DNA of 64,000 nucleotides from positions 3,973,035 to 4,037,034 of the forward strand of contig NZ_CP156660.1 in the NCBI RefSeq assembly GCF_039851975.1. Direction: 5' to 3'. The position numbers and the translations under genes were made by a program. How positions within the stretch are numbered: position 1 is the first letter of the stretch; each line of letters opens with the position of its first letter. The notes beneath the pieces were generated by a model. The model was not told where the DNA came from, searched no databases, and saw only the letters and a program-made list of their open reading frames with translations. The DNA is from Desulfoscipio sp. XC116. Lineage in GTDB: Bacteria > Bacillota > Desulfotomaculia > Desulfotomaculales > Desulfallaceae. Shown here in pieces: positions 1 through 64,000 of this stretch.

Positions 1-24
1 CCAATGTACCATGAACTTTCTGCT

Positions 25-100
25 TGCTATGCATACAACCTGTGACGCTTAAAATCCGTCATTGCTATGAGCACAACCTGCAACGCTTGAAGCCCGTCAT
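25..100. repeat. imperfect 38-bp tandem duplication
   Basis: Two adjacent 38-bp units, each starting TGCTATG and ending CCGTCAT, differ at a handful of positions. They abut the palindromic element that follows and look like decayed intergenic repeat units; no coding sense is evident. Confidence 0.6.
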
Positions 101-202
101 TGCGGGGAGCGAAGCGACGCGGCAATCTCTGTTTTACAGCCCGCATTTCTTCGGAGATCTGCTTCGGTGTCTGAGATTGCTTTGCCGCGCTCGCAAGGAC
201 AC
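96..202. repeat. interspersed palindromic (MITE/REP-like) element
   Basis: A left arm beginning GTCATTGCGGGGAGCGAAGC pairs imperfectly with a right arm ending GCCGCGCTCGCAAGGACAC, about 30 nt per arm around a roughly 43-nt centre. This GTCATTGCG-type palindrome is a common intergenic repeat in many bacteria. It lies directly downstream of the ymxH stop codon and could fold into a long hairpin in that transcript. Confidence 0.6.
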
Positions 203-204
203 AG

Positions 205-438
205 CTAATCCACCTCAACCAATACCGCATCAACACCGATTTTCTTTATCTTTTCCCATGGTATCACAATGTCCCCGCCCGCGCTCAGCAAACGAAAATA
301 TTTCCGCGGGCCCTCCAAAACAATGGCCCGCACCTTACCCTCAACCATATCCACATGCACATCCTTCACCGGACCCAACTTGGCGCCGTCTCGCAAATTA
401 ATAATATCCTTACGGTTCAGCTCGGTAATTTTAAACAC
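205..438 (-). CDS. ymxH: YlmC/YmxH family sporulation protein (PRC-barrel)
   Basis: A 77-residue single-domain PRC-barrel protein. The pattern LRDGAKLGPVKDVHVD near residues 16-31 and the later IVIPWEKIKKIG are typical of the small YlmC/YmxH proteins of endospore-formers. The start is GTG, chosen because GGGAGG lies 9 nt upstream; no in-frame ATG fits. PRC barrels bind RNA or protein partners, and the molecular role of YmxH itself is not settled, although it is expressed in sporulating Firmicutes. It stands alone here, running toward the left edge. The family call is firm, the function is not. Confidence 0.85.
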   Translation of the reverse strand: MFKITELNRKDIINLRDGAKLGPVKDVHVDMVEGKVRAIVLEGPRKYFRLLSAGGDIVIPWEKIKKIGVDAVLVEVD

Positions 439-622
439 AGCGGGCCACCTCCCGGATTATACTATGCCGGGCGCCGTCCAAGTGTTACTTCGCGAAATAA
501 CATTTATATTGTCAGGGCCGAGTTAATTTTAAATAAGTTCATAAACAGAGAATAACAGAGTTACTTGCAGTATAATGCCAAAAAGTTGTTATAGTTTAAC
601 TCATTTTGTTTCCTATGTTAAT

Positions 623-650
623 TTGCTTCAGGGTACCCCTATGGTAAAAT
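623..650 (+). promoter_or_regulatory. putative sigma-A promoter of metF
   Basis: TTGCTT and TAAAAT are separated by 16 bp, about 50 nt upstream of the metF start. The -35 box is weak. No S-box or T-box leader is visible between promoter and gene. Confidence 0.4.
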
Positions 651-698
651 ATCCTATAAATAATAATTCATGAGATACCATGAAAAAGGGAGAGAACC

Positions 699-1580
699 AT
701 GAAGATATCTGATATTCTAAAAAACGAAAAGCCTACTTTGTCTTTTGAGTATTTTCCGGCACGCTCGGAAAAAGGCGCTGAGACCCTGGACAAGGCTATT
801 GACACCCTTGCTGAATTAAAACCCGATTTTGTATCGGTGACATTCGGGGCAGGCGGTTCAACAAAGGAAGGTTCCTATGATTTAGTAAAAAAATTAAAAA
901 AAGAAAAAGAACTTGAAGTGGTGGCGTACTTGACCTGCTATGGCTTAAGTCAAGATGAAATTACCGCCGTCCTGGACAGCTATAAGGAGCTGGGCATTGA
1001 GAACATTTTAGCGCTGCGCGGAGATGCTTCCAAAGAGGGAGTAAATGTGCAGATGCCTGCGGATAGTTTCAAGTATGCATATGAACTTGTTAACTTTATT
1101 CGTCAAAAATACAGCTTTTGTCTGGGAGTTGCCGGTTATCCCGAGGGGCATATTGATTCACCCAGCCTGGAGAAGGATATCGAATATCTAAAGAATAAGG
1201 TTGACCAAGGCGCCGACTTTATCATTGCCAACTTTTTCAATGACAACGTCTATTTTTTAAATTTTTTGGAACGCTGTCAGAAATGCGGTATTGCCATACC
1301 GATTTTACCCGGCATAATGCCTGTCTTCAGTATAAAAATGATGGAAATACTCAACGGCAACTGTGGCACTAAAATACCTGAAAAGATGAGCAAAGGCATC
1401 TCCGCATTGCCTAAAGGTGATACAAAAGCACTTATTGAGTTCGGCATTGCATATGCAGCCCAACAGTGCGAAGAGCTTCTGAAAGAAGGAGTATGCGGAT
1501 TGCACTTATACACTATGGATAAAAGCGAATCGGCAGCGGGAATAGTAAACAAATTGAGGGAAAAAGGATTTTCAATCTAA
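699..1580 (+). CDS. metF: 5,10-methylenetetrahydrofolate reductase
   Basis: A flavin-dependent TIM-barrel enzyme of 293 residues, the normal length for bacterial MetF. It interconverts methylene- and methyl-tetrahydrofolate for methionine synthesis or, in acetogenic-type metabolism, for the methyl branch. The N-terminal SFEYFPARSEKG places the catalytic Glu at residue 17. VTFGAGGSTKEGS, ILALRGDAS and the later PILPGIMPVFS match the folate and FAD binding strands. A GGGAGAG ribosome site precedes the ATG. It is monocistronic, and there is no adjacent metV zinc-binding partner, which acetogen-type MetF proteins often have, so a biosynthetic role is more likely. Confidence 0.93.
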   Translation: MKISDILKNEKPTLSFEYFPARSEKGAETLDKAIDTLAELKPDFVSVTFGAGGSTKEGSYDLVKKLKKEKELEVVAYLTCYGLSQDEITAVLDSYKELGIENILALRGDASKEGVNVQMPADSFKYAYELVNFIRQKYSFCLGVAGYPEGHIDSPSLEKDIEYLKNKVDQGADFIIANFFNDNVYFLNFLERCQKCGIAIPILPGIMPVFSIKMMEILNGNCGTKIPEKMSKGISALPKGDTKALIEFGIAYAAQQCEELLKEGVCGLHLYTMDKSESAAGIVNKLREKGFSI

Positions 1581-1669
1581 TTAAACAAAAAAATAACAAG
1601 CAGTACTTTCTCTGATGCATTTAAATACCAAGCGATATTTATCTTTAATATTTATCTTTAGTAGAATGT

Positions 1670-1698
1670 TTTGGGTCCGACGCCAAAGTCGGACCCAA
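1670..1698 (+). terminator. rho-independent terminator after metF
   Basis: TTGGGTCCGAC pairs perfectly with GTCGGACCCAA around a 6-nt loop and is followed by AGTTTTCTT on the + strand. It lies about 90 nt after the metF stop. Confidence 0.65.
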
Positions 1699-1780
1699 AG
1701 TTTTCTTAATCAATAGATGATCAATATAGTTATGAGATAAATTCCTTGAGCAGCTTGAGGTTCTGTCGAGACATACGCAA

Positions 1781-1945
1781 TCACTCATCCCCACGTGCGT
1801 CCCCTTCACGCAACCGGCGAATAAGCGGTGTAGGGTCCGGCTGTTTTTTCATTTCACTTCTTAGCCGAGCCAAGCGTTGAAGCGAGTCTTTGGCGGTTAT
1901 TACCTGCTCACAATGTTCGGTTTTCTCAAGCTTCTGTAAACAATT
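1781..1945 (-). pseudogene. short unidentified ORF remnant
   Basis: An open frame of about 54 codons without an ATG encodes a basic tail (SLQRLARLRSEMKKQPDP, then LIRRLREGDARGDE) before a TGA. The charged, helix-rich end resembles C-termini of small DNA-binding antitoxins, but there is no proper start or partner. Best read as a remnant or chance ORF. The rest of the stretch between metF and the symporter holds only the terminator. Confidence 0.2.
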
Positions 1946-1946
1946 T

Positions 1947-3188
1947 TTAAGCAGTTACCTCTTTATCAATCACCATCTCCGTGTTGTGCTTAAATTCGCC
2001 TTCCCAGTTGGCCACTACCACGGTGGCCAAAGAGTTGCCGATCACGTTTAAGGCAGTACGCCCCATATCAACGAAGAAGTCCACAGCCATCAGCAAAGCC
2101 ACACCTTCCGGAGGCAGACCCATTTCGGTGGCGGTGGCCAGCAGAACCACAAGCACGGCGGAGGGAACACCGGCTAAACCTTTGGTCATTACCATCAGCA
2201 TAAAGATAATGGTAATGATTTGAAAAGTAGTTAACGGCAGATTGAAAGCATGGGAAATAAAGATTACGGCCAAGCTGGCATAAATACTGGCGCCGTCCAG
2301 GTTGAACGAATAACCGGTGGGTAATACAAAGGATGTAATGGAACGGTTGGCGCCGAATTTTTCCAACCGGTCTACCAACAAAGGCAGGGCCACCTCAGAG
2401 CTGCGGGTGGTAAAGGCAAGCAGCACTAAATCCCAGGTGCTGCGCATCAATGATCTGTAAGGAACTTTAAAAATTAAAGCAATAATCGGCATCAACACAA
2501 AAGCGACCACCGCAAAGGCCAGATAAGCCACTAGAACGAACTGTCCCAGGGCCATCAAGCTTTGCACACCGTACTTGGCCACACTAAAAGAAACAAAACC
2601 GAACACACCAATAGGAGCAAAGGAAACGGCATATTCAATTACTTTAAACATGGCTTGGGTCCAGGCATCAAAGAGATTAACTATCGGCTTCCCTTTTTCA
2701 CCGATGGCCACCAAAGCCAGGCCAAAGAAAATACCGAAGAATATTACCGGCAGCAGCTTGCCGTCAGCCATAGACTGAATAACGTTCTTAGGAATGATCT
2801 CCAGCAAGAAATTCTGCATGTCTATTCCCTTTTGGAGTTGGGAAATTCCCGCAGTGTTGGCCGCCATTTGCCCAAAGCCGGCGCCTACATTAGTTAGTTT
2901 GGCAATTACCACACCGATCACAATAACGATTGTGGTTACTACCTCAAAGTAAACCAGAGTTTTAACAGCCACCCGGCCCAGCTTCTTGGTGTCGTGCATC
3001 CCGGCCACGCCAAGCACAATCAGCGGGAACACCAAAGGCACAATTACCATTTGAATCATACGGATGAATGCCTGACCCACAACCTCTAATTTCAGACCCA
3101 GCGGCTGGCTGACATAACCTGCGATAAGACCCAGGATCAGCCCGATAACAACTTTTACCCCCAGACTCATTTTCCGCTTATCTGTCAT
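1947..3188 (-). CDS. dicarboxylate/amino acid:cation symporter (DAACS family)
   Basis: A 413-residue glutamate-transporter-fold membrane protein that imports acidic amino acids or C4-dicarboxylates with H+ or Na+. Eight transmembrane segments and two re-entrant hairpins are expected. The HP1 serine motif is seen as FTTRSSEVALPLL near residue 260, and the substrate/cation motif of TM7 as FNLDGASIYASLAVI near residue 297, with Leu in the usual Met position. It is the last gene of an apparent leftward operon with a YheO-like regulator, RidA and threonine synthase, which suggests uptake of an amino-acid substrate for that pathway, although about 150 bp separate it from thrC. The exact substrate cannot be read from sequence. 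Confidence 0.9.
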   Translation of the reverse strand: MTDKRKMSLGVKVVIGLILGLIAGYVSQPLGLKLEVVGQAFIRMIQMVIVPLVFPLIVLGVAGMHDTKKLGRVAVKTLVYFEVVTTIVIVIGVVIAKLTNVGAGFGQMAANTAGISQLQKGIDMQNFLLEIIPKNVIQSMADGKLLPVIFFGIFFGLALVAIGEKGKPIVNLFDAWTQAMFKVIEYAVSFAPIGVFGFVSFSVAKYGVQSLMALGQFVLVAYLAFAVVAFVLMPIIALIFKVPYRSLMRSTWDLVLLAFTTRSSEVALPLLVDRLEKFGANRSITSFVLPTGYSFNLDGASIYASLAVIFISHAFNLPLTTFQIITIIFMLMVMTKGLAGVPSAVLVVLLATATEMGLPPEGVALLMAVDFFVDMGRTALNVIGNSLATVVVANWEGEFKHNTEMVIDKEVTA

Positions 3189-3292
3189 TACACCTTCCTC
3201 CTTCTATATAGCTGGCTTTAAAAGGTAAACAGCCGATATTGAAATATGAAACTTCTTATTATATTATAAAAAGTGGATTGTTTTTCTATGGC

Positions 3293-3330
3293 GGCCCAGC
3301 AAGCCTTCGCCTGCCGGGCCTTTTCTTTTT
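3293..3330 (+). terminator. GC-rich hairpin with T-tract between thrC and the symporter gene
   Basis: GGCCCAGCAAGC pairs with GCCTGCCGGGCC around CTTC and is followed by TTTTCTTTTT on the + strand. Both flanking genes run leftward, so read in their direction it is a stem without a good U-tract. It may act as an antisense-direction terminator or as a stabilising or attenuating hairpin between thrC and the symporter. Confidence 0.5.
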
Positions 3331-3334
3331 AAAT

Positions 3335-4543
3335 TCAGGCTTCCGGAATATCGTCTTCCGGCTGCAGTAAAGGGACATTTATCTTGACGGTTTCGGGGTA
3401 CTTCAAACCTGTGCCGGTGTTGAGCATAACCACTTTTTCACCGTCTTTAATCCAGCCTTGCTCCCTTAATTTCTGAGCCGCGGAGTACAGAGAAGCGCCT
3501 TCCGGGCAAACAAAAGCACCTTCTTTGGCGGCCAAGACAGCCTGAGCTTTTAATAAATCCGCATCACTGACGGCAATGGCACAGCCATCGGTTTTGTAGA
3601 TGGCATCCAATACCATGAAGTCGCCCAGAGCTTTAGGCACGGTGATACCAAAGGCACAGGTATAAGCATTGTTCCAGAATTCGGACTCGGTCTTCCTCTC
3701 ATGGTAAGCTTTTACGATAGGAGCACAGCCTTCGGCCTGGACGGCTACCAGGCGAGGCATTTTTTCATTAATCCAGCCCATGGCCTGCAGTTCCCGCAAG
3801 GCTTTATAAATACCAATAATACCAACACCGCCGCCGGTGGGATATAAAATAACATCCGGCACCTCCCAGTTAAACTGCTCGGCGATTTCCAGCCCCATGG
3901 TCTTTTTGCCCTCTATGCGGTAGGGCTCTTTTAATGTGGAGACATCGAACCAGCCGAAGTTTTTAACGGCCCTGCCCACGATTTTCCCGGCGTCACTGAT
4001 TAAACCGTCTACCAGGTAGAGATCGGCGCCGGTAATAGCACACTCGTTACGTGTGATTTCCGGGGCATCCTGGGGCATTACGATTACGGATTTAATACCC
4101 GCTCTGGCCCCATAGGTAGCCCAGGCAGCACCGGCGTTACCATTAGTCGGCATGGCCAACACTTTAATGCCCAGCTCTTTGGCACAGGAAACACCAACCG
4201 TAGCACCCCTGGATTTAAAAGTACCCGAAGGAATAATACCTTCATCTTTGAGATAGAGGTTATGCAAACCGATTGCAGGGCCGGCCACTTCCATTTTAAC
4301 AATAGGAGTCATACCTTCACCCAGGGAAACCAGATTCTTTTTATCCCGCAGGGGAAGCAGTTCCCAGTAACGCCACAGGCTCGGCTCACGATTTTTTAGG
4401 TCCGCCTGATGAAAGTTTTCCTTTACACGTTCCAGATCATACTTAACAACCAGGGGGCCACCGCATTCACACAGCTGTTGAACCTCTTCATTGTTATAGT
4501 GTTTACCGCATTTAGCACATTCCAGGTGGGTTACATAACTCAT
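3335..4543 (-). CDS. thrC: threonine synthase
   Basis: A PLP fold-type II enzyme of 402 residues that converts O-phosphohomoserine to threonine. The N-terminus carries a zinc-ribbon-like CAKCG...CECGG (residues 9-31), typical of one threonine-synthase branch. The PLP lysine is in IPSGTFKSRGA, followed by PTNGNAGAAWATYGARAG and the phosphate-binding YPTGGGVGIIG. It sits between ridA and a dicarboxylate symporter with a YheO-type regulator, not with hom or thrB. Given that context it might act on another phospho- or hydroxy-amino acid in a catabolic route. The synthase call itself is strong. Confidence 0.9.
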   Translation of the reverse strand: MSYVTHLECAKCGKHYNNEEVQQLCECGGPLVVKYDLERVKENFHQADLKNREPSLWRYWELLPLRDKKNLVSLGEGMTPIVKMEVAGPAIGLHNLYLKDEGIIPSGTFKSRGATVGVSCAKELGIKVLAMPTNGNAGAAWATYGARAGIKSVIVMPQDAPEITRNECAITGADLYLVDGLISDAGKIVGRAVKNFGWFDVSTLKEPYRIEGKKTMGLEIAEQFNWEVPDVILYPTGGGVGIIGIYKALRELQAMGWINEKMPRLVAVQAEGCAPIVKAYHERKTESEFWNNAYTCAFGITVPKALGDFMVLDAIYKTDGCAIAVSDADLLKAQAVLAAKEGAFVCPEGASLYSAAQKLREQGWIKDGEKVVMLNTGTGLKYPETVKINVPLLQPEDDIPEA

Positions 4544-4567
4544 GTTTTATCGCTCCTTAAAATGAAA

Positions 4568-4951
4568 TTATTTTATTAAAACAACGGCTTCAATTTCTAC
4601 CAACACATTCTTGGGTAAGCAGGAAACTTCCACGCAAGCCCGGGCCGGCGCATCTTCCCGGAAAAACTCTCCATAGATTTCATTAACCTCGGCAAACTGA
4701 GCCATATCCCTGACAAAAACAGTGGTTTTAACTACATCTTTCAAGCCGGCGCCGGCCCCCTCACAAATAGCCTGGAGATTTTTCAGGCTTTGTTTAGTTT
4801 GAGCTTGTACACCTCCTTCCACGACATTGCCCGTTGCCGGATCAATGGGAATTTGACCGGAGATAAAAAGCAGATTAGCCGCCTTAACCGCCTGAGAATA
4901 AGGTCCTATAGCTGCCGGGGCATTGCTGGTACTGATAACAACCTTTTCCAT
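4568..4951 (-). CDS. ridA: RidA family reactive-intermediate deaminase
   Basis: A 127-residue YjgF/YER057c/UK114 protein that hydrolyses reactive enamine/imine intermediates released by PLP dehydratases, protecting PLP enzymes. Signature segments are [34 protein letters not shown] and the C-terminal [20 protein letters not shown], with the substrate-binding Arg and the catalytic-site Glu. The gene lies 24 nt upstream of thrC and 26 nt downstream of the regulator, so it is almost certainly co-transcribed. That pairing fits detoxification of 2-aminoacrylate/2-aminocrotonate made by the neighbouring PLP enzyme or its partners. Confidence 0.92.
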
Positions 4952-4977
4952 TTGATATTAATCCTCCTACTGGTTAG

Positions 4978-5655
4978 TTAAATTATGTTATTAACCCGGT
5001 TAGACCGGTCTTCTTCTAAATAATTGTAGATAGTATACCGGGATACTCCCAATACAAGAGCAATTTTATCCACCGCGCCCTTAATCATGAACACACCCTT
5101 CAGATCAAGTTCACGGACCACTTGGACCTTGTCTTCTTTTTGCATCATAGCCACCGGGATACCCGTGTTGTTAATTGTCTGGTTAATCATGGTATCCAAT
5201 ACTTCGACGATATCCGAGGCAAACAGTTCGCCTTCGTTAGCTGTTTGAAGCTCCTCTGCAAACGCAGTAAATTCTTCCATATGCCCTTTGTGAATCAGCA
5301 GCCCTGTAATATCATAATTAAAACATAGGCAACCGATTATTATCCCGCTGCTGTCCCGAATGAAAATGGTGGTGGATTTTAATGTCCGACCATCCTTGGT
5401 TATATTTTTATAACCGATTAGATCATGACAGCTATTGCCGTACCTGCGAATGTTTTCCAACACAATATTGGTTATGGGCGCACCTTTTTGCCGATTGGTA
5501 ATACTGCCGGACACATAAATCAATGATCTTTCCGGGTTACGCAAATCATGCACAGCCACTTCACAAAACTTCCCCAATGTTTCCGCAATCCCCTTGGCTA
5601 TGGGAATCAGTGCCTGTAATTCCGGGAGTATATCCGCCGCCAGTCCTTCGCTCAT
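4978..5655 (-). CDS. YheO/DauR-like PAS-HTH transcriptional regulator
   Basis: A 225-residue regulator with an N-terminal YheO-like PAS domain (about residues 10-125, containing FCEVAVHDLRNPERSLIYVSG) and a C-terminal HTH_22-type DNA-binding domain (about 165-218, containing GVFMIKGAVDKIALVLGVSRYTIYNYLEE). Members such as DauR and YheO control amino-acid catabolic operons, including D-arginine use. It is the first gene of the regulator-ridA-thrC-symporter set and presumably controls it in response to an amino acid. The ligand is unknown. Confidence 0.85.
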   Translation of the reverse strand: MSEGLAADILPELQALIPIAKGIAETLGKFCEVAVHDLRNPERSLIYVSGSITNRQKGAPITNIVLENIRRYGNSCHDLIGYKNITKDGRTLKSTTIFIRDSSGIIIGCLCFNYDITGLLIHKGHMEEFTAFAEELQTANEGELFASDIVEVLDTMINQTINNTGIPVAMMQKEDKVQVVRELDLKGVFMIKGAVDKIALVLGVSRYTIYNYLEEDRSNRVNNII

Positions 5656-5827
5656 GCCTATACATCACCTCCTAACGGAAATAATTTATGCAATCGCCAT
5701 CCTTATCAATAAAATGATGTCTCTTGTATATTCGTCAACCTTCAACAATTTCCTTCTAATCTCTTTAACTTTTTTAACAAGCATTACAAAAAAATTTTAA
5801 CAAGATCGCCACAACTTAAAGCAGCAG

Positions 5828-5956
5828 CTACCCGAGCAGGATTTTCCCGCACAGCCCTTTAATTCCTCCGCCAATGGGCAGGGTGCATAAGGAAGCAATT
5901 ACCCAATAACAAACAACAAAATAGACAGCCAACAGATAAGTAATGTGAAATAGCAT
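5828..5956 (-). CDS. possible 42-residue hydrophobic peptide
   Basis: In the roughly 490-bp gap between two genes an ATG-initiated frame encodes a single hydrophobic stretch (YLLAVYFVVCYWVIASLCTL) followed by a Gly/Lys tail (GGGIKGLCGKILLG). It could be a small membrane protein or the tail of a decayed one. There is no convincing Shine-Dalgarno. Nothing else in this gap is recognisable. Confidence 0.25.
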   Translation of the reverse strand: MLFHITYLLAVYFVVCYWVIASLCTLPIGGGIKGLCGKILLG

Positions 5957-6143
5957 ATTGCCCAATGGTTAATAAATTCCGCCCCTGTGTTAAATGAGCG
6001 TCCATTGTCTTTATAGCGCTGTAATACTAAAATAAAAACAGGTAAAAATTTATTATGGTAATAAAGTTTAAAATTAGAAGATGTGCAGTTGGAAATTTTT
6101 CACTAGTAACCTTGCAAAAACAATTATACGGGGAGAGAATTAT

Positions 6144-7229
6144 ATGGAACTGAATATTGGCGAGATTATCATAGCTAAACGTAAAGAAAAATCATGGACA
6201 CAAGAACAACTTGCTAATGCCGTGGGTGTTTCCGCCCCGGCGGTGAGCAAGTGGGAAACCGGAACAACTTATCCGGACATCACATTGCTTTCTCCTATCG
6301 CTCGTGCTTTGCATACCACGATAGACGAGTTACTTTCCTATCAAAATGAGTTATCGTCCGATGACGTGAGCGAGCTTGCCAAGAAGGCGGCGAGGACTTA
6401 TGAAACCGATGGATTTGAAGGCGGATGGAACTATTGTCAAAACCTCTTGCAGGAATACCCCAACAGTATTCCCTTAAAGTTTTATCTCGGCAATCTGTTT
6501 CAGAGTTTCATGTTAATGAAACCCGATATTGGGAAACAAGAAATTCAGAGTTATTACCGACAAGCCGCCAACATTTACGAAGAAGTACTATCAAGCGGAT
6601 ATGCAAAGTTTTCCTACCCGGCAACAATCATTTTAGTCGGATTCTATGCAATGCTTAACGAACTTGACCGAGCACAAGAATTGTTGGCTAGTTTGCCAGA
6701 GACAAAAGCAGACCCTAATTTGCTTTATCCTTCAATTTACGCTTTGCGCGGGAAACATGACGAGGCAATGAAATTGACCCAGGAAAATATCAGGCGATAT
6801 GTCCCCAGAATTAGCCAGGCATTGGGCGTTTTATGCTCGTATGCCCGAGAGCGTGAGGATATGGACACAGCCTATACCCTTGCGAAAATAAACTTCGAAA
6901 TGACAAAGTTGTTTGGTATAAGAGAAGAAAGTGCTTATCCCAATATGATAAAAATCCTTGCTTCTCAAGGAGATAAGCAAAACGCACTCAATTATTTGGA
7001 AGCATATACAGAGATTATACTTGAGCTGAGTTATGACTATTCAAAAAACCCCGTCTTTAATAAGCTCGCAGAAGAACCCAAAGACACTTCCTATATCAAA
7101 AAAGTACTTGCGCAAAGCATTTTGATTGACAAGGAATATGCTCCCTTAAAAGACGAACCACGCTACATCCGGATAGTTGAGAAATTGCGTAAAATTACCG
7201 AAGCACCAACGAGTACCTTTTGTGAATGA
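6144..7229 (+). CDS. XRE-family regulator with C-terminal TPR-like region
   Basis: The start is placed at the ATG preceded by GGGGAGAG; a longer frame from 6081 lacks a ribosome site. The protein is 361 residues with a classic HTH_3 at about residues 5-60 (IIIAKRKEKSWTQEQLANAV, then GVSAPAVSKWETGTTYPDIT). A helical remainder resembles tetratricopeptide repeats, as in peptide-sensing or metabolic XRE regulators. Such proteins in Clostridia often regulate a neighbour. The only adjacent gene is a convergent membrane-anchored protein, so the target is unknown. Confidence 0.8.
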   Translation: MELNIGEIIIAKRKEKSWTQEQLANAVGVSAPAVSKWETGTTYPDITLLSPIARALHTTIDELLSYQNELSSDDVSELAKKAARTYETDGFEGGWNYCQNLLQEYPNSIPLKFYLGNLFQSFMLMKPDIGKQEIQSYYRQAANIYEEVLSSGYAKFSYPATIILVGFYAMLNELDRAQELLASLPETKADPNLLYPSIYALRGKHDEAMKLTQENIRRYVPRISQALGVLCSYAREREDMDTAYTLAKINFEMTKLFGIREESAYPNMIKILASQGDKQNALNYLEAYTEIILELSYDYSKNPVFNKLAEEPKDTSYIKKVLAQSILIDKEYAPLKDEPRYIRIVEKLRKITEAPTSTFCE

Positions 7230-7292
7230 TTGGAGGAACCCGCCCGCAGACGGCGTTCCCCCTCGGAGAGCCCACGGGACACTTTGGCTGAC

Positions 7293-7808
7293 TTATTCGT
7301 ATCGATTTCCTTGAGTATCGTAAAACGTCACTTCTATAGAATAGTCATTACTTGGAGCTTTATAGTAAAGGATTTTATTTTTCCCGGCGTCAAGCTCTAT
7401 TGGTTCAAGTTTTTTACCCTGGACCGTATAGGTTATCTTTGCATAGTCTAAATCTGCTTGATCATACCAAAACAAATCATAGCCTATTCCATTTATAACA
7501 GTATGTTCAGTGATTATTTCACCGTTATCTCTCAAAAATCTTGTTTGTAATTTATATTTATTATTATCTTCCGGCTCAAATATTGCCAGCCCATACTTGT
7601 TATTCGCACCTACTATTCCACTTATAATTTGCTCATCTATTTTAATCTCCGAAGCAATGTGGATTCCATTATCTGATTGGTTTAATCGCAATTCTCTGCT
7701 TTCAAGTGTCGAACCGTCAAGTTCACTCTGTTGAAAAAAGAAGCCGACAAATACAACGCTCAAAATTAAAATAGCTGCCACTGCAAGAATATACTTTTTC
7801 CTTTTCAT
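7293..7808 (-). CDS. membrane-anchored hypothetical protein
   Basis: A 171-residue protein with a positively charged start and one N-terminal membrane anchor or signal (KYILAVAAILILSVVFVGFF, residues 5-24), followed by an extracytoplasmic, beta-rich domain. No lipobox Cys is present. The later part (LFWYDQADLDYAKITYTVQG) looks like an immunoglobulin-like or carbohydrate-binding sandwich. I recognise no family. It converges with the XRE regulator, with 63 nt between stop codons. Confidence 0.6.
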   Translation of the reverse strand: MKRKKYILAVAAILILSVVFVGFFFQQSELDGSTLESRELRLNQSDNGIHIASEIKIDEQIISGIVGANNKYGLAIFEPEDNNKYKLQTRFLRDNGEIITEHTVINGIGYDLFWYDQADLDYAKITYTVQGKKLEPIELDAGKNKILYYKAPSNDYSIEVTFYDTQGNRYE

Positions 7809-7892
7809 TCTTATCTCTCCACCTGCCTGATATAAACAATGTGCATCACTCTAATATTTATCATTATACAGCATTTTCCTCAATCTCAAACC

Positions 7893-7917
7893 ACTTCGGG
7901 CCAAGTTGGCCCGAAGT
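7893..7917. repeat. perfect 25-bp palindrome
   Basis: ACTTCGGGCCAA is followed by one base and its exact reverse complement. There is no T-tract on either side, so an operator-like or recombination-type palindrome is as likely as a terminator. It lies in the 460-bp gap upstream of the exporter gene; a second small palindrome, AGGACACTGTCCT, lies further along near 8061. Confidence 0.5.
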
Positions 7918-8138
7918 TCCAGCCTAACCACGAAAGGAACTTACTATACGGGAAATCATCAGCGATGAAAATATCAATACTTTCTCCAATATCACGCAGG
8001 AACGTATTACCACAAGAAAAATTCGGCGACACGACTTTTCTTCTTTCCTCCCGCTTCCTTAGGACACTGTCCTAACCGCAAGGGATTGTTTTTAAAAATT
8101 TCACAGCCTGTGAACTAACAGATCAGCGAACAAATTGT

Positions 8139-8166
8139 TTGACTTATACCGGTTAAATGGTAATAT
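8139..8166 (+). promoter_or_regulatory. putative sigma-A promoter
   Basis: TTGACT and TAATAT are spaced by 16 bp, about 100 nt upstream of the aromatic-acid exporter-like gene and in the same orientation. Confidence 0.5.
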
Positions 8167-8268
8167 ATTTTTATCTGTTGCCGGTAAAGCCGGTCATTAG
8201 CGGCAGATTAAGAGCAAACCGGCAGTACTGATAAATGTCACAGATTAACAACTTACCGGAGAAAGAAA

Positions 8269-9363
8269 ATGAAAATAGGCCACAGAATAATCAAAACCGG
8301 TATTGCCGTTACCATAACCATGTTTATTTGCCGCCAGTTAAACCTGGAACCGTCTGTCTTCGGCGCCGTATCCGCAGTTATCAACCTGCAGCCCTCCCTG
8401 TACCTGACTTATAAAAAAGCGGGCGAGCAAATAATCGTGCACGTGTTGGGCGTTACGGCAGGCATTCTTTTTGGCTGCCTGCTGGGAGGCACCCCCCTGA
8501 CCATGGGCGCCATTACGGTTTTTTTAATTATCCTGTATACCCGGTTAAAGCTACATAACGGTATTATCATGGGCATTGTAGCCGCCATATTCATATTAAG
8601 CGCCTCCCCCGACCAGTTTTTACTGCACGCCTTCACCAGATCGGCGGTGATATTTACCGGCCTTATAGTCGCCATGCTGGTGAATATTATCCTCTGGCCG
8701 CCCCGGCACGGCTCCCGCTTTAACGAACTGCTCCGGGAAAGCAATGAAGCGGCGGTAAATTACTTTTGCCGGGCCGTACACGATTATGTCCGCATCGTAG
8801 ACCAACCAATACCGCAGCCCGTTGAGTTACGGCAAAAGGTGATTAGTTTAAATGAGGAATGCGCTGTTATTGCCGAACACTATCGCCGGGAAAGAAAACA
8901 ATTCAGTACTCATTTAGACCCGGTCGATCCCGACGAATGGTTTAACAGCGCGGAAAAACTATCCACGTATAACCGCTTGCTTGTCGAGAAGGCTGATCAA
9001 ATATATGATATTTTACCCGCCAGACTGGAAAGGCGGTTACAATCAGGTCAGCTAAACATTACCGACGAGTTTAAAGCCATCCTGGAAATACTGGACAGCG
9101 ACTGTAATACCGTCATCCGGGTCAACCACAAGCTCAGGTCACTGCTCTGTGACAAACAAGCAGTCGAGCCGGAGGAAATCAGCGAAAAATTTTGGGGAAG
9201 ACTGACATTGGTTATTGAGAAGTGGCAGGCAAAGTTAATCGGCAGCTATTACCTGCACGCCTTAATAGAAGCTTCCACCGTAGCGGGAGAAATCAGATGG
9301 GCGACCAGGGAAGCCAAAAAAATTTTGAACAGTGCGGTGCATATGAAAAGATATGATCTGTAA
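8269..9363 (+). CDS. aromatic acid exporter family protein (FUSC/ArAE-like)
   Basis: A 364-residue protein with about four to five N-terminal membrane helices (roughly residues 1-145) and a long soluble helical C-terminus. The opening MKIGHRIIKTGIAVTITMFI and the VFGAVSAVINLQPS segment match the ArAE_1 / DUF939 family of Firmicutes, proposed to export aromatic or amphipathic acids. GAGAAAG precedes the ATG. It stands alone with its own promoter. The family call is good; the substrate is unknown. Confidence 0.82.
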   Translation: MKIGHRIIKTGIAVTITMFICRQLNLEPSVFGAVSAVINLQPSLYLTYKKAGEQIIVHVLGVTAGILFGCLLGGTPLTMGAITVFLIILYTRLKLHNGIIMGIVAAIFILSASPDQFLLHAFTRSAVIFTGLIVAMLVNIILWPPRHGSRFNELLRESNEAAVNYFCRAVHDYVRIVDQPIPQPVELRQKVISLNEECAVIAEHYRRERKQFSTHLDPVDPDEWFNSAEKLSTYNRLLVEKADQIYDILPARLERRLQSGQLNITDEFKAILEILDSDCNTVIRVNHKLRSLLCDKQAVEPEEISEKFWGRLTLVIEKWQAKLIGSYYLHALIEASTVAGEIRWATREAKKILNSAVHMKRYDL

Positions 9364-9493
9364 AAACATAGAGCCGCCAGCTTCATCATTTCTTCCACAG
9401 AATACACTCCTCCCATCCATATGAGCGGCGGAGAACTTACATCCCCGCCGCCCGAAAGATACGCTCCGAAAATTGTCGTGATATCGGGTCATG

Positions 9494-9718
9494 CTACTGT
9501 TCGTAGACGACATTGACAGTTCTATCGATAACCTGCGCGCTGTGCTTGGCTACCAGATCACCGCCGGTGGTATTGAAAATGTTTTTGGCGATAATTTGAT
9601 CCATCGCGGCAACCACTTCCGCCTCGGTCAAGGTATCCTTGGGATTATCCAGCGAAATAGTGGTCCGGGTTCCCCCCTGGTTGACAAAAGACATCTGTAA
9701 AGTTTGCGTAGCAGCCAT
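9494..9718 (-). CDS. DUF2922 family small protein
   Basis: A 74-residue protein of the DUF2922 family, recognised from TLQMSFVNQGGTRTTISLDN followed by LTEAEVVAAMDQIIAKNIF. These miniproteins of endospore-formers are usually found with DUF1659 and YvrJ-type peptides. The DUF1659 gene is indeed just upstream, but I see no YvrJ. AGGAGGTG precedes the ATG. Function unknown. Confidence 0.88.
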   Translation of the reverse strand: MAATQTLQMSFVNQGGTRTTISLDNPKDTLTEAEVVAAMDQIIAKNIFNTTGGDLVAKHSAQVIDRTVNVVYEQ

Positions 9719-9886
9719 ATGAACACCTCCTTTCTCCGGCTTTATTTTAGATTACAAGCAGTCATTCATTAATCCGGCTCTGACCGGTCAGCCGGGTACC
9801 GGCAAATTGGGATTAATAAATCCACACAAACGCAGCGCTTTGACCGGGCCAACAAATGGTGCCGGCTGCCCACCGCTATGGAAAGA

Positions 9887-10114
9887 TTAAACTACTTCTT
9901 CCAACACAGCACTGTCCACACGCAGCACCGCCACCAAGGTATGCTCCTGCAATTGGACCAAGGCCCGGGCTACATCGAAAATATCCTGATCTGCAGCATC
10001 TGTTTTAACATTGCTGAGGCTCTTGGTACGGTAAATGGGATCACCATCGCCGTCCAGCCCGGTTTGAAACTGCATCCGCAATACCGTACCGCTTGGCACC
10101 TTTTCAACCGCCAT
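9887..10114 (-). CDS. DUF1659 family small protein
   Basis: A 75-residue protein with the DUF1659 core (LRMQFQTGLDGDGDPIYRTK, then SLSNVKTDAADQDIFDVARA). It pairs with the downstream DUF2922 gene, a conserved arrangement in spore-formers. AGGAGGTG precedes its ATG at a good distance. The two probably form a small operon with the 54-residue ORF further upstream. No biochemical role is known. Confidence 0.88.
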   Translation of the reverse strand: MAVEKVPSGTVLRMQFQTGLDGDGDPIYRTKSLSNVKTDAADQDIFDVARALVQLQEHTLVAVLRVDSAVLEEVV

Positions 10115-10303
10115 CTAGTTCACCTCCTTTCTATGCCGGAGTAATTTGCTATCCAGGGCCGTTAAATATTTAAGCCCTGTCTTTGGGCGGCAAGGGTATT
10201 CACCCCGCCGGCCCAAATAAAACGGCCGAGATTATCCGGCCAATTTCAAATCAGCTCAGAAAATTGCAATGATCAGCTAAATAGCAATATAAAGTTACAC
10301 TAA

Positions 10304-10468
10304 TCACTTTGGGACTAAATTGAATACCCGAATAACTTTCCCGGCAACAGGCCGGCCTGAATCTTCATCCGTAAAAACCAGAAATTCACCAAGATCTGTC
10401 GCACCGTCTAAAACCATTTCCCGCTTCCCGGCCAGCCTGCAATAGGCCTGTAAATTTTCTTCACTCAT
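10304..10468 (-). CDS. small conserved-looking hypothetical protein (54 aa)
   Basis: A short gene with a strong AAAGGGGTG ribosome site. It opens MSEENLQAYCRLAGKREMVL and continues DGATDLGEFLVFTDEDSGRP to a basic end. Its position between the sigma-like regulator and the DUF1659/DUF2922 pair, all leftward, suggests it belongs to the same small-protein cluster. No family is recognised. Confidence 0.6.
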   Translation of the reverse strand: MSEENLQAYCRLAGKREMVLDGATDLGEFLVFTDEDSGRPVAGKVIRVFNLVPK

Positions 10469-10644
10469 ACATGTTCACCCCTTTCGATTTAAAATCTGCC
10501 GGATATCTTTTTCATGGCCGCCGGCACCTTATTTGAACCGGCTCTTTACCCCCGATTCCCACATACCGCATGTTCTAAATGCATCCGTGTTTTGGCGCCT
10601 CTATATATAAGTCACCCCGACAGCACAAGTTGCCCCCTCTAACA

Positions 10645-11199
10645 CTAACTTTTTAAATAATTTTTTAACTGCTTAATGATGCGCGCCACGCGCTTGGAAA
10701 CGGATGATTTGTGCACCCCGTCCCGCCTGGCCACATCCGCCATAGTCATACCACTGTAATAAATATCTCTAATCAGCTTTTGCTGCCGCGGCTTCAGTTC
10801 GGCAATAGCTTTCCTTAAATAATCTTCTTCCAAGCTGTACAAAACATCGTCCAACACATCGTCATCCGCCTTGAGAATATCCCATTTATCGTTTTGATCG
10901 CAGTAGCTGCAATGCCGGCGGGTCTCTGTTTGATTGTTATTGTAGGCAAGGCGATTCTCACCTTCGTTGATAACAAGCCACATCCATGGCTCCAGCTCGT
11001 CCGTACCCGAAAGCATCTCCTCAGTAATAACGGACTTTTTCATCCCTCCCTTACCATCTGAGAACTCATAAGCAATAGCCTCACAGTCACTTAAATTAAA
11101 AATGGTTTTTTTGTCTCCCACCGCATAGGTCACCTTACCATCCTCAGTAATATCAATGACTATGCTGATTCCACCCGCTGTTTTAAATTGTTTGAACAT
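10645..11199 (-). CDS. sigma-70 region 4-like regulator
   Basis: A 184-residue protein with an N-terminal beta-rich domain of unknown type (about 1-90) and a C-terminal sigma region-4-like HTH (about 125-180: AIAELKPRQQKLIRDIYYSG, then MTMADVARRDGVHKSSVSKR). The middle has CSYCDQNDKWD, a possible residual zinc site. Such atypical phage-like sigma proteins accompany DUF1659/DUF2922 clusters. The gene lies downstream of two strong hairpin-terminators, so it needs its own promoter or read-through. Confidence 0.7.
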   Translation of the reverse strand: MFKQFKTAGGISIVIDITEDGKVTYAVGDKKTIFNLSDCEAIAYEFSDGKGGMKKSVITEEMLSGTDELEPWMWLVINEGENRLAYNNNQTETRRHCSYCDQNDKWDILKADDDVLDDVLYSLEEDYLRKAIAELKPRQQKLIRDIYYSGMTMADVARRDGVHKSSVSKRVARIIKQLKNYLKS

Positions 11200-11243
11200 A
11201 TGCTTGTCCTCCTCCGAATTTTGGTAAAATGGGCATAAAAAAA

Positions 11244-11277
11244 AGGCACTGATGCGCCTTTGAGCACATCAATGCCT
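11244..11277 (-). terminator. intrinsic terminator upstream of the sigma-like gene
   Basis: On the minus strand AGGCATTGATGTGC folds back on GCGCATCAGTGCCT and is followed by seven to eight U residues. It separates the ArpU-like gene from the sigma-like gene, so it either ends the first transcript or acts as an attenuator for the second. Confidence 0.75.
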
Positions 11278-11318
11278 GGCAGCTTTTTAAGGAAATCTCC
11301 TTAAAAAGGGCAAAAAAA

Positions 11319-11370
11319 TAGCCGCTCCGGCTAGAAGTTAATAACTCCCGGTTGGAACGGCTAATTTTTT
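11319..11370. terminator. bidirectional hairpin with A- and T-tracts
   Basis: TAGCCG pairs with CGGCTA, plus inner TCC/GGA pairing, flanked by A7 on the left and T7 on the right, so it can terminate in either direction. A related TAGCCGG hairpin occurs at 26624. Confidence 0.6.
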
Positions 11371-11471
11371 TCGCAATTTTGTGGACATATTTTCCGCTGT
11401 ATCAATTATATTTCCCTTAAACTACCATTACAATTTCATTAGACTGCTAACCTACTCTCATTTACCTCTCA

Positions 11472-12035
11472 TCATCCTTTCACCGCCCTGAGCACAGGCC
11501 GCTCTTCCGCTACCCAACCATCTCCACCCAGCATCCAGATATCCCTGAGGGGTGGCAGGATATATCCCCAGAGGATAATCCCCATCATATTAATAGCTTT
11601 TTTCTTGTAGCGGTAATACGTTGAAGCTGAAAGATGATATTTCTTCCGGATTTGATCATCGGTTAATTTATCCTTGTTAATATAACTGCCGGTTATAATG
11701 TTAAAATAAATCTCACCGTTGTCCGGGTGGGTCCTCAGTTTTACCAGCGCCTTGTCCACAATATCTATCATGCTTTTGGACTCCGCGATGTTCAGAAGTC
11801 TTTCTTCAATAGCCTTTTTATCCTTGGCGCAATCAAAATAATCTAAATCCAAGGATAAAAAATCCACTAAATTGGCAATGCGCTTACCGCCAAACGCATA
11901 GGCGGTTTCATTAACTTCACCAATAGCTTCTTCCACCCGCCATACTACTTTTCGGTATATCATGAGAAGCAGCTTGGTCCTGTGAAACTTATTATCATCT
12001 CTTTCTCTTCTAATTAGGTTACATAAAGGCCGCAT
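11472..12035 (-). CDS. ArpU-like (phage-type) transcriptional regulator, putative
   Basis: A 187-residue protein rich in helices with a C-terminal HTH (about residues 125-150: DDQIRKKYHLSASTYYRYKK) of the type seen in ArpU/late-gene sigma-like regulators of phages. It is followed on the same strand by two hairpin terminators and the region-4 sigma-like gene. It is divergent from the ImmR-like repressor, with a consensus promoter for the latter in between. The family assignment is by pattern only. Confidence 0.55.
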   Translation of the reverse strand: MRPLCNLIRRERDDNKFHRTKLLLMIYRKVVWRVEEAIGEVNETAYAFGGKRIANLVDFLSLDLDYFDCAKDKKAIEERLLNIAESKSMIDIVDKALVKLRTHPDNGEIYFNIITGSYINKDKLTDDQIRKKYHLSASTYYRYKKKAINMMGIILWGYILPPLRDIWMLGGDGWVAEERPVLRAVKG

Positions 12036-12117
12036 TTTAAATCCCCCCTTTTAATACAATGGGCAAAAAATATCGTTATTGTTTCCGTTGCTTCTTGTCG
12101 TTAATCAATAGATGTCC

Positions 12118-12146
12118 TTGACACAAGAAGTTTGCTGAACTATAAT
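12118..12146 (+). promoter_or_regulatory. consensus sigma-A promoter of the immR/immA-like operon
   Basis: TTGACA and TATAAT are spaced by exactly 17 bp, about 110 nt upstream of the XRE gene. Between promoter and gene lie short inverted elements (GGTAAA ... TTTACC) that could be repressor operators. Confidence 0.75.
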
Positions 12147-12256
12147 GAATATAACTTCATAGTTTTAGGTAAATTATAGCAGTTCCGTGAAGTTCGGTCA
12201 AGAAGTTTTATGTAGTTTACCAAGTATGCAAATTCTCAGTTGAAAGGAAGCTTTAC

Positions 12257-12694
12257 ATGAAGAGTTTCTCAGAGAAGTTGAAAGATGCCCGCGAAAGTTT
12301 AGACATAAGCCAGGCGGAACTGGCACGAAAGGTAGGCCTTTCCCAACGTTCCATCACTGCGTATGAAAATGAAAATACCATCCCCAGAGGAAACACTATA
12401 AAAAAGCTGGCCCGGGTGCTTAATGTTTCTGTTGAGTATTTGCTGAATGAAGAGGAAACCGATTCGCAAGCCAATAAGGATAAAAATGTTTTTATGGACA
12501 TCGTGCGTGAGAACTATGGCCGTAAGGGAGCCGGAGAGGCTAAAGCACTGCTCGAACAGAATAAGGCTTTGTTTGCCGGCGGAGATTTGAGCCAGGAGGC
12601 GAAGGATGCATTTTTTGAGGCGCTTATGATAGCTTATGTAACTTGTAAAGAAGAAGCAAAGAAAACCTATGGCCGGAAAAAGAAAAAAGAATAG
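12257..12694 (+). CDS. XRE-family repressor (ImmR-like)
   Basis: A 145-residue protein with an N-terminal HTH_3 (residues 5-62; LDISQAELARKVGLSQRSIT) and a charged helical tail ending KKTYGRKKKKE. The next gene encodes an ImmA/IrrE metallopeptidase, the usual partner that cleaves such repressors. In ICEBs1-like elements the ImmR/ImmA pair controls excision, but no element surrounds it here, so it may be a stranded or stress-response module. The ribosome site is GAAAGGAAG. Confidence 0.85.
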   Translation: MKSFSEKLKDARESLDISQAELARKVGLSQRSITAYENENTIPRGNTIKKLARVLNVSVEYLLNEEETDSQANKDKNVFMDIVRENYGRKGAGEAKALLEQNKALFAGGDLSQEAKDAFFEALMIAYVTCKEEAKKTYGRKKKKE

Positions 12695-12709
12695 TTGAGG
12701 GCTGCCATA

Positions 12710-13237
12710 ATGAGTATTGCCGTTATAAGTAACGAGGTAAGAAAAATAAAAAGGAAGTACTCTGAAACGGACCCCGTCAGGCTATGCCAAAATATGAAAA
12801 TATCTTTGCTATACCAGCCTATGGGTTCATTTGAAGGGGCCTGCAAAGGATTCTATTTACAACAATCACGTAAACAGGCTATCGTCATTAACAGTAACCT
12901 TGCTGAACAGCTCCAACGGATAATTTTAATCCATGAGCTGGGACATGCAATTCTACACCGCAAATTACCCGGCGTGAAAAGTTTTCATGATTTTAAGCTA
13001 TTTGACGAAACATCTCTTTATGAGTATGAAGCCAATATTTTTGCCGCCGATTTTATATTAGAAGATCAAGACGTACTTAGGATGTTAAATGATGATATTT
13101 CATTTTTTGCCGCTGCCAGTACGCTTGGCGTACCGGCAGAGCTGCTTGATTTTAAGTTTCGCATCTTAAAAAGAAAAGGTTACAAAGTAATAGATCCTCC
13201 CTTAAACGCCAGGGCTAATTTTTTGAAGCATTACTGA
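12710..13237 (+). CDS. ImmA/IrrE-family metallopeptidase
   Basis: A 175-residue zinc protease with the HExxH motif seen as IHELGHAILH near residue 80 and the second-helix EYEANIFAADFIL typical of the family. The ATG at 12710 is preferred because GAGG lies 9 nt upstream; an earlier in-frame TTG at 12695 is less likely. It presumably cleaves the XRE repressor encoded 15 nt upstream to derepress target genes. Confidence 0.88.
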   Translation: MSIAVISNEVRKIKRKYSETDPVRLCQNMKISLLYQPMGSFEGACKGFYLQQSRKQAIVINSNLAEQLQRIILIHELGHAILHRKLPGVKSFHDFKLFDETSLYEYEANIFAADFILEDQDVLRMLNDDISFFAAASTLGVPAELLDFKFRILKRKGYKVIDPPLNARANFLKHY

Positions 13238-13381
13238 GTATGCCAGGGGACAGTCATGAAAGATGGCAGTTAAATGATGACACGTTTTGTAAATATCAGG
13301 GATATTGAGGAGGGCGGATAAAATTTTATCGATGCAGCGCCTTTCTTTTATGGCCTGAGTATAACCGCATGGCAAACAACA

Positions 13382-14317
13382 CTATTTACGAATAAAAAAA
13401 CGAGCTAGCTTAAGATTACCGGAAGATAATACTATTCCCAGCATAACACAAAAACCCCCGGTAATATGATAAGGTGTTATTTGCTCCTGCAAGAAAAAAA
13501 CAGCCAAAAAGATTGAATAAACAGGAATTAAATTATAAAAATTGGCCGATTTCGCCACACCAACCATTTGTATGCCTTTATAATACCAAATGAAAGCTAA
13601 TACAGTGGCAAATACCCCTAAATACAAAATCCCCGCCGCTATGGGCCATGATAAAGCGATATCGGTATGGGAAATTTCCCATCCGGACGCCAGAAATAAA
13701 AAAGGAAGTCCGGCTAAAGTTGAATAAGTTGTAGTTTCCATGGGGCTTAATGAATACATTACGTTTTTACCCAAGATGGTAAAGATGGCCCAGATAAAAG
13801 TATTCAGGAAAATTATTAAATCGCCGATATTGAAATCCAAATTATACAATACAGCCGGCGAGCCCTGGGATTGTATTATAATAATACCGAGTATGGCAAA
13901 AAAAGATCCTAAAATCTGCTTGTATCCGATATTTTCCTTTAGAAACAACCAGGAACAATAGATTGTCACAATTGGGCTGAAGGAGTTTATTAAAGTAGCG
14001 TTTATAGCTGTTGTATACTTTAAACCAATATAAAGCAGGCTGTTAAAAGCAAATACGCCCGTTAACCCCAAGATCAATATTTTAATTTTTAAAATACCGT
14101 CAAGTTTAGTTCTATCTTTTAAATTTAATAACAACAGGCCAAGAATCAATGCACCGACAATAAATCTGCCTGCCGATATACTAAACGGCGGGAGTACTCC
14201 TATAAGTACCTTTCCGACTATAAAATTACCCGCCCAGATCAAGGGCACAACGGTCAAATAAATATATGGCAGCACCAGTTTATAATTAGAATAATTCAAC
14301 TTTAAACGACCATCCAT
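13382..14317 (-). CDS. EamA-family (DMT) transporter
   Basis: A 311-residue drug/metabolite transporter with ten predicted helices in two EamA repeats. WAGNFIVGKVLIGVLPPFSI opens the first and NTFIWAIFTILGKNVMYSLS the second. Such proteins export amino acids or metabolites. It converges with the immA-like gene, and its upstream side faces the zur promoter region. Substrate unknown. Confidence 0.85.
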   Translation of the reverse strand: MDGRLKLNYSNYKLVLPYIYLTVVPLIWAGNFIVGKVLIGVLPPFSISAGRFIVGALILGLLLLNLKDRTKLDGILKIKILILGLTGVFAFNSLLYIGLKYTTAINATLINSFSPIVTIYCSWLFLKENIGYKQILGSFFAILGIIIIQSQGSPAVLYNLDFNIGDLIIFLNTFIWAIFTILGKNVMYSLSPMETTTYSTLAGLPFLFLASGWEISHTDIALSWPIAAGILYLGVFATVLAFIWYYKGIQMVGVAKSANFYNLIPVYSIFLAVFFLQEQITPYHITGGFCVMLGIVLSSGNLKLARFFIRK

Positions 14318-14409
14318 TAAACAAATTTTTTAAAGTAGACGATATAACCCGGAATGCTTATATCGTTGCCCCTTTCCGTTCTCATAACCCAGCAACCAAT
14401 TTCTATTGC

Positions 14410-14445
14410 GATAACTAGATATTTGTACAATAACTAGATATTTGC
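14410..14445. repeat. direct repeat of ATAACTAGATATTTG
   Basis: Two 15-bp copies with a few bases between them, followed by a related TATCTAG. They could be tandem regulator sites for the EamA gene, which starts about 95 bp away on the other strand. Apart from these and the zur promoter, the 555-bp gap is AT-rich with no gene. Confidence 0.4.
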
Positions 14446-14700
14446 AACTCTTTCGCATTTGGTATCTAGTATATTATATTTGACCTATAATATATAAAAT
14501 CCTTCTGTACTTTATGCTGTAGTGTTAGATAAAATTAGGACTGCCTCTGCCCAGACACCATTTTCCAAACCTTAAAGATCCTTGTTTTTACACTTTTCCA
14601 ATAAACCCCTAGCTCTTTCGGTTTCCTGCATAACATCGTATTACAAATATATTGAAAATTTAACTTTAGTCACCAATAACCCTGCAAAATCATAGAAAAC

Positions 14701-14729
14701 TTGACTTCCTCAAATTGACATTCTATAAT
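14701..14729 (+). promoter_or_regulatory. sigma-A promoter of the zur operon
   Basis: TTGACT and TATAAT have a 17-bp spacer and point into zur and the COG0523 genes. The Zur-box palindrome begins 9 bp after the -10. Confidence 0.8.
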
Positions 14730-14737
14730 AAATTTAG

Positions 14738-14760
14738 ATGCAAATCATACGCATTTGCAT
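14738..14760. promoter_or_regulatory. candidate Zur box (zur promoter)
   Basis: A palindrome TGCAAAT-N7-ATTTGCA with an extra A/T pair outside covers the expected transcription start. The same palindrome sits at the equivalent place before znuA. A Fur-family dimer would block initiation, predicting zinc-dependent repression and zur autoregulation. Confidence 0.8.
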
Positions 14761-14872
14761 TTATAGCAGAAAGATTTGAGGATAACTGTAAGCGGCACTG
14801 CAGAATGAAAGCTCCGGCAAGATAACAATAGATATGTTCTTTATACAAGAAGGACTGAAAGAGGTGAATGAT

Positions 14873-15289
14873 TTGGAAAAGATACAAAATAACTGGCCTG
14901 CGGGTATAAAAAGAACCAAACAGCGCGCATGTGTACTCTCAGTTCTTGAGCATTCCGAAAAGCCTTTAAGCGCAACGGACATATGTTCCAAAATAGAAAC
15001 CGACGGAGAAGCGGTCTGGTTGTCTACCGTTTATAGAGTACTGGAGTTTTTTATAAAAAAAGGCATGGTGAATAAAGTCAACATGATGAATAATGAGATG
15101 GCAATGTATGAACTCAATCATTCCAAGCATAAGCATTATGCCATCTGTATGGGCTGTAACAAAATCATACCAATGAATAATTGTCCAATGGAGAATTTCA
15201 TACCAAAGCTTGAAGATGATAATTTTCATGTGCTAGGGCATAACCTGGAGTTATACGGGTATTGTAAAAATTGCTACCGAAGAAATTAA
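14873..15289 (+). CDS. zur: Fur-family regulator, probably Zur
   Basis: A metalloregulator of about 138 residues from the TTG start. TTG is chosen because AGAGGTG lies 8 nt upstream; GTG 14864 and ATG 14834 are alternatives. The winged-helix half contains GIKRTKQRACVLSVL and STVYRVLEFF. The dimer half contains HKHYAICMGCNKII and ends CKNC, giving the two CxxC structural zinc pairs. Location inside a zinc-uptake cluster with identical boxes before zur and znuA supports Zur over Fur or PerR. Confidence 0.85.
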   Translation: MEKIQNNWPAGIKRTKQRACVLSVLEHSEKPLSATDICSKIETDGEAVWLSTVYRVLEFFIKKGMVNKVNMMNNEMAMYELNHSKHKHYAICMGCNKIIPMNNCPMENFIPKLEDDNFHVLGHNLELYGYCKNCYRRN

Positions 15290-15321
15290 TTTGCAGTATT
15301 AATAGTATAGTATATACAATG

Positions 15322-15380
15322 AACTCGTTCAGCTAAAGCTGAACATGGGGCTTCAGATGAGGATCCTGCCCCACCTGAAG
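15322..15380. repeat. hairpin repeat, copy A (IS605-end-like)
   Basis: AACTCGTTCAGCTAAAGCTGAACAT forms a compact hairpin (GTTCAGC/GCTGAAC) and is followed by a CTTCAG...CTGAAG stem. A close copy is at 24630. The layout resembles the right end / omega-RNA region of IS200/IS605-type elements, without any tnpA or tnpB. It lies between zur and the COG0523 gene and could also act as an attenuator there. Confidence 0.5.
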
Positions 15381-15457
15381 TAAGATAGGAACTTACACTT
15401 ATAGAAGTGGAGTCTTGGAATTTGATAAAAGCGCTCAACCACCCAAGGAGGCTTTAA

Positions 15458-16429
15458 ATGTTTACAGAAATATACGTAATTTCAGGTTTCTTAGGGGCCG
15501 GAAAAACTACACTGATCCGGAAACTGCTCAAAGAGACTTTTAAAAAAGACAAAGTTGTTCTTATCGAAAATGATTTCGGTGAAATAAGCATAGATGCCGC
15601 CTTGCTTAAATCAAGCGGCGTTGAAGTGAAGGAGATCAATTCAGGCTGTATTTGCTGCAGCCTTTCAGGCGATTTTGTAAAATCCGTTAAGGAAATTTTG
15701 GAACGATTCAACCCTGATAAAATCATCATCGAACCATCGGGTGTCGGTAAGCTGTCAGATATCGTGTCGGCATGCTCAAACCCGACTATCTCCTCACTCG
15801 CAAAAGTCAAATCGAAAATTACAGTTGCGGATGTGAAACGCTGCCAAATGTATCTTGATAATTTTGGCGAATTCTTTGAGGATCAAATCAAAAATGCTGA
15901 TGTCATATTACTTAGCCGTACTGAGGATTTCCCCGATAAAGTTAATGATACTTACAATTTAGTCAAAAATCTAAACACGCGTTCGATTATCTTTACCAAG
16001 CCTTGGCATCAAATCAATGTTGAAGAGATATTGCTTCCACGACACGATCATCATGAGCACGGAAACCACTGCCGTCACACTCATGGATGCAAAAACCATC
16101 ATCACGATGATACCCGCGGTCATAAAGATCACGGAGATTGCGACCACGACCATTTTGCCGAAAATTTCTTTGACACTGTCACCATTCGCACAAATCGGAA
16201 ATTTACCATTGAGGATTTAAAATTGCGCATGCATAAATTGGAAAAAAATCAATCCGGAAATGTCCTGCGTGCCAAAGGCATCGTTCACGGAGCAAAAGGG
16301 TATGTAAATGTGCAATATCTCCCCGGAGATTTAAAAATCACAAACTGCGTTACCGAAGGTAATACACTGTGTATTATCGGCCGTAATTTGGACAAGCAAG
16401 AATTGATAAGGCTCTTTAGCGGGGAGTGA
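15458..16429 (+). CDS. COG0523 GTPase metallochaperone, His-rich (YciC/ZNG-like)
   Basis: A 323-residue CobW/P47K-type G3E GTPase. The Walker A is GFLGAGKTT near residue 11, the signature metal site CICC lies in INSGCICCSLSGDF near residue 65, and the CobW C-terminal domain follows a loop at about residues 190-228 crowded with His, Asp and Cys (HDHHEHGNHCRHTHGC and onward). Zur-regulated COG0523 proteins deliver zinc to essential enzymes under starvation. The gene follows zur in the same transcript with AAGGAGG before its ATG, and the next gene overlaps or abuts it. Confidence 0.9.
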   Translation: MFTEIYVISGFLGAGKTTLIRKLLKETFKKDKVVLIENDFGEISIDAALLKSSGVEVKEINSGCICCSLSGDFVKSVKEILERFNPDKIIIEPSGVGKLSDIVSACSNPTISSLAKVKSKITVADVKRCQMYLDNFGEFFEDQIKNADVILLSRTEDFPDKVNDTYNLVKNLNTRSIIFTKPWHQINVEEILLPRHDHHEHGNHCRHTHGCKNHHHDDTRGHKDHGDCDHDHFAENFFDTVTIRTNRKFTIEDLKLRMHKLEKNQSGNVLRAKGIVHGAKGYVNVQYLPGDLKITNCVTEGNTLCIIGRNLDKQELIRLFSGE

Positions 16430-16434
16430 ACTTC

Positions 16435-18009
16435 TTGCCTGTAATACCTGTTTTTGTTGTCACCGGTTTCCTTGACGCCGGAAAAACCACACTTTTAAAC
16501 AAACTGCTTAATAATAGGGGATTACGGGATGCGCAAATGCTCGTACTCCAGTTTGAATCCGGTGAGGAGGAGTTTAGCAGTCGATATCGCAATTGCCATG
16601 TGATAAATTTCCCCAAGCGGCTATTGGAACAGCATACAAAGCAAATCCCAGAAGAAATATACAATTATTTACTCAAAAATCCGGTAGATGATATCTGGGT
16701 AGAATGGAACGGCGTTACGCCGTTTGCCCAATTGCAGGCCTTATTTCTGCACCCGTCATTAAATCGCCTCTGTCAGATCGAAAAGGTAATCCATATGGCG
16801 AATGCCGGAAACCTGGAAAATCTGTTGGGTAAAACAGGCGGAGCGTTGCCTGAACAAATAGCGAATTGCGATTTTGCGATTGTAAGAGGTGCGCGCTCCC
16901 AAAAGGATTATTATCGGATCAGAAAGATTATGCGTAATATTAATCCCGGTGTAAAGCTGCTGGGCATCGGGCAAACCCAAAAAATTTATTCCGAAGTCTA
17001 TCGCAAAAAGAAACGCCCTGTTAACACATTCTGCATGGTGATCCTTTTGTTTATTATTCTATATCTTTTAGCAGCACCTCTTCTCGAACTTTCACAAGCC
17101 CCTATGAACACAGTCATCAATGTGTTTTTAGGAATCATGCTTCAGGCTGTGCCGTTTTTACTGATTGGTGTACTGATCTCGTCGCTGATACAGGTTTTCA
17201 TATCCAAAGACGCCATTGAACGCAAATTCCCCCAAAAGCTAGGCTGGGGAATGCTGGCAGCCATTTTGGGCGGCTTCTGCCTACCGGTCTGTGATTGTGC
17301 TTCAATCCCCATTTTCAGAAGCCTTGTGCGTAAAGGTGTTCCGCTGGCGGCGGCTGTTACCTTTATGACGGCTACACCGGTAATCAATCCCGTGGTTATG
17401 CTGTCCACCTATTATGCTTTTAACGGCAATCTTCAAATTGTCGCCGCACGTATAGGGCTTGGCATCATCGCGTCTGTTCTGACCGGTCTTTGGTTCGCAA
17501 TCAGACCTTCCGGCGCCAGGGTGCTGCCAAGCGGCTTTGATGGTATTATGTGCAGCTGCGGGTGTTACGAAGGAGCGGAAAACATAACGACATTCGGCGG
17601 TAAATTGAGCCTATTTATCCGCCATTCGCAAGCAGAGTTTTTCAATGTGGGAAAATACCTTATGATTGGCGCGTTTGTAGCTTCGGTTTTACAAACAACA
17701 ATTACAAAAGCAATTTACCTGCAAAACAGTGCGGATTTTGCCGTTTCGCTGCTTGTCATGATGTTAATGGCCTTTTCTTTATCCTTGTGCTCGTCATCCG
17801 ATGCAATTATTGCCCGCAGTTTCGCTTCAAGATTTCCTTTGGAAGCGGTCATGGGATTTTTAGTTTTTGGTCCCATGCTTGATATTAAAAACGTTATCAT
17901 GTTATCGAGCGGTTTTTCAAAGCGTTTTATTGCCAGACTCCTGGCCGTTACTTTTACAATGTGTTTCTTAGTCGTATTTTTGCTTGCACGCCTGGTTATC
18001 GGAGGCTGA
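16435..18009 (+). CDS. fusion: truncated COG0523 GTPase + YcgR-type permease
   Basis: The start is taken at TTG 16435, with GGGGAG 9 nt upstream; a GTG three codons earlier overlaps the previous stop as GTGA. Residues 1 to about 195 resemble a CobW N-terminal domain (VFVVTGFLDAGKTTLLNKLL) but lack the CxCC metal motif and the CobW C-domain. From about residue 200 on there are about eight membrane helices of the DUF318/ArsP-like permease family, including GFCLPVCDCASIPIFRSLVR and MTATPVINPVVML. In Bacillus, ycgR (permease), ycgQ and yciC (COG0523) are separate Zur-controlled genes. Here GTPase and permease are one chain, suggesting GTP-dependent handling of zinc or zinc-free ribosomal/metalloprotein stress at the membrane. 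Confidence 0.8.
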   Translation: MPVIPVFVVTGFLDAGKTTLLNKLLNNRGLRDAQMLVLQFESGEEEFSSRYRNCHVINFPKRLLEQHTKQIPEEIYNYLLKNPVDDIWVEWNGVTPFAQLQALFLHPSLNRLCQIEKVIHMANAGNLENLLGKTGGALPEQIANCDFAIVRGARSQKDYYRIRKIMRNINPGVKLLGIGQTQKIYSEVYRKKKRPVNTFCMVILLFIILYLLAAPLLELSQAPMNTVINVFLGIMLQAVPFLLIGVLISSLIQVFISKDAIERKFPQKLGWGMLAAILGGFCLPVCDCASIPIFRSLVRKGVPLAAAVTFMTATPVINPVVMLSTYYAFNGNLQIVAARIGLGIIASVLTGLWFAIRPSGARVLPSGFDGIMCSCGCYEGAENITTFGGKLSLFIRHSQAEFFNVGKYLMIGAFVASVLQTTITKAIYLQNSADFAVSLLVMMLMAFSLSLCSSSDAIIARSFASRFPLEAVMGFLVFGPMLDIKNVIMLSSGFSKRFIARLLAVTFTMCFLVVFLLARLVIGG

Positions 18010-18014
18010 AATAA

Positions 18015-18953
18015 ATGTATCTACAAAAGAGAGTATTAAATCCTCAGATATTATTAGAACTTATATGTTACGTTTCATTTGCGGTTCTAATGTTGTATTT
18101 GGTTTTCACCGGCAAATATCAGTCATATGTTACTCCCAGAATGGTACCTTACTTTTACTTTACCGCGGCTGTCATGACTGTTTGGGCATTGGGAGGTATG
18201 GTCCACTTATTCCGGCCCCAGCATAAAATCCGGGCGGCGCATTGCTTAGTCCTGATTATACCCATGCTACTGCTTATATTACCCCATGCCCCGATCAATA
18301 CCGCTGATTTATCTACAGGCTATTTGAGCAAAAGTGCGTATACAGATATCCCCGGACAAGATGCTTATAAAACACCCAAGGATCAGGATTCTTTGAACAA
18401 TTCCGATTTTAACAGCTCGTCGAGTATGTCCACAGATGACCGGTCTGCAAACAATGCCGACAATATGTCCGCGACTGATACAACAATAGCTGATAACAGC
18501 GCAACCGCTCCTCCGGACACGACTACTTTCAACACTCAGGAAAATGAAGCTGCTGTTAACCTACCCGGTTTAGATGTGCAAAATAAGAAAATTACCGTGT
18601 CAAATGATGATTTCGGCATGTGGCTTGCCGAGATATATATAAATATGGAAAAATACAAAGGGTATACGGTCATAATGACCGGGTATGTTTTCAAAGACCC
18701 TGAAATATTAAAAAATGATGAATTTGTACCCGCCCGTCCGATGATGACATGCTGCGTTGCAGATTTAGCGCCTGCCGGATTACGTTGCAAGTATGACAAG
18801 GCTTCTGAATTGCATGCAGATTCATGGGTGACTGTTGAAGGTACACTTTATATAGGAAAATATACATATGAAGGTGTGGAATGTGTGGATCCGCAAATTT
18901 CTGTGACTAAAATCACACCTGCCGAAAAAGTGGAAGGCTATATCTATCCATAA
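18015..18953 (+). CDS. YcgQ-like TIGR03943 family protein
   Basis: A 312-residue protein with three N-terminal membrane helices, a low-complexity Ser/Asn/Asp/Thr linker (about residues 110-178) and a C-terminal domain with the family hallmark MTCCVADLAPAGLRCKY. In Bacilli and Clostridia TIGR03943 proteins are always beside the YcgR-type permease, as here (5 nt gap). The pair is Zur-regulated but its transported species is not established. The CC pair may bind metal. Confidence 0.85.
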   Translation: MYLQKRVLNPQILLELICYVSFAVLMLYLVFTGKYQSYVTPRMVPYFYFTAAVMTVWALGGMVHLFRPQHKIRAAHCLVLIIPMLLLILPHAPINTADLSTGYLSKSAYTDIPGQDAYKTPKDQDSLNNSDFNSSSSMSTDDRSANNADNMSATDTTIADNSATAPPDTTTFNTQENEAAVNLPGLDVQNKKITVSNDDFGMWLAEIYINMEKYKGYTVIMTGYVFKDPEILKNDEFVPARPMMTCCVADLAPAGLRCKYDKASELHADSWVTVEGTLYIGKYTYEGVECVDPQISVTKITPAEKVEGYIYP

Positions 18954-19022
18954 TTTAATGAATATGAACGATGTATCCTCGCACCTTTAACGCTTCTCAT
19001 TATTTTATGGATTTATTAGACG

Positions 19023-19871
19023 TTAAGATTTAGTATTAGCCACAGCAGTTTTTTGCTTTGCCAACTTCATGTACATAAACCGCAGCATAAATAACAAGAA
19101 ATAGCATATTATCGATAGAATAACGATAGCGGCTCCCGACGCAATATCTATCAGATACGAAATCCATAACCCCGCCATACAGAAAATGTTCCCGAATATA
19201 ATTGAATAAAGCATTCGTTCTTTAAGATTTGCTGTGAACATCCCGGCTGTCGCCGCAGGGGCTGTAAGCAACGCGATAATCAAAATAATACCGACAACCC
19301 GGATTAAAACCACCACAGTCATAGCAATGAGCACTAAAAGCAGATACTCCAAAAAAGCGGTTTTTATGCCTATAATTAAGGCGAATTCCTCATCGAACAA
19401 ATAAGCTTTCCAAACATTGAATAAGGCAACGATTATAAACACTAAAATGAATGTAATACTGATCATTAAATAAAGATCGGCTTTGGTCACGGACAAAATA
19501 CTGCCAAAAAGATAAGAGCTTAAGTCGGGAGGGTAACCGGGCATGAGTGCGATAAAAAGAATGCCCAGAGCCATCCCGAGTGACCAAAACAGGCCGATTA
19601 TCACATCGGAATGCGTACTGCTTTTTCTTTTAATATATCCTATTCCCATCGCCGCACATATGGAAAATAAAAATGCGCCCATGATCGGCTCAAAGCCCAA
19701 AAGATATCCCAGCCCCACGCCTCCGTATGAGGTATGAGCAATGCCGCCGCTCATCATGACCAGCTTCTTTTCAATAATAATAACTCCGATAATACCGCAG
19801 ACTATGCTCGCAAGTATGCTGGCAAGAAAGGCATGCTGTAAAAATTGATATTCAAAAAGCGCCTGTATCAA
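19023..19871 (-). CDS. znuB: zinc ABC transporter permease
   Basis: A 282-residue ABC-3 family permease with about eight to nine helices. The MMSGGIAHTSYGGVGLGYLL segment is the conserved family signature, and VVLIRVVGIILIIALLTAPA the conserved late helix. It overlaps znuC by 20 nt and is the last gene of znuA-znuC-znuB. It meets the rightward YcgQ-like gene tail to tail. Confidence 0.92.
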   Translation of the reverse strand: MIQALFEYQFLQHAFLASILASIVCGIIGVIIIEKKLVMMSGGIAHTSYGGVGLGYLLGFEPIMGAFLFSICAAMGIGYIKRKSSTHSDVIIGLFWSLGMALGILFIALMPGYPPDLSSYLFGSILSVTKADLYLMISITFILVFIIVALFNVWKAYLFDEEFALIIGIKTAFLEYLLLVLIAMTVVVLIRVVGIILIIALLTAPAATAGMFTANLKERMLYSIIFGNIFCMAGLWISYLIDIASGAAIVILSIICYFLLFMLRFMYMKLAKQKTAVANTKS

Positions 19872-20655
19872 CGGGTGTTCCCTCCTCGTGATCCCTAAGT
19901 ACCCGGTGAGGCACTCCGTGGGCGATTAAATCAACCGGGCAGCCATAAAGACTGTTTACAATGTTTTCGGTAAGCTCCGGTTCTCCATGATAAATAAGCT
20001 GTCCATTGAGGCAAGCCAGACTCTGAACCTGAGAGGAGACAGCAAGCAAGTCATGCGTAACAAGGATAATAGTCATGTTTTTATTCAGTTCCGAAAGTAA
20101 GCTATATATCTGTTCGCGTGAGACCGCATCTACACTGGCGGTCGGCTCATCCAAAAGCAAAAGCCTGGGATTAAGGGCGAGCGCCCTCGCTATAAGCATC
20201 TTTTGGAATTCACCTCCGGACAGCTCCGATATCTGCCGATTTGCAAGATTTAAGATACCTACCTTTTCAAGCAGCTCATAAACTTTTTCCTTATCTTGCT
20301 GCGTAAAGGCGGAAAAAGGGACTAATCCCCGCTTTAAGCGTCCTGTCAGAACAACCTCAACCAGGCTGATGGGGAATTTTCTGTTCAATACAGCGGACTG
20401 CGGAACATATCCAATGAACGCTCTGTTTTTACTCGGATTGTTTCCATAAATTTGAACGGTCCCGGCGGAAATGGGAACAAGGTTCAGAATAGCTTTTAAA
20501 AGTGTGGATTTTCCCCCGCCATTAGGTCCGATAATTCCCAGATATTCACCATCCGGCACATCAAGACAGACGCCTGTGATGGCAGGCGTCTGTCCGTAAT
20601 ATACTGAAAGATTGTCAATATGGACGGCGTTTAAGATCTTTGCATGCGCGCTCAT
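19852..20655 (-). CDS. znuC: zinc ABC transporter ATP-binding protein
   Basis: A 267-residue ABC ATPase with Walker A GPNGGGKSTLL, signature LSGGEFQKMLIARAL, Walker B LLLLDEPTASVD and switch His in VTHDLL. It overlaps znuA by 4 nt and znuB by 20 nt, so the three are translated together. It drives import of zinc captured by ZnuA. Confidence 0.93.
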   Translation of the reverse strand: MSAHAKILNAVHIDNLSVYYGQTPAITGVCLDVPDGEYLGIIGPNGGGKSTLLKAILNLVPISAGTVQIYGNNPSKNRAFIGYVPQSAVLNRKFPISLVEVVLTGRLKRGLVPFSAFTQQDKEKVYELLEKVGILNLANRQISELSGGEFQKMLIARALALNPRLLLLDEPTASVDAVSREQIYSLLSELNKNMTIILVTHDLLAVSSQVQSLACLNGQLIYHGEPELTENIVNSLYGCPVDLIAHGVPHRVLRDHEEGTPVDTGAF

Positions 20656-21539
20656 TGCATTGCTCCGGCTATAGCTTGCGCTATTTTTTCAAGGTTGGCA
20701 ATATAATCATCAGACAGAGGATCAAGCATTACCTTTTCTCCACCGATCTCCTCTGCAAACGCATCAGGCTGCTTGCTGTCGAACTCGGCTTGAGAAAAAA
20801 TAACTTTAATATTTTCCGCATCGGCAAGATCGATCATGTCCTGCAAATGCTGTGGTGTAGCTTCTTTGCCGCTCTGTTCAAGGGCATACATTTCCAACCC
20901 GTAATCATCTGCAAAATACCCATAGGCCGGGTGAAGTACGATGAATTTCTTATTATGAATTCCGGCAAAAGTTTCTTTTATCTCGGTATCCGCGCGATCA
21001 AGTTCTTTCAGAAAGGCTGCGGCGTTTGCCCGATAGGTTTGTGCATTCCCGGCGTCAAGGCCGCTCATGGTTTCGGCAATTGTTTCAACCATAACTTTTG
21101 CCCGCTTTGGCGAAAGCCAGATATGCGGGTCCCGTTTTCCCGGGCTGAACTCTCTATCGGGATAGACCTCGGCCACTTTGGCCGGCAAATCCACAATCTT
21201 CATATTCCCCGCCTTTGGCAGTATGTTAGCTTTTTCTGTCGGCACGCCGATTGTAAAATAGACAGACGCCTTACTGAATTTCTCCATTTCTTGAGGCGTA
21301 GGTTCATAGTTGCCGGGGCTGTTTCCGGGAGGCACAATTGCAACTACCTCCGCCAGATCACCGCACACCGCTTCGACAAAAGCTTTCTGAGGCAAAACGG
21401 TCACGGCTGCAATTGTTTTTTCTTCCCCCTCTTTTGATGTTTCTTTTAATGTTTGCTGATTGTTGCAGCCTGAAGCAAAGAAAAGGCTGAGAGTAAACAC
21501 CAAGGACAAAACAGTATACAACACTTTTTTTAATTTCAT
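20652..21539 (-). CDS. znuA: zinc ABC transporter substrate-binding lipoprotein
   Basis: The start is set at the ATG following AAAGGTGG; an upstream extension to 21680 would run through promoter and operator. The 295-residue protein has a lipoprotein signal (FTLSLFFASGC) and a cluster A-I binding fold. Metal ligands seen are the His of DPHIWLSP, the His of IVLHPAYGYF and the late Asp of LSDDY. The position that is usually His in PH-x-YEP reads PGNYEPTP, so one canonical ligand is missing. There is no His-rich loop. The Zur box and promoter lie directly upstream. Confidence 0.9.
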   Translation of the reverse strand: MKLKKVLYTVLSLVFTLSLFFASGCNNQQTLKETSKEGEEKTIAAVTVLPQKAFVEAVCGDLAEVVAIVPPGNSPGNYEPTPQEMEKFSKASVYFTIGVPTEKANILPKAGNMKIVDLPAKVAEVYPDREFSPGKRDPHIWLSPKRAKVMVETIAETMSGLDAGNAQTYRANAAAFLKELDRADTEIKETFAGIHNKKFIVLHPAYGYFADDYGLEMYALEQSGKEATPQHLQDMIDLADAENIKVIFSQAEFDSKQPDAFAEEIGGEKVMLDPLSDDYIANLEKIAQAIAGAMQ

Positions 21540-21563
21540 GCGTTTTATCCACCTTTGCATTCT

Positions 21564-21590
21564 AATTGCAAATAGTATGCATTTGCAATT
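21564..21590. promoter_or_regulatory. candidate Zur box (znuA promoter)
   Basis: TTGCAAAT-N7-ATTTGCAA, symmetric further out to 33 bp with TCTAA/TTAGA. It overlaps the transcription start region of znuA, about 25 bp upstream of the ATG, and its core is identical to the box before zur. Confidence 0.82.
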
Positions 21591-21593
21591 AGA

Positions 21594-21622
21594 ATTATAA
21601 TACAGTGGAACATACTTGTCAA
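21594..21622 (-). promoter_or_regulatory. consensus sigma-A promoter of znuACB
   Basis: On the minus strand TTGACA and TATAAT have a 17-bp spacer and are followed within 5 bp by the Zur palindrome. Confidence 0.85.
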
Positions 21623-21759
21623 TATTACCCACCCAAATAAATATCCTACCACCGTAATATTGCAGCTTGCTCGTCTTCACTGTAGTGTTCGAGCAGGGAC
21701 AAGCACTCTTGTCTGACCTGGTTATGGAGTTTTTTATAGAACGTCATATGTAATTTAAA

Positions 21760-21793
21760 AACCTCCGAAACCGCAAAAACGGTCTCAGAGGTT
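21760..21793 (-). terminator. hairpin between znuA promoter and metQ
   Basis: On the minus strand AACCTCTGAGACCG pairs with CGGTTTCGGAGGTT and is followed by TTTTAAATT. Because the metQ stop lies at lower coordinates, this hairpin is upstream of nothing on + and downstream of nothing obvious on -. It lies about 20 nt past the metQ 5'-to-3' end only if read from the + side, so its partner transcript is uncertain: it may insulate the two leftward operons from transcription running out of the 21.65-21.75 kb region. Confidence 0.35.
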
Positions 21794-21802
21794 AAAAAAG
21801 CC

Positions 21803-22630
21803 CTAGAAAGCGGGGATTACACTGCCTTTATAATTATCTTCGATAAATTTTTTCACTTCCGGCGATTGCAGAGCCCGGCCAAGCTTTTTGATGTTTTCCT
21901 TATCTTTATCTTCATCCCGAACCACTATTATGTTGGCAAAGGGGGAATCTTTAGGTTCCATGAAAATAGAATCTTGCACCGGATTCAGGTCGGCCTCCAG
22001 AGCATAATTGCTATTAATCACACATAAATCCAAATCCGCCAGAGCCCTGGGCAGCATAGCCGCATCCATCATTTGTATTTTTAGTTTTTTCGGATTATCC
22101 ACGATGTCGGCATCAGTAGCGGATACACCGGCGCCTTCCTTAAGCTTGATAAGTCCGGCCTGTTCAAGGACATTTAAAGCCCGGCCGCCGTTGGTGGCAT
22201 CATTAGGTATACCTATCTTTGCTTCATCGGCCAGCTTGTCCAGATTATCTATCCTACTGGAGTATACACCCATAGGCTCGCTGTGTACTTTAACAGTCCA
22301 CGCCAGGTTGTCGTTGTTTTTAGCGTTGTAGTCATCCAAATAGGGTATGTGCTGGAAGAAGTTAGCGTCAATTTGTTTGTCCTTCAGAGCCGGGTTCAGC
22401 AATACATAATCAGTGAAGACTTTGATTTCCATGTCCACACCCTCTTTTTGCAGCAAGGGCTTGGCCACTTCCAATATCTCAGCATGGGGTTTGGCGGTAG
22501 CTCCCACCACTAACTTACCGGAATCGGCTGCAGTATTCTTGGCCGGTTCATTGTCATTATTACCTCCGCAGCCGGTCAAAACAACAACGGCCATTGCCAA
22601 ACAGCACAACAGTGTTACCAGTCTTTTCAT
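21803..22630 (-). CDS. metQ: methionine ABC transporter substrate-binding lipoprotein
   Basis: A 275-residue NlpA-family lipoprotein with signal and lipobox VVVLTGCGGN. The mature domain begins LVVGATAKPHAEILEVAKPL and contains ANFFQHIPYLDDYN and GIPNDATNGGRALNVLEQAG, all diagnostic of MetQ. It is the last gene of metN-metI-metQ, 6 nt after metI. It binds D/L-methionine outside the membrane. Confidence 0.93.
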   Translation of the reverse strand: MKRLVTLLCCLAMAVVVLTGCGGNNDNEPAKNTAADSGKLVVGATAKPHAEILEVAKPLLQKEGVDMEIKVFTDYVLLNPALKDKQIDANFFQHIPYLDDYNAKNNDNLAWTVKVHSEPMGVYSSRIDNLDKLADEAKIGIPNDATNGGRALNVLEQAGLIKLKEGAGVSATDADIVDNPKKLKIQMMDAAMLPRALADLDLCVINSNYALEADLNPVQDSIFMEPKDSPFANIIVVRDEDKDKENIKKLGRALQSPEVKKFIEDNYKGSVIPAF

Positions 22631-22636
22631 TAACTT

Positions 22637-23353
22637 TTACCTCCTCTTGTTAGCTACTTTTCCGGCCAGATTGTCACCAAGCATTTGAACGCCCTGAACC
22701 AGTATGATCAAAACTATAACGGTTGCCCACATGATTGAATTTTCATAACGCTGGTAACCGTAATAGTAAGCCAGTGTACCCAAACCACCTCCTCCTACGA
22801 TTCCTGCCATCGCTGAATAGCCGACCAGGTTAATGGTTGTTATAGCAACCCCCAGAAGCAGGGAGGGCTTGGCTTCGGGCAATAAAACCTTGGAGATAAT
22901 TGTCCAGGTACCGGCCCCCATTGCCAGAGCCGCCTCCAGCAATCCCCATTCAATTTCTTTCAGGGAAGTTTCCACTAAACGGGCTACAAATGGAATGGCC
23001 GCCAGGGTAAGGGGAACTATGGAGGCAACAGTACCGATGGAAGTCCCAATTAACAGTCTGGTAAAGGGAATAAGCAAAATCAAAAAGATAATAAAGGGCA
23101 CGGAGCGGGCAGCATTAATAACCCACCCAAGCACATTATTTATAAAACTGTTTTCCAATACATGGCCCTCTGCGGTGATAACCAAAATAACCCCCAAAGG
23201 TAAGCCAAACAAGTAGCTCAGGAAGGCGGATGTTGCAACCATATAGATAGTCTCCCATGTCGCCACCACCAGTTTATCCGCAATCCAGGCATTATCCCCC
23301 AAAGCCGATAATACCCAAGCAACCTGACTAACGCCCATGATTGCTTCATGCAT
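22637..23353 (-). CDS. metI: methionine ABC transporter permease
   Basis: A 238-residue permease with five helices. The C-terminal half contains the family EAA loop ([20 protein letters not shown]) and [25 protein letters not shown]. It overlaps metN by 8 nt. The ATG at 23353 gives a protein slightly longer than usual; a second Met (MGVSQVAWV) is also possible. Confidence 0.93.
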
Positions 23354-24392
23354 TATTTATCACCTCGATTTCCAAGCCCCGGCTGCGCAAGTAATCCAAC
23401 GATTCCTGCACTACCCCGGGCGGACCGATTAATTCCAAGGCCAAGTTGCCAAAGGGCGTATCTTTGATCCGATCTATGTTGCCGTAAAGAATATTGGCCT
23501 CAATATCGTACTTGCGCACCATTGAGGATATCACCGGTTCACCGGCCGAAGAGCCGATAAATGAAATACGAATTAGCCGGGTGTTTGTGTGACCGTCCCG
23601 AGCCCGGAAGCGGTGCAGCAGCTCCGCGGGAACTTCTCTGTTGATAACCGTATTAACAAAACTCCGAGAGGTAACTGTACCGGGACTGGCAAAAACATTT
23701 AAAACAGAGCCGACTTCAACGATATGGGAGTTATCAATAACCGCCACCCGGTCACATACCTCTTTAATAACGTTCATATCGTGAGTAATCAGTAATATAG
23801 TCAGGTTAAGCTGGCGGTTAATATCCCTTAGCAGCTTTAATATAGAGCGGGTGGTTTGGGGATCCAGAGCCGAGGTGGCCTCATCGGATAAAAGTATTTT
23901 AGGGTCGTTGGCCAGGGCCCGGGCAATACCTACTCTTTGTTTCTGACCACCGCTCAACTGGCTCGGGAAAGCCCCGGCCTTATCAGCCAGGCCCACCAGT
24001 TCCAGAAGCTCCCGGACCCGCTTGGCGGCATCCTGCCGGGGCACCCGGGCAATTTCCAATGGAAACATGACATTCTCAAAGACTGTCCTGGATGATAAAA
24101 GATTGAAGTGTTGAAAAATCATACCGATTTTTTGCCGGGCAACGCGCAGCCCACGCTTATCCAAACTGGTAATTTCTTGCCCGTCCACAATGATGGAACC
24201 CTCGGTTGGTGTTTCCAGCATATTAATACACCTGATCAAGGTACTTTTGCCTGCCCCGGAGAGACCGATAATGCCAAAGATCTCACCCTTATCTACAGTA
24301 AGACTTGCCTTGTCCAGAGCAATAATTTTTTGCCCCGGTGTTATATAAATTTTGCTTAAGTCTTTAATTTTGATCAACTCAGCGCCCTCCAC
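23346..24392 (-). CDS. metN: methionine ABC transporter ATP-binding protein
   Basis: A 348-residue ABC ATPase (Walker [11 protein letters not shown], signature [15 protein letters not shown], Walker [14 protein letters not shown]) with the C-terminal NIL regulatory domain (about residues 270-345) that inhibits transport when methionine is bound. It is the first gene of the operon. I looked for a SAM (S-box), T-box or SMK leader in the 240 nt upstream and saw none. Confidence 0.94.
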
Positions 24393-24629
24393 TACAGCAC
24401 AACGGCATATTAATTTGCATCACTCATCACCGGCGGTTAAAATACATAGCTGAAGCTTTGTTGAGGATTTACAGTTAATTCCGATTAATTTATCTATTTG
24501 CCTTAATAATGCAGTAAATTAAAGAAAATTAAAGCCAGAACCTATATTTACTTCGCCGGCAAGGCACCAAAAACCTCCCGGGATAATATTTTTGAACTGT
24601 TCCTAAGAATAATTCGGGAAGAAAAAATA

Positions 24630-24690
24630 AACTCGTTCAGCTAAAGCTGAACATCGGGACTTCAGGTGGGAATTCTACCCGACCCCATCT
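24630..24690. repeat. hairpin repeat, copy B (IS605-end-like)
   Basis: Matches the repeat at 15322 over about 50 nt (same GTTCAGC/GCTGAAC hairpin, then CTTCAG and CCC blocks). The rest of the 458-bp gap up to the nucleotidyltransferase gene shows only a short minus-strand open stretch (KLSLLKEDYAAILTGNAAGD) without a start; I do not recognise it. Confidence 0.5.
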
Positions 24691-24850
24691 CTGGAACCGC
24701 GCTGTACTTTACACGCGGCCCGAACTCACTGAGGCAAATATCATCGTCTATTACCCACCCTGGATATCGCCTGCGGCATTTCCGGTTAAAATGGCCGCGT
24801 AGTCCTCCTTCAGTAAGCTGAGTTTATTACAACCATTGCCCCCAAATATT

Positions 24851-25165
24851 TTACATTCCCCTTTTATAAATCGATTTTCCCACACTGTCGATATGTTTTT
24901 TTAGTTCTTCATTCATAATATCGTTGCAATTCACAATATCGAAAAAGTATGGCAATGGATATTCTTCATTTAGATCGTCACTTAGCCTTCTTACTGTTTT
25001 TCTGTCGACTTTTTCACCCACTAGGGCAAGGTCTACATCTGATCCCTTTTTATAATTTCCCATGGCTCTACTGCCAAACAGAATGGTTTCCTCTATTTCT
25101 GAATACTTTTTTACGGCATCCATTATATAATTAAGATCTCTTTCCAGCAGCCCGTACATTTTCAT
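24851..25165 (-). CDS. mntA: MNT-type nucleotidyltransferase (antitoxin)
   Basis: A 104-residue minimal nucleotidyltransferase with the signature ILFGSRAMGNYKKGSDVDLA (GSRxxG...GSDxDL, residues 30-48). In the HEPN/MNT toxin-antitoxin module MntA neutralises the HEPN RNase by AMPylating or oligoadenylating it. It overlaps the HEPN gene by 4 nt (ATGA). The GS and DxD residues are intact, so catalytic activity is expected. Confidence 0.85.
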   Translation of the reverse strand: MKMYGLLERDLNYIMDAVKKYSEIEETILFGSRAMGNYKKGSDVDLALVGEKVDRKTVRRLSDDLNEEYPLPYFFDIVNCNDIMNEELKKHIDSVGKSIYKRGM

Positions 25166-25563
25166 AACTCCTCAATTAGTTTTGCATACAGTTTTTTTAA
25201 TTCAGGGAAATAAGCCAGAACGATATCCCCAGTCATTCTTTTCGCCAGATTTTCATCATAAGTATGAACAATTAAATTTCTATCCGCCAGAGCATCAATC
25301 CAAATATGTCCGTCCTCAATTAACCCTGTTTGATAAGCTTGTTTTATTGTTTCTCTAGGGCTTTTCGGGCTAAAGCCTAAAGCTTCAAGATAGTCTTTCA
25401 TCAGTTTCCATGACAGTTCAAAAGCAATTTCAAATAATTGTATAATGCCGGCTCGTTCTATTTCTGTATTGATGGGCTGATCAATATATTTACTTAATGA
25501 TTGGAACGATTTTTCAAAATTAATGAATCGCTGTCTCCATCTTGTGTCTTTTAATTGATTCAT
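25162..25563 (-). CDS. hepT: HEPN-family toxin (HepT/HI0074-like)
   Basis: The start is set at the ATG following AAAGGAGG; an ATG six codons earlier lacks such a site. The 133-residue all-helical protein of the nucleotidyltransferase substrate-binding/HEPN family has the RNase motif RNLIVH (R-x4-H) followed by TYDE. The pair with the 3' MNT gene forms a toxin-antitoxin module. The chain LFEIAFELSWKLMKDYLEAL is typical of the HI0074 branch. Confidence 0.85.
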   Translation of the reverse strand: MNQLKDTRWRQRFINFEKSFQSLSKYIDQPINTEIERAGIIQLFEIAFELSWKLMKDYLEALGFSPKSPRETIKQAYQTGLIEDGHIWIDALADRNLIVHTYDENLAKRMTGDIVLAYFPELKKLYAKLIEEL

Positions 25564-25593
25564 TTGAAGACCTCCTTTCAAACCATAAACAGT

Positions 25594-25773
25594 TTACACT
25601 CTTCCAATTTGCCCATCCATGAGTCTTACCTTTATTCCTCTGGGATGTGTCGGAGATTTTGTCAAAATATCTTTAACGACTCCGCGCGTCCTTTTTCCCG
25701 TCCTCTGATCTTTTTTCAAAACAATATCCACAGTTATTCCCGCATAAATATCTTTTCTATTTTTACCATCCAT
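25594..25773 (-). CDS. ywbE: YwbE family protein
   Basis: A 59-residue protein matching YwbE closely: MDGKNRKDIYAGITVDIVLK, then TRGVVKDILTKSPTHPRGIK and a VRLMDGQIGRV end. AGAGGAGA precedes the ATG. It lies between the YusI-like gene and the HEPN/MNT pair, all leftward with short gaps. The family is conserved in Firmicutes and Proteobacteria but has no assigned role. Confidence 0.88.
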   Translation of the reverse strand: MDGKNRKDIYAGITVDIVLKKDQRTGKRTRGVVKDILTKSPTHPRGIKVRLMDGQIGRV

Positions 25774-25871
25774 TAAAAAACCGATCTCCTCTTGACTTAT
25801 CCCCCTTGTACCAGTTAGGGACAGGCGCTTGCCGGATTGGTTCATCTCAAATGCCGGGCTTGGTGTTCCCG

Positions 25872-26240
25872 CTATTGGCCGTATTGAGCAAACGCTTCCT
25901 CCCAATCCTTTTCTTTAAAACCAATCAGCACTTTTTCACCGTTAGTTAATATGGGGCGTTTAACCAGCATACCGTCGGAGGCTAGAAAGTCGTATAAATC
26001 CTCCTCCTTTGCGGTCTTTATAATATCTTTTAACCCAAGTTCTTTGTATTTTGCCCCTCTGGTGTTAAATAACTTTTCTATCTCTAAGCCACTCTTCTGA
26101 TGCAAATCAATCATTTCCTCCCGGGTGGGTCGCTCGTGCACAATATGACGAGTCTGATAGACGATACCTTTTTTGTAAAGCCAATCCTTGGCTTTTTTAA
26201 CAGTACCTCACCTGGGGTAATCGAATAAAAGCCACGACAT
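25872..26240 (-). CDS. YusI/Spx-ArsC-like thioredoxin-fold protein with UGA at the catalytic Cys (candidate selenoprotein)
   Basis: Translating from the ATG at 26240, preceded by GGGAGG at 6 nt, gives MSWLLFDYPR, then TGA at codon 11, then GTVKKAKDWLYKKGIVY and a complete ArsC/Spx-family protein of 122 codons. In homologues the residue at this point is the redox Cys of YPKCGT. Thus UGA replaces exactly the catalytic Cys. An 8-bp hairpin with a GGA loop starts soon after, at bacterial-SECIS distance. The alternative is a nonsense mutation of TGC/TGT, leaving a 90-residue fragment from 26141. The rest of the frame is intact and well conserved, which favours selenocysteine. Confidence 0.7.
26177..26195 (-). 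promoter_or_regulatory. candidate bacterial SECIS hairpin
   Basis: On the minus strand AAAGCCAA pairs perfectly with TTGGCTTT around a GGA loop. Twenty nucleotides separate the UGA (26208-26210) from the loop, and the loop starts with G; both agree with published bacterial SECIS criteria (16-37 nt, G within the first two loop bases). The stem also encodes conserved residues AKDWL, so coincidence is possible. Confidence 0.5.
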
Positions 26241-26305
26241 GTTTTTCCTCCCATTTTTCCATTAATAATTTAAAATTTTTCATTATAATACAACATTAAT
26301 AGCTC

Positions 26306-26560
26306 TTAATCCAGCCCCCTGCCAATGTGTATTACTTTTGATATAAGCATCGGGATCCGACTTCCCGCCCTCCAACCGGTTGATGGAATCCTCTTTACCG
26401 GCATGAAAACCACAGTTTCGCCGATGGAATCAGCCTCAATGCGTCCCACCTTGATATCCCTTTCCATATACCTCTCTCGCCGGGCTAGGCGGTAATACTC
26501 CCGGTAAACCTCTTCGCTTACGGGCACCGATTCCCGACCAACTTTTACAACTCTGGTCAT
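26306..26560 (-). pseudogene. sigma-like phage-type protein, frameshifted
   Basis: The 84-residue frame begins with MTRVVKVGRESVPVSEEVYR, the usual N-terminus of small sigma-70-like regulators of Firmicute mobile elements. After FMP the alternative frame continues sensibly as KEDSINRLEGGKSDPDAYIK and further, so a one-base indel near 26397 has broken the gene. A terminator-type hairpin lies upstream, as with the other two sigma-like genes in this window. Confidence 0.55.
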
Positions 26561-26623
26561 TTGCCAACTCCTCCTTTCAGGTTTTGTGGGGAAGGAGCCG
26601 AAACCGAAAAAAGGACAAAAAAA

Positions 26624-26665
26624 ATAGCCGGATAACCGCTAAATGTTTAGCGATCATCCGGCTAT
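26624..26665 (-). terminator. intrinsic terminator upstream of the sigma-like remnant
   Basis: On the minus strand ATAGCCGGAT / ATCCGGCTAT with an inner CGCTAAA/TTTAGCG stem is followed by eight U residues. It resembles the hairpin at 11319 (TAGCCG/CGGCTA). Confidence 0.75.
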
Positions 26666-26918
26666 GGGGTAGCTTTTGGTATCAACTCCGCCGCTCGGTA
26701 TGGATTATAATTTTTTGGTTTTTATGCGATTGTTCTTTACTGCCAAATTGATGCTCCGATAATGGGGCGATATGTGGAACAAAAGAACTCCCCGCACGGC
26801 TCACACCGGTAAGGTTTTTCTACCCTTTGCTTTAACGCGTTAATGTATTACCTCAGCAATATCGCAGTAGGAATGCCCGCTACCGGGCACCCACGCACAT
26901 TACTGCCGGATTAGAATC

Positions 26919-26967
26919 GGAAGGTTTTGGGGATAGCGCAAGCTAGGTCAAAACCTTCCCCGAGCAT
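26919..26967. repeat. GNRA-hairpin repeat, copy 1
   Basis: GGAAGGTTTTG ... CAAAACCTTCC with an apical TAGC-GCAA-GCTA and the trailing CCGAGCAT. The preceding 140 nt (from GAACTCCCCGCACGGCTCAC at 26785) match the sequence before copy 2, so the full unit is longer. It ends about 20 bp before the relB promoter. Confidence 0.6.
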
Positions 26968-26985
26968 ACAATAGCGGTATATTAG

Positions 26986-27014
26986 TTGACTATTTTTAAG
27001 CCAATACATATAAT
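26986..27014 (+). promoter_or_regulatory. consensus promoter of the RelB/zeta operon
   Basis: TTGACT and TATAAT with a 17-bp spacer, about 50 nt upstream of the antitoxin ATG. Confidence 0.8.
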
Positions 27015-27063
27015 ACAAGCAAGTGAAGACAGAACATTAAAACATCGAAGGGAGATGCCGAAT

Positions 27064-27414
27064 ATGAAGGCACAAAACGATGTACAGGTGACAATCCGTG
27101 TTGATAAAAATCTGAAAAAAAACGCTGAAAACCTGTTTAGCCAACTTGGAATGAATATGAGCACCGCACTAAATGTATTTTTACGTAAGGCGGTCAACGA
27201 AGGCGGTATTCCATTTGCTGTGAACACAAAAAGCTCCGGCTTTGGTCCGGCAGGTTACTCGGCGCATGAAATTACAGATTTGTTTACGGCTTCCGTTAAG
27301 CGTGAAATTGCAAAAAAGCAGCAGGCAGGTTTGCCCATAGCGCGGTATGATGTTGAAAACAAGCAGGCATATTTGGAATACCCTGACGGCAAACGAGAGT
27401 ACGTTAATGGTTGA
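27064..27414 (+). CDS. RelB/DinJ-family antitoxin
   Basis: The start is at the ATG after GAAGGGAG; an open frame extending to 26986 would include the promoter. The 116-residue protein has an N-terminal ribbon-helix-helix of the DinJ type (VTIRVDKNLKKNAENLFSQL, then GMNMSTALNVFLRKAV). The longer C-terminal part (ARYDVENKQAYLEYPDGKRE) differs from classical DinJ and is expected to embrace the partner. It overlaps the zeta-like toxin gene by 5 nt. DinJ normally pairs with YafQ/RelE RNases, so pairing with a kinase-fold toxin is noteworthy. Confidence 0.85.
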   Translation: MKAQNDVQVTIRVDKNLKKNAENLFSQLGMNMSTALNVFLRKAVNEGGIPFAVNTKSSGFGPAGYSAHEITDLFTASVKREIAKKQQAGLPIARYDVENKQAYLEYPDGKREYVNG

Positions 27415-27970
27415 TAGCCAAAAACATCCCGTTGTACTGGTTTTTGCCGGGCCGAATGGTTCCGGCAAGACAACCGTCACACAGGGTTTTCAGCTCTATG
27501 GCGCATATATTAACGCCGATGACTTAAAAAGAGAGTACAAGCTAACCGACCTCGAAGCTGCGCAACTAGCAGAAACGTTTCGTAATGATTTTTTGGACAA
27601 AAGCTTCAGCTTTACGTTTGAAACGGTTTTATCTACTGAGCGAAATCTATTGCTATTGCAAAAGGCAAAAGCGTGCGGATACGAAGTGCAATGCGTTTAT
27701 GTATTAACCCGCGACGTAAACATCAATGTATCCAGGGTTCGTGCCCGTCATGCAGCCGGAGGACACAACGTACCGGAAGGTAAAATCCGAACCCGTTATT
27801 TTCGGGCGTTTGAGTTATTGCCGCGATTAATTGCTATCTGTGATAAGATTGCGGTTTATGACAATTCCGATATGCCCGCATTGATTTTTCGTAAAGAAGA
27901 TGGACGTTCAATGACATTTCCCAATAAGTACTGGCCAGAAGCAACGTTACGAAAACTTCTAGGGTTATAA
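27410..27970 (+). CDS. zeta-toxin-like P-loop protein
   Basis: The start is taken at the ATG overlapping the antitoxin stop. The 186-residue P-loop kinase has Walker A VFAGPNGSGKTT near residue 13, the zeta-type NADD segment (YINADDLKREY) and a late RVRARHAAGGHNVPEGKIRT with basic residues that position phosphate. Zeta toxins phosphorylate UDP-N-acetylamino sugars and poison cell-wall synthesis. This shorter chromosomal branch is often annotated as a predicted ABC-type ATPase, so kinase activity is inferred. Confidence 0.8.
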   Translation, partial: VDSQKHPVVLVFAGPNGSGKTTVTQGFQLYGAYINADDLKREYKLTDLEAAQLAETFRNDFLDKSFSFTFETVLSTERNLLLLQKAKACGYEVQCVYVLTRDVNINVSRVRARHAAGGHNVPEGKIRTRYFRAFELLPRLIAICDKIAVYDNSDMPALIFRKEDGRSMTFPNKYWPEATLRKLLGL

Positions 27971-28154
27971 AATTCCGAGCACCTGTGGAAGGACAGCTGG
28001 GGGGGCAGCTTGGAAACACTAAATAAGCAAATTAAGCGTGTTTTAATGTAAAACAAACGAACTCCCCGCATGGTTCACACCAGTAGGATTTTTCTATATA
28101 AGCTTTACTTTAATGCGTTAATATATCACCCAAGTAAGGAATTATCCCCCATTA

Positions 28155-28202
28155 GGCAGTTTTTGGAAATGGCAAAAGCCAGTCCCGAAAACTAACCGAG
28201 CA
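28155..28202. repeat. GNRA-hairpin repeat, copy 2 (degenerate)
   Basis: GGCAGTTTTTGGAAA ... TCCCGAAAACTAACC with TGGCAAAAGCCA at the tip and a trailing CCGAGCA. The upstream GAACTCCCCGCATGGTTCAC block (from 28064) repeats the one at 26785. Confidence 0.55.
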
Positions 28203-28324
28203 CAACCGGATAAATAATTTCTTGGTTTTGCGCATCCATCATAAAATCTACAGCCGATTCTAAACCCTCCATAGTATAAATAACTAATTCTTGATCATGA
28301 TTATACAACCAGTGAGATATTGCA

Positions 28325-28360
28325 GTTAGTTTAAACAAGTTTAAGCCTGACCCCTTAAAC
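28325..28360. repeat. REP-like unit supplying a stop codon, copy 1
   Basis: A sequence of about 32 bp (TTAGTTTAAACAAGTTTAAG, then CCTGACCCCTT) that recurs at 55640. Read on the minus strand it encodes RGQA-stop, which is the C-terminus of the receiver/TM protein here. Confidence 0.7.
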
Positions 28361-29042
28361 GGTACCTCGTCAACCTGTTGCAATAATTAGTCAAAACATT
28401 TGCCGCAAGGCTACCTAACAATCCCACTACAATTTGTAACAACACAGAGTCAATCGGTAACACATAAAAAGCAAAGAGAATCGCCGTAATACTCCAACTG
28501 ATGATTAACGCCCAGTTGTAAATTTTCAACAATGACGTCGTCTTTTGTTCATCGCGCATTACTCTATCCATACGCACCTTTTCCGTAAACGCTCCAAACT
28601 GTCGCTTTAATAACCAGTGCGCATCATATTCATCCACTAAACGCACCTTTTCATCATCTAACAGAAAAAGCCCTCGCTGTGAGTAAATAATAACCGGCAA
28701 TTCCTCAGCACTAAAGTTCTGTCTAATATCTTTTAAGATCTCCAACCCTACCGGCTCCCAAGCTGCTTCTACCGCCTCTTTAGTGATTTTTATCTGCTCA
28801 TCTAATCTGGCCAGTTCCTGTTCAGCCACTTCCCGCTTTGGATCAAAATCCTCCCCTCGTGTTTGAGAATGATATAAATCCAGTAACAACAAATCCGGCA
28901 GATGCTTCATATCACACAGTTTATCAACTAACATCCCCACATCATTTACTTCCTGTATTTCATAATACCCACCATGCCGCTGCTTAAACTCCTCAATAAA
29001 AACCTGCTGGTCATCACAAATCAACACATCTCTTTTCATCCC
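28341..29042 (-). CDS. response-regulator receiver domain fused to membrane helices
   Basis: The start is at the ATG following GGAGGGA. The 233-residue protein begins MKRDVLICDDQQVFIEEF (acidic pocket) and has the phosphoacceptor region LPDLLLLDLYHSQ, the Ser switch in VIIYSQRG and the Lys in WLLKRQ: a complete receiver (about 1-150) with an inserted charged helix. About two transmembrane helices follow (LIISWSITAILFAFYVLPID and VLLQIVVGLLGSLAANVLTN). No output DNA-binding domain exists, so output must be membrane-based. The last residues RLRGQA come from the inserted repeat; a short downstream open stretch (28192-28324) may be the lost original end. No histidine kinase is adjacent. Confidence 0.65.
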   Translation of the reverse strand, partial: GMKRDVLICDDQQVFIEEFKQRHGGYYEIQEVNDVGMLVDKLCDMKHLPDLLLLDLYHSQTRGEDFDPKREVAEQELARLDEQIKITKEAVEAAWEPVGLEILKDIRQNFSAEELPVIIYSQRGLFLLDDEKVRLVDEYDAHWLLKRQFGAFTEKVRMDRVMRDEQKTTSLLKIYNWALIISWSITAILFAFYVLPIDSVLLQIVVGLLGSLAANVLTNYCNRLTRYRLRGQA

Positions 29043-29222
29043 TAATCCCTCCAATCCTACCAAGAGTTATTCGGTAGTTCCTAGAGCTAAAGCAAAGCTC
29101 ATCTCCGTTTACCTATCTTCCGATGTATGTGGTTTTAAAAAAATATAAGCAACACTTGGTACCCCCACCATCAACTCCTAACTGAAACCTAATTATCAGG
29201 CCTAAGTTGTCAAGTTCCCTTA

Positions 29223-29250
29223 ACTGACAGCCAAAAACATCCCGTTGCAC
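29223..29250 (+). repeat. fragment duplicated from the zeta-toxin start
   Basis: GACAGCCAAAAACATCCCGT repeats the zeta gene's opening (GATAGCCAAAAACATCCCGT, 27413) with one mismatch, in a 439-bp stretch otherwise free of recognisable genes. It marks an old duplication or excision scar. Confidence 0.5.
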
Positions 29251-29502
29251 CAATCGCTCTTTCTTGTTTTTTAAGAAAATCTACTCAATAGTTAAGTCTT
29301 TACGGATTCCGGGGTTGTCCAGGCAATTTTATTCATAGCTGCTATTGTTTCTAAATCTGCAGTAAACCATAAAATCTAATTTGTCATTCACCATTGCATC
29401 TCCTGGATATAGAATTAGTGACCAGAATTATCTGCATAATCAAATGTTTTTCTGCATAAAATCAATCTCCTAAATATGCGGATTGCGCTTTTAATAGGCA
29501 GT

Positions 29503-30564
29503 TTATTCTCGTGATTCGTGATTGCGGATATAGGCTGTGCTGCGGCCGGCAGCAATTTTTATGATGTATTCTTCTTTTAACAAATCTGCAAGTGCCTTTT
29601 CAATTGTTGTGATACTTATATCCGGACATAAGGTGGCGATTTCTGCCTTTGTGATTTTCCCCACTTTATTTGAAAAAATATGGCGAATACGCCCAAATTT
29701 CGTAAGCCCTTTATTACGAATTGTTTCTACCCTACTAGCGAATTCCTTATACGCACAAAGAATAACACCTAGATAATATTTGACAAAGGGAGCATAGTTA
29801 TTTTTCCCATCATGCCATCCTTTGGAACTCTGCCCAAGCGCATCATAATAACTTTCCTTGGTTTTTTCAATAATCATTTCAATACTGATATACTTCCCAA
29901 CAATGTAGCCCTGCTGGTAAAGCAATAAAAGTGTCAACAATCTGCTCATGCGTCCATTACCATCATTAAAGGGGTGAATGCAGAGAAAATCCAAGATGAA
30001 TTTTGAAACAAGTATTAATGGGTCTATCTCACTGCGGTCAATGGCTTTTAAAAATTCCTTACTAAGTGCTTCCATGGCATCAGCTGTAACGTAAGCCGGT
30101 AAAGGCTGGAATCGTATCCTGTGGCTTCCTTTACTATCTACTTCCTCGATAACGTTATCAGTATTTTTATAGCGCCCACCCACAGATGCTGGACTATAAG
30201 TATACAAGTCTCGATGTAATTGTAAAATAATATTGGGGGTTAGAGGGATATACTCATAGTTTTCGTGTATGGTATTTAATACTTCACGGTATCCGGCTAT
30301 TTCCTGTTCATCTCGAGTCCTCGGTGCAGCTTCCTCAATAACCAACTCATTTAACCGGGCTTCAGAAGTATAAATTCCTTCAATTCGGTTTGAGGCACCG
30401 GTACTTTGAATCTTGGCAACCTTAAGCATCGCTTCTAAAATATCAGGTTGCGCCTCTATAAAAAGTTCCTGTTTGCCTTTATACTCGTGAATAGCAGAAA
30501 GAAGGTTAACGATATCTGGCTTGTAAAGCTCCGCATCTATTGCATGGTAATTAAACTTTCCCAT
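29503..30564 (-). CDS. Fic-family protein (AMP transferase type, self-inhibited class II)
   Basis: A 353-residue protein. The inhibitory helix motif STGASNRIEG (S/T-x3-E-G/N) lies near residue 54. The catalytic Fic loop HPFNDGNGRMSR lies near residue 200, complete with His, the Pro-Phe pair and Arg. The C-terminus ends in a winged-helix-like domain (ITKAEIATLCPDISITTIEKA). The N-terminal placement of the inhibitory motif makes this class II. Fic enzymes transfer AMP to proteins such as gyrase or act as toxins. GGAGG precedes the ATG. No separate antitoxin is needed or present. Confidence 0.9.
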   Translation of the reverse strand: MGKFNYHAIDAELYKPDIVNLLSAIHEYKGKQELFIEAQPDILEAMLKVAKIQSTGASNRIEGIYTSEARLNELVIEEAAPRTRDEQEIAGYREVLNTIHENYEYIPLTPNIILQLHRDLYTYSPASVGGRYKNTDNVIEEVDSKGSHRIRFQPLPAYVTADAMEALSKEFLKAIDRSEIDPLILVSKFILDFLCIHPFNDGNGRMSRLLTLLLLYQQGYIVGKYISIEMIIEKTKESYYDALGQSSKGWHDGKNNYAPFVKYYLGVILCAYKEFASRVETIRNKGLTKFGRIRHIFSNKVGKITKAEIATLCPDISITTIEKALADLLKEEYIIKIAAGRSTAYIRNHESRE

Positions 30565-30927
30565 AGTAATAATCCTCCTACCTTATCCACCTCTAATATG
30601 CATAAATTATACTACTATTTTATGCAGAAAACAATAATTACATACAATTTATTTGCATAATTGCCACTTAATAGCATGTGAAGCAGCCATCCAATAAAAT
30701 TGTTAAACAATTTTAACCCCTAAACTGCTTGAACCTATCGCTGGGCCACTTTTTCGGTTTTGGTGGCATCGCCGCACAACAATCGCGAATTATCACGTTA
30801 AACCCTGGCGCGTTGCGGGTTTGCGGGGTTTGGTAAGATGTGACCCCCCTAGGGGTATGGTTCTGTGTATCAAATAACACATTCCAAGCGTTTGTCAACA
30901 CGATGTAAAACAATAGTGCACAATCGA

Positions 30928-30956
30928 TTGACGAACTGCATATAATGTTTTATAAT
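30928..30956 (+). promoter_or_regulatory. consensus promoter of the second RelB gene
   Basis: TTGACG and TATAAT with a 17-bp spacer; AAGGAG and ATG follow within 25 nt. Upstream, the 360-bp gap behind the fic gene holds GC-rich intergenic sequence with no gene. Confidence 0.8.
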
Positions 30957-30978
30957 AGCTGCAAAAGGAGTTGATTTT

Positions 30979-31254
30979 ATGTCTAAAACAACCAATATTA
31001 ATGTTCGGGTTGATGCAGATTTAAAAAATAAAGCTGAAGCCATTTTTAACGAACTCGGCTTTAATATGTCTACGGCCATGAATATGTTTCTCCGCTACTC
31101 CGTTCGTTATGGCGGTATTCCTTTTGACCTCCGTATAGAGAAACCAAATAGAGAAACGCTGGCGGCAATTGATGATGTCAATAACAACCGAAATACGAGC
31201 AAGACCTTCGATAGCATTGGTGCTCTTATGGAGGACTTAAATGCTGAAGATTAG
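30979..31254 (+). CDS. RelB/DinJ-family antitoxin, orphan
   Basis: A 91-residue DinJ-type protein: ribbon-helix-helix (NINVRVDADLKNKAEAIFNE, then LGFNMSTAMNMFLRYSV) followed by a short toxin-binding tail. Its promoter and AAGGAG site are intact, but the toxin gene that should overlap its 3' end is cut after six codons. It may therefore serve as an antitoxin reservoir for other modules or simply be a relic. Confidence 0.88.
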   Translation: MSKTTNINVRVDADLKNKAEAIFNELGFNMSTAMNMFLRYSVRYGGIPFDLRIEKPNRETLAAIDDVNNNRNTSKTFDSIGALMEDLNAED

Positions 31255-31270
31255 AAAAATGATATCTTAA
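31241..31270 (+). pseudogene. decapitated YafQ/RelE toxin start
   Basis: An ATG overlapping the antitoxin stop by 14 nt reads MLKIRKMIS and stops. YafQ-type toxins begin MLKIRYxxxFKKD, so only the first five or six codons survive before an unrelated junction with the HNH remnant. Confidence 0.55.
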
Positions 31271-31324
31271 CACTTTCTTTAACACGTACTGGAACCCACA
31301 GCGATCTATTTTGATTTGAAAATA

Positions 31325-31684
31325 TTAGGTTGTTTTTCTATTACCGAATCCACCATCCTCCGCTGCCGTCTTTACACTGTGGCACTTTTTACAGAGGGCC
31401 TGCCAGTTGCTCCTGTCCCAGAAGAGTTTCATGTCACCGTTATGAGGAATGATATGGTCCACCTCCATTGCCGGAGTCAGCCTGCCTTCTTTCTGACAGT
31501 GTACGCACAGAGGATTATCTTTTAAGAATGTCTTGCTGGCTTTTCACCACCGGTAGGTGTAGATTTTTGAGTTGGATTTATTCTGCTCCCTTACCACCAG
31601 CTTTTTATGTTTGGCGCAATACCGGTCATGGCAAAGCTCGCTGCAGCCGGGATAGCTGCAGATGGTTTTTGGTTTCCAGGGCAT
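31325..31684 (-). pseudogene. phage-type HNH endonuclease with internal stop
   Basis: From the ATG the frame reads MPWKPKTICSYPGC ... CHDRYCAKHKK, then TGA at codon 47, then KASKTFLKDNPLCVHCQKEG, EVDHIIPHNGD, LFWDRSNWQALCKKCHSVKT. These are the zinc CxxC pairs and the HNH core of the small endonucleases next to phage terminases. The stop sits between Trp and Lys, where homologues carry a non-Cys residue, so it is a true nonsense mutation. No terminase is nearby. Confidence 0.8.
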
Positions 31685-31690
31685 GGGTTA

Positions 31691-32674
31691 TCACCTGTTT
31701 TTCATCGTTTTCCAAATTGCCATAGGATGGTTTTTAATGTTCTCCAACATTTCACCACTGAACAAAAGTTCTGGCTTATAATTTCCTTGAAAAAATTGCT
31801 GCAGATACTCTTTTTGCTCTGGTGTGATAACTATCGTGTCAGATAGGAACTCCTTTACTTCAGATTTGGCATAAGCTAAATCAAGTCGCTCGCTTTTTAT
31901 TAGCATAGGATATAAATCTTGATAAACCCTTTTCTCAGTAAGCTCGTCTACTCGGTTAGGAGAAAAGCTTAATTTAGCCTGATCACCAGATATAGACCCA
32001 TAAAAAACTACCGCTTTACAATAAAGATCATACTCTTCCTCAGAGATAATACCGTATTTTTTTACATTGTATAAATCGTAAAAGTCCCTCGCTGCCAAAC
32101 GGTTAAATAAGGCCGCTGTTTTAGAAGCCATCAGTTCAATACCGTTTAATGTCCTTATTTCGCTTAATTCACCAAATAAACTTGTATTTATTTTCCTTTT
32201 GGCTATTGGCAATATGTGATTCCTTAATGAATAGTTAATTTCAATTTTTATGTTATCATGATTCCCTGCATTATTTTGGTAGCCGACTACAATTGACTCC
32301 AAAGCAAAGTAATCTTTTGACTTTTGGGAAACTATATACCCTTCTCTATCAAAATACGCTCTCAACAGCTCTTTTACCTTTGTTCTTTCTTTAAGCACTG
32401 TTTCCCGGTCATCATAGGTGTGAAAATCAAAGTCTAAATCAACAGATAACCTAGGCAAATTAAAGATAGTAAGATTTAAAGCGGTTCCACCTTTCAAAAC
32501 CAACCTATCTCTTAAAAAAGCATTGCTGTTTATAAATTCAAGTATGGTTGTTAAACGATGAACCTTCTCAATTACATCTTTATGGAATCCTGATTTCTCG
32601 GACAAAGAAAGATAGTATTTTCTATCTGGGTTAAACAAATAAATCACCTTTTTCTTCAAAAGTCTCCGGGACAA
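31691..32674 (-). CDS. abiEii: AbiEii-type nucleotidyltransferase toxin
   Basis: A 327-residue type IV toxin of the DUF1814 nucleotidyltransferase fold: LVLKGGTALNL and LPRLSVDLDFDF (GG...DxD motif), then KTAALFNRLAARDFYDLYN. AbiEii/MenT-type enzymes add nucleotides to tRNA acceptor stems and cause abortive infection. The reading frame overlaps the antitoxin by 44 nt. An internal TTG at 32638 with AAGGTG upstream would start MFNPDRKYYLSLS and matches family starts better. Confidence 0.88.
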   Translation of the reverse strand: MSRRLLKKKVIYLFNPDRKYYLSLSEKSGFHKDVIEKVHRLTTILEFINSNAFLRDRLVLKGGTALNLTIFNLPRLSVDLDFDFHTYDDRETVLKERTKVKELLRAYFDREGYIVSQKSKDYFALESIVVGYQNNAGNHDNIKIEINYSLRNHILPIAKRKINTSLFGELSEIRTLNGIELMASKTAALFNRLAARDFYDLYNVKKYGIISEEEYDLYCKAVVFYGSISGDQAKLSFSPNRVDELTEKRVYQDLYPMLIKSERLDLAYAKSEVKEFLSDTIVITPEQKEYLQQFFQGNYKPELLFSGEMLENIKNHPMAIWKTMKNR

Positions 32675-33395
32675 TCAGGCCCCACCGTTTGATTAATAAA
32701 CCACGGCTGCGTGCCTCTTCACTCAAATATTTTTTCATTTTCCCGGTTCTTTTTTCCATCGAACTCAATAGCTCATTGCTTATCCCAAGCGATTGCTGGT
32801 GACGCTCCAAGAAATACCCTGCCTTTTTATAAAGAACTTTTTTACCATAAGCCTCTAGATATTTAAGCAGCTTATCATTATCAAGGACAGGACATATTTG
32901 GAGTATTTCGTCTAACTCATGGGGTCCCCCACAATAATCTGTTCTGTCCATGGAATCAACAACCGTTCTTTCGATGTCTGTAAGCTTTATCTTTTCATTT
33001 GAGCGATAAAGGATAACCCCTTCATCGATTCTTTTACCCACGTACTTGTATAAAACACCTTCAAATTCAAAGTCAGATATTTTTATACCAGATGCTACAT
33101 ATACCACAGAGCTTACCTGATGGGATAATCCGTGTACATCAAACGCCGAATTGTACGTCAAGTAAGCACTTTTATTTATCTTGCTGCCTATTAAATAGCG
33201 ATTAGCAGCGGCCTCTCTGTGTTCTAGGTTTACAGCACAGTATAAATTCCTGCGCACCCGCTTAACAAGGCCTTTTTTCACATATGAGTTTAAAAGAACC
33301 TTGGCGTTTTCTTTACTCCCCACCACTTTTTGGGCTTCCTCGAAGTTAAACACTTCAAGTTTTAAAAAATTCTCATAATACTTCATCTTCATCAC
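32631..33395 (-). CDS. abiEi: AbiEi antitoxin
   Basis: A 254-residue antitoxin/repressor with an N-terminal winged helix (FNFEEAQKVVGSKENAKVLL, then a KKGLVKRVRRNLY wing) and the AbiEi C-terminal domain (IERTVVDSMDRTDYCGG). It lies directly 5' of abiEii and is translationally coupled. AbiEi usually binds inverted repeats in its own promoter; none stands out in the 220 bp upstream, which is AT-rich. Confidence 0.85.
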   Translation of the reverse strand: MMKMKYYENFLKLEVFNFEEAQKVVGSKENAKVLLNSYVKKGLVKRVRRNLYCAVNLEHREAAANRYLIGSKINKSAYLTYNSAFDVHGLSHQVSSVVYVASGIKISDFEFEGVLYKYVGKRIDEGVILYRSNEKIKLTDIERTVVDSMDRTDYCGGPHELDEILQICPVLDNDKLLKYLEAYGKKVLYKKAGYFLERHQQSLGISNELLSSMEKRTGKMKKYLSEEARSRGLLIKRWGLIVPETFEEKGDLFV

Positions 33396-33618
33396 CAGTT
33401 CCTAAAATTACTATTAAGTTAATATTATTATTACCTTTCCAGGTATATTTGAAACCATTATACCCCTGGTTCCTTATTTTATCAATTGGTTAATAAAATC
33501 ATTAACTTTTTAGCATAAATAGGAACTTGTTTTTTCTACCGCATTGAAAAAGAGTTGTTAAATTTGCGCCAACATAAGTAGCTATCTAAAAATTCTCCAA
33601 AGCATCTTCCTATCGCTA

Positions 33619-33999
33619 TTAACTTAAAAATCTGTCATGCATTTTTTTAACATCATCAGCTGTCAGGCCATTATTGATGCAAGCTGCCACCTGGCTCCAC
33701 GACAGAGCGTTGATGTATCTCAAAGATAAAATCAGGCGCATCCTGCTGTCGGACACCGTATCAAGATAACGGTAAATACGTTTTAACTCATACAGACAAG
33801 AAGTAAAGGCCAAGTCCCTTTGTTTTTTGACCACCCTGATCATTGCTTCCAGATCTTCCTGATCAGTAACGCCCCCGCCATTAAGAACACTGTCGGCCTG
33901 TTCAAACTTAAGGTCCAGCAGCTTTTGGCTCAATTTATTATAGTCACGATTCAGCTGATAAAGCTGAGATAATTTCTTTTTGTCCATTTTTGTAGTCAT
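33619..33999 (-). CDS. phage-type sigma-like small regulator
   Basis: A 126-residue helical protein. The end (SDSRMRLILSLRYINALSWS, then QVAACINNGLTADDVKKMHD) is a sigma region 4-like HTH, as found in DUF1492/ArpU-type phage regulators. It is preceded by an intrinsic terminator and then by a truncated regulator fragment, the same order as in the 10.6-12.0 kb cluster. Confidence 0.55.
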   Translation of the reverse strand: MTTKMDKKKLSQLYQLNRDYNKLSQKLLDLKFEQADSVLNGGGVTDQEDLEAMIRVVKKQRDLAFTSCLYELKRIYRYLDTVSDSRMRLILSLRYINALSWSQVAACINNGLTADDVKKMHDRFLS

Positions 34000-34033
34000 T
34001 TACTTTGTTCCCCCGTTCTTTAAAGGCATAAGA

Positions 34034-34068
34034 AAAAGCCCTCGTGGATTACTCCTCAAAGGGCTTTT
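34034..34068 (-). terminator. intrinsic terminator between the two sigma-like genes
   Basis: On the minus strand AAAAGCCCT ... AGGGCTTTTT with a GAGGAG-containing loop, followed by CTTATG. It is the third instance in this window of a terminator just 5' of a sigma-like gene. Confidence 0.7.
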
Positions 34069-34143
34069 CGATACTTTGCATTTTTTGATAATACTATTAT
34101 AGCACCGACAAAGTGAAATAGACTGCACGTAAACCGTCCTCTT

Positions 34144-34341
34144 TTAACCCCCATACAACATCTTTGTCAGTTTCCCCAGGGAACGGCCACGGATTTTATC
34201 AACATACCTCTCACTGTACCCCAGCTTAACCTGTAGTCTTGCCGTTGCTCCTGAGCGCAGGGAATCACTCATGTAAAATTCCATTAAAACCAGCTGCTCG
34301 GTATCACTGAGATAAGACCAGGCCGGTTCAAACCAATCCAT
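34144..34341 (-). pseudogene. C-terminal fragment of a phage-type regulator
   Basis: The 65-residue frame is the tail of an HTH regulator (WSYLSDTEQLVLMEFYMSDS ... LGYSERYVDKIRGRSLGKLT). The frame stays open a few codons upstream (RLYKEF), then hits a stop at the IS21 junction near 34360, so the N-terminal part has been lost to the insertion. Confidence 0.6.
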
Positions 34342-34475
34342 AAATTCTTTGTATAAACGCTAGAATAAAAGTGAGCCATAAATGAGGGAAACGCCAGGAA
34401 AAAAGTGATCCACTTCAAATAAAGAAACCCCGTATAATTTAGAAGGATCTAATGCTGTTATGCGGGGGTGAAAGG

Positions 34476-35090
34476 GTGTCAATTGAAGTGGATATTTATG
34501 AAAAGATCCGGCATTTATATGAACATGAAGGCAAATCACAAAGAGCGATATCCAAAATACTCCGGGTATCACGTAATACCGTTAAGAAATACTGCGATGG
34601 TTCACACGTGCCGTGGGAACGCCAAGGGAAAAGTGGACGCCAGCAGTACGTGGTAACCGATGAAATTATGGAATTTATCAAAAGCTGCCTTGCCTCTGAT
34701 GAAGCAGAGAATATAAAGAAACAGAAGCACACTGCCAAGCGGATATACGATCGACTAGTGGACGAAAAAGGCTTTAAAGGTGGCGAATCAACGATACGCG
34801 AGATAGTAGCCAAGCTTAAAGAAAAGCAGAAAAAAGTATTTATACCATTATCATATGAACCTGGGGAAGCAATACAGATAGACTGGGGCGAAGCGACAAT
34901 TTACCTAGTTGGCAAAAAAATCAAGGTAAACCTATTTTGTATGCGTGAGTGTTACAGTGCAGATATATATTGTCGGGCCTTTTACCGCCAGAACGAAGAA
35001 AGCTTTCTTGAAGGCCAAATTACTGGATTTGAGTATTTTGATGGAGCGCCTAAGCTGTTCCTGCCGCCCTGTAATGCCCGAAAGCTAATG
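34476..35090 (+). pseudogene. istA: IS21-family transposase IstA, 5' part
   Basis: The start is at GTG 34476 (MSIEVDIYEKIRHLYEHEGK). HTH AISKILRVSRNTVKKYCDGS is followed by the beginning of the catalytic core (EPGEAIQIDWGEATIYLVGK, first Asp). The chain breaks near 35090, where it runs into the neighbouring transposon. No istB follows. The left 100 bp contain repeated GTGA-CCA terminal motifs, as expected for an IS21 end. It is non-functional. Confidence 0.8.
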
Positions 35091-35232
35091 GTGTTGCCTG
35101 TCCAGAAGTTGCCATATATAATGACCATATCATGAAGAAAGGAAAGACGCCCCTTTTTTTGGTGTACTGCTGCAGCAACAGCAATACCAGGGGCGCCACC
35201 ACGTATGGTCATTTTAACAGAATATGAGCTAA

Positions 35233-35754
35233 TTGAAAACCTTGAAAAAAGTGTTTTTTGTAAAGAGCGCGGAGCAGATTCCCTGTCCCTGTTGTAACGG
35301 GCCACTGGATGTCATCGGCAGCCGGCAACGCAAGTACATAAATGGCCTTGGCGATCAGATCGTGCTCATCATTCGCCGGCTCCGTTGTGAACACTGCCGT
35401 CGGATCCATCACGAACTTCCGGATATACTCGTCCCGTACAAACGCCACAGCAGAAAAAGCATTGAGGCGGTCATAGCCGGAGACACCGCACTGACCGTCA
35501 CCGCTGACGAATCCACATTAGGCCGTTGGCGCAGTTGGTTTAGTGAAATGTATTATCACTTCCTGGGTTGCCTGGCCTCCATCGCTACCTTACTCGGTAA
35601 CCAATCTGTGAAAGAATCGTCCTGTCTTTCCCAGTCTGCGCTCACAAGGATTTGGGACTATGTTGGCAACGCCACCGGCTGGCTGGCCAGAGTTGTCCGA
35701 TCAGTGGCAAACACAAATTGTTGGGTACATACCCGTTCTGCATTCCCGTCCTGA
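35233..35754 (+). CDS. DUF6431-like zinc-finger protein of a three-gene transposon
   Basis: A 173-residue protein with an N-terminal zinc-ribbon-like CPCCNGPLDVIG ... CEHCRRIHHELPDI (four Cys plus His) and a helical remainder. It precedes a DDE transposase and an ExeA-type ATPase in the same orientation, an arrangement seen repeatedly in Peptococcaceae-type elements. It probably contributes to target or end recognition. The family name is from memory and moderately certain. Confidence 0.6.
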   Translation: MKTLKKVFFVKSAEQIPCPCCNGPLDVIGSRQRKYINGLGDQIVLIIRRLRCEHCRRIHHELPDILVPYKRHSRKSIEAVIAGDTALTVTADESTLGRWRSWFSEMYYHFLGCLASIATLLGNQSVKESSCLSQSALTRIWDYVGNATGWLARVVRSVANTNCWVHTRSAFPS

Positions 35755-35803
35755 CGGTCAGGATATAAACTCATGCTAAGCCTAAAAATTAGGGGGTTTT
35801 AGC

Positions 35804-37156
35804 ATGAAAGACCAACAAAAGGCCGAAGAGATTGCCGCTCAGCGGATGCAACTACTATCCCCGCTGCTAGCGGACGGGCTTGATGCGGCCAAAATCAGGG
35901 AAATTAAGAAAGATATCTGCCAGCAGACCGGACTATCCGAGCGTACGCTGCGCAGATACCTGGCCCAGTACCGGGCAGTCGGCTTTAGGGGACTAAAACC
36001 TAAAGGCAAAGGCCGGCAAACCGAAGAAGCTATACCATCAAATATCCTAACTCAGGCCATCCTGTTGCGTCGTGAGGTGCCCGGTCGCAGCATCGCTCAG
36101 ATCATTCAGATTATGGAATGGGAAGGGCTGATCCAGGAAGGGCGGATTAAACGCAGCACCCTGCAGGAGAAGTTGGCCGAGAAAGGCTACAGCACAAGAC
36201 AGATGCGCATGTACTCCGACAGCGGCGTGGCGGCTCGGCGATTCCAAAAGAAGCACCGCAACCAGCTCGTACATTCCGACATCAAATACGGCCCCTACCT
36301 GCCAATCGGCAAGGATGGCGCTAAAAAGCAGGTCTACCTGGTCACCTTCATCGACGATGCCACCCGCTTTGTGCTGCACGGCGAGTTCTACCCGACGCTG
36401 GATCAGGTCATTGTAGAAGATTGCTTCCGTAAAGCGATTCACAAATACGGAGTTCCCGAAGCGGTATATTTCGACAACGGTAGCCAGTATCGCACTAAAT
36501 GGATGCATCGCACCTGCAGCAAATTAGGCACCCGGCTAGTATTTGCAAAACCGTACTCTCCGGAGGCAACCGGTAAAGTAGAAAGGTTTAACCGGGTGGT
36601 GGACGCCTTCTTAGGCGAGGCCAAACTGGAAAAACCACAATCGCTGGACAAGTTAAATGAGCTGTTTTGGGTCTGGCTGGAGGAGTGCTACCACAACAAG
36701 CCGCATTCCGGGCTAGATGGTAGCGCCAGCCCGCATGCTGCCTACCGCAGTGACAACAAGGCACTAAGGTATTTGGATCCACAAACCATCGCTAACGCCT
36801 TTTTGCACTGTGAAAAACGGAAAGTGGACAAGGCTGGCTGCATCAGCTTTAACGGCAATAAGTACGAAGTCGGGCTGCCGTTTATCGGGTGTAAAGTGCA
36901 AGTCATCTACGACCCCGCTAACATCACTGAACTGACTATTGAATATGAAGGGCACGCACCCTGGACAGCTAGGCAGTTAGTAATCGGCCAGCGAGCCGGG
37001 AAACGCCCCCCGCTGCCGGAACACCTGCAGCCCAAGCCCGCCGAATCGTCGCGACTCCTGGCTGCAGCCGCCCTGAAAAACCAGCAGCGTAAAGAGCAGC
37101 AGGCTCCAGCCATTTCTTTTAGAGCCGTGAACAAGGAGGATAACAGTCATGTTTGA
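35804..37156 (+). CDS. DDE transposase (IS481/TnsB-like rve integrase)
   Basis: A 450-residue protein. The N-terminal HTH (QTGLSERTLRRYLAQYRAVG) is followed by a retroviral-integrase core with catalytic residues in LVHSDIKYGPY, VYFDNGSQYRT and EATGKVERFNRVVD, and a C-terminal beta-barrel domain (CISFNGNKYEVGLPFIGCKV). All three acidic residues are intact. It overlaps the ATPase gene by 8 nt. It works with the downstream AAA protein, as in Tn7/Mu-like pairs. Confidence 0.85.
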   Translation: MKDQQKAEEIAAQRMQLLSPLLADGLDAAKIREIKKDICQQTGLSERTLRRYLAQYRAVGFRGLKPKGKGRQTEEAIPSNILTQAILLRREVPGRSIAQIIQIMEWEGLIQEGRIKRSTLQEKLAEKGYSTRQMRMYSDSGVAARRFQKKHRNQLVHSDIKYGPYLPIGKDGAKKQVYLVTFIDDATRFVLHGEFYPTLDQVIVEDCFRKAIHKYGVPEAVYFDNGSQYRTKWMHRTCSKLGTRLVFAKPYSPEATGKVERFNRVVDAFLGEAKLEKPQSLDKLNELFWVWLEECYHNKPHSGLDGSASPHAAYRSDNKALRYLDPQTIANAFLHCEKRKVDKAGCISFNGNKYEVGLPFIGCKVQVIYDPANITELTIEYEGHAPWTARQLVIGQRAGKRPPLPEHLQPKPAESSRLLAAAALKNQQRKEQQAPAISFRAVNKEDNSHV

Positions 37157-37712
37157 ATCCTTCTACGGCCTGTCTAAAACACCGTTCTCCCGGGACATCC
37201 CAACGGATCAGTTGTACCAATCGCTGATGCTAGATGAGACACTGGGCCGATTGGAATATGCCGCCCGTAGGCAACTTTTCGCCGTGGTTACCGGTGACTG
37301 CGGTACCGGTAAAACAACCACCATCCGCCTGTTCAAGGCCTCTTTAAATCCGGCCATGTTCATGGTGATGTATCTGGCGGACTCCAAACTTACCCCCCGG
37401 CATTTCTACAAGGGCCTATTGGAACAGCTAGGCTGTGAAGCCAAGTTTTATCGCGGCGACGCCAAGCGTAAACTGCCGCACCTGGACCGTTCCCAAGTCG
37501 GGGAATATATTAATCGGCACCTGGCTTATGCCGGTGCCGAACACGATATCTTTTCAGATAATGCGGTTGATCAGGTGTTCCGGTATTCCAGCGGTGCAGT
37601 CAGGCTTGTTAACAAAGTCTGCACCCATTGCTTGCTCTATGGAGCTCAAAACGGTCGTCGGATTATTGATGATCACATGGTGAAGTTGGTTATCCAGGGA
37701 GAATTGTTATAA
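37149..37712 (+). CDS. ExeA/TnsC-like AAA ATPase with internal deletion
   Basis: Only 187 residues, against about 265-270 for the family. Residues 1-115 carry FYGLSKTPFSRDIPTDQLYQ and Walker A TGDCGTGKTTTIR; then the chain jumps from GDAKRKL straight to PHLDRSQVGEYINRHLAYAG and the normal end. The missing roughly 80 residues should contain Walker B (DEAH-like) and sensor 1. The frame is kept. The ATPase is predicted to bind but not hydrolyse ATP, so the transposon is likely defective. Confidence 0.75.
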   Translation: MFESFYGLSKTPFSRDIPTDQLYQSLMLDETLGRLEYAARRQLFAVVTGDCGTGKTTTIRLFKASLNPAMFMVMYLADSKLTPRHFYKGLLEQLGCEAKFYRGDAKRKLPHLDRSQVGEYINRHLAYAGAEHDIFSDNAVDQVFRYSSGAVRLVNKVCTHCLLYGAQNGRRIIDDHMVKLVIQGELL

Positions 37713-37795
37713 TTCTCCCTTCCCCGGGCCGGTGGGCACTAAGTCCGTCAATTCACGGACAACTAACACCGTCTATTGCTGGACGTTACAGATCG

Positions 37796-38128
37796 TCAGT
37801 AACAATACGGAGGCTTTTCCGAACGGCGGCAGGTATCAACGTATTCTTCCCATAAGAGCTTTAGTGTCACACCGCTTTTCAAAAGTTCCTTGTGGACGTA
37901 ATCGTAATCAGGAGTGACAAGAACAGGCACCTGTGATTCCTCTGGGAATAGCTGTTGGCGCAGTTCCTGATCGTTCAAGGAATTCAGGGAATCTTTGAAA
38001 ACCGGATGGTCCTGCAACGCCTTAAAAACCTTTGCCACCGTGTTTCTGGACACTTTCAGGGTATTCGCAATTCTCCGCTGGCTATAGCCCTTAGTGCGAA
38101 GCTGCAAAATTTGTTTTTCTTTGGACAT
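37796..38128 (-). pseudogene. second IstA-type transposase, N-terminal remnant
   Basis: The frame begins MSKEKQILQLRTKGYSQRRI with an HTH (ANTLKVSRNTVAKVFKAL) and ends GVTLKLLWEEYVDTCRRSEK before a stop at the transposon boundary. It belongs to a different IstA branch from the 34.5 kb copy and points the other way. The catalytic domain is absent. Confidence 0.7.
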
Positions 38129-38145
38129 AAATATGTCCCCCTTTC

Positions 38146-38187
38146 GTAAGTATTACGGCATTACCGCAATTTCATTGTAATACTTAC
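38146..38187. repeat. 11-bp inverted repeat upstream of the IstA remnant
   Basis: GTAAGTATTAC and GTAATACTTAC are separated by 20 bp, flanked by CCCCC/GGGGG. Probably the promoter-proximal end or operator of the degenerate IS21-type element. Confidence 0.5.
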
Positions 38188-38269
38188 TTTGGGGGCTCTC
38201 GATAGCGGATTCTCCTTCTAAAACCACTGGATCTCAATCCCGGATTGCATGGCTCTATATATCGGATTT

Positions 38270-38415
38270 AGTGGCTCAAAGCCGCCGGAATATTCACCGT
38301 GGTGTGATGAAGCCTTTGTGAAAGCAAAAGCCGAGGATAAGCCGGTTTTCCTTTCTATTGGGTATAAGCTGATCAACATGATTTTATGAACTTGTCACTG
38401 GCACCATGTCAGTTA
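38270..38415 (+). pseudogene. YyaL-type thioredoxin-domain protein fragment
   Basis: The frame SPWCDEAFVKAKAEDKPVFL-SIGY matches the conserved start of DUF255/YyaL proteins (WxxEAFxKAxxEDKPIFLSIGY). Their next motif TCHWCHV appears after a 25-nt intrusion, in another frame, as TCHWHHV. It is the scar of a once-complete gene. Confidence 0.65.
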
Positions 38416-38436
38416 CTTGAGCCAGATTGAATAACG

Positions 38437-38468
38437 ATGCACCCCCACTTTTGAAAAGGGGGGCGCAT
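38437..38468. terminator. GC-rich hairpin near the end of the cmr operon
   Basis: ATGCACCCCC ... GGGGGGCGCAT with TTTTGAAAA at the tip. It has a T-rich tail (TTTTCAATTTT) on the + strand only. Read leftward it is a strong stem about 70 nt after the cmr6 stop and may protect or end the cmr transcript. Confidence 0.45.
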
Positions 38469-38539
38469 TTTCAATTTTAGTTTAAATCTCTTGTTAACTT
38501 ACTCTTAAATTGTCATTAATTGGGCTGTGGCTTATTTGC

Positions 38540-39478
38540 TTATTCAACATGACCCAGTCCATATCCTATGGCAGTTTTTGCACCGATGCCGTAATCTATT
38601 AAGGCCTCCTTTACCACTTCTTGGATGCTGTCTAATAATTCAGTCTCTAGATACCCATAACTGCCAAAATAAATGGTAAATTTAACTGGTTTTACAGCAG
38701 GAAAAAACAATGGGATCGGATTTCCATAATCAGCAGGCGGCCCAGGCGGTTGTTGTCCGTAATAGCCTGCATAATGTGGGGTTTGCGCATCAAAGAATAT
38801 AGTTGGTACCGCCGATGGAAAAACATCCAAAAAGATGAGTTTACCTCTTTTCGCCTTTTCTTCACCGCTGCCCAAAAGATCATTCAATTGTTTTACCGAC
38901 ATGAACGCGCGGGAATAGTCTTTATTTTGATAGATTTCTTTTTGGCAATAATGACGGGTCAACCCTTTCAGCGAACTGGCAGGGATATACGGCAACCCAT
39001 AAAGATGGTGCAACGTCATGCCAGGAATATTCCCATAAGGGCTTTCACCGCCTATCCCGATCATCAGCTTGTCAATCGGCGTATAGAAAAGGACGCGGTG
39101 TTGCCTAAATCCCTCGGCAATTCGTTTATTCCGTTCGGTTATGGCCTTGATAATTTCTCGACAATAGGTCATATTAAGTTGGGAATGGGTATAGGACGCT
39201 TCTTTTTTACCATGTTTATTAATTTTAAATTTCTTTATATTTAAGGATTTGACGTAAATCAGCGGCTTGGGGGAACGATCTTCTTTCTTATCTCCCCAAA
39301 TTTTATATTGCACGGAAAAATGGTGCAGCATAAGCGCATAGTTCTCAATGTCTTTTTCGCTTGCCAAAATTTTAGCGCTGGATTCCGGCAATTGATATTG
39401 AAAAAATTCAAAGCGTTCATCTATTGTTTTATTTTCTTTCTCAGAGATTTTGACAGTTTTTTCGGTCAAATTATCCAT
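38540..39478 (-). CDS. cmr6: type III-B CRISPR RAMP protein Cmr6
   Basis: A 312-residue Cas7-group RAMP that caps the target-RNA 3' side of the Cmr backbone. The start is the fourth codon Met, whose ATG overlaps the cmr5 stop as ATGGATAA. Typical segments are GLPYIPASSLKGLTRHYCQ and the C-terminal glycine-rich loop IGAKTAIGYGLGHVE. It is the last gene of the TIR-SAVED-cmr1-2-3-4-5-6 operon. Confidence 0.92.
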   Translation of the reverse strand: MDNLTEKTVKISEKENKTIDERFEFFQYQLPESSAKILASEKDIENYALMLHHFSVQYKIWGDKKEDRSPKPLIYVKSLNIKKFKINKHGKKEASYTHSQLNMTYCREIIKAITERNKRIAEGFRQHRVLFYTPIDKLMIGIGGESPYGNIPGMTLHHLYGLPYIPASSLKGLTRHYCQKEIYQNKDYSRAFMSVKQLNDLLGSGEEKAKRGKLIFLDVFPSAVPTIFFDAQTPHYAGYYGQQPPGPPADYGNPIPLFFPAVKPVKFTIYFGSYGYLETELLDSIQEVVKEALIDYGIGAKTAIGYGLGHVE

Positions 39479-39950
39479 CGCTTTCACCTGCTTGATCGGG
39501 CTGTTTCCGATTGGTTTTTTTTCTTTTTATCATTCCTTCAGCAAAGCGTTTCATCCACGCTAATAAGGCCATCGCCTCATTGGTCATTGTTTTATATTCG
39601 TCAATGGAGGAATGAGTAATTTTATACATCAAATCCGGCTCGTCTTCCGCTAGGATACCGGACTGTTTCAGCCATAGGGTAATTTGTTCATAGATTGCTT
39701 TATAAGCTCGATCCTGATCATTTTGTTTTGAAAAGTAAAAGGCCATGGCGGCTCCAAAACCGTTATTTTTAATCATCATCGGCATAGAAACAACTCTGGC
39801 CCTGTATTTCGTTTTGTCTTCTTCATTGACCGGCAATTTTACATATTCGGACACCGCCTGATAGGCATAGGCGGCCCGCCCGCCGGCAATTGTTTTTCTT
39901 GATCCCGTCGATTCTTTTTCCTGACGGCTCTCGTCTTCTTTGTTAAGCAT
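39471..39950 (-). CDS. cmr5: type III-B CRISPR small subunit Cmr5
   Basis: A helical small subunit (Cas11) of 159 residues from the coupled ATG (ATGCTTAA overlap with cmr4). The conserved run YRARVVSMPMMIKNNGFGAA and the late WLKQSGILA identify Cmr5. It lines the crRNA-target duplex in multiple copies. A basic KRKKTNRK tail near the C-terminus is compatible with RNA contact. Confidence 0.92.
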   Translation of the reverse strand: MLNKEDESRQEKESTGSRKTIAGGRAAYAYQAVSEYVKLPVNEEDKTKYRARVVSMPMMIKNNGFGAAMAFYFSKQNDQDRAYKAIYEQITLWLKQSGILAEDEPDLMYKITHSSIDEYKTMTNEAMALLAWMKRFAEGMIKRKKTNRKQPDQAGESDG

Positions 39951-40944
39951 CAGCTTCATCCCCCTTTGGGGGAGTATTTGCTTTAGCCGAATTTAATTTT
40001 ACCCCGATCAATCCTTTCCCCAGCGTCATTGAGCCGCCAATCTGCAGAATGTCCGGCATGTTCTTCTCCAGAAAGTCAGCGATAAATTCAGGCTGCTTTT
40101 CTACGGCGATATCTTTGATTTTAGCCACCTGCGTTTGATCTTTCTTGTCTATAAAGATAGGAGAAATCAATACTAGACTATAGAGGAGGGAATCCGACGG
40201 CAGGTATTCCTCGTTGAACAGAGCGCCATCCTCAACAGTGCCGGATTCACCGATGCGGACTCTGGTAATTACTTCTGTGGAAAGGTTAACGAAATCTCTA
40301 AAATCGTCATCGTTGATGACGGCCACATGATCGGCAAACATCTGCTCTGTTAGCTCATTTTGGGGCAAGAATTTTTTAATTTCCGTTACGAAGCAACTCA
40401 ACTTGGAGCATTCCTGCACGGATATAGGAAACTCTTCAAGCATAATTCTTAAGGGATCGCTGCTTAAACACAAGGCGCTGTTAGGGATTATTGTATTTTC
40501 TGCGGGTATTTCTAGCGGAAGCGATATTCCCGCTATTTTCATATCGTCCCAGAAACGCTTTAAGACCAAAGGGCAAGTCACCCAGGCAAACACGCCTTTT
40601 ACAGATTTGACAGGAAAAAAGAGCAGCCGGGCGTCCGAAAGGGCCACTGCCGAAGCAAATTTACCGTCTTCTTCTGATTCTGGGCCAAAGGCAAAGTACA
40701 CCATGCTTTTATAATCAATCTCCTGTTCACCATATTTCCATATTTTATCCGCTGGAGCCCGGAAAGCTTCTTGGGACAAAAGAGCTTCCTTGATACAGCC
40801 TTTCATGCTGGAGCCCTCTATTTTGGGAAACGAAGTATGATTTTCTCTTTGTATCGGCAGGTCCACAATCCCCAAATCGCTGCCGCTTCCCACATGCATG
40901 GGAGTTAAGGCGGACAAAAACAAGGCTTTGCTTAACTTAAACAT
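39943..40944 (-). CDS. cmr4: type III-B CRISPR backbone RNase Cmr4
   Basis: A 333-residue Cas7 from the ATG overlapping the cmr3 stop (ATGTTTAA), with GGAGGGG upstream; an ATG six codons earlier is less likely. HVGSGSDLGIVDLPIQRENH aligns with Pyrococcus Cmr4 so that Asp28 corresponds to the cleavage residue Asp26. IEGSSMKGCIKEAL and the Gly-rich GGSMTLGKGLIGVKL are also present. Target RNA cleavage at 6-nt intervals, and hence timed shut-off of signalling, should be intact. Confidence 0.93.
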   Translation of the reverse strand: MFKLSKALFLSALTPMHVGSGSDLGIVDLPIQRENHTSFPKIEGSSMKGCIKEALLSQEAFRAPADKIWKYGEQEIDYKSMVYFAFGPESEEDGKFASAVALSDARLLFFPVKSVKGVFAWVTCPLVLKRFWDDMKIAGISLPLEIPAENTIIPNSALCLSSDPLRIMLEEFPISVQECSKLSCFVTEIKKFLPQNELTEQMFADHVAVINDDDFRDFVNLSTEVITRVRIGESGTVEDGALFNEEYLPSDSLLYSLVLISPIFIDKKDQTQVAKIKDIAVEKQPEFIADFLEKNMPDILQIGGSMTLGKGLIGVKLNSAKANTPPKGDEADA

Positions 40945-42061
40945 CTTCCACCCCTCCTTCAACTTTTCCGATCAGACAAAAGCCAAATCCTTCATTGCTC
41001 CGTTCACTGCTTATCTTTTTCCCGTGCAACAGCTCCATTGCATCGGCGAAGGTTCCTTCTTGCAATAGTTCAAAATAATAAACACTGCCTGCCGGAACCG
41101 CATACCGCATTGCTTTAGGCCTACCTTTTTTCATATCAAAGCCGCCTACACCCGCATATCTTCCTATCGCCGCTGCCCTCAGTTTCACTTTTATTTCCGC
41201 GTTATCCTGCTTATAAGTGCCAATATAATCCGGTTCTTCAAATCCCCAGTCAGGCAGCCAGCCTCCTGAAAAGATAGCCGGTGTTGCCATGTAAAGCTTA
41301 AAATATTGAGAAGAAGAAGCTTCCATCTTGAATTCGGGTTTTGTAGAGACTGCTGTCAGTTGAGAAGCTTTAGACTCACCACCTATTTTAATCACGGCCT
41401 GTTGAGGCAAATCAACTCCGCTGGTTTCCACAAACAAGGTTATTCTTTTATTCTGCTGATTAATGGGCCGGACCGTCCTTATCTGGTAAAACATAGACTC
41501 TTCACTCATCCCTGTGTTTCTGTCGATTTTAATACCGATTCTGGCTTCACTGCTGATAAAATCAGCAAGGGGTTTGCAAACAAGAGATTTTTTCTGATCC
41601 TGTAAATAGGCGTTTAAGACGTTATGATCAATATAAAAACCTCCCGGCAAATCTATATCTTTCCCTGACCGTGTTAGTTCTTCCTGTCGCAGAACATAAG
41701 GCAAGGGATGAGAACTGATCTCTTTTGCCCTTTGCAATGTGAGTGTGTTGGCCGAATATTTCGACGACGTCCCCTCTTCTTTTATTTCTTTCACAGCTAC
41801 ATCCATAGGCAGTGGAAATAAAAAATCTTCTTCCTGCTTGAAGCAGGTTAAGCCGATCTCCAGATCCCGGGTGGGATCATCCTCCTCTCCGGCTCGGACA
41901 AAGCTCTCCATATGGTGAGCAAAGTAACAGCTTCTCAGTGCTCCGGCATATACAGACGGCAAGGGGGGGAACATGCTTTTGCCATAAACATCAGCTGTAG
42001 CGTCAAAAGGTGCGGCGTCCCGAAAAAATAACGTATCCAATGCCTCGATCTCATAGTACAT
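40937..42061 (-). CDS. cmr3: type III-B CRISPR RAMP protein Cmr3
   Basis: A 374-residue Cas5-type subunit that holds the crRNA 5' tag beside Cmr2. It opens MYYEIEALDTLFFRDAAPFD and has PPLPSVYAGALRSCYF, GGFDMKKGRPKAMRYAVPAG and the terminal NEGFGFCLIG. It begins immediately after the cmr2 stop (TGAATG). Confidence 0.92.
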   Translation of the reverse strand: MYYEIEALDTLFFRDAAPFDATADVYGKSMFPPLPSVYAGALRSCYFAHHMESFVRAGEEDDPTRDLEIGLTCFKQEEDFLFPLPMDVAVKEIKEEGTSSKYSANTLTLQRAKEISSHPLPYVLRQEELTRSGKDIDLPGGFYIDHNVLNAYLQDQKKSLVCKPLADFISSEARIGIKIDRNTGMSEESMFYQIRTVRPINQQNKRITLFVETSGVDLPQQAVIKIGGESKASQLTAVSTKPEFKMEASSSQYFKLYMATPAIFSGGWLPDWGFEEPDYIGTYKQDNAEIKVKLRAAAIGRYAGVGGFDMKKGRPKAMRYAVPAGSVYYFELLQEGTFADAMELLHGKKISSERSNEGFGFCLIGKVEGGVEDV

Positions 42062-43762
42062 TCAAACCACCTCCCTGGCTAAAAACATGACTACGTTTAG
42101 AGCATCCATAAAACTATGGATGCTGTCATAGTGCTTATAAAATCGGAAGATATCCTTTGCATAAACAGAGGGATCTCCCTCTGTCTCAGACCTCATTAGC
42201 TGCCTTTCAAGCTCGCACTTCACCATAGCGTCTTTAAGACCTGTATCCACCTCTGCGAATTCGGTTAAAAAGGAGTTAAAACCGTAGCCAAAAGAATTTG
42301 AAATTTGGGCCGTTTGGAAGACTTTAACCAGTTTGTGTATTTCATCAAGACCAGATATGTCTTGACCAAATTTCAGCCTGGTTTTTACTTCCTCTCCGCT
42401 TCGTTTCATCACGGCTAGAGCAAATGCGTCCTTGTCGGCATCTATCTCCTTGGCAAAATGCTCCATTTCATCCGCCTTGGCTATTACTTGTTTCAGGGGA
42501 GTTTTAATGTGGGCTACGGCAATCCCGGCAGAAAAGCTGAGGGTCTTGTCCAGGTATTCTTTCATATCGATTTGCGCAAATTTCCTTCTTAATCTGATCA
42601 AGACATCGAACAAGGTGTCCAAGGCCAATAACCCCAAGAAGTCTTCCCCTCCGGCATAGATTACGGCGCCTTCTTCTTCGGTGATGCCTCTTTTCACGTA
42701 AGCGGCAAATTGGCACAACTCTTCGCTCAATCTCTTTTGGAATTCTTTATAATCAGTATCTTTATGAATTCTTGCCTCCCGGTACAAGGTTCCCATATCA
42801 TCGCCGTCAAATTTGACAAGGGCGTAATAGGAACTTAAAAAAGGCTTTTTTAATGCCTTTTCCCGGCTTTTTATATATTGGATGATGGCTGCGGCCGCTT
42901 TTTCCTTTTCCGTATTGATCTGCTTGGCAGCTTGTTGGGGCCGCAAACCATTATAAAGATCAAATACTACGGAACCGGAATCAGGTCCAAGCTGTTGGAG
43001 CAGTTTTTTTTCACTTTCCTCCTTTAATCTGGAGCGCAGAGGTATTTCCAGGACGGAAGGAAAATCCTTCTGATAGGTTGTCTTTTGAATATCTTGATGG
43101 ACAAATAACATTCTTTTGATAAAAGCCACGGCACTAAGCCCTTCCCTTTCCTCCAATGCATAGGGATAAGCCGGGTGCCGGAAAAGAATTGCCTTTTGCC
43201 GATTAACAAAATGCAAAGGTTTGCTGTAAAAAATAATATTTTTATCCGGATTCAAAGTGCATTTTCTACCGGCAGCTTCCGTAATTTGCTGAAATCTGCG
43301 CAGTCTTTTGATTTCATTCAGTTTATTGACCATTTCCCGGTAGCCTGTTTGGTAATCCTCATAGTCTTGAAACAACCAGTACATCTCCAATTGTTGCTGT
43401 ATTTGTTCCTTATAGGCTTCGCTAATTGTAAGCCCTAATTTTTTTAAGATCTCATCTCCGATTTGCCGGAACAAATTCCTTGTTTGTTCTTCCAATACGT
43501 TTCCCAACGCTCTCTTTTGAAAATTGTTATAATCAAGAACCACGGCCACCACTCGATTGGGAATATTGTATTCGCCATTTATGACGGCAGGAAAAACAAT
43601 TTCAATATGCTTTTGATCATAGTTGCTTAGAACCTCAATCACCCGGCCCATTAAGTAGGACAACAAAAAACTTCCCGCATATAAGTCTCTTGCCTTACGA
43701 GCCTGGGATATAAAAGACTGTACCGGACCGATGGTAAACACAAAAAGGGATTTGTCTGCCAT
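42062..43762 (-). CDS. cmr2: type III-B CRISPR Cas10 (Cmr2), HD-less, GGED cyclase
   Basis: A 566-residue Cas10. It starts directly with the Cmr2 N-terminal Palm-like domain (LFVFTIGPVQSFISQARKAR), so the HD DNase present in longer Cas10s is absent. Palm residues are KFDGDDMG at 317-324 and YAGGEDFLGL with GGED at 371-374, followed by LSFSAGIAVAHIKTPLKQVI. The GG-acidic-acidic core is kept with Glu for the first Asp, a substitution seen in active GGDEF-fold enzymes, so cyclic oligoadenylate synthesis is expected. It shares one base with cmr1 (TAATG). With no HD domain, immunity rests on RNA cleavage and the TIR-SAVED signal. Confidence 0.92.
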   Translation of the reverse strand: MADKSLFVFTIGPVQSFISQARKARDLYAGSFLLSYLMGRVIEVLSNYDQKHIEIVFPAVINGEYNIPNRVVAVVLDYNNFQKRALGNVLEEQTRNLFRQIGDEILKKLGLTISEAYKEQIQQQLEMYWLFQDYEDYQTGYREMVNKLNEIKRLRRFQQITEAAGRKCTLNPDKNIIFYSKPLHFVNRQKAILFRHPAYPYALEEREGLSAVAFIKRMLFVHQDIQKTTYQKDFPSVLEIPLRSRLKEESEKKLLQQLGPDSGSVVFDLYNGLRPQQAAKQINTEKEKAAAAIIQYIKSREKALKKPFLSSYYALVKFDGDDMGTLYREARIHKDTDYKEFQKRLSEELCQFAAYVKRGITEEEGAVIYAGGEDFLGLLALDTLFDVLIRLRRKFAQIDMKEYLDKTLSFSAGIAVAHIKTPLKQVIAKADEMEHFAKEIDADKDAFALAVMKRSGEEVKTRLKFGQDISGLDEIHKLVKVFQTAQISNSFGYGFNSFLTEFAEVDTGLKDAMVKCELERQLMRSETEGDPSVYAKDIFRFYKHYDSIHSFMDALNVVMFLAREVV

Positions 43763-44733
43763 TATTGGTCACCGCCTTTTTCAACGCTTCTTACAAATTC
43801 ATCTCTTTTGTCCTCAAAGCATTTGATATCATTCAACTTGTCATTTTCAAACAGGGGCTTGATATAGGTATAAATCGGATGCAGTCCATCCGATAGTCTT
43901 ATCATGCTAACCAGCAAAGAAGAAGACATCCTGTGGGGTTTCCTGTCGTTAAAGATGTCTTTATCCAGCCTCTTCTTGCTGTCCACAAAACCCGTATAAA
44001 TGGACAATCCGGTTTTATTGACCTCATGAGAGGCTCGATCAATCCTTTCTAATATTTTTGTATAATCGTTAAGTATTTCACCAATTTTTATTTGAGTGAT
44101 AAATGGGAAGGGAGGTTTTCCCATCTGCGCCTCATAATATGTAATATCTCCGTTCTCTATTTGATAGGAGCCTTCTGAAAGGAGCGGGCTGTTCATGACC
44201 TTCAAAAGAAAATCAAGCAACTCTGCTTTGGAGGTCGGAAACATTTCTGTACAGGCATCCAGTTCGTTGCTTTTTTTATTTTCAATAGCGAAGCTTCCTC
44301 TGCCTCTTCGTGAACGTTTCCCCATTCCTCCCAGGGACAAGGCAAGGATAACAAGCCGGACGTAATCTTCATGTCTTTCTTTGGAAATTCCGGCCGCTGT
44401 TCTGATCAGGATATCAAATTCCATCCCTGACGGAAAAGCTTTTGCTTTGAAAGTTTTGTGCTGCACAAGCTTTTCCACAGAACAAGAATAGAGCGAGGAC
44501 CCTGGTACCATGACCAAACGTAAAGGAGAGGCTTTATCCGTATTGCCGAATAGTGTGGACTCTTCTTTATATAGCTTCTGCACATCATTACAGTTGGGGT
44601 TTAGTTTACACAGCCTGTAGATAAAACGCACCAATCCCTTTAGTTCTGCTGTTCGGAGCTCAGGCTGCTCACTGTTGGCGCCGTAACTGAGCATAGGAGA
44701 AATTAACTTGCAATGCAGGCTTGTCTTAAGCAT
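43762..44733 (-). CDS. cmr1: type III-B CRISPR RAMP protein Cmr1
   Basis: A 323-residue Cas7-group RAMP at the 3' end of the crRNA. The start is the internal Met (MLKTSLHCKLISPMLSYGAN), whose ATG overlaps the TIR-SAVED stop as ATGCTTAA; the longer frame to 44811 would run deep into that gene. Signature parts are ELRTAELKGLVRFIYRL and the Arg/Gly loop GGMGKRSRRGRGSFAI. Confidence 0.9.
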   Translation of the reverse strand: MLKTSLHCKLISPMLSYGANSEQPELRTAELKGLVRFIYRLCKLNPNCNDVQKLYKEESTLFGNTDKASPLRLVMVPGSSLYSCSVEKLVQHKTFKAKAFPSGMEFDILIRTAAGISKERHEDYVRLVILALSLGGMGKRSRRGRGSFAIENKKSNELDACTEMFPTSKAELLDFLLKVMNSPLLSEGSYQIENGDITYYEAQMGKPPFPFITQIKIGEILNDYTKILERIDRASHEVNKTGLSIYTGFVDSKKRLDKDIFNDRKPHRMSSSLLVSMIRLSDGLHPIYTYIKPLFENDKLNDIKCFEDKRDEFVRSVEKGGDQ

Positions 44734-46015
44734 GGCTTTCTCTCTCCCAACAAAAAATGTTATCGGTGCAAAGAGAAGGAGTATATTCCTGTGTATTAAA
44801 ATTATATTCATACAATTGGACTGGACCTAAATACCTGCTGCGTCCCCCTAAAACAAACATCAGCGCTGCCATTGTTCCGGCAAATAAATGGATCTTCCTA
44901 CCCGGCAATTTTGATCCCTTATCAGAAATCTGCTGAATAATGAACTCTGCAATTTCTTTTAAGTGCTTCCCGGCGGCCTTCTCTGCGATCCGAGCGTTGT
45001 ATTTAAAATAAAGTATCTGATCGTAATCTAAATGAATGACATTGTCACAATAGTACTTTACCTGAAAATCCATATCCTCATTTCCTGAACAAATCTTCAA
45101 TATGACAACCGTGTCGTTGCTTCCTTTGTTTCCATCCAAAACTTTTATTTCCGGCATGGGTAAAGGTGTATCTGGTAATACAATTCGGCTGAAATCAAAT
45201 TTTGTTCCGTTTTTGGTTCCTTGTAAAACTAAATTGGGATTGCCCCTTTTTTCAATAATATCTCCATACCATCTTCCCAAGGCATAAGCCAGGCTTAAAT
45301 GGCAGTTTAATATTATATTTATCTTAATCTCATCAAGCCCTAGTTTATATATGTGCTTTTTAAAATTAGCAAAATCTTTGCCAAGGGAGGCCAAAACATC
45401 GGGCCATGCATACGGCGCTTTTAATCTTCTTCCATCCGTCTCCATAAACTCCCCTAATAAAATGCACCAATTATAATTTTTTTCCCAGGAAGGCCTATTA
45501 TTTGGACTTGTGATGGATTGAATTTTCAAGTCAATGTCTTGGTCTATTTGCTTGGCTTGCAATAAATTATTATGCATCATCGTTTCTTTGATTGCCGCCA
45601 CGATTTTCTTGCACTGTTCATCGCGATCCAGATTTTTGATGAAGTAAGAAAAATAGTGGTTCTTTTTTATGGCTTCATTTACCGGAACATCACCAATACT
45701 CACGATAAAGCATAGGAGCTTTTTATCCTTTTGCAACCGTTCAATCACTGCATTGAACTCAATGACTGTGAAATGCTTTTCTTCATATTTTTTAGAGTAA
45801 AAGATCACAACGGATCGTGCTTTCATCCCATATATTGAAGCAAGAGCCCCTTCAAAATCCTTTACCCCCGCAAACTCATAGATTTTGCTTTTGTCCAGAA
45901 AAACACGGTCTGCAAAAATGTTCTGAAATTCAGAGGCAAACCTCTCTACAACTTTTTCATCCTCTCTGGCATAAGAAATAGCTAGTTCATAATCATAATT
46001 ATTTTCTGCGATCAT
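44726..46015 (-). CDS. TIR-SAVED effector of the type III-B system
   Basis: A 429-residue two-domain protein. Residues 5-145 form a TIR domain (YDYELAISYAREDEKVVERF, RSVVIFYSKKYEEK, then HFTVIEFNAV with Glu86 in the NADase catalytic position). Residues about 170-425 form a SAVED domain (SLAYALGRWYGDI, then KIHLFAGTMAALMFVLGGR and VQLYEYN). SAVED binds cyclic oligonucleotides, often cA3. TIR-SAVED proteins from CBASS oligomerise on ligand and degrade NAD+. Here the gene is first in the cmr operon and shares an 8-nt overlap with cmr1, and no CD-NTase is present, so Cas10 must supply the ligand. GAGAGG precedes the ATG. Confidence 0.87.
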   Translation of the reverse strand: MIAENNYDYELAISYAREDEKVVERFASEFQNIFADRVFLDKSKIYEFAGVKDFEGALASIYGMKARSVVIFYSKKYEEKHFTVIEFNAVIERLQKDKKLLCFIVSIGDVPVNEAIKKNHYFSYFIKNLDRDEQCKKIVAAIKETMMHNNLLQAKQIDQDIDLKIQSITSPNNRPSWEKNYNWCILLGEFMETDGRRLKAPYAWPDVLASLGKDFANFKKHIYKLGLDEIKINIILNCHLSLAYALGRWYGDIIEKRGNPNLVLQGTKNGTKFDFSRIVLPDTPLPMPEIKVLDGNKGSNDTVVILKICSGNEDMDFQVKYYCDNVIHLDYDQILYFKYNARIAEKAAGKHLKEIAEFIIQQISDKGSKLPGRKIHLFAGTMAALMFVLGGRSRYLGPVQLYEYNFNTQEYTPSLCTDNIFCWERESHA

Positions 46016-46154
46016 AATAAACCTCTCTTTCTCTGATACTCATAAAAAATAACTAATACATAGAAGAATAATATGTGTAAGAAATTATTTGAAATGACAT
46101 ACGGCTTTCAGAATGGGGTAAAGATAATTCCCGCACGAAGATACACATAGATAT

Positions 46155-46222
46155 TGCCTCCTTTAATACTTTATCTAAGTCCACCACGGGTTGTCTGCCA
46201 ATGGAATAATATTCTACGCACG
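46155..46222 (-). pseudogene. ugd 3'-end fragment (copy 3)
   Basis: The run from CTTTAATACTTTATCTAAG to TTGTCTGCCAATGGAATAAT repeats the end of the intact ugd (56744-56850), but with the central 55 bp removed. It lies between the TIR-SAVED gene and the M23 remnant. No clear promoter for the cmr operon stands out in the 140 bp before it. Confidence 0.6.
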
Positions 46223-46247
46223 GCCCCAACCGGTTCCTACCAAGTAT

Positions 46248-46670
46248 TTATTTTGCAAGGTCCACAAAATTGGGATTTGTATATCTTATAAATTTGGAAT
46301 TAGAAACAAATGCGTCCTCCTGTAAGCTAAACACCGGATTATCAGTAGTTGCCTCACGATTCGAGATAATTTTTCCCCGGCCATCATACCTATTTGCCGC
46401 CCAATAGTGCGCAATCGGAGGAATCGCAGTATGAATATTATACGTATTCCCTTGATAAATGCTGAAGTGTAGATGCGATTGCACGTTTCCGGTATTACCG
46501 GATTTCCCAATTAACTGGTCCCGTGAGACTTTTTCGCTTTTCTTAACATAGATTTCCGATAAATGTGAATATCTTGTTGTAAACCCGTTATCATGCTTGA
46601 TAATTATCGTTTTACCTGCTGAATAATCCCAAGTACCACTGGCAACAAGTACTGTCTCGCTCTGAGCTAC
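46248..46670 (-). pseudogene. M23-family peptidase, C-terminal remnant
   Basis: The open frame encodes ASGTWDYSAGKTIIIKHDNG, TTRYSHLSEIYVKKSEKVSR, IGKSGNTGNVQSHLHFSIYQ: the second half of a LytM/M23 zinc endopeptidase with the SHLHF motif, but without its N-terminus. The upstream joint runs into the wecB fragment. A cell-wall hydrolase relic. Confidence 0.7.
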
Positions 46671-46671
46671 A

Positions 46672-46850
46672 CCTTATAACTTTTGGCTATAATGTTACCG
46701 ATGGTTTCACCCAGATCTTTTACCAACGGCATCCAGGTAATAGTCCGGCTCCCTTAAACCCAAATCCTCAAAGAAAACCTGATTCAGCGTGTAATCCCAA
46801 TTCTGGCCGGTATGCACCAGGATATGGTCAAAATAAATATGCAGTGGCAT
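46672..46850 (-). pseudogene. wecB (UDP-GlcNAc 2-epimerase) N-terminal fragment, frameshifted
   Basis: The frame reads MPLHIYFDHILVHTGQNWDY then TLNQVFFEDLGLREPDYYLD, clearly WecB-type. After AVGK the GETIGNIIAKSY continuation lies in another frame. Like the ugd, galU and M23 scraps it points to an older polysaccharide locus that has been shredded. Confidence 0.7.
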
Positions 46851-46912
46851 CGTATTTGATAAATTCACATATCACTTTAGCTTATTAACGCAGTGAGGGT
46901 CAGTCCCCTTTT

Positions 46913-46962
46913 GATAGTCTTTGGGAATGGCGCAAGCCAGTCCCGAAAACTACCCGAGCATA
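46913..46962. repeat. GNRA-hairpin repeat, copy 3
   Basis: GATAGTCTTTGGGA ... TCCCGAAAACTACC with TGGC-GCAA-GCCA at the tip and trailing CCGAGCATA. The preceding TTAACGCAGTGAGGGTCAGTCCCC matches the block before copy 4. Confidence 0.6.
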
Positions 46963-47041
46963 AGCCCAGTATACGGATTTTACTTAATCGTTTTAAGATA
47001 ATCAGAAAACGAATTAGTTGGTAAAATCCTACGTTTAGAAA

Positions 47042-47341
47042 TCATATTGCTCCAAATTTCGTTTCCGTATTTTCATCAATGTAGCCAGCATTTAATGCCG
47101 ATACCAGTATACCGCCAGTATCTACATGTTCTAAATCATACTTCTCCACATATTTAGAAATATCTTTCAAATTATTGCTGGCAAGGATTCCAGCATATAC
47201 TTTTGCTAAAGCTATAAGCCGCTGTACGGAATAAGAATCTGAGACTTTTCTATATACTTCTTTTGCAACATTCCAGTCCGGTGCCCAATTCCAAAAGTGG
47301 GCATGCTCCATGATCTCATCAAAATCTTCAAATACAGACAC
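47042..47341 (-). CDS. small hypothetical partner of the helicase
   Basis: A 99-residue, mostly helical acidic protein (MSVFEDFDEIMEHAHFWNWA at the start; YSVQRLIALAKVYAGILASN in the middle). It begins 43 nt after the stop of the 905-residue helicase, in the same direction, so the two are likely co-transcribed. No family is recognised. It may be a regulator, immunity or adaptor subunit of a helicase-based defence pair. Confidence 0.5.
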   Translation of the reverse strand: MSVFEDFDEIMEHAHFWNWAPDWNVAKEVYRKVSDSYSVQRLIALAKVYAGILASNNLKDISKYVEKYDLEHVDTGGILVSALNAGYIDENTETKFGAI

Positions 47342-47383
47342 GGGTGTCCTCTCCTTGGGTATTGTTTTCTAAGCTGTATATGA

Positions 47384-50101
47384 TTACGCCATTGTTAGCG
47401 AAGAAAGCTGCGCCAATAAATAAGCATCACTATTTAAATTTTTCACTTTCAAACGTTCGAGGATAGCATTTTCGGTCTCGGGACTCCAATATATTTTCAG
47501 TTTTTCTTTTGTGCGCGTAATTGCCGTATAGAAGATATTATGCGTAATACGTTCCTCGGTCTCATTCGTAATAACTATTTTCACCGAGTCATATTCCAAG
47601 CCTTGTGCTTTATGAATTGAAACGGCGTAAGCAACCTGAAATGGAACTACGGTCGAATCATTATCGTTGTCATCCTCATCCGTACTACGATACTTGTTAA
47701 CGCTAAAAGAAATAATAGAATTCCCCGCGTCAGACTCACCTATAAGCTCAAAATCGAACCCCCATGCATCGATTTCATTAATTGACTCATCAAGTTCGAT
47801 ATCAAACCATATCTGCTGGTCCTCGGGGCGGATACCAACAATCCTCCCCTTGGAGTTATTGTGTATGAGTGGCGAAAATATATTTGACTCATTGAACAAT
47901 ATCGGATCGCCAATTTTATAAATACTGATACCCCAAAGAACGCCATCATTCGGATTGCTGTTCTGAAGAAATCGATTAATATTATTAATACCATATAGCC
48001 CATCATAGTTAAGGCAAAGAATAATCTCATCATCCTCGGTATGCTCGAATATTGATTCGTCAAGTTTAGTTGTAAATTCGTTCTTTACAAGTGGCTCCAG
48101 AATTGCATCATCAACATTGCGGACGCGGTCCCACACCGTAAGAAGCTCTTTATTTGTAGTCCGATAGGGATGCTTCAAATCAAAAATAGAGGTTATTGGC
48201 ACGAATTTCTGCGCAATGCTGAACCAATTTCCAAAGTAGATCGATTCAATCTGGCAAGTGTCGCCGACTAGAACAAGCAACTTAAAATCTGCCTTTTCTA
48301 ATACTTTTCGCATATCAGCATTACTTACTGTGCTGCACTCATCTATAAAAAGGACGTCACAGTCCGTATCGTTGTTCCTCTTGGACAGGAACCTTGCTAT
48401 CGTGCTATAACTACTGTTTCCAGCAGTAACTTTTCTTCTCATATTATCTACGGCAGGATGTGTATTTGCCAGATATATCTTTTTCTTATCCGCCCAGAAA
48501 TTTGAGATATGTTTAATTAATGTTGATTTACCAGTACCGGCTGATCCATATATTAGAGCAACATGTGAATTGGAGAACATCTGGCGCAGCGCCTCTTTTT
48601 TACTTCCGTCATCAATTTCATAAGACTCCCGTGTTATCCAAGAATCAACGGAGTTCGTATACTGAGACACTCCGGAAGAAACAAGATCTTGCAGTTTCTT
48701 AATTATCGCAGTGCTATCATCGGCGTACCCCTTTATGTAAATATGTTCCTTATAGACTTCAAGCTTTCGGTCAATGTGTTTATAATAGAGTGAGCTATTA
48801 TATTTTCTAATTAGACCATCAATATCATCAAAGCCCTCAATATCCTTTTTAGAAGTAAAAAGCTGTCCTTCAATTTCTGTATTATTCTTGATAAATCTCG
48901 CGAAAAGCTCATGCTCACGTCCATCTATTGGTATAGATTCAAACAGATCGTAAATTCGGGGATTATGCTGTCGTAGAGAAGTACAATAAGGCATTTGATC
49001 AAACGGCATGCAGCCGTAGTTTAGATAAAGATTGGATAGCCCGCCGCACTGTTCGTTCCATAACTGCCACTTTATAACCCTATTATTCATTTTGTGGAGC
49101 AGATACCGGATAACATTAGCGCCAGGCTTGCTATTAATAACAACATCCCGACATTGATCAAGAAGTTTAAATATTTTTACCGACTGAGCACGTGCAGTTA
49201 TTTGGGCTTTTGTGTATTCGAAATAGCTCCGATCGCTTGCTACTAGCTCGTTTAATGACATTCTTACGGTGCTAAGGAATTTCATGAGTTCCTTATATTC
49301 GTTGGCAGATGCACTAATGCTCATTCGCGCGCCAAAGATCTCTGATAGATTCTCCCATTCGCATGGACGAATAGAAACTGACCAGCTATCAATAACCTGG
49401 ATCGTCATATCCTTGTCGAGTATATGAATTGTGTCGTTATGGATGGAGAATTTCACTGCATAGTTGTCAGTAATTTCATGCTTGGTAAACGCAATTAGTC
49501 GATCAAACTTGCTTGCCTTGGCATTTGCAGCAGTGAATGTAACCTCGTAATAAATATTCTGGTTTACGAAGAACGGCTTAACCTTCTGTACATAGTATCG
49601 ATCACTATATGGAACGGGCCTACTTAGGCGGCTTGGAACTTCAATTCTTCCCGCAATCATAGCATAATAATCTGAGAGCTCAGTATCTGTATTTAACGGA
49701 AAATCCTGAATATTTCCGAGAACCTCTTGGTTGTATGTATCCTTGAGATACATTTTTATCCTTAAGAGGTGCTCATAATATTTTAGCATTAATCGCTCAG
49801 ATCCGTCCTTATCTACCGTGTAGTGGGAGACAGATTTCTGAAGCATTTCATGGAATCTATAAAGAAAGCGCAAATCGCCACGCGCTTGCATGCTTTTTAG
49901 AGAGGCAACGTTTAGATCATAATCATTTGGATTGATATCCGCCCCATTAGAGAACGCCTTTATGGCAACATACTCAACAAAATTTCTTACATGACCAAGT
50001 ATGTTCTGGCTCAGCAGGCCTCTTTCGGAACTATCAAATCTTGAAATATTATCACAGATAACCTCGTTGGTATCTAAAATTGCTTTATCTATTCTCAACA
50101 T
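47384..50101 (-). CDS. SF1 helicase (RecD/UvrD-like) with large N-terminal domain
   Basis: A 905-residue protein. The first 480 residues form a domain I do not recognise (helical start, then a beta-rich stretch around 175-250). From residue 500 a superfamily 1 helicase follows: Walker A IYGSAGTGKSTL (517-528), Walker B LFIDECS (584-590), QIESIYFG, then motif V AVSIHKAQGLEYDSV and motif VI YTAITRTKEKL. The helicase core is complete. Location next to CRISPR and toxin modules, and a co-directional 99-residue ORF, suggest an antiviral or anti-plasmid role. Helicase activity is secure; the system identity is not. Confidence 0.7.
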   Translation of the reverse strand: MLRIDKAILDTNEVICDNISRFDSSERGLLSQNILGHVRNFVEYVAIKAFSNGADINPNDYDLNVASLKSMQARGDLRFLYRFHEMLQKSVSHYTVDKDGSERLMLKYYEHLLRIKMYLKDTYNQEVLGNIQDFPLNTDTELSDYYAMIAGRIEVPSRLSRPVPYSDRYYVQKVKPFFVNQNIYYEVTFTAANAKASKFDRLIAFTKHEITDNYAVKFSIHNDTIHILDKDMTIQVIDSWSVSIRPCEWENLSEIFGARMSISASANEYKELMKFLSTVRMSLNELVASDRSYFEYTKAQITARAQSVKIFKLLDQCRDVVINSKPGANVIRYLLHKMNNRVIKWQLWNEQCGGLSNLYLNYGCMPFDQMPYCTSLRQHNPRIYDLFESIPIDGREHELFARFIKNNTEIEGQLFTSKKDIEGFDDIDGLIRKYNSSLYYKHIDRKLEVYKEHIYIKGYADDSTAIIKKLQDLVSSGVSQYTNSVDSWITRESYEIDDGSKKEALRQMFSNSHVALIYGSAGTGKSTLIKHISNFWADKKKIYLANTHPAVDNMRRKVTAGNSSYSTIARFLSKRNNDTDCDVLFIDECSTVSNADMRKVLEKADFKLLVLVGDTCQIESIYFGNWFSIAQKFVPITSIFDLKHPYRTTNKELLTVWDRVRNVDDAILEPLVKNEFTTKLDESIFEHTEDDEIILCLNYDGLYGINNINRFLQNSNPNDGVLWGISIYKIGDPILFNESNIFSPLIHNNSKGRIVGIRPEDQQIWFDIELDESINEIDAWGFDFELIGESDAGNSIISFSVNKYRSTDEDDNDNDSTVVPFQVAYAVSIHKAQGLEYDSVKIVITNETEERITHNIFYTAITRTKEKLKIYWSPETENAILERLKVKNLNSDAYLLAQLSSLTMA

Positions 50102-50274
50102 GCTTTAGCCTCCTGTACCTACTAGCTATCTCAGAACATGATGTTCAATTGAGCACCATAGCTATTAATCATAATGGGCACATAGAATTCATGGCCTCTA
50201 TGAATATCGCGAGCATTCTAAACTTTCCATAATTGCTATTAGTAGGCTCAGGAGTACAGCCCATTAGATGCACT

Positions 50275-50643
50275 TTAGCCAAATCTTGAGACAACTTTTA
50301 CCGTTCGTGCATCGTAATTTCTTTCTTCATTGTTTTCTTCTGGATTGGGGTAACGTCCAACATTATCGTAACTAATAGCAAAGCGATCCAGATCCTTTGC
50401 TAAAAAAGTAAATTTATATCTATCTTCACCATCTCTATCAATTACACTTTGATATACCAATCCGCTATTCATTAGCGCTTGAATCACGGTACTATATTCG
50501 TATTCGACATCTTCCAATATCTGTTCAGCTAAATAAAGCAGGTCTTCTTCAAGGCTTAAAAAATTAACAGTCCCGTCAACAACAGTTTTATCCGTTACCA
50601 ATGCTTTTGCTTGTTCAAGAAACTTCACACCAGTCACTCCCAT
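50275..50643 (-). CDS. hypothetical protein
   Basis: The likely start is ATG 50643 or GTG 50628 (GGGAG 7 nt before the GTG). A longer frame to 50733 would add a hydrophobic stretch without a ribosome site. The roughly 120-residue acidic protein (LSLEEDLLYLAEQILEDVEY, ALMNSGLVYQSVIDRDGEDR) looks like a small winged-helix/adaptor. It lies 175 bp upstream of the helicase on the same strand and could belong to that unit. No family is recognised. Confidence 0.45.
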   Translation of the reverse strand: MGVTGVKFLEQAKALVTDKTVVDGTVNFLSLEEDLLYLAEQILEDVEYEYSTVIQALMNSGLVYQSVIDRDGEDRYKFTFLAKDLDRFAISYDNVGRYPNPEENNEERNYDARTVKVVSRFG

Positions 50644-50759
50644 TAAATAAAACCTTATAGCCGCAGATCGCATTATCCTAAAAGATAATATGGTAATGAA
50701 AAAACTTATACTCAGGATTAACCCCCAAAACATAGGCTATAGGTACTTAGCCATAAAAA

Positions 50760-51199
50760 CAGACTACAGGTGTTGTTAAACTTTCCATAACCAACACTAA
50801 CGCCGGCACTATCAATGATTATATCCCTGACTTGTCCACCTCTGCCGGGGACAAATAGGGGACAAATAACTGATGGGCTTCATCCGATATGGCATAAAGA
50901 ATGCAAATTCCCAACGCTAAAGCAAAGCCCCGACAACCATGTGCCCCACTTCTCCTTAGAGCATTTAGCACCAACACCCCGAGCACCAAATAAGCAAAGA
51001 AGTGGGCGTTCTTCCTTAATATGTTGTTGAAACTTCTTATATCAAATTCCGCCCGGGGAGCAACTTTTTCTACTGTTTTTACACTAGCCGCTGTTATTCC
51101 CCTACTTAATTGATTCGACTGCGCCGCTACCTGGGCCGACAGATTGAAAATAAGTGCCATCCATAGAATCACAGCTGCCCAGGAAATTATTTTATGCAT
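50760..51199 (-). pseudogene. VanZ-family protein, frameshifted by an 11-bp duplication
   Basis: The first 110 codons are a normal VanZ-like membrane protein (ISWAAVILWMALIFNLSAQV, KNAHFFAYLVLGVLVLNALR, LYAISDEAHQLFVP). At that point GGGGACAAATA occurs twice in tandem (50847-50868). The extra 11 bp shift the frame, giving YLSPAEVDKSGI and a stop, while the correct continuation VPGRGGQVRDIIIDSAGVSV is readable in the other frame. Confidence 0.75.
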
Positions 51200-51368
51200 T
51201 TACATTATTCCTTTTTGGTGTTGAGATTGCGTTCCTTCTTATGTAATCAAAATCCACTCATTCCACTCCCTATACCCCGTTGCTTCCCATGGTTTCCCAA
51301 AGGGCGAAAGGGTGCCCGGGGTGGAAACAAAGCAGGGGCCACCGCAGGGGCCACCGCTGTGGTGGGCT

Positions 51369-51476
51369 TTTCATGAGCATTTCTTCAATCCCTTTACTAT
51401 CTGTGCCCATAATGATTTTCGTCGTCTCCAGGGTATCACGTACTGCAGTATCCTGGACAAGAAAATCAGGATTACT
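51369..51476 (-). pseudogene. ugd internal fragment
   Basis: The minus-strand frame SNPDFLVQDTAVRDTLETTK, then IIMGTDSKGIEEMLMK, matches the intact UDP-glucose dehydrogenase at 57.6 kb (SNPEFLAQGTAVRDTLEAAR). It is embedded in GC-rich unrelated sequence. Diverged more than the 84-bp 3' copy next to it, so two separate duplication events are likely. Confidence 0.7.
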
Positions 51477-51607
51477 TACAATGGACCGGCTGACCAAACG
51501 TGGTATAGACAAGGCTTTTACTGAGACTATGGTTTGACTGATACTGATTACGTTTTTGGCCGCAACTTTGGTGCAGATTAATATCAAAATACGTTTAACA
51601 TGCCTCC

Positions 51608-51691
51608 CTTAATACTTTATCTAAGCACTATATAGGCGGTGGCTTGCGTTATGCGAATTATTCAACTTGGCAGCCTTATTTTCCACCACAG
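51608..51691. repeat. 84-bp exact copy of the ugd 3' end
   Basis: Identical by eye to 56744-56827, covering the ugd stop codon and last 20 or so codons. Immediately after it AACTACCCGAGCAT resembles the tail of the GNRA-hairpin repeats. The remaining part of the 51.7-52.2 kb stretch shows no gene. Confidence 0.8.
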
Positions 51692-52202
51692 ACAACAACT
51701 ACCCGAGCATTGTTTCCAATTACATAATATGGTGCAATATTTTAAAATATTTTTTTACTTGGGAAGTACATAATAACAGTGGCAATCGATTGGCAAAGAC
51801 GTTGCCAATTACTATGGACAGTGCCGCCCCCCGTGAACAACCCCACGGGTTGACGCACAAGGCTTGGATAACGCTTTGCGTTACCCACACTGCCCACAGT
51901 AACTGCAACTGCTAAAAAATGACCACCTTAATTATCATGGTCCCCTAAATATAATAAAAATAGCTGCGAACGCAATTCCCTTGCAAACGTGCAGACAATG
52001 AATGGTTAATGTCGCTGCGCTCCACAACCTGCCCGGGAATTCCGTAACAGGTGACGACTTGGGCCATTCGGAATGAGTATCCTGTTTCGTATTAATGCGG
52101 AGTGGCTCTCACATTGCGCGCCAGTGGTTCTTAAATCAATGCGCCGGGGCACCCATAAACACCGCTAGGGTAGGCTCTATAAAAACGCGTTTCGCACTAC
52201 CT

Positions 52203-52270
52203 GAGAGGACAGATTAAAAATAAGTGCCATCCAGACAATCACAGCTGTCCAGGAATAATTTTATACATTT
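52203..52270 (-). pseudogene. VanZ N-terminal fragment, second copy
   Basis: GACAGATTAAAAATAAGTGCCATCCAG and onward matches 51134-51200 (the start of the vanZ pseudogene) with several substitutions, so the vanZ 5' end was duplicated about 1.1 kb away. Confidence 0.6.
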
Positions 52271-52284
52271 ATTATAGATCCTTT

Positions 52285-52719
52285 TTACTTTAAGCCTGTT
52301 GAACCAAATCCACCCTCTGCTCTCTCAGTTTCGCTTACCTCATTAACCTCTTGCACAGCCACTCTTAAGACAGGCTTAATAACCATTTGAGCTATTTTCA
52401 TCCCTTTTCCCACCTTAAACACCTTTTTACTATGATTAATAAGAATTACACCTACTTCTCCTCTATACCCCTCATCTACAGTTCCAGGAGTGTTTAGCAC
52501 AGTAACCTGGTGCTTAAGAGCTAATCCACTTCGTGGTCTAATTTGTGCTTCAGTATTCTTTGGCAATTCTATCACTATTCCCGTTTTAATTAATACTGTT
52601 TCGCTTGGCTCTATTTCAACATCATCTATTGAAAATAAATCCAAACCTGCGTCGCCTTCTCTGGCATATCCCGGTAATTTTGCACTTTCGGTTAGTTTTT
52701 TTACCTTTAAAGTTTCCAT
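52285..52719 (-). CDS. dut: dUTP diphosphatase
   Basis: The start is at the ATG 8 nt after GGAGG; an ATG five codons upstream overlaps that site. The 144-residue trimeric dUTPase has all five motifs: [44 protein letters not shown] and the C-terminal [11 protein letters not shown]. It hydrolyses dUTP to dUMP. It lies 27 nt after a dCTP-deaminase-like membrane protein gene, so the two appear co-transcribed. Confidence 0.93.
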
Positions 52720-52745
52720 CTGCTTGTCCTCCAAATCACAAATGC

Positions 52746-53567
52746 TTATTCCAATAATTTTTTTACATCCGAAACAATCGTAGTTAAGAATAATGTTATA
52801 GAAGCTGTAAAATATGCTATCTGTATCATATCATAAGTAGCTGGGAGAAGGTTTTGCAAATAGTTAGTTATATAATACCCGCCTACAAACAAAACTACAA
52901 AACAAAGGTATTTTGCTATAGGGTTGTCTAATAACCTAAGTAACAATTTATGCCTTTGCTTCCTCTCTCCTCTAAGTGATTCCTTTAGATCCTTAAGCTC
53001 CGGAGAGTTCTTCACCTTGTTAATTAATTTCCTAGTCTCATTTGCCCAATCTCTTTCTTCAGCCCATTTGCTAAATTCTTTTATATCATAACCGTTTAGA
53101 ATACCTATTTGTCCTGGTGTATTATTATGGGCTATAGAATATGGAGGAGTCTTAAGATAATGAAAAACAATAGAAACGAAACTGCTACCAACTTTTAGCT
53201 TAATATGATCCTTGGGATGGTGATTATGAACCGTTATTAATGATAAGCCCATATATTGTGGGTCTAATGTTGTCCCTATATGTCCCGCCCCTTGGGCCAC
53301 TAAGGAAACTTTAGAATGATATGTACCGCCTATTTTATTTGTGACATAAATAGCTTCATTAGTATAAATTAGAGCTGAATCATTTGGATTAATTATTACT
53401 TCGTTAGTTTCCTGATTGTATATGCTTTTTTTGCTTTGTATAGACCAAGCAAATTTGCTAACAGTTAAATTTACTGAGTTACCTTTTATGTTATCCTCTT
53501 TTAAAGGGTAAATAAATAAATTATTGCCAATTTCGCATTTAATATCTTCAATGCTTAATACCGACAT
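52746..53567 (-). CDS. dCTP-deaminase-like domain with C-terminal membrane helices
   Basis: A 273-residue protein. Residues 1-150 show the Dcd/dUTPase beta-fold ([20 protein letters not shown], then [20 protein letters not shown] and [16 protein letters not shown]). The catalytic Glu of the TLEL motif is replaced (LITV), so deamination is unlikely and nucleotide binding remains possible. A charged linker (about 165-210) precedes two membrane helices ([20 protein letters not shown] and [20 protein letters not shown]). With dut next in the operon it could sense dNTPs and act at the membrane. Function inferred only. Confidence 0.65.
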
Positions 53568-53635
53568 AATCTTACCCCCAAGATCAAATATAAGGCTTGT
53601 TAAGAAAAAATCCGTACTGAATGGAGCATTCCTTC

Positions 53636-53935
53636 TTATTTCTCCTCTGCAGCAGCAACTTCCTTGAACATCTCTATTTCCTTCGCCACAACTTTAACAA
53701 GATATTCAAGAAATCCTCCCCTTAAATATTCTCTTCTCAAGGCTACTTCTACTGTCGCCTCTAAAAAGCCTTGCTTGTTCCCCACATCATAATCTTCTAC
53801 CCTCAAAATTATAAGCATACATAGCTTCCTTCTGGGCCAATTCTTTTAATGCATCGGTAAGCTGAATCTCGCCACCTTTACCTGGTTTGGTATGGCTCTA
53901 AGATTTCAAAGATGCCTGGATTAATGATGTACCTC
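53636..53935 (-). pseudogene. galU 3' fragment, multiply frameshifted
   Basis: Pieces in different frames read PGIFEILE, then TKPGKGGEIQLTDALKELAQ-KEAMYAYNFEGRR, then YDVGNKQGFLEATVEVALRR. These are successive parts of UTP-glucose-1-phosphate uridylyltransferase. At least two indels and loss of the 5' two thirds make it non-functional. The 200 bp before the HAD gene holds nothing else. Confidence 0.75.
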
Positions 53936-54131
53936 CTTCTCGACTTATACAAGCGAATATTTATCAAGATGTAAGAGAAATTACGAATTATCCGAACACC
54001 TTGTCGAGTTAATAACCAACTGGTACCCTTTATTTAGGGCTTGCCGAACAAAATGAAAATTTAATAATCCCAATAGTTTAGTTGCAAAGTAAATTCCACA
54101 GTAATTTCAGTAAGGTCAGGTAGACATAATG

Positions 54132-54980
54132 CTATTTAGCACTGATCATACTAATTTGCTTTTTATTTTTTCTTTTAAGACTATCAACCATAACCATCTT
54201 CAGAATAATATCTTTCACGACCTTATCAAGTGCACTATTTTCAGAATAATCCGCAAGGGCTAAAAAATCCACTCTTTCATGTAGAATTAGTTCCTCAACT
54301 TTGCCCCGCTCACCTTCCTTATACACAGCAATGGAATAACCTCCATTTGTCTTTACTAGTTTCATGCAGGGGACGTCAGTGAGCCCATCACCTATATAAA
54401 TCATATTTCTAAACGGGATCGGTCTATCATCTTCCGGTGTATATTTATTCAAATCGCTGTCATTAGAAAGATCCAACACCCCTTTATTTATACGAAAAAG
54501 AAATTGTGTCTTCGTGGTATAATTAACAGAGTTTTTGGGCCAACAAGCAACACCGTTAACATCATATAAAAATTCACAGGCAAACACATTACTAAAAAAA
54601 CCATAAATACTTGAACCTTCAATTATTTCTTTGAGACCAGAAGAAATTATGTAATGCTCAACGATTACATCCATATCCTCTACGAAATGAGTTATTCTAG
54701 AAAACCAATCCTCAACACCTGGGAAATATTCTAAGTCTTTTCCCAACTCTACAAAATCTTGTCGTCTAATTGGTTGGTCAGCGGCATTTGCCTTTTTTAG
54801 CATTAGATACATATATGCTAAAATTTTATCCATTTTTTTATCTTTTGCAAGCGCATTTGACTCAATCCAGAAATCAGCCGGGCTCATCTGGACTTTGAGA
54901 ATAAAACTATATTCTTGCATATCTTTCGTGCAAAGAGTTTTATCAAAATCATACATTAAGGCAATGACCGGCTTAGCCAT
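54132..54980 (-). CDS. HAD-superfamily phosphatase-like protein
   Basis: The start is at the second ATG (MAKPVIALMYDFDKTLCTKD), after GGAAAG. The 282-residue protein has HAD motif I DFDKT, motif II in YIISSGLKEIIEG and motif IV IYIGDGLTDVPCMKL, so phosphohydrolase chemistry is expected. The roughly 130-residue cap region is helical. It lies ahead of the polysaccharide genes but separated from them by DUF2188 and about 400 bp. Substrate unknown. Confidence 0.8.
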   Translation of the reverse strand: MAKPVIALMYDFDKTLCTKDMQEYSFILKVQMSPADFWIESNALAKDKKMDKILAYMYLMLKKANAADQPIRRQDFVELGKDLEYFPGVEDWFSRITHFVEDMDVIVEHYIISSGLKEIIEGSSIYGFFSNVFACEFLYDVNGVACWPKNSVNYTTKTQFLFRINKGVLDLSNDSDLNKYTPEDDRPIPFRNMIYIGDGLTDVPCMKLVKTNGGYSIAVYKEGERGKVEELILHERVDFLALADYSENSALDKVVKDIILKMVMVDSLKRKNKKQISMISAK

Positions 54981-55085
54981 ACACACTTTCCTTCTTCCTA
55001 CCTACCTATCATGAAAATGGCAATAGGTAGTTTTCATTTTCTGATGGTGCCGCATTTGGCGGCATGGGTGTCTATAAAGTCAATC

Positions 55086-55277
55086 TTATTTGCCCTTAAA
55101 TTTCCCATCTTTTCCATGGATCACAAGTGCGCTGCCTGAACGTTGGCTTATAACTTTTCCTATTCTTACTGCTTCGGCTTTTGTATCTGCATACGCGCTT
55201 GCGCGCGAAGCACCGCTTTTTTGAACTTTCCAGCCATCATTAGAACTGGGTGACACATAGTGTACTTTTTGTGCCAT
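55086..55277 (-). CDS. DUF2188 domain protein
   Basis: A 63-residue protein matching the DUF2188 core (VHYVSPSSNDGWKVQKSGAS, then ADTKAEAVRIGKVISQRSGS and LVIHGKDGKF). The second ATG is 8 nt from AAAGGAG and is preferred to the one at 55283. These tiny beta-alpha proteins are widespread with no known role. Downstream to 55640, only a short open end (YDRSLPYVREFAERGKLPKI) of unclear origin is visible. Confidence 0.85.
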   Translation of the reverse strand: MAQKVHYVSPSSNDGWKVQKSGASRASAYADTKAEAVRIGKVISQRSGSALVIHGKDGKFKGK

Positions 55278-55639
55278 ATGCATTACTCCTTTCGTCAGAA
55301 GGTTACTGGATACTGGACAAAAGTTTTTGCTGCAATTGACGTTTAATTAGAACATAGATTGTTGCTAATTTAGCTATTCATTAATAGAAATTATTAACTG
55401 TTTTCACAATTTCCTCTTTCCATGTAAGTGCATGAGCGTTTCTCAGAATCAAACAGGCATCCAATAATTGCTGTAATCTGATTATAGAAAATTTATCTCG
55501 CCTGGAACATATTCATAATCTATATAAACTTACTCAATATCACCACTATACTAAGGGTATCAATAATTTTTGGTAACTTTCCCCGTTCAGCAAATTCCCT
55601 GACATAAGGTAATGACCGATCATAAACCCACATTATAGA

Positions 55640-55672
55640 GTTAGTTTAAACAAGTTTAAGCCTGACCCCTTA
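55640..55672. repeat. REP-like unit supplying a stop codon, copy 2
   Basis: The same 32-bp sequence as at 28325, here forming the last codons (RGQA) and stop of the UDP-glucuronate epimerase gene. Confidence 0.7.
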
Positions 55673-56726
55673 TAAACCACTGGGCGAACTTCAGCAGCCC
55701 ATCCTCAATACTCGCACTGGGCTTAAAATCAAAATCTCGCTCCAGAGCGGTAATGTCGGCGTAGGTGCCGGGCACATCACCCATTTGCATGGGCAGGTAC
55801 TCCTTCCTGGCCGTTACGCTTCTGCCCACAGCCTTGCTCAGCGCCTTTTCCAAGGTCTCAATGAAGTACATAAGCTGTTCCGGCTTGTTATTACCAATAT
55901 TGTACACCTTATGCCGCGCTTGCATTTCATCTTCATTAGGCGGGTTGCATAATATTTTCTCCACCCCGGTGACGATATCGTCAATGTAGGTGAAGTCCCG
56001 GTACATATCGCCGTGGTTAAAAACTTTAATCGGCTCTCCGGCCATTATCTTTTGACTAAAGGAGAAATAAGCCATATCAGGACGCCCCATAGGGCCGTAA
56101 ACAGTGAAGAACCTTAATCCGGTGGCCGGTATCTTATAAAGGTGGCTATAATTGTAAGCCATCAGTTCATTCGATTTTTTGGTGGCCGCGTAGAGGGAGA
56201 CGGGTTTGTCCACGAAATCATCCTCGGCAAAGGGAACTTTTTTATTGGCGCCGTAGACGGAACTTGATGAAGCATAGACAAGATGTTCTATACCCTTATA
56301 ATCGCTGTTCGGATTATTTGTTTCAGCATAAGAATGGCGACAGGCCTCTAATATGTTAAAGAATCCGATGATGTTGCTCTGGATATAAGCATCGGGATTT
56401 TCTATACTGTAACGCACTCCCGCTTGGGCAGCCAGATTCACCACGATATTGGGCCGATACTTATTAAAAAGATGGTTAACCATTTCTTTGTCAGAGATAT
56501 CACCCTTGATAAAGGTGAATTGGCCGCTGCTGTCAGTCGGTTTTCCAAGTTCCTCAAGTCTGGCGTGTTTTAGGGCCACATCATAATAGTCATTTATATT
56601 ATCAATGCCAATCACCCGGCAGCCCCGCTCCAGCAGTCTTTTAGCCAGAAAATAGCCGATAAAGCCCGCTGCGCCGGTAATTAGATAGGTCTTTGTTTTA
56701 TCCAATTCTTTGTAATCCGATCTCAT
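55656..56726 (-). CDS. UDP-glucuronate 4-epimerase-like NAD-dependent epimerase
   Basis: A 356-residue extended SDR: TGAAGFIGYFLAKRLLERGC (NAD binding), SSSVYGANKK and YAATKKSNELMAY (Ser and Tyr-x3-Lys catalytic residues), and GVRYSIENPDAYIQSNIIGF typical of GAE/CapI/LpsL epimerases. It would convert the UDP-glucuronate made by the adjacent dehydrogenase to UDP-galacturonate for a surface polysaccharide. The last four residues come from the inserted repeat. It lies 30 bp from ugd in the same direction. Confidence 0.9.
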   Translation of the reverse strand: MRSDYKELDKTKTYLITGAAGFIGYFLAKRLLERGCRVIGIDNINDYYDVALKHARLEELGKPTDSSGQFTFIKGDISDKEMVNHLFNKYRPNIVVNLAAQAGVRYSIENPDAYIQSNIIGFFNILEACRHSYAETNNPNSDYKGIEHLVYASSSSVYGANKKVPFAEDDFVDKPVSLYAATKKSNELMAYNYSHLYKIPATGLRFFTVYGPMGRPDMAYFSFSQKIMAGEPIKVFNHGDMYRDFTYIDDIVTGVEKILCNPPNEDEMQARHKVYNIGNNKPEQLMYFIETLEKALSKAVGRSVTARKEYLPMQMGDVPGTYADITALERDFDFKPSASIEDGLLKFAQWFIRGQA

Positions 56727-56756
56727 ATAAATAGTTTTCCTCTCTTAATACTTTAT

Positions 56757-58133
56757 CTAAGCACTATATAGGCGGTGGCTTGCGTTATGCGAATTATTCA
56801 ACTTGGCAGCCTTATTTTCCACCACAGCTTGTCTGCCAATGGAATAATACTCCACGCCCGCATCTTTCATATCTTCGATTTCATATATATTTCTGCCGTC
56901 GTATACCAGGGGCGTTCGCATCAGTTTTTGATAAGCATCCGGCTTAACCGCTTTAATCTCGTCCCATTCAGTGAAGATAAAGCAAACGTTGGCGCCGGAA
57001 AGCGCTTCTTCCGGTTTCTCCACATACTTAATTTTATACTCACTCTCCGGATACCTCTGCCTAAAATTATCACTGCCCACAGGGTCATAAGCATATACCC
57101 GCGCCCCACGCTGCAGCAATAGCGGAATATTATCCAGGGACGGGGCTTCCCGTAAATCATCTGTTCCAGACTTGAAGGTCAGCCCCAATACCGCTACCTT
57201 CAGGCCGTCAAAGGTAATCAGCCGGTTGGCGGCTTTCCGGTATAGTACTGTCTTCTGGTCGTCGTTCACCTTAATAGCAGCTTTCACCGTCCGCAGTTCA
57301 TAGCCGTGCTGCCCGGCTAAATAATCCAGTGCCTTGGTGTCCTTGGGAAAGCAGCTGCCGCCATAGCCGATACCGGCGTTTAGGAATTTACTGCCGATAC
57401 GCTCATCGAAGGACATGCCCCGGGCTACGTCCTGTATATCCGCGCCCACCAGCTCACAAAGATTGGCGATGTCGTTCATGTAGGATATTTTGAGAGCCAG
57501 GAAGTCGTTGGATGCATATTTAATCATCTCCGCCGATCTCCTGCTTACCGATACAATTGGTAGATTAAATGGTTCATATATTTTCATGAGCATATCTTCC
57601 GCCCATTTACTGTCGGCGCCAATGATGATTCTGGCCGCTTCCAGGGTATCCCGCACCGCCGTGCCCTGGGCCAGAAATTCGGGGTTGCTGGCCACTTCTA
57701 CCCTTACATCGTTAACCAGGAAATCATGAATAAACTGCTCCACCTTGTCATTCGTACCAACGGGTACGGTTGATTTTACCACTACCAGACAGTCTTTCTC
57801 TATAGTTTCCGCGATTTGCCTAGCAACAGTAGCTATGTAGGAAAGATTGGCCGAACCGTCGGGTTGTTCAGGAGTCCCCACGCCGACGAAAACGGCATCG
57901 GCATCTTGATAAGCTTGGATATAATCCGTGGTAAACCTAAGCCTGCCAACAGCGTAATTTTTCCGCAGCAACTCCTCCAAGCCTGTTTCATAGATGGGAG
58001 AGATGCCTTGCTTTAACATATTAATTTTTTGCTCATCTATATCGACACAGGTAACCTGATGGCCAACCTCGGCAAAACACACTCCGGCCACTAGTCCGAC
58101 ATAACCTGTGCCGGCTACTGAGATTTTGTACAT
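56757..58133 (-). CDS. ugd: UDP-glucose 6-dehydrogenase
   Basis: A 458-residue NAD-dependent enzyme: VAGTGYVGLVAGVCFAEVGH (Rossmann), VVVKSTVPVGTNDKVE, NAGIGYGGSCFPKDTKAL with the catalytic Cys, and KSGTDDLREAPS. It oxidises UDP-glucose to UDP-glucuronate, the substrate of the next gene. Its 3' end is duplicated at 46.2 and 51.6 kb and an internal part at 51.4 kb. Confidence 0.95.
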   Translation of the reverse strand: MYKISVAGTGYVGLVAGVCFAEVGHQVTCVDIDEQKINMLKQGISPIYETGLEELLRKNYAVGRLRFTTDYIQAYQDADAVFVGVGTPEQPDGSANLSYIATVARQIAETIEKDCLVVVKSTVPVGTNDKVEQFIHDFLVNDVRVEVASNPEFLAQGTAVRDTLEAARIIIGADSKWAEDMLMKIYEPFNLPIVSVSRRSAEMIKYASNDFLALKISYMNDIANLCELVGADIQDVARGMSFDERIGSKFLNAGIGYGGSCFPKDTKALDYLAGQHGYELRTVKAAIKVNDDQKTVLYRKAANRLITFDGLKVAVLGLTFKSGTDDLREAPSLDNIPLLLQRGARVYAYDPVGSDNFRQRYPESEYKIKYVEKPEEALSGANVCFIFTEWDEIKAVKPDAYQKLMRTPLVYDGRNIYEIEDMKDAGVEYYSIGRQAVVENKAAKLNNSHNASHRLYSA

Positions 58134-58389
58134 AACGCAGTGAACCTTCCTTTACCAATATTACCCAAATAAAAAGCTGTTTATAGGGACATTATACCAA
58201 TCAACTTTTAGTTGATATAGTTTATTTATCGATTGCTCCTCAAAGCTTTACCACCGCATTAGTGGTTTTGTCGAATAAATCTTATGTATCAAAAAATTCC
58301 CCTGGCTGGTTCCCATCGGCAAGGGCTTCATAACCTTGAACTTCTTTAGTTTGTTAATGTGTTAACCTGGTGAGGGACTGTCCCCTTTA

Positions 58390-58438
58390 GGTAGTTTTTA
58401 GGAATGACGCAAGCCAGTCCCGAAAACTACCCGAGCAA
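58390..58438. repeat. GNRA-hairpin repeat, copy 4
   Basis: GGTAGTTTTTAGGA ... TCCCGAAAACTACC with TGAC-GCAA-GCCA and trailing CCGAGCA, preceded by GTGAGGGACTGTCCCC. It lies in the 800-bp gap upstream of ugd. Confidence 0.6.
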
Positions 58439-58610
58439 TCGCTTCAGCTTTCGCTTCCGGCCTGCTAGTTTGCTGTCTACGCTTAGAGACGTGGATCGCG
58501 CCCCATACCTCCCAAGACTCTCTATAAGATAGTTAGCTAAACTTTTCCTAGTGGGATTCCCACCCACTATATGATACGCCCTTAGCTTGGCGCACGGACA
58601 GGCCCCTTTT

Positions 58611-58662
58611 GGGGGGTTTTGGGAATTAGCGTAGGCTATTTCAAAAATCCTCCCCGAGCATA
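58611..58662. repeat. GNRA-type hairpin repeat, copy 5 (variant)
   Basis: GGGGGGTTTTGGGA ... TCAAAAATCCTCCCC with AGCGTAGGCT at the tip and CCGAGCATA after it. The arm sequence differs from the other copies, but pairing is preserved. The rest of the 58.1-58.9 kb gap has a REP-like GAACCGTCCCC motif near 58861 and no gene. Confidence 0.5.
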
Positions 58663-58939
58663 TATCTTATAGCCGCTTTTTCCTAATAATTCTTTAGCAT
58701 TACCAAAAATTTTATGGAGTCATCTTTCTCTTTTACCTATTTATCCCCCGTAAAACAATGTGGTATATTCCACTTTCACTTTTCCTTCTTCCTGTCCTTG
58801 GCATTTTTTAATCACCCAAAATTTATCACATCACTTTGGACGCACTGTGCACAAACAGGAAGAACCGTCCCCCTGGTTTAATTACTAAAATGTTGCGTGG
58901 TTCTTTTTAAGGGTTTAGCTGAATTAGATATCTCGGGTC

Positions 58940-60118
58940 TCATTTTCTTAAATTAAGTAAAGTCAGTATTATTTTTAAATTTTGTTTAATCCAGCCTATA
59001 AAATTGTAGCCACCATATTTGGACGCGATTTGAGCGAATCCTCCTCTTAAATAATCCTGCCAAAATTGCTTTCTTGAAGAAGGTTCTTCTGTACAACGAT
59101 TTAAATTTCTTTGGCCTTTGAATGCAATATCTATGTCACATTGTCTTATTTCTGCTAAATTTTTTATTCTATTGAACAGTTCGCATCCTTTTGAGCTGTT
59201 CAATAATACTAAGGAAATCCCCTTATTATCTGCATACTCTGGAAATGTCTTATCAACCTGCCAAAAATCACCCATAGTAATATCCGCAACCCTTTCTCCA
59301 GAGGCAAAAGTGCATTGATAACAAGAAGGTCGCAACGCATTAAAAGAAAAAAATATATTTATAAATGTTCTTAAGAATAATGTGTTTACAACCTTCTTCC
59401 CATCACGTAATTCCGCCATGATTGGATAATATCTCCATCCGACAGGCTTGTATCTGAAAGAATAAGCTGTTACTTCAGAATTATATTTTTCTTTTATCTC
59501 ATTAATATAACTACTCCATATCATTGGAGAAGGTGTTCCAGTACAAATAATATCTAAGGTAATAAGCTTGTCTATGTTAGCACCCACGACATTCAAATAT
59601 TTTTGCAGTCCAGCAACCTGACATGGTGTGCCAGAAAATAACACAAATTTTCCACGAGCTAGTATCTCATTTATTTCTTTATAGGTATTCTTTAAGTCAC
59701 TTTGTACATATTTTGATCCCCGTGCTTTATTTCTATGTTCTTTTGAATACAATGCTTTATGTTGAACATACATATTTTCATCAAAACATGCCCCATAGCA
59801 AACAGCGCCCAACTTGTCAATTAAATAATCAGTAATCAGTGTAAAAGCGCCACCAGAGGAACTTTGCTGCCTAACGTTACCGTCTATATGCTTAATAGCA
59901 TAGCACTGTTGTGGCATAACTTTGTTTATTAATCTGTCATTCTTTTTATTGATCTGGCACACAGACTCGCAACGCCCACACATAATGCACTCAGATTCAT
60001 TAATAACCGGATATAAGAAACCTTCTTGATCAGGTATCATGTTGATTGCATTTACCGGACACACCGCTTTGCAGGCTGTACAGCCGTGACACAAAGATTT
60101 ACTCCAATAATTATTCAT
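58940..60118 (-). CDS. ferredoxin / F420-dehydrogenase beta-like protein (polysaccharide locus)
   Basis: A 392-residue protein from the ATG overlapping the previous stop (ATGAATAA). The N-terminal 2x[4Fe-4S] ferredoxin (SLCHGCTACKAVCPVNAINM and CIMCGRCESVCQ) is followed by an FrhB-type N- and C-terminal domain with FSGTPCQVAGLQKYL. Such proteins neighbour pyruvyltransferases in polysaccharide clusters and may reduce a sugar or cofactor; the exact reaction is unknown. Confidence 0.85.
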   Translation of the reverse strand: MNNYWSKSLCHGCTACKAVCPVNAINMIPDQEGFLYPVINESECIMCGRCESVCQINKKNDRLINKVMPQQCYAIKHIDGNVRQQSSSGGAFTLITDYLIDKLGAVCYGACFDENMYVQHKALYSKEHRNKARGSKYVQSDLKNTYKEINEILARGKFVLFSGTPCQVAGLQKYLNVVGANIDKLITLDIICTGTPSPMIWSSYINEIKEKYNSEVTAYSFRYKPVGWRYYPIMAELRDGKKVVNTLFLRTFINIFFSFNALRPSCYQCTFASGERVADITMGDFWQVDKTFPEYADNKGISLVLLNSSKGCELFNRIKNLAEIRQCDIDIAFKGQRNLNRCTEEPSSRKQFWQDYLRGGFAQIASKYGGYNFIGWIKQNLKIILTLLNLRK

Positions 60119-61253
60119 TTTCATTAATTTTACCTAACACTTTATCTATATACTGCCTGCTTAACATACGCTCGTAATCTAATATTGAATTAACTTCTTT
60201 ATAATTAATTTTTTGCCGGCACACGGAATTATCACTTCCTTGATAAACTCGATTTTGCAAATTAACTAGTTCTAAAAAATCCAAAATACGATAATTAAAA
60301 TTGTCGCGTAACAATACTGTAAAATTTTTATTAAAGTTTACAGAAAAGGCTATTCCATGAAATGAATTTGTTATTACATAATCCGCATAATAAAACAATG
60401 TAAGAAACTCCTCGATACTTGGATTTATACTAACCTTTCCCGATTTCAATTTATGATATGGTTGTGTTCCAATTCTTACAACCTTTAAGTTTAATGTGGT
60501 AGATATCTCCTTAATACATTTTTCTACATCTTTAGATATGCCAAAAACATACACAAGTATATATCTGTATTTTATGTTATTTTTTTTAAGTAGCAGTTCC
60601 CATTTATTAACAGGCAAAAGTAATGTTGGATCTATGATACGTTTTGCTGTTATTCCAATATCCTTAAGCATCTTAATTGCGGATTGCTCCCGCACTGATA
60701 CAAAATTAAATGTTAAAAGCTTTTTTTGTACCTCATCTTGTTCTGTTTCAAATAAATTATCCATCCCTATACTTGATGCAAAAGAGAATTTAATCTTTTC
60801 AGGCTGCACAAAATCCAAATAATATGTAGACAAAATACCTCCATTATAAATGGAATTCCAAACTTGGTCACTTCCAACACAGAACGCATCAGCTATCGGG
60901 ACTGCATCTACAAGTTCTTTGTATGAAAAATATTTTATCTCCGTGCATTTTAGCCTATTGGAAACAAAGCTGTTGAAAATATAATTATTTATCTTCATCG
61001 AAGGAATTAACATTTTTTTAACAATGTTGCTTAGTATACTGTGAAATCTTCTATGTACTTTTGCATCAATCAATCTGTTAACGATATTTTGGCCAAGATT
61101 ATTTTCAGCATATGTGTCTGTATCATTTTCGCGATAATAATCAATAAATTCGGTTTCATATCCTGCATCATTAAAAAGCACTTGCGTAGCATATGCCTGA
61201 AGTACAGAACCATAATTCTTCACACGGTGAAGTGTTATTATACAAACTTTCAT
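60111..61253 (-). CDS. polysaccharide pyruvyl transferase family protein
   Basis: A 380-residue GT-B-like enzyme from the ATG overlapping the upstream stop by 4 nt. MKVCIITLHRVKNYGSVLQA at the N-terminus, DAFCVGSDQVWNS and YVITNSFHGIAFSVNFNKNF are diagnostic. It adds phosphoenolpyruvate-derived ketals to glycans. It is flanked on both sides by ferredoxin/FrhB-like genes, a known arrangement in Firmicute exopolysaccharide loci. Confidence 0.9.
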   Translation of the reverse strand: MKVCIITLHRVKNYGSVLQAYATQVLFNDAGYETEFIDYYRENDTDTYAENNLGQNIVNRLIDAKVHRRFHSILSNIVKKMLIPSMKINNYIFNSFVSNRLKCTEIKYFSYKELVDAVPIADAFCVGSDQVWNSIYNGGILSTYYLDFVQPEKIKFSFASSIGMDNLFETEQDEVQKKLLTFNFVSVREQSAIKMLKDIGITAKRIIDPTLLLPVNKWELLLKKNNIKYRYILVYVFGISKDVEKCIKEISTTLNLKVVRIGTQPYHKLKSGKVSINPSIEEFLTLFYYADYVITNSFHGIAFSVNFNKNFTVLLRDNFNYRILDFLELVNLQNRVYQGSDNSVCRQKINYKEVNSILDYERMLSRQYIDKVLGKINENE

Positions 61254-62470
61254 ATGCATCTACCTCTCTTAAACCGTTTCTTGACTTGAAATAAATGCTC
61301 AACTAAATGTGCAAACCAACGGTCTTTATCTGTGAAATACCGTTTGATTCGACCGTACGCGTTATTTCTACCATAACGCTTCAGCACGTATAAAATCCCC
61401 TTGGTATGATAGTTAGTCCAAAATTGCTGACGTTTTTTGGGATCCACACTGGAAGGCCTTTTTAGACACCCCTGCATGGAAATACAGCTTTCTATGTCGC
61501 TTTCTAGAAATTCTATATCACCATGGAGCATATCTAAATATTCTTTTCCCTTTCCTGTATTGACTAATACTAGTGAAATCCCTTTTTCATCTCCGAATTT
61601 TGGTTTACTGTTTTTAACACCCCAAAAATCAGCAATTGTAATATCTGAGCATCTTTTTATCTGTGTATATGGACAACGATAACATGAAGGTCTGAGCATT
61701 ACATTTGCATAAAATAAATATTTCCATGATTGAGAGAACATTGAAGTGCAATCAAAAGTTCCGTCTTCATATACTACTTTTTCCGTATGCCCCCAACCTT
61801 TATCTTTACAGCGGTTGTAGTACTCAACTATTTTCTTTTTACTTCTCTCTTCATGATATTTTATGTAATCTAAAAACACTCTGGGGCTTGGCACCCCATG
61901 ACATATAAAATCAACAGTCAGCAAATTTTCGATATTACTCCCTTTACCTAAATAAGCATCTAACCCGTCAACTTGGCAGGGTGTACCCGTAAACAGAACA
62001 TTTTTTCCGTTATTAATGTCTTTTTTTATAAGTTTAAAGGTTTCTTGGGTATCGCTTTGTACATATTTTGAGCCTCTGCAAGAAGCACTTTCTTCTTTTG
62101 TTGTTGCCCGAATATGGCGGCACACAATATCTTCATCATATGCTGCACCGTAGACCGCACCGTTCTTGTTTAAAATATGGTCAGACAACGCCGTGAACAT
62201 TCCCCCGGAAGAACTCTGCATCCTTACATATTCATTGCGGTGCTTTGCGGCATAAACCAATGGCATTACCTGGAAATCCTTTTCATCGGTCTTATGTTTA
62301 AATCTACAAACCTTCAGACACAACCCGCAATCAATGCATAATGCTTCATTAACAAAGGGATATTTAAAACCTTTTTCATCTGATCTCATTGAAATGGCCG
62401 CTCTAGGACATATGCTCATACAAGCCGTGCAGCCACAACAATCCTGCTTTTCTTTAAATAATTTAGGCAT
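61250..62470 (-). CDS. ferredoxin / F420-dehydrogenase beta-like protein, second copy
   Basis: A 406-residue paralogue of the 58.9 kb gene with the same layout: CCGCTACMSICPRAAISMRS and CIDCGLCLKVCRF ferredoxin motifs, MQSSSGGMFTALSD, VLFTGTPCQVDGLDAYLG. It overlaps the flippase gene by 8 nt (ATGCCTAA) and the pyruvyltransferase by 4 nt, so all are translationally coupled. Confidence 0.85.
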   Translation of the reverse strand: MPKLFKEKQDCCGCTACMSICPRAAISMRSDEKGFKYPFVNEALCIDCGLCLKVCRFKHKTDEKDFQVMPLVYAAKHRNEYVRMQSSSGGMFTALSDHILNKNGAVYGAAYDEDIVCRHIRATTKEESASCRGSKYVQSDTQETFKLIKKDINNGKNVLFTGTPCQVDGLDAYLGKGSNIENLLTVDFICHGVPSPRVFLDYIKYHEERSKKKIVEYYNRCKDKGWGHTEKVVYEDGTFDCTSMFSQSWKYLFYANVMLRPSCYRCPYTQIKRCSDITIADFWGVKNSKPKFGDEKGISLVLVNTGKGKEYLDMLHGDIEFLESDIESCISMQGCLKRPSSVDPKKRQQFWTNYHTKGILYVLKRYGRNNAYGRIKRYFTDKDRWFAHLVEHLFQVKKRFKRGRCI

Positions 62471-63977
62471 GGATATACCTCCGATATATTTGCATAACTG
62501 CAGATTTTTCTTTTCGATTTAAACCAAACCCATACAAGAGCAAAGCATAAACTAAACAAAATATGCTGCATTCGGTAATTAACCATACCATGCCAGATGC
62601 CGGAATTAATAGCATCGGTACACAGATAATGGCTGTCCCTATGGCACACCAGAATATTCCCGAGAATATTTCTTTAAACATTCGTGGGATATTGAATCCA
62701 ATCTTTTTTTGATAGTAAACATTCATTACTACAATATTTCCTACAAGATATGCAAGCGCGGTGCCAATAGGTGCACCTAATATCCCTATTTGCTTCACCA
62801 ATACTATTGTAAATAAAATGTTAACTGCCGTTATGCCTAGTAAAACGACGGAACGAAAGGTTCTTCTGTTTTTAGCCGTTAGTACCACTAAACAAACATT
62901 CTGAACTAATGGAATCATCATTGGTACCATAATAATCAACGCAATGTTCCATGCCTGTAAAGTTTTTACCCCTGTCCAAAGGGATATAAATTGTTGTCCA
63001 AATAAAAGAAATCCGCACAACATCCCCATACAAAGTATGAGTTGAATTCGTCCCGGCCCAATCACAAGATCAGTTAGTTGTTCATTATCTGCACGCTTTA
63101 CTACCATTTTTGTAGCCTGTGGAAGATATACGCTTTGTATTGTGGTAGGAACTGCACTAAATACACTGATGAACGTCATAGCAACCGCATAAATGGCAAC
63201 AGTGGTAGTATCTATCATTCGTCCTAAAATCGTCATATTAATGGCATTGTTTGCATAGGTAACTATAGACTGTAGCAAAAGAGCAAACATAAGTGGTGTA
63301 GCTTCCTTTATAAACTGCCTATTAAAATAATGCCATTTTGCTTTAAAATTCAAAACAAGTTTTATATATAATAAAACCATAGCACAACATAATAACATCA
63401 CAAGAACATCAGCATAAACTATACCCATTACGCCCATTCCGAATTGGATAAATAAAATAACTATAGCGGTTTTCAGGAGTATTCGCATCAAGCCAATACC
63501 TTTTACAATCGTATACCGCTCGTAGGCTAATGCTACACCTTGGAAATATTGGTCTAATACAATCAGCACAATCTGAACAATCATCCATTTAAATAACGAA
63601 TGTGCAACAGAAATCTCTCCTGTTGTAAGATTTGGAAAAAGATTCTCAATATTATTTTCTACTACCCACCCAGCCATAACAATCAATAAGCAAAGGCCTA
63701 ACACTAAATACAAGCAGTGCATTGCAAAGTTTTCTTCTTCCCGCCGATCATTTTGAATTCGGTATTGCAAGATGTAGCGCGTCATAACCATGCTAATACC
63801 AAACTCCAGCATTAAAATATATTGAGCGACAGAAAAAATCAACTGGTAAAGTCCATATGTATTAATTCCCAAATGCTTTAGATAAAAGGGAGTAAGTACC
63901 AACATCGATAGCATATTGGTACCAAGTGCGATATATGCAATAATAATCGCTTTATTTCTTGAACTGCTGTTACTCAT
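62463..63977 (-). CDS. oligosaccharide flippase (Wzx/MATE-like)
   Basis: A 504-residue membrane protein with 12-14 helices. YLKHLGINTYGLYQLIFSVA, QYILMLEFGISMVMTRYILQ and a central NNAINMTILGRMIDTTTVAI are typical of polysaccharide flippases. It would move undecaprenyl-linked repeat units across the membrane. It is the first visible gene of the leftward flippase-FrhB-pyruvyltransferase-FrhB set; the operon may begin beyond the window. Confidence 0.9.
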   Translation of the reverse strand: MSNSSSRNKAIIIAYIALGTNMLSMLVLTPFYLKHLGINTYGLYQLIFSVAQYILMLEFGISMVMTRYILQYRIQNDRREEENFAMHCLYLVLGLCLLIVMAGWVVENNIENLFPNLTTGEISVAHSLFKWMIVQIVLIVLDQYFQGVALAYERYTIVKGIGLMRILLKTAIVILFIQFGMGVMGIVYADVLVMLLCCAMVLLYIKLVLNFKAKWHYFNRQFIKEATPLMFALLLQSIVTYANNAINMTILGRMIDTTTVAIYAVAMTFISVFSAVPTTIQSVYLPQATKMVVKRADNEQLTDLVIGPGRIQLILCMGMLCGFLLFGQQFISLWTGVKTLQAWNIALIIMVPMMIPLVQNVCLVVLTAKNRRTFRSVVLLGITAVNILFTIVLVKQIGILGAPIGTALAYLVGNIVVMNVYYQKKIGFNIPRMFKEIFSGIFWCAIGTAIICVPMLLIPASGMVWLITECSIFCLVYALLLYGFGLNRKEKSAVMQIYRRYIHA

Positions 63978-64000
63978 TCTAAATCCTTCAGATGCATAAG

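Follow-up and report, generated by a model that had tools for sequence, protein, structure and literature searches.

ArsC-like selenoproteins are already known. They were reported in 2005, with 14 UxxS sequences (PMC1088965). In 2006 an ArsC-like selenoprotein was given for Desulfotalea psychrophila and a distant homologue for Desulfuromonas acetoxidans, and the selenoprotein list for Desulfotomaculum reducens, in the accessible part of the same paper, has no ArsC-like entry (PMC1794560). By 2008 the ArsC-like sequences comprised 77 UxxS and 42 UxxC, with 'Arsenate reductase 2' (cd03032) described as UxxC (PMC2398784). The published tables have 'Arsenate reductase' as UxxS (TIGR00014) and 'Arsenate reductase-like protein' as UxxC (NF041106) (PMC13188914, PMC9312934). 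The motif UxxV occurs once in the accessible text of PMC13188914, for another family, TsoY.

According to the parts of PMC11481553 that are accessible, how YusI-type proteins act is not known. One member of the YusI subfamily is OseR of C. difficile, an O2-responsive protein; under anaerobic conditions it acts as a repressor of flavodiiron and reverse-rubrerythrin genes, and oxidation is thought to release it (PMC11481553). A Sec-containing YusI/Spx protein or a UxxV ArsC-like selenoprotein does not appear among the titles and abstract openings listed in the literature searches. Judged by that literature, what is new here is a UxxV, Cys-free and apparently obligatory-Sec clade of YusI-type proteins.

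The window analysed is a stretch of 64,000 nucleotides from Desulfoscipio sp. XC116. An earlier note, made from the letters alone, had picked out in it a gene that would be read through a single TGA. The gene lies on the minus strand (25872-26240), running from an ATG at 26240 to a TAG finishing at 25872, and consists of 122 codons and the stop. A ribosome-binding-like GGGAGG (26247-26252, minus) begins 12 nt before the ATG. The frame is broken, as had been claimed, by one TGA alone, at codon 11 (26210-26208, minus). With this TGA taken as one residue, the translation is 122 aa long, and the predicted N-terminus is MSWLLFDYPR-U-GTVKKAKDWL.... The 89-aa ORF that had been called the obvious one coincides with the mechanical ORF at 26141-25872 (minus, GTG start). 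It covers the C-terminal part only, and a standard ORF call gives just this remainder, in agreement with the truncation foreseen for an annotation pipeline.

The predicted product matches Pfam ArsC with 68.8 bits (cut-off 24) and NCBIfam TIGR01617, the Spx/MgsR-related ArsC family, with 98.7 bits (cut-off 75.05). The label 'YusI-type' comes from the earlier note and from the accessible text of PMC11481553, and no model matched carries the name YusI. Three other assignments were rejected by score: classical arsenate reductase (TIGR00014, 42.1 bits against a cut-off of 106.05), ArsC_rel_Se_1 (NF041106, 26.4 bits against 85) and canonical Spx (NF002459, 52.1 bits against 123). The protein is therefore far under both models of the known ArsC-like selenoproteins. 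Like these it falls into the ArsC superfamily, with Sec in place of the motif's first Cys and a SECIS-like hairpin just downstream, but they are UxxS or UxxC, whereas the window protein belongs to a clade that is UxxV/A/S and Cys-free.

AlphaFold generates a model (pLDDT 93.5, pTM 0.85), in which residue 11 directly precedes helix 1 (12-23). The nearest solved folds are the ArsC-related 3gkx, 2m46 and 3fz4, at 35-44% identity and TM 0.83-0.91, the best being 3gkx with TM 0.91. Spx has its superfamily and fold in common with the window protein (TM about 0.7-0.8), but the identity is 20-24%, and in an alignment to 3l78 a Gly column appears, by eye, to hold Glu in the window protein. We take this column to be the RNA-polymerase-binding Gly52 of Spx, which would then not be conserved.

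The YusI-type proteins of Bacillaceae and Clostridia have 46-56% identity to the window protein (36 homologues other than L046), and share with it the KRPI motif and the NTSG/NTRG loop. The Bacillus rows among these homologues are presumably YusI itself. As a rule YusI-type proteins have CxxC (76 of 78 Cys homologues), whereas the window protein has Sec in the first position and Val in the second. Comparison with homologues thus bears out that the TGA stands at the redox Cys of an ArsC/Spx-like protein, namely the first Cys position of the family CxxC. The motif YPKCGT quoted in the earlier note is indeed the family form, but the window reads YPR-U-GTV, and the replacement of the second Cys by Val had gone unmentioned. 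OseR, which is likened here by description, is CxxV by the text of its paper where the window protein is UxxV, and it uses Cys where the window protein has a predicted Sec (PMC11481553, in part).

The conservation of the TGA was examined in two sets of genomes. The first comprised 150 relatives, the window's own genome included, searched with a threshold of E <= 0.001. A match was obtained in 50 of them, and in 24 of the 50, again counting the window's own, the redox codon is TGA. Such Cys/UGA pairs among homologues were what the earlier note had proposed to look for. In this set the full-length matches with 61% identity or more number 12 (window's own included) and every one has TGA, as do both of the further full-length matches at this level from the second set. 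This second set was a draw of 398 genomes from the phylum, separate from the relatives, in which 72 genomes passed the threshold of E <= 1e-15. Of the 72, 18 have TGA as the redox codon, and 14 of these had not been seen before, so that TGA at the Cys position is found in 38 genomes in total. The TGA reported for G420 and G306 in the phylum draw is the gene's own stop and was rejected. A search across the class led back to genomes already examined. A scan of genome contigs used patterns built on Cys, and therefore returned mostly Cys rows (78 of the 80 kept, with 2 UGA), which served as the Cys control.

Some sequences were treated separately. L028 and L029 have the UGA, and their frame is broken after about 50-60 codons; they contribute to the hairpin count but to neither the tree nor the Cys counts. 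L031, the remnant in G064, lacks the Cys region and is in none of the UGA counts. L111 (UGA, UTTC) is in the tree, and lies outside the 39 hairpin loci and the 38 genomes.

The gene is not present throughout. Of the six other genomes from its genus, three (G003, G004 and G006) gave nothing at E <= 0.001, and broken copies were found in three related genomes (G064, G012 and G109). G064 (L031/L041/L186) is a complete, SelB-bearing genome in which only the broken copy remains, still beside rubrerythrin. There is also a recent Cys/Sec swap: L021 (G062) and L024 (G078) come from one genus and encode nearly identical proteins, with TGC and TGA respectively at the redox Cys. The UGA copy of this pair, L024, fails the strict hairpin test described below. 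A single contig of G460 (L153) has two UTTC-type copies separated by about 2.3 kb, and each of them carries TGA.

Downstream of the UGA, dN/dS is 0.04-0.12 (six pairs). For the nine codons upstream, pooling 66 pairs from 12 sequences gives pS 0.62 and pN 0.17. The gene therefore looks translated and selected on either side of the UGA. The earlier note had named, as a finding that would speak against its reading, close relatives with TGC or TGT together with decay of this copy; the values above and the TGA in every full-length match at 61% identity or more point the other way.

The machinery for Sec is present in the window's genome (4.26 Mb, 100% complete), as the earlier note had asked to be checked. 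It contains selB (386 bits, cut-off 242) directly adjoining selA (615 bits, cut-off 268). ARAGORN gives the anticodon TCA for its tRNA-Sec (67.1 bits, cut-off 47), and its two selD genes (403 and 376 bits, cut-off 125) both contain a TGA in frame. A further Rfam tRNA-Sec match that exceeds the cut-off (48.3 bits against 47) was rejected, as ARAGORN makes it a tRNA-Ser.

The UGA copies are linked to SelB. It is found over cut-off in 37 of the 38 genomes with a UGA copy, compared to 19 of the 55 in which the copy lacks UGA at this site (Fisher p 9e-11, an optimistic value because the genomes are related and not independent). The exception is G076, which is 84% complete. The contrast rests on the phylum draw, where SelB is found in 18/18 UGA genomes and 18/54 of those without UGA (p 2e-7, optimistic for the same reason); 136 of the 150 relatives have SelB, so that the relatives alone give little power. 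In the 55 genomes counted as lacking UGA, the codon was read in 25, all of them Cys, and the rest were assigned by the report of no TGA inside the match; among the 55, the matches in G185 and G323 miss the codon, and that in G493 holds TAA. Leaving out G185 and G323 gives p 2.5e-10, and adding G126, whose match is at the edge of the threshold, gives 1.6e-10.

On this comparative evidence, the window gene almost certainly encodes a selenoprotein in which the UGA at codon 11 is read as Sec. The reading put forward in the earlier note is supported: the Sec machinery is present, the close relatives have TGA, and the gene is not decaying. The opposing view is that the TGA is a real stop, leaving either a pseudogene or the 89-aa product alone. 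This is how a standard ORF call reads the gene, and the broken copies in G064, G012 and G109 would suit it, but three things make it highly improbable: a TGA that stays in place between genera and between families (dN/dS 0.04-0.12), the selection on the codons ahead of it and the link to SelB. Decoding of the TGA as some other residue, by suppression or reassignment, is scarcely credible given a tRNA-Sec with a TCA anticodon in the genome and the position of the TGA at the redox Cys of homologues.

The candidate SECIS is a hairpin at 26177-26195 (minus), AAAGCCAA-GGA-TTGGCTTT, with the GGA loop at 26187-26185. The perfect 8-bp stem described in the earlier note is confirmed, its stated distance of 20 nt from the UGA being that to the start of the loop; the stem starts at 12 nt. 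Bacterial SECIS elements have a G within a small apical loop (PMC1088965, in part), and in the window gene the hairpin lies just downstream of the UGA with G in its apical loop. An Rfam scan of 25600-26600 returned one match only, sub-threshold and unrelated.

The hairpins were compared using a test that demanded a stem of at least five Watson-Crick pairs and a loop of 3-7 nt with G in its first two positions, starting 13-30 nt past the codon. It was passed by 32 of the 39 UGA loci (22/24 of those from relatives and 10/15 from the phylum draw), against 3 of 78 Cys homologues, these three at scattered positions; the test is incomplete, recovering one of two selD controls. Among the 32 passing loci the distance from the codon to the start of the loop is 20 or 23 nt in 29, 19 nt in two, and 29 nt in L153, whose pass is out of register. 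The seven failures are L018, L024, L137, L155, L157, L161 and L162. Three of them belong to the window's clade: L018 passes once G-U pairs are allowed, and L157 and L161 have, by eye, an in-place stem with one G-U. In the whole window, 28 TGA codons have at least 8 open codons before them and 60 after, and a hairpin of this kind is found at two, in the selenoprotein gene and at 37435-37917 (plus strand); the latter was rejected, its frame looking non-coding by eye.

Codon usage in the 12 UxTV genes provides a further view of the hairpin. The Ala at +6 is encoded by GCC and the Lys at +7 by AAG in 12/12, while at +8 the residue varies (D, A, N, E) and the codon ends in T in 11 of 12. Elsewhere, a single codon is used at only 3 of the 43 positions at which all agree (42 with an invariant residue, plus the TGA, which is itself one of the three). 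As judged from these codons, the hairpin bases are conserved in UxTV genes beyond the need of the protein. In an alignment of 17 sequences, the innermost stem pair is A-U in 14, G-C in one, U-A in one and unpaired in one. Of the eight pairs in the window gene, the outermost forms in no other sequence (1/17) and the next in 12/17, which leaves a shared stem of about six pairs. Two-sided changes occur in only one of the eight. When fold energy is compared to synonymous recoding, the window gene is modestly unusual, at 30 of 1000; the seven other UxTV genes tried are at 32-114, L026 and L033 at 100 and 144, and L024 at 593.

It is worth adding that a second group of Spx-like selenoproteins (L032-L037, L163 and L164; UTTC/URTC) has its own hairpin, CGAAAGC-GTG-GCTTTCG or a close variant, with the loop 23 nt after the UGA.

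A tree was calculated from 85 sequences with the four motif columns left out. From the 80 genome-contig rows 26 were chosen, after which L046, a duplicate of L014, was dropped. A branch with support 98/97 separates the window protein and 18 others from the remaining sequences. On this tree 9 changes of the UGA/Cys label are needed (8-9 over the bootstrap trees), and starred branches force at least 6 of them. All 19 members of the clade have UGA and none has Cys at the Sec site. The residue three after the Sec is Val in 16, Ala in two and Ser in one. Cys is absent from the matched stretch in 19/19, and likewise, as read, from the few residues up to the stop. The second Cys is kept in all the other 19 UGA sequences, as it is in nearly all the Cys homologues. 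A simple reading of the sequences is that the first Cys became Sec and the second Cys was lost. Because no member has Cys at the site or elsewhere, Sec looks obligatory in this clade, so that the selenium chemistry seems to be the purpose and not a mere improvement. The clade is centred on the order that holds the uncultured Desulfotomaculum MAG of L046, and has members in other families of the phylum too. A homologue in a Clostridium MAG, L071, has CSTV, an OseR-like motif, and one stop codon in its matched frame.

We propose the following on the basis of the sequence comparisons, as a mechanism that is consistent with them. The UGA at codon 11 would be decoded as Sec by SelB and tRNA-Sec, with the hairpin 20 nt downstream acting as SECIS. 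The product would be a YusI-type (ArsC/Spx-like) thioredoxin-fold protein of 122 residues, in which Sec11 is the sole chalcogen side chain of the Cys/Sec kind. Since the protein has no Cys, an internal Se-S bond would be impossible, and an oxidised selenol would have to be resolved by an outside thiol. The protein would thus be a mono-selenol redox protein, engaged in peroxide or O2 sensing or in a reductase step of oxidative defence, rather than a CxxC-type oxidoreductase. The one-selenol chemistry follows from the predicted sequence; the cellular role is a guess.

The gene neighbours in the window are a DUF2196 gene, a nucleotidyltransferase/substrate-binding pair and, by eye, an ABC transporter. 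The DUF2196 gene (25594-25905, minus) and the 3' end of the selenoprotein gene overlap. In L201, too, a UxxC-type UGA gene has a DUF2196-like stretch close by (3693-3884; 56% over 64 aa). The pair at 24851-25581 (minus), a nucleotidyltransferase and a weakly HepT-like NTase substrate-binding protein, is possibly a toxin-antitoxin-like module. No ars gene was recognised among the neighbour genes read.

One view of the role, to which we give even weight for and against, makes the protein a selenoenzyme that relies on an outside thiol. It might, for example, be a glutaredoxin-like reductase whose substrates are peroxides or selenenylated or thiolated proteins. Its N-terminal part is glutaredoxin-like, although the Pfam Glutaredoxin score of 20.1 bits is under the cut-off of 22.9, and redox functions are presumed for most prokaryotic selenoprotein families (PMC9312934, in part). 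Repair would also fit the neighbours of some relatives, which are O2-reducing or, in L182-L184, ferredoxin-linked enzymes, named by eye, that look O2-sensitive. Against this view, by the TIGR00014 score noted above it is not an arsenate reductase, and no specific neighbour suggests an enzyme activity. In L182, L183 and L184, a UTSA/UTSS-type gene starts 13-21 bp after what looks by eye like a 2-oxoacid:ferredoxin oxidoreductase subunit, as a possible operon; the related L181 does not have such an oxidoreductase placement.

The other view is that the protein is a selenol regulator that senses O2 or redox state as OseR does, repressing rubrerythrin or flavodiiron genes until Sec11 is oxidised. 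For the window protein itself we consider this possible, though on balance unlikely. The UxxV motif recalls the CxxV of OseR, and it is near the kinds of gene on which OseR acts that some relatives of the window gene lie (PMC11481553, in part). The neighbourhoods were compared, with families assigned by Pfam, in 22 clade regions, several of which end early at contig ends. These are the 19 tree members, the broken copies of G012 and G109 and the remnant in G064, assigned by identity. In 7 of the 22, a rubrerythrin gene follows on the same strand at about 190-670 bp, and in 2 a flavodiiron-type flavoprotein lies downstream. Around the 78 Cys loci (flanks up to 3 kb) the corresponding numbers are 0 and 1, as obtained with one rubrerythrin and one flavoprotein query, both from the genera concerned, so that other types in the control loci may have been missed. 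A flavodiiron-like neighbour is also found in 1 of 16 UxxC UGA regions (L197), and at L111. Seven genomes of the genus with the rubrerythrin cases hold 6-9 rubrerythrin match stretches each, which makes the adjacency unlikely to have arisen by chance. However, the seven rubrerythrin cases come from one genus and the two flavodiiron cases from another, and thus represent about two events. The window's own locus has neither neighbour, and other clade members adjoin unrelated genes. The adjacency seen in relatives is a lead to the role, and not proof of it.

On this lead, the Cys-free UxxV clade as a whole might be a group of Sec-based transcription regulators that sense O2 or peroxide, the Sec counterpart of OseR, and control rubrerythrin and flavodiiron genes in anaerobes. 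We regard this as doubtful. We know of no described transcription regulator in which a genetically encoded Sec is the sensing residue. A standard ORF call reads a selenoprotein gene as truncated, and here would do so for the whole clade. If the link to OseR is true, genetically encoded selenocysteine would enter oxygen sensing.
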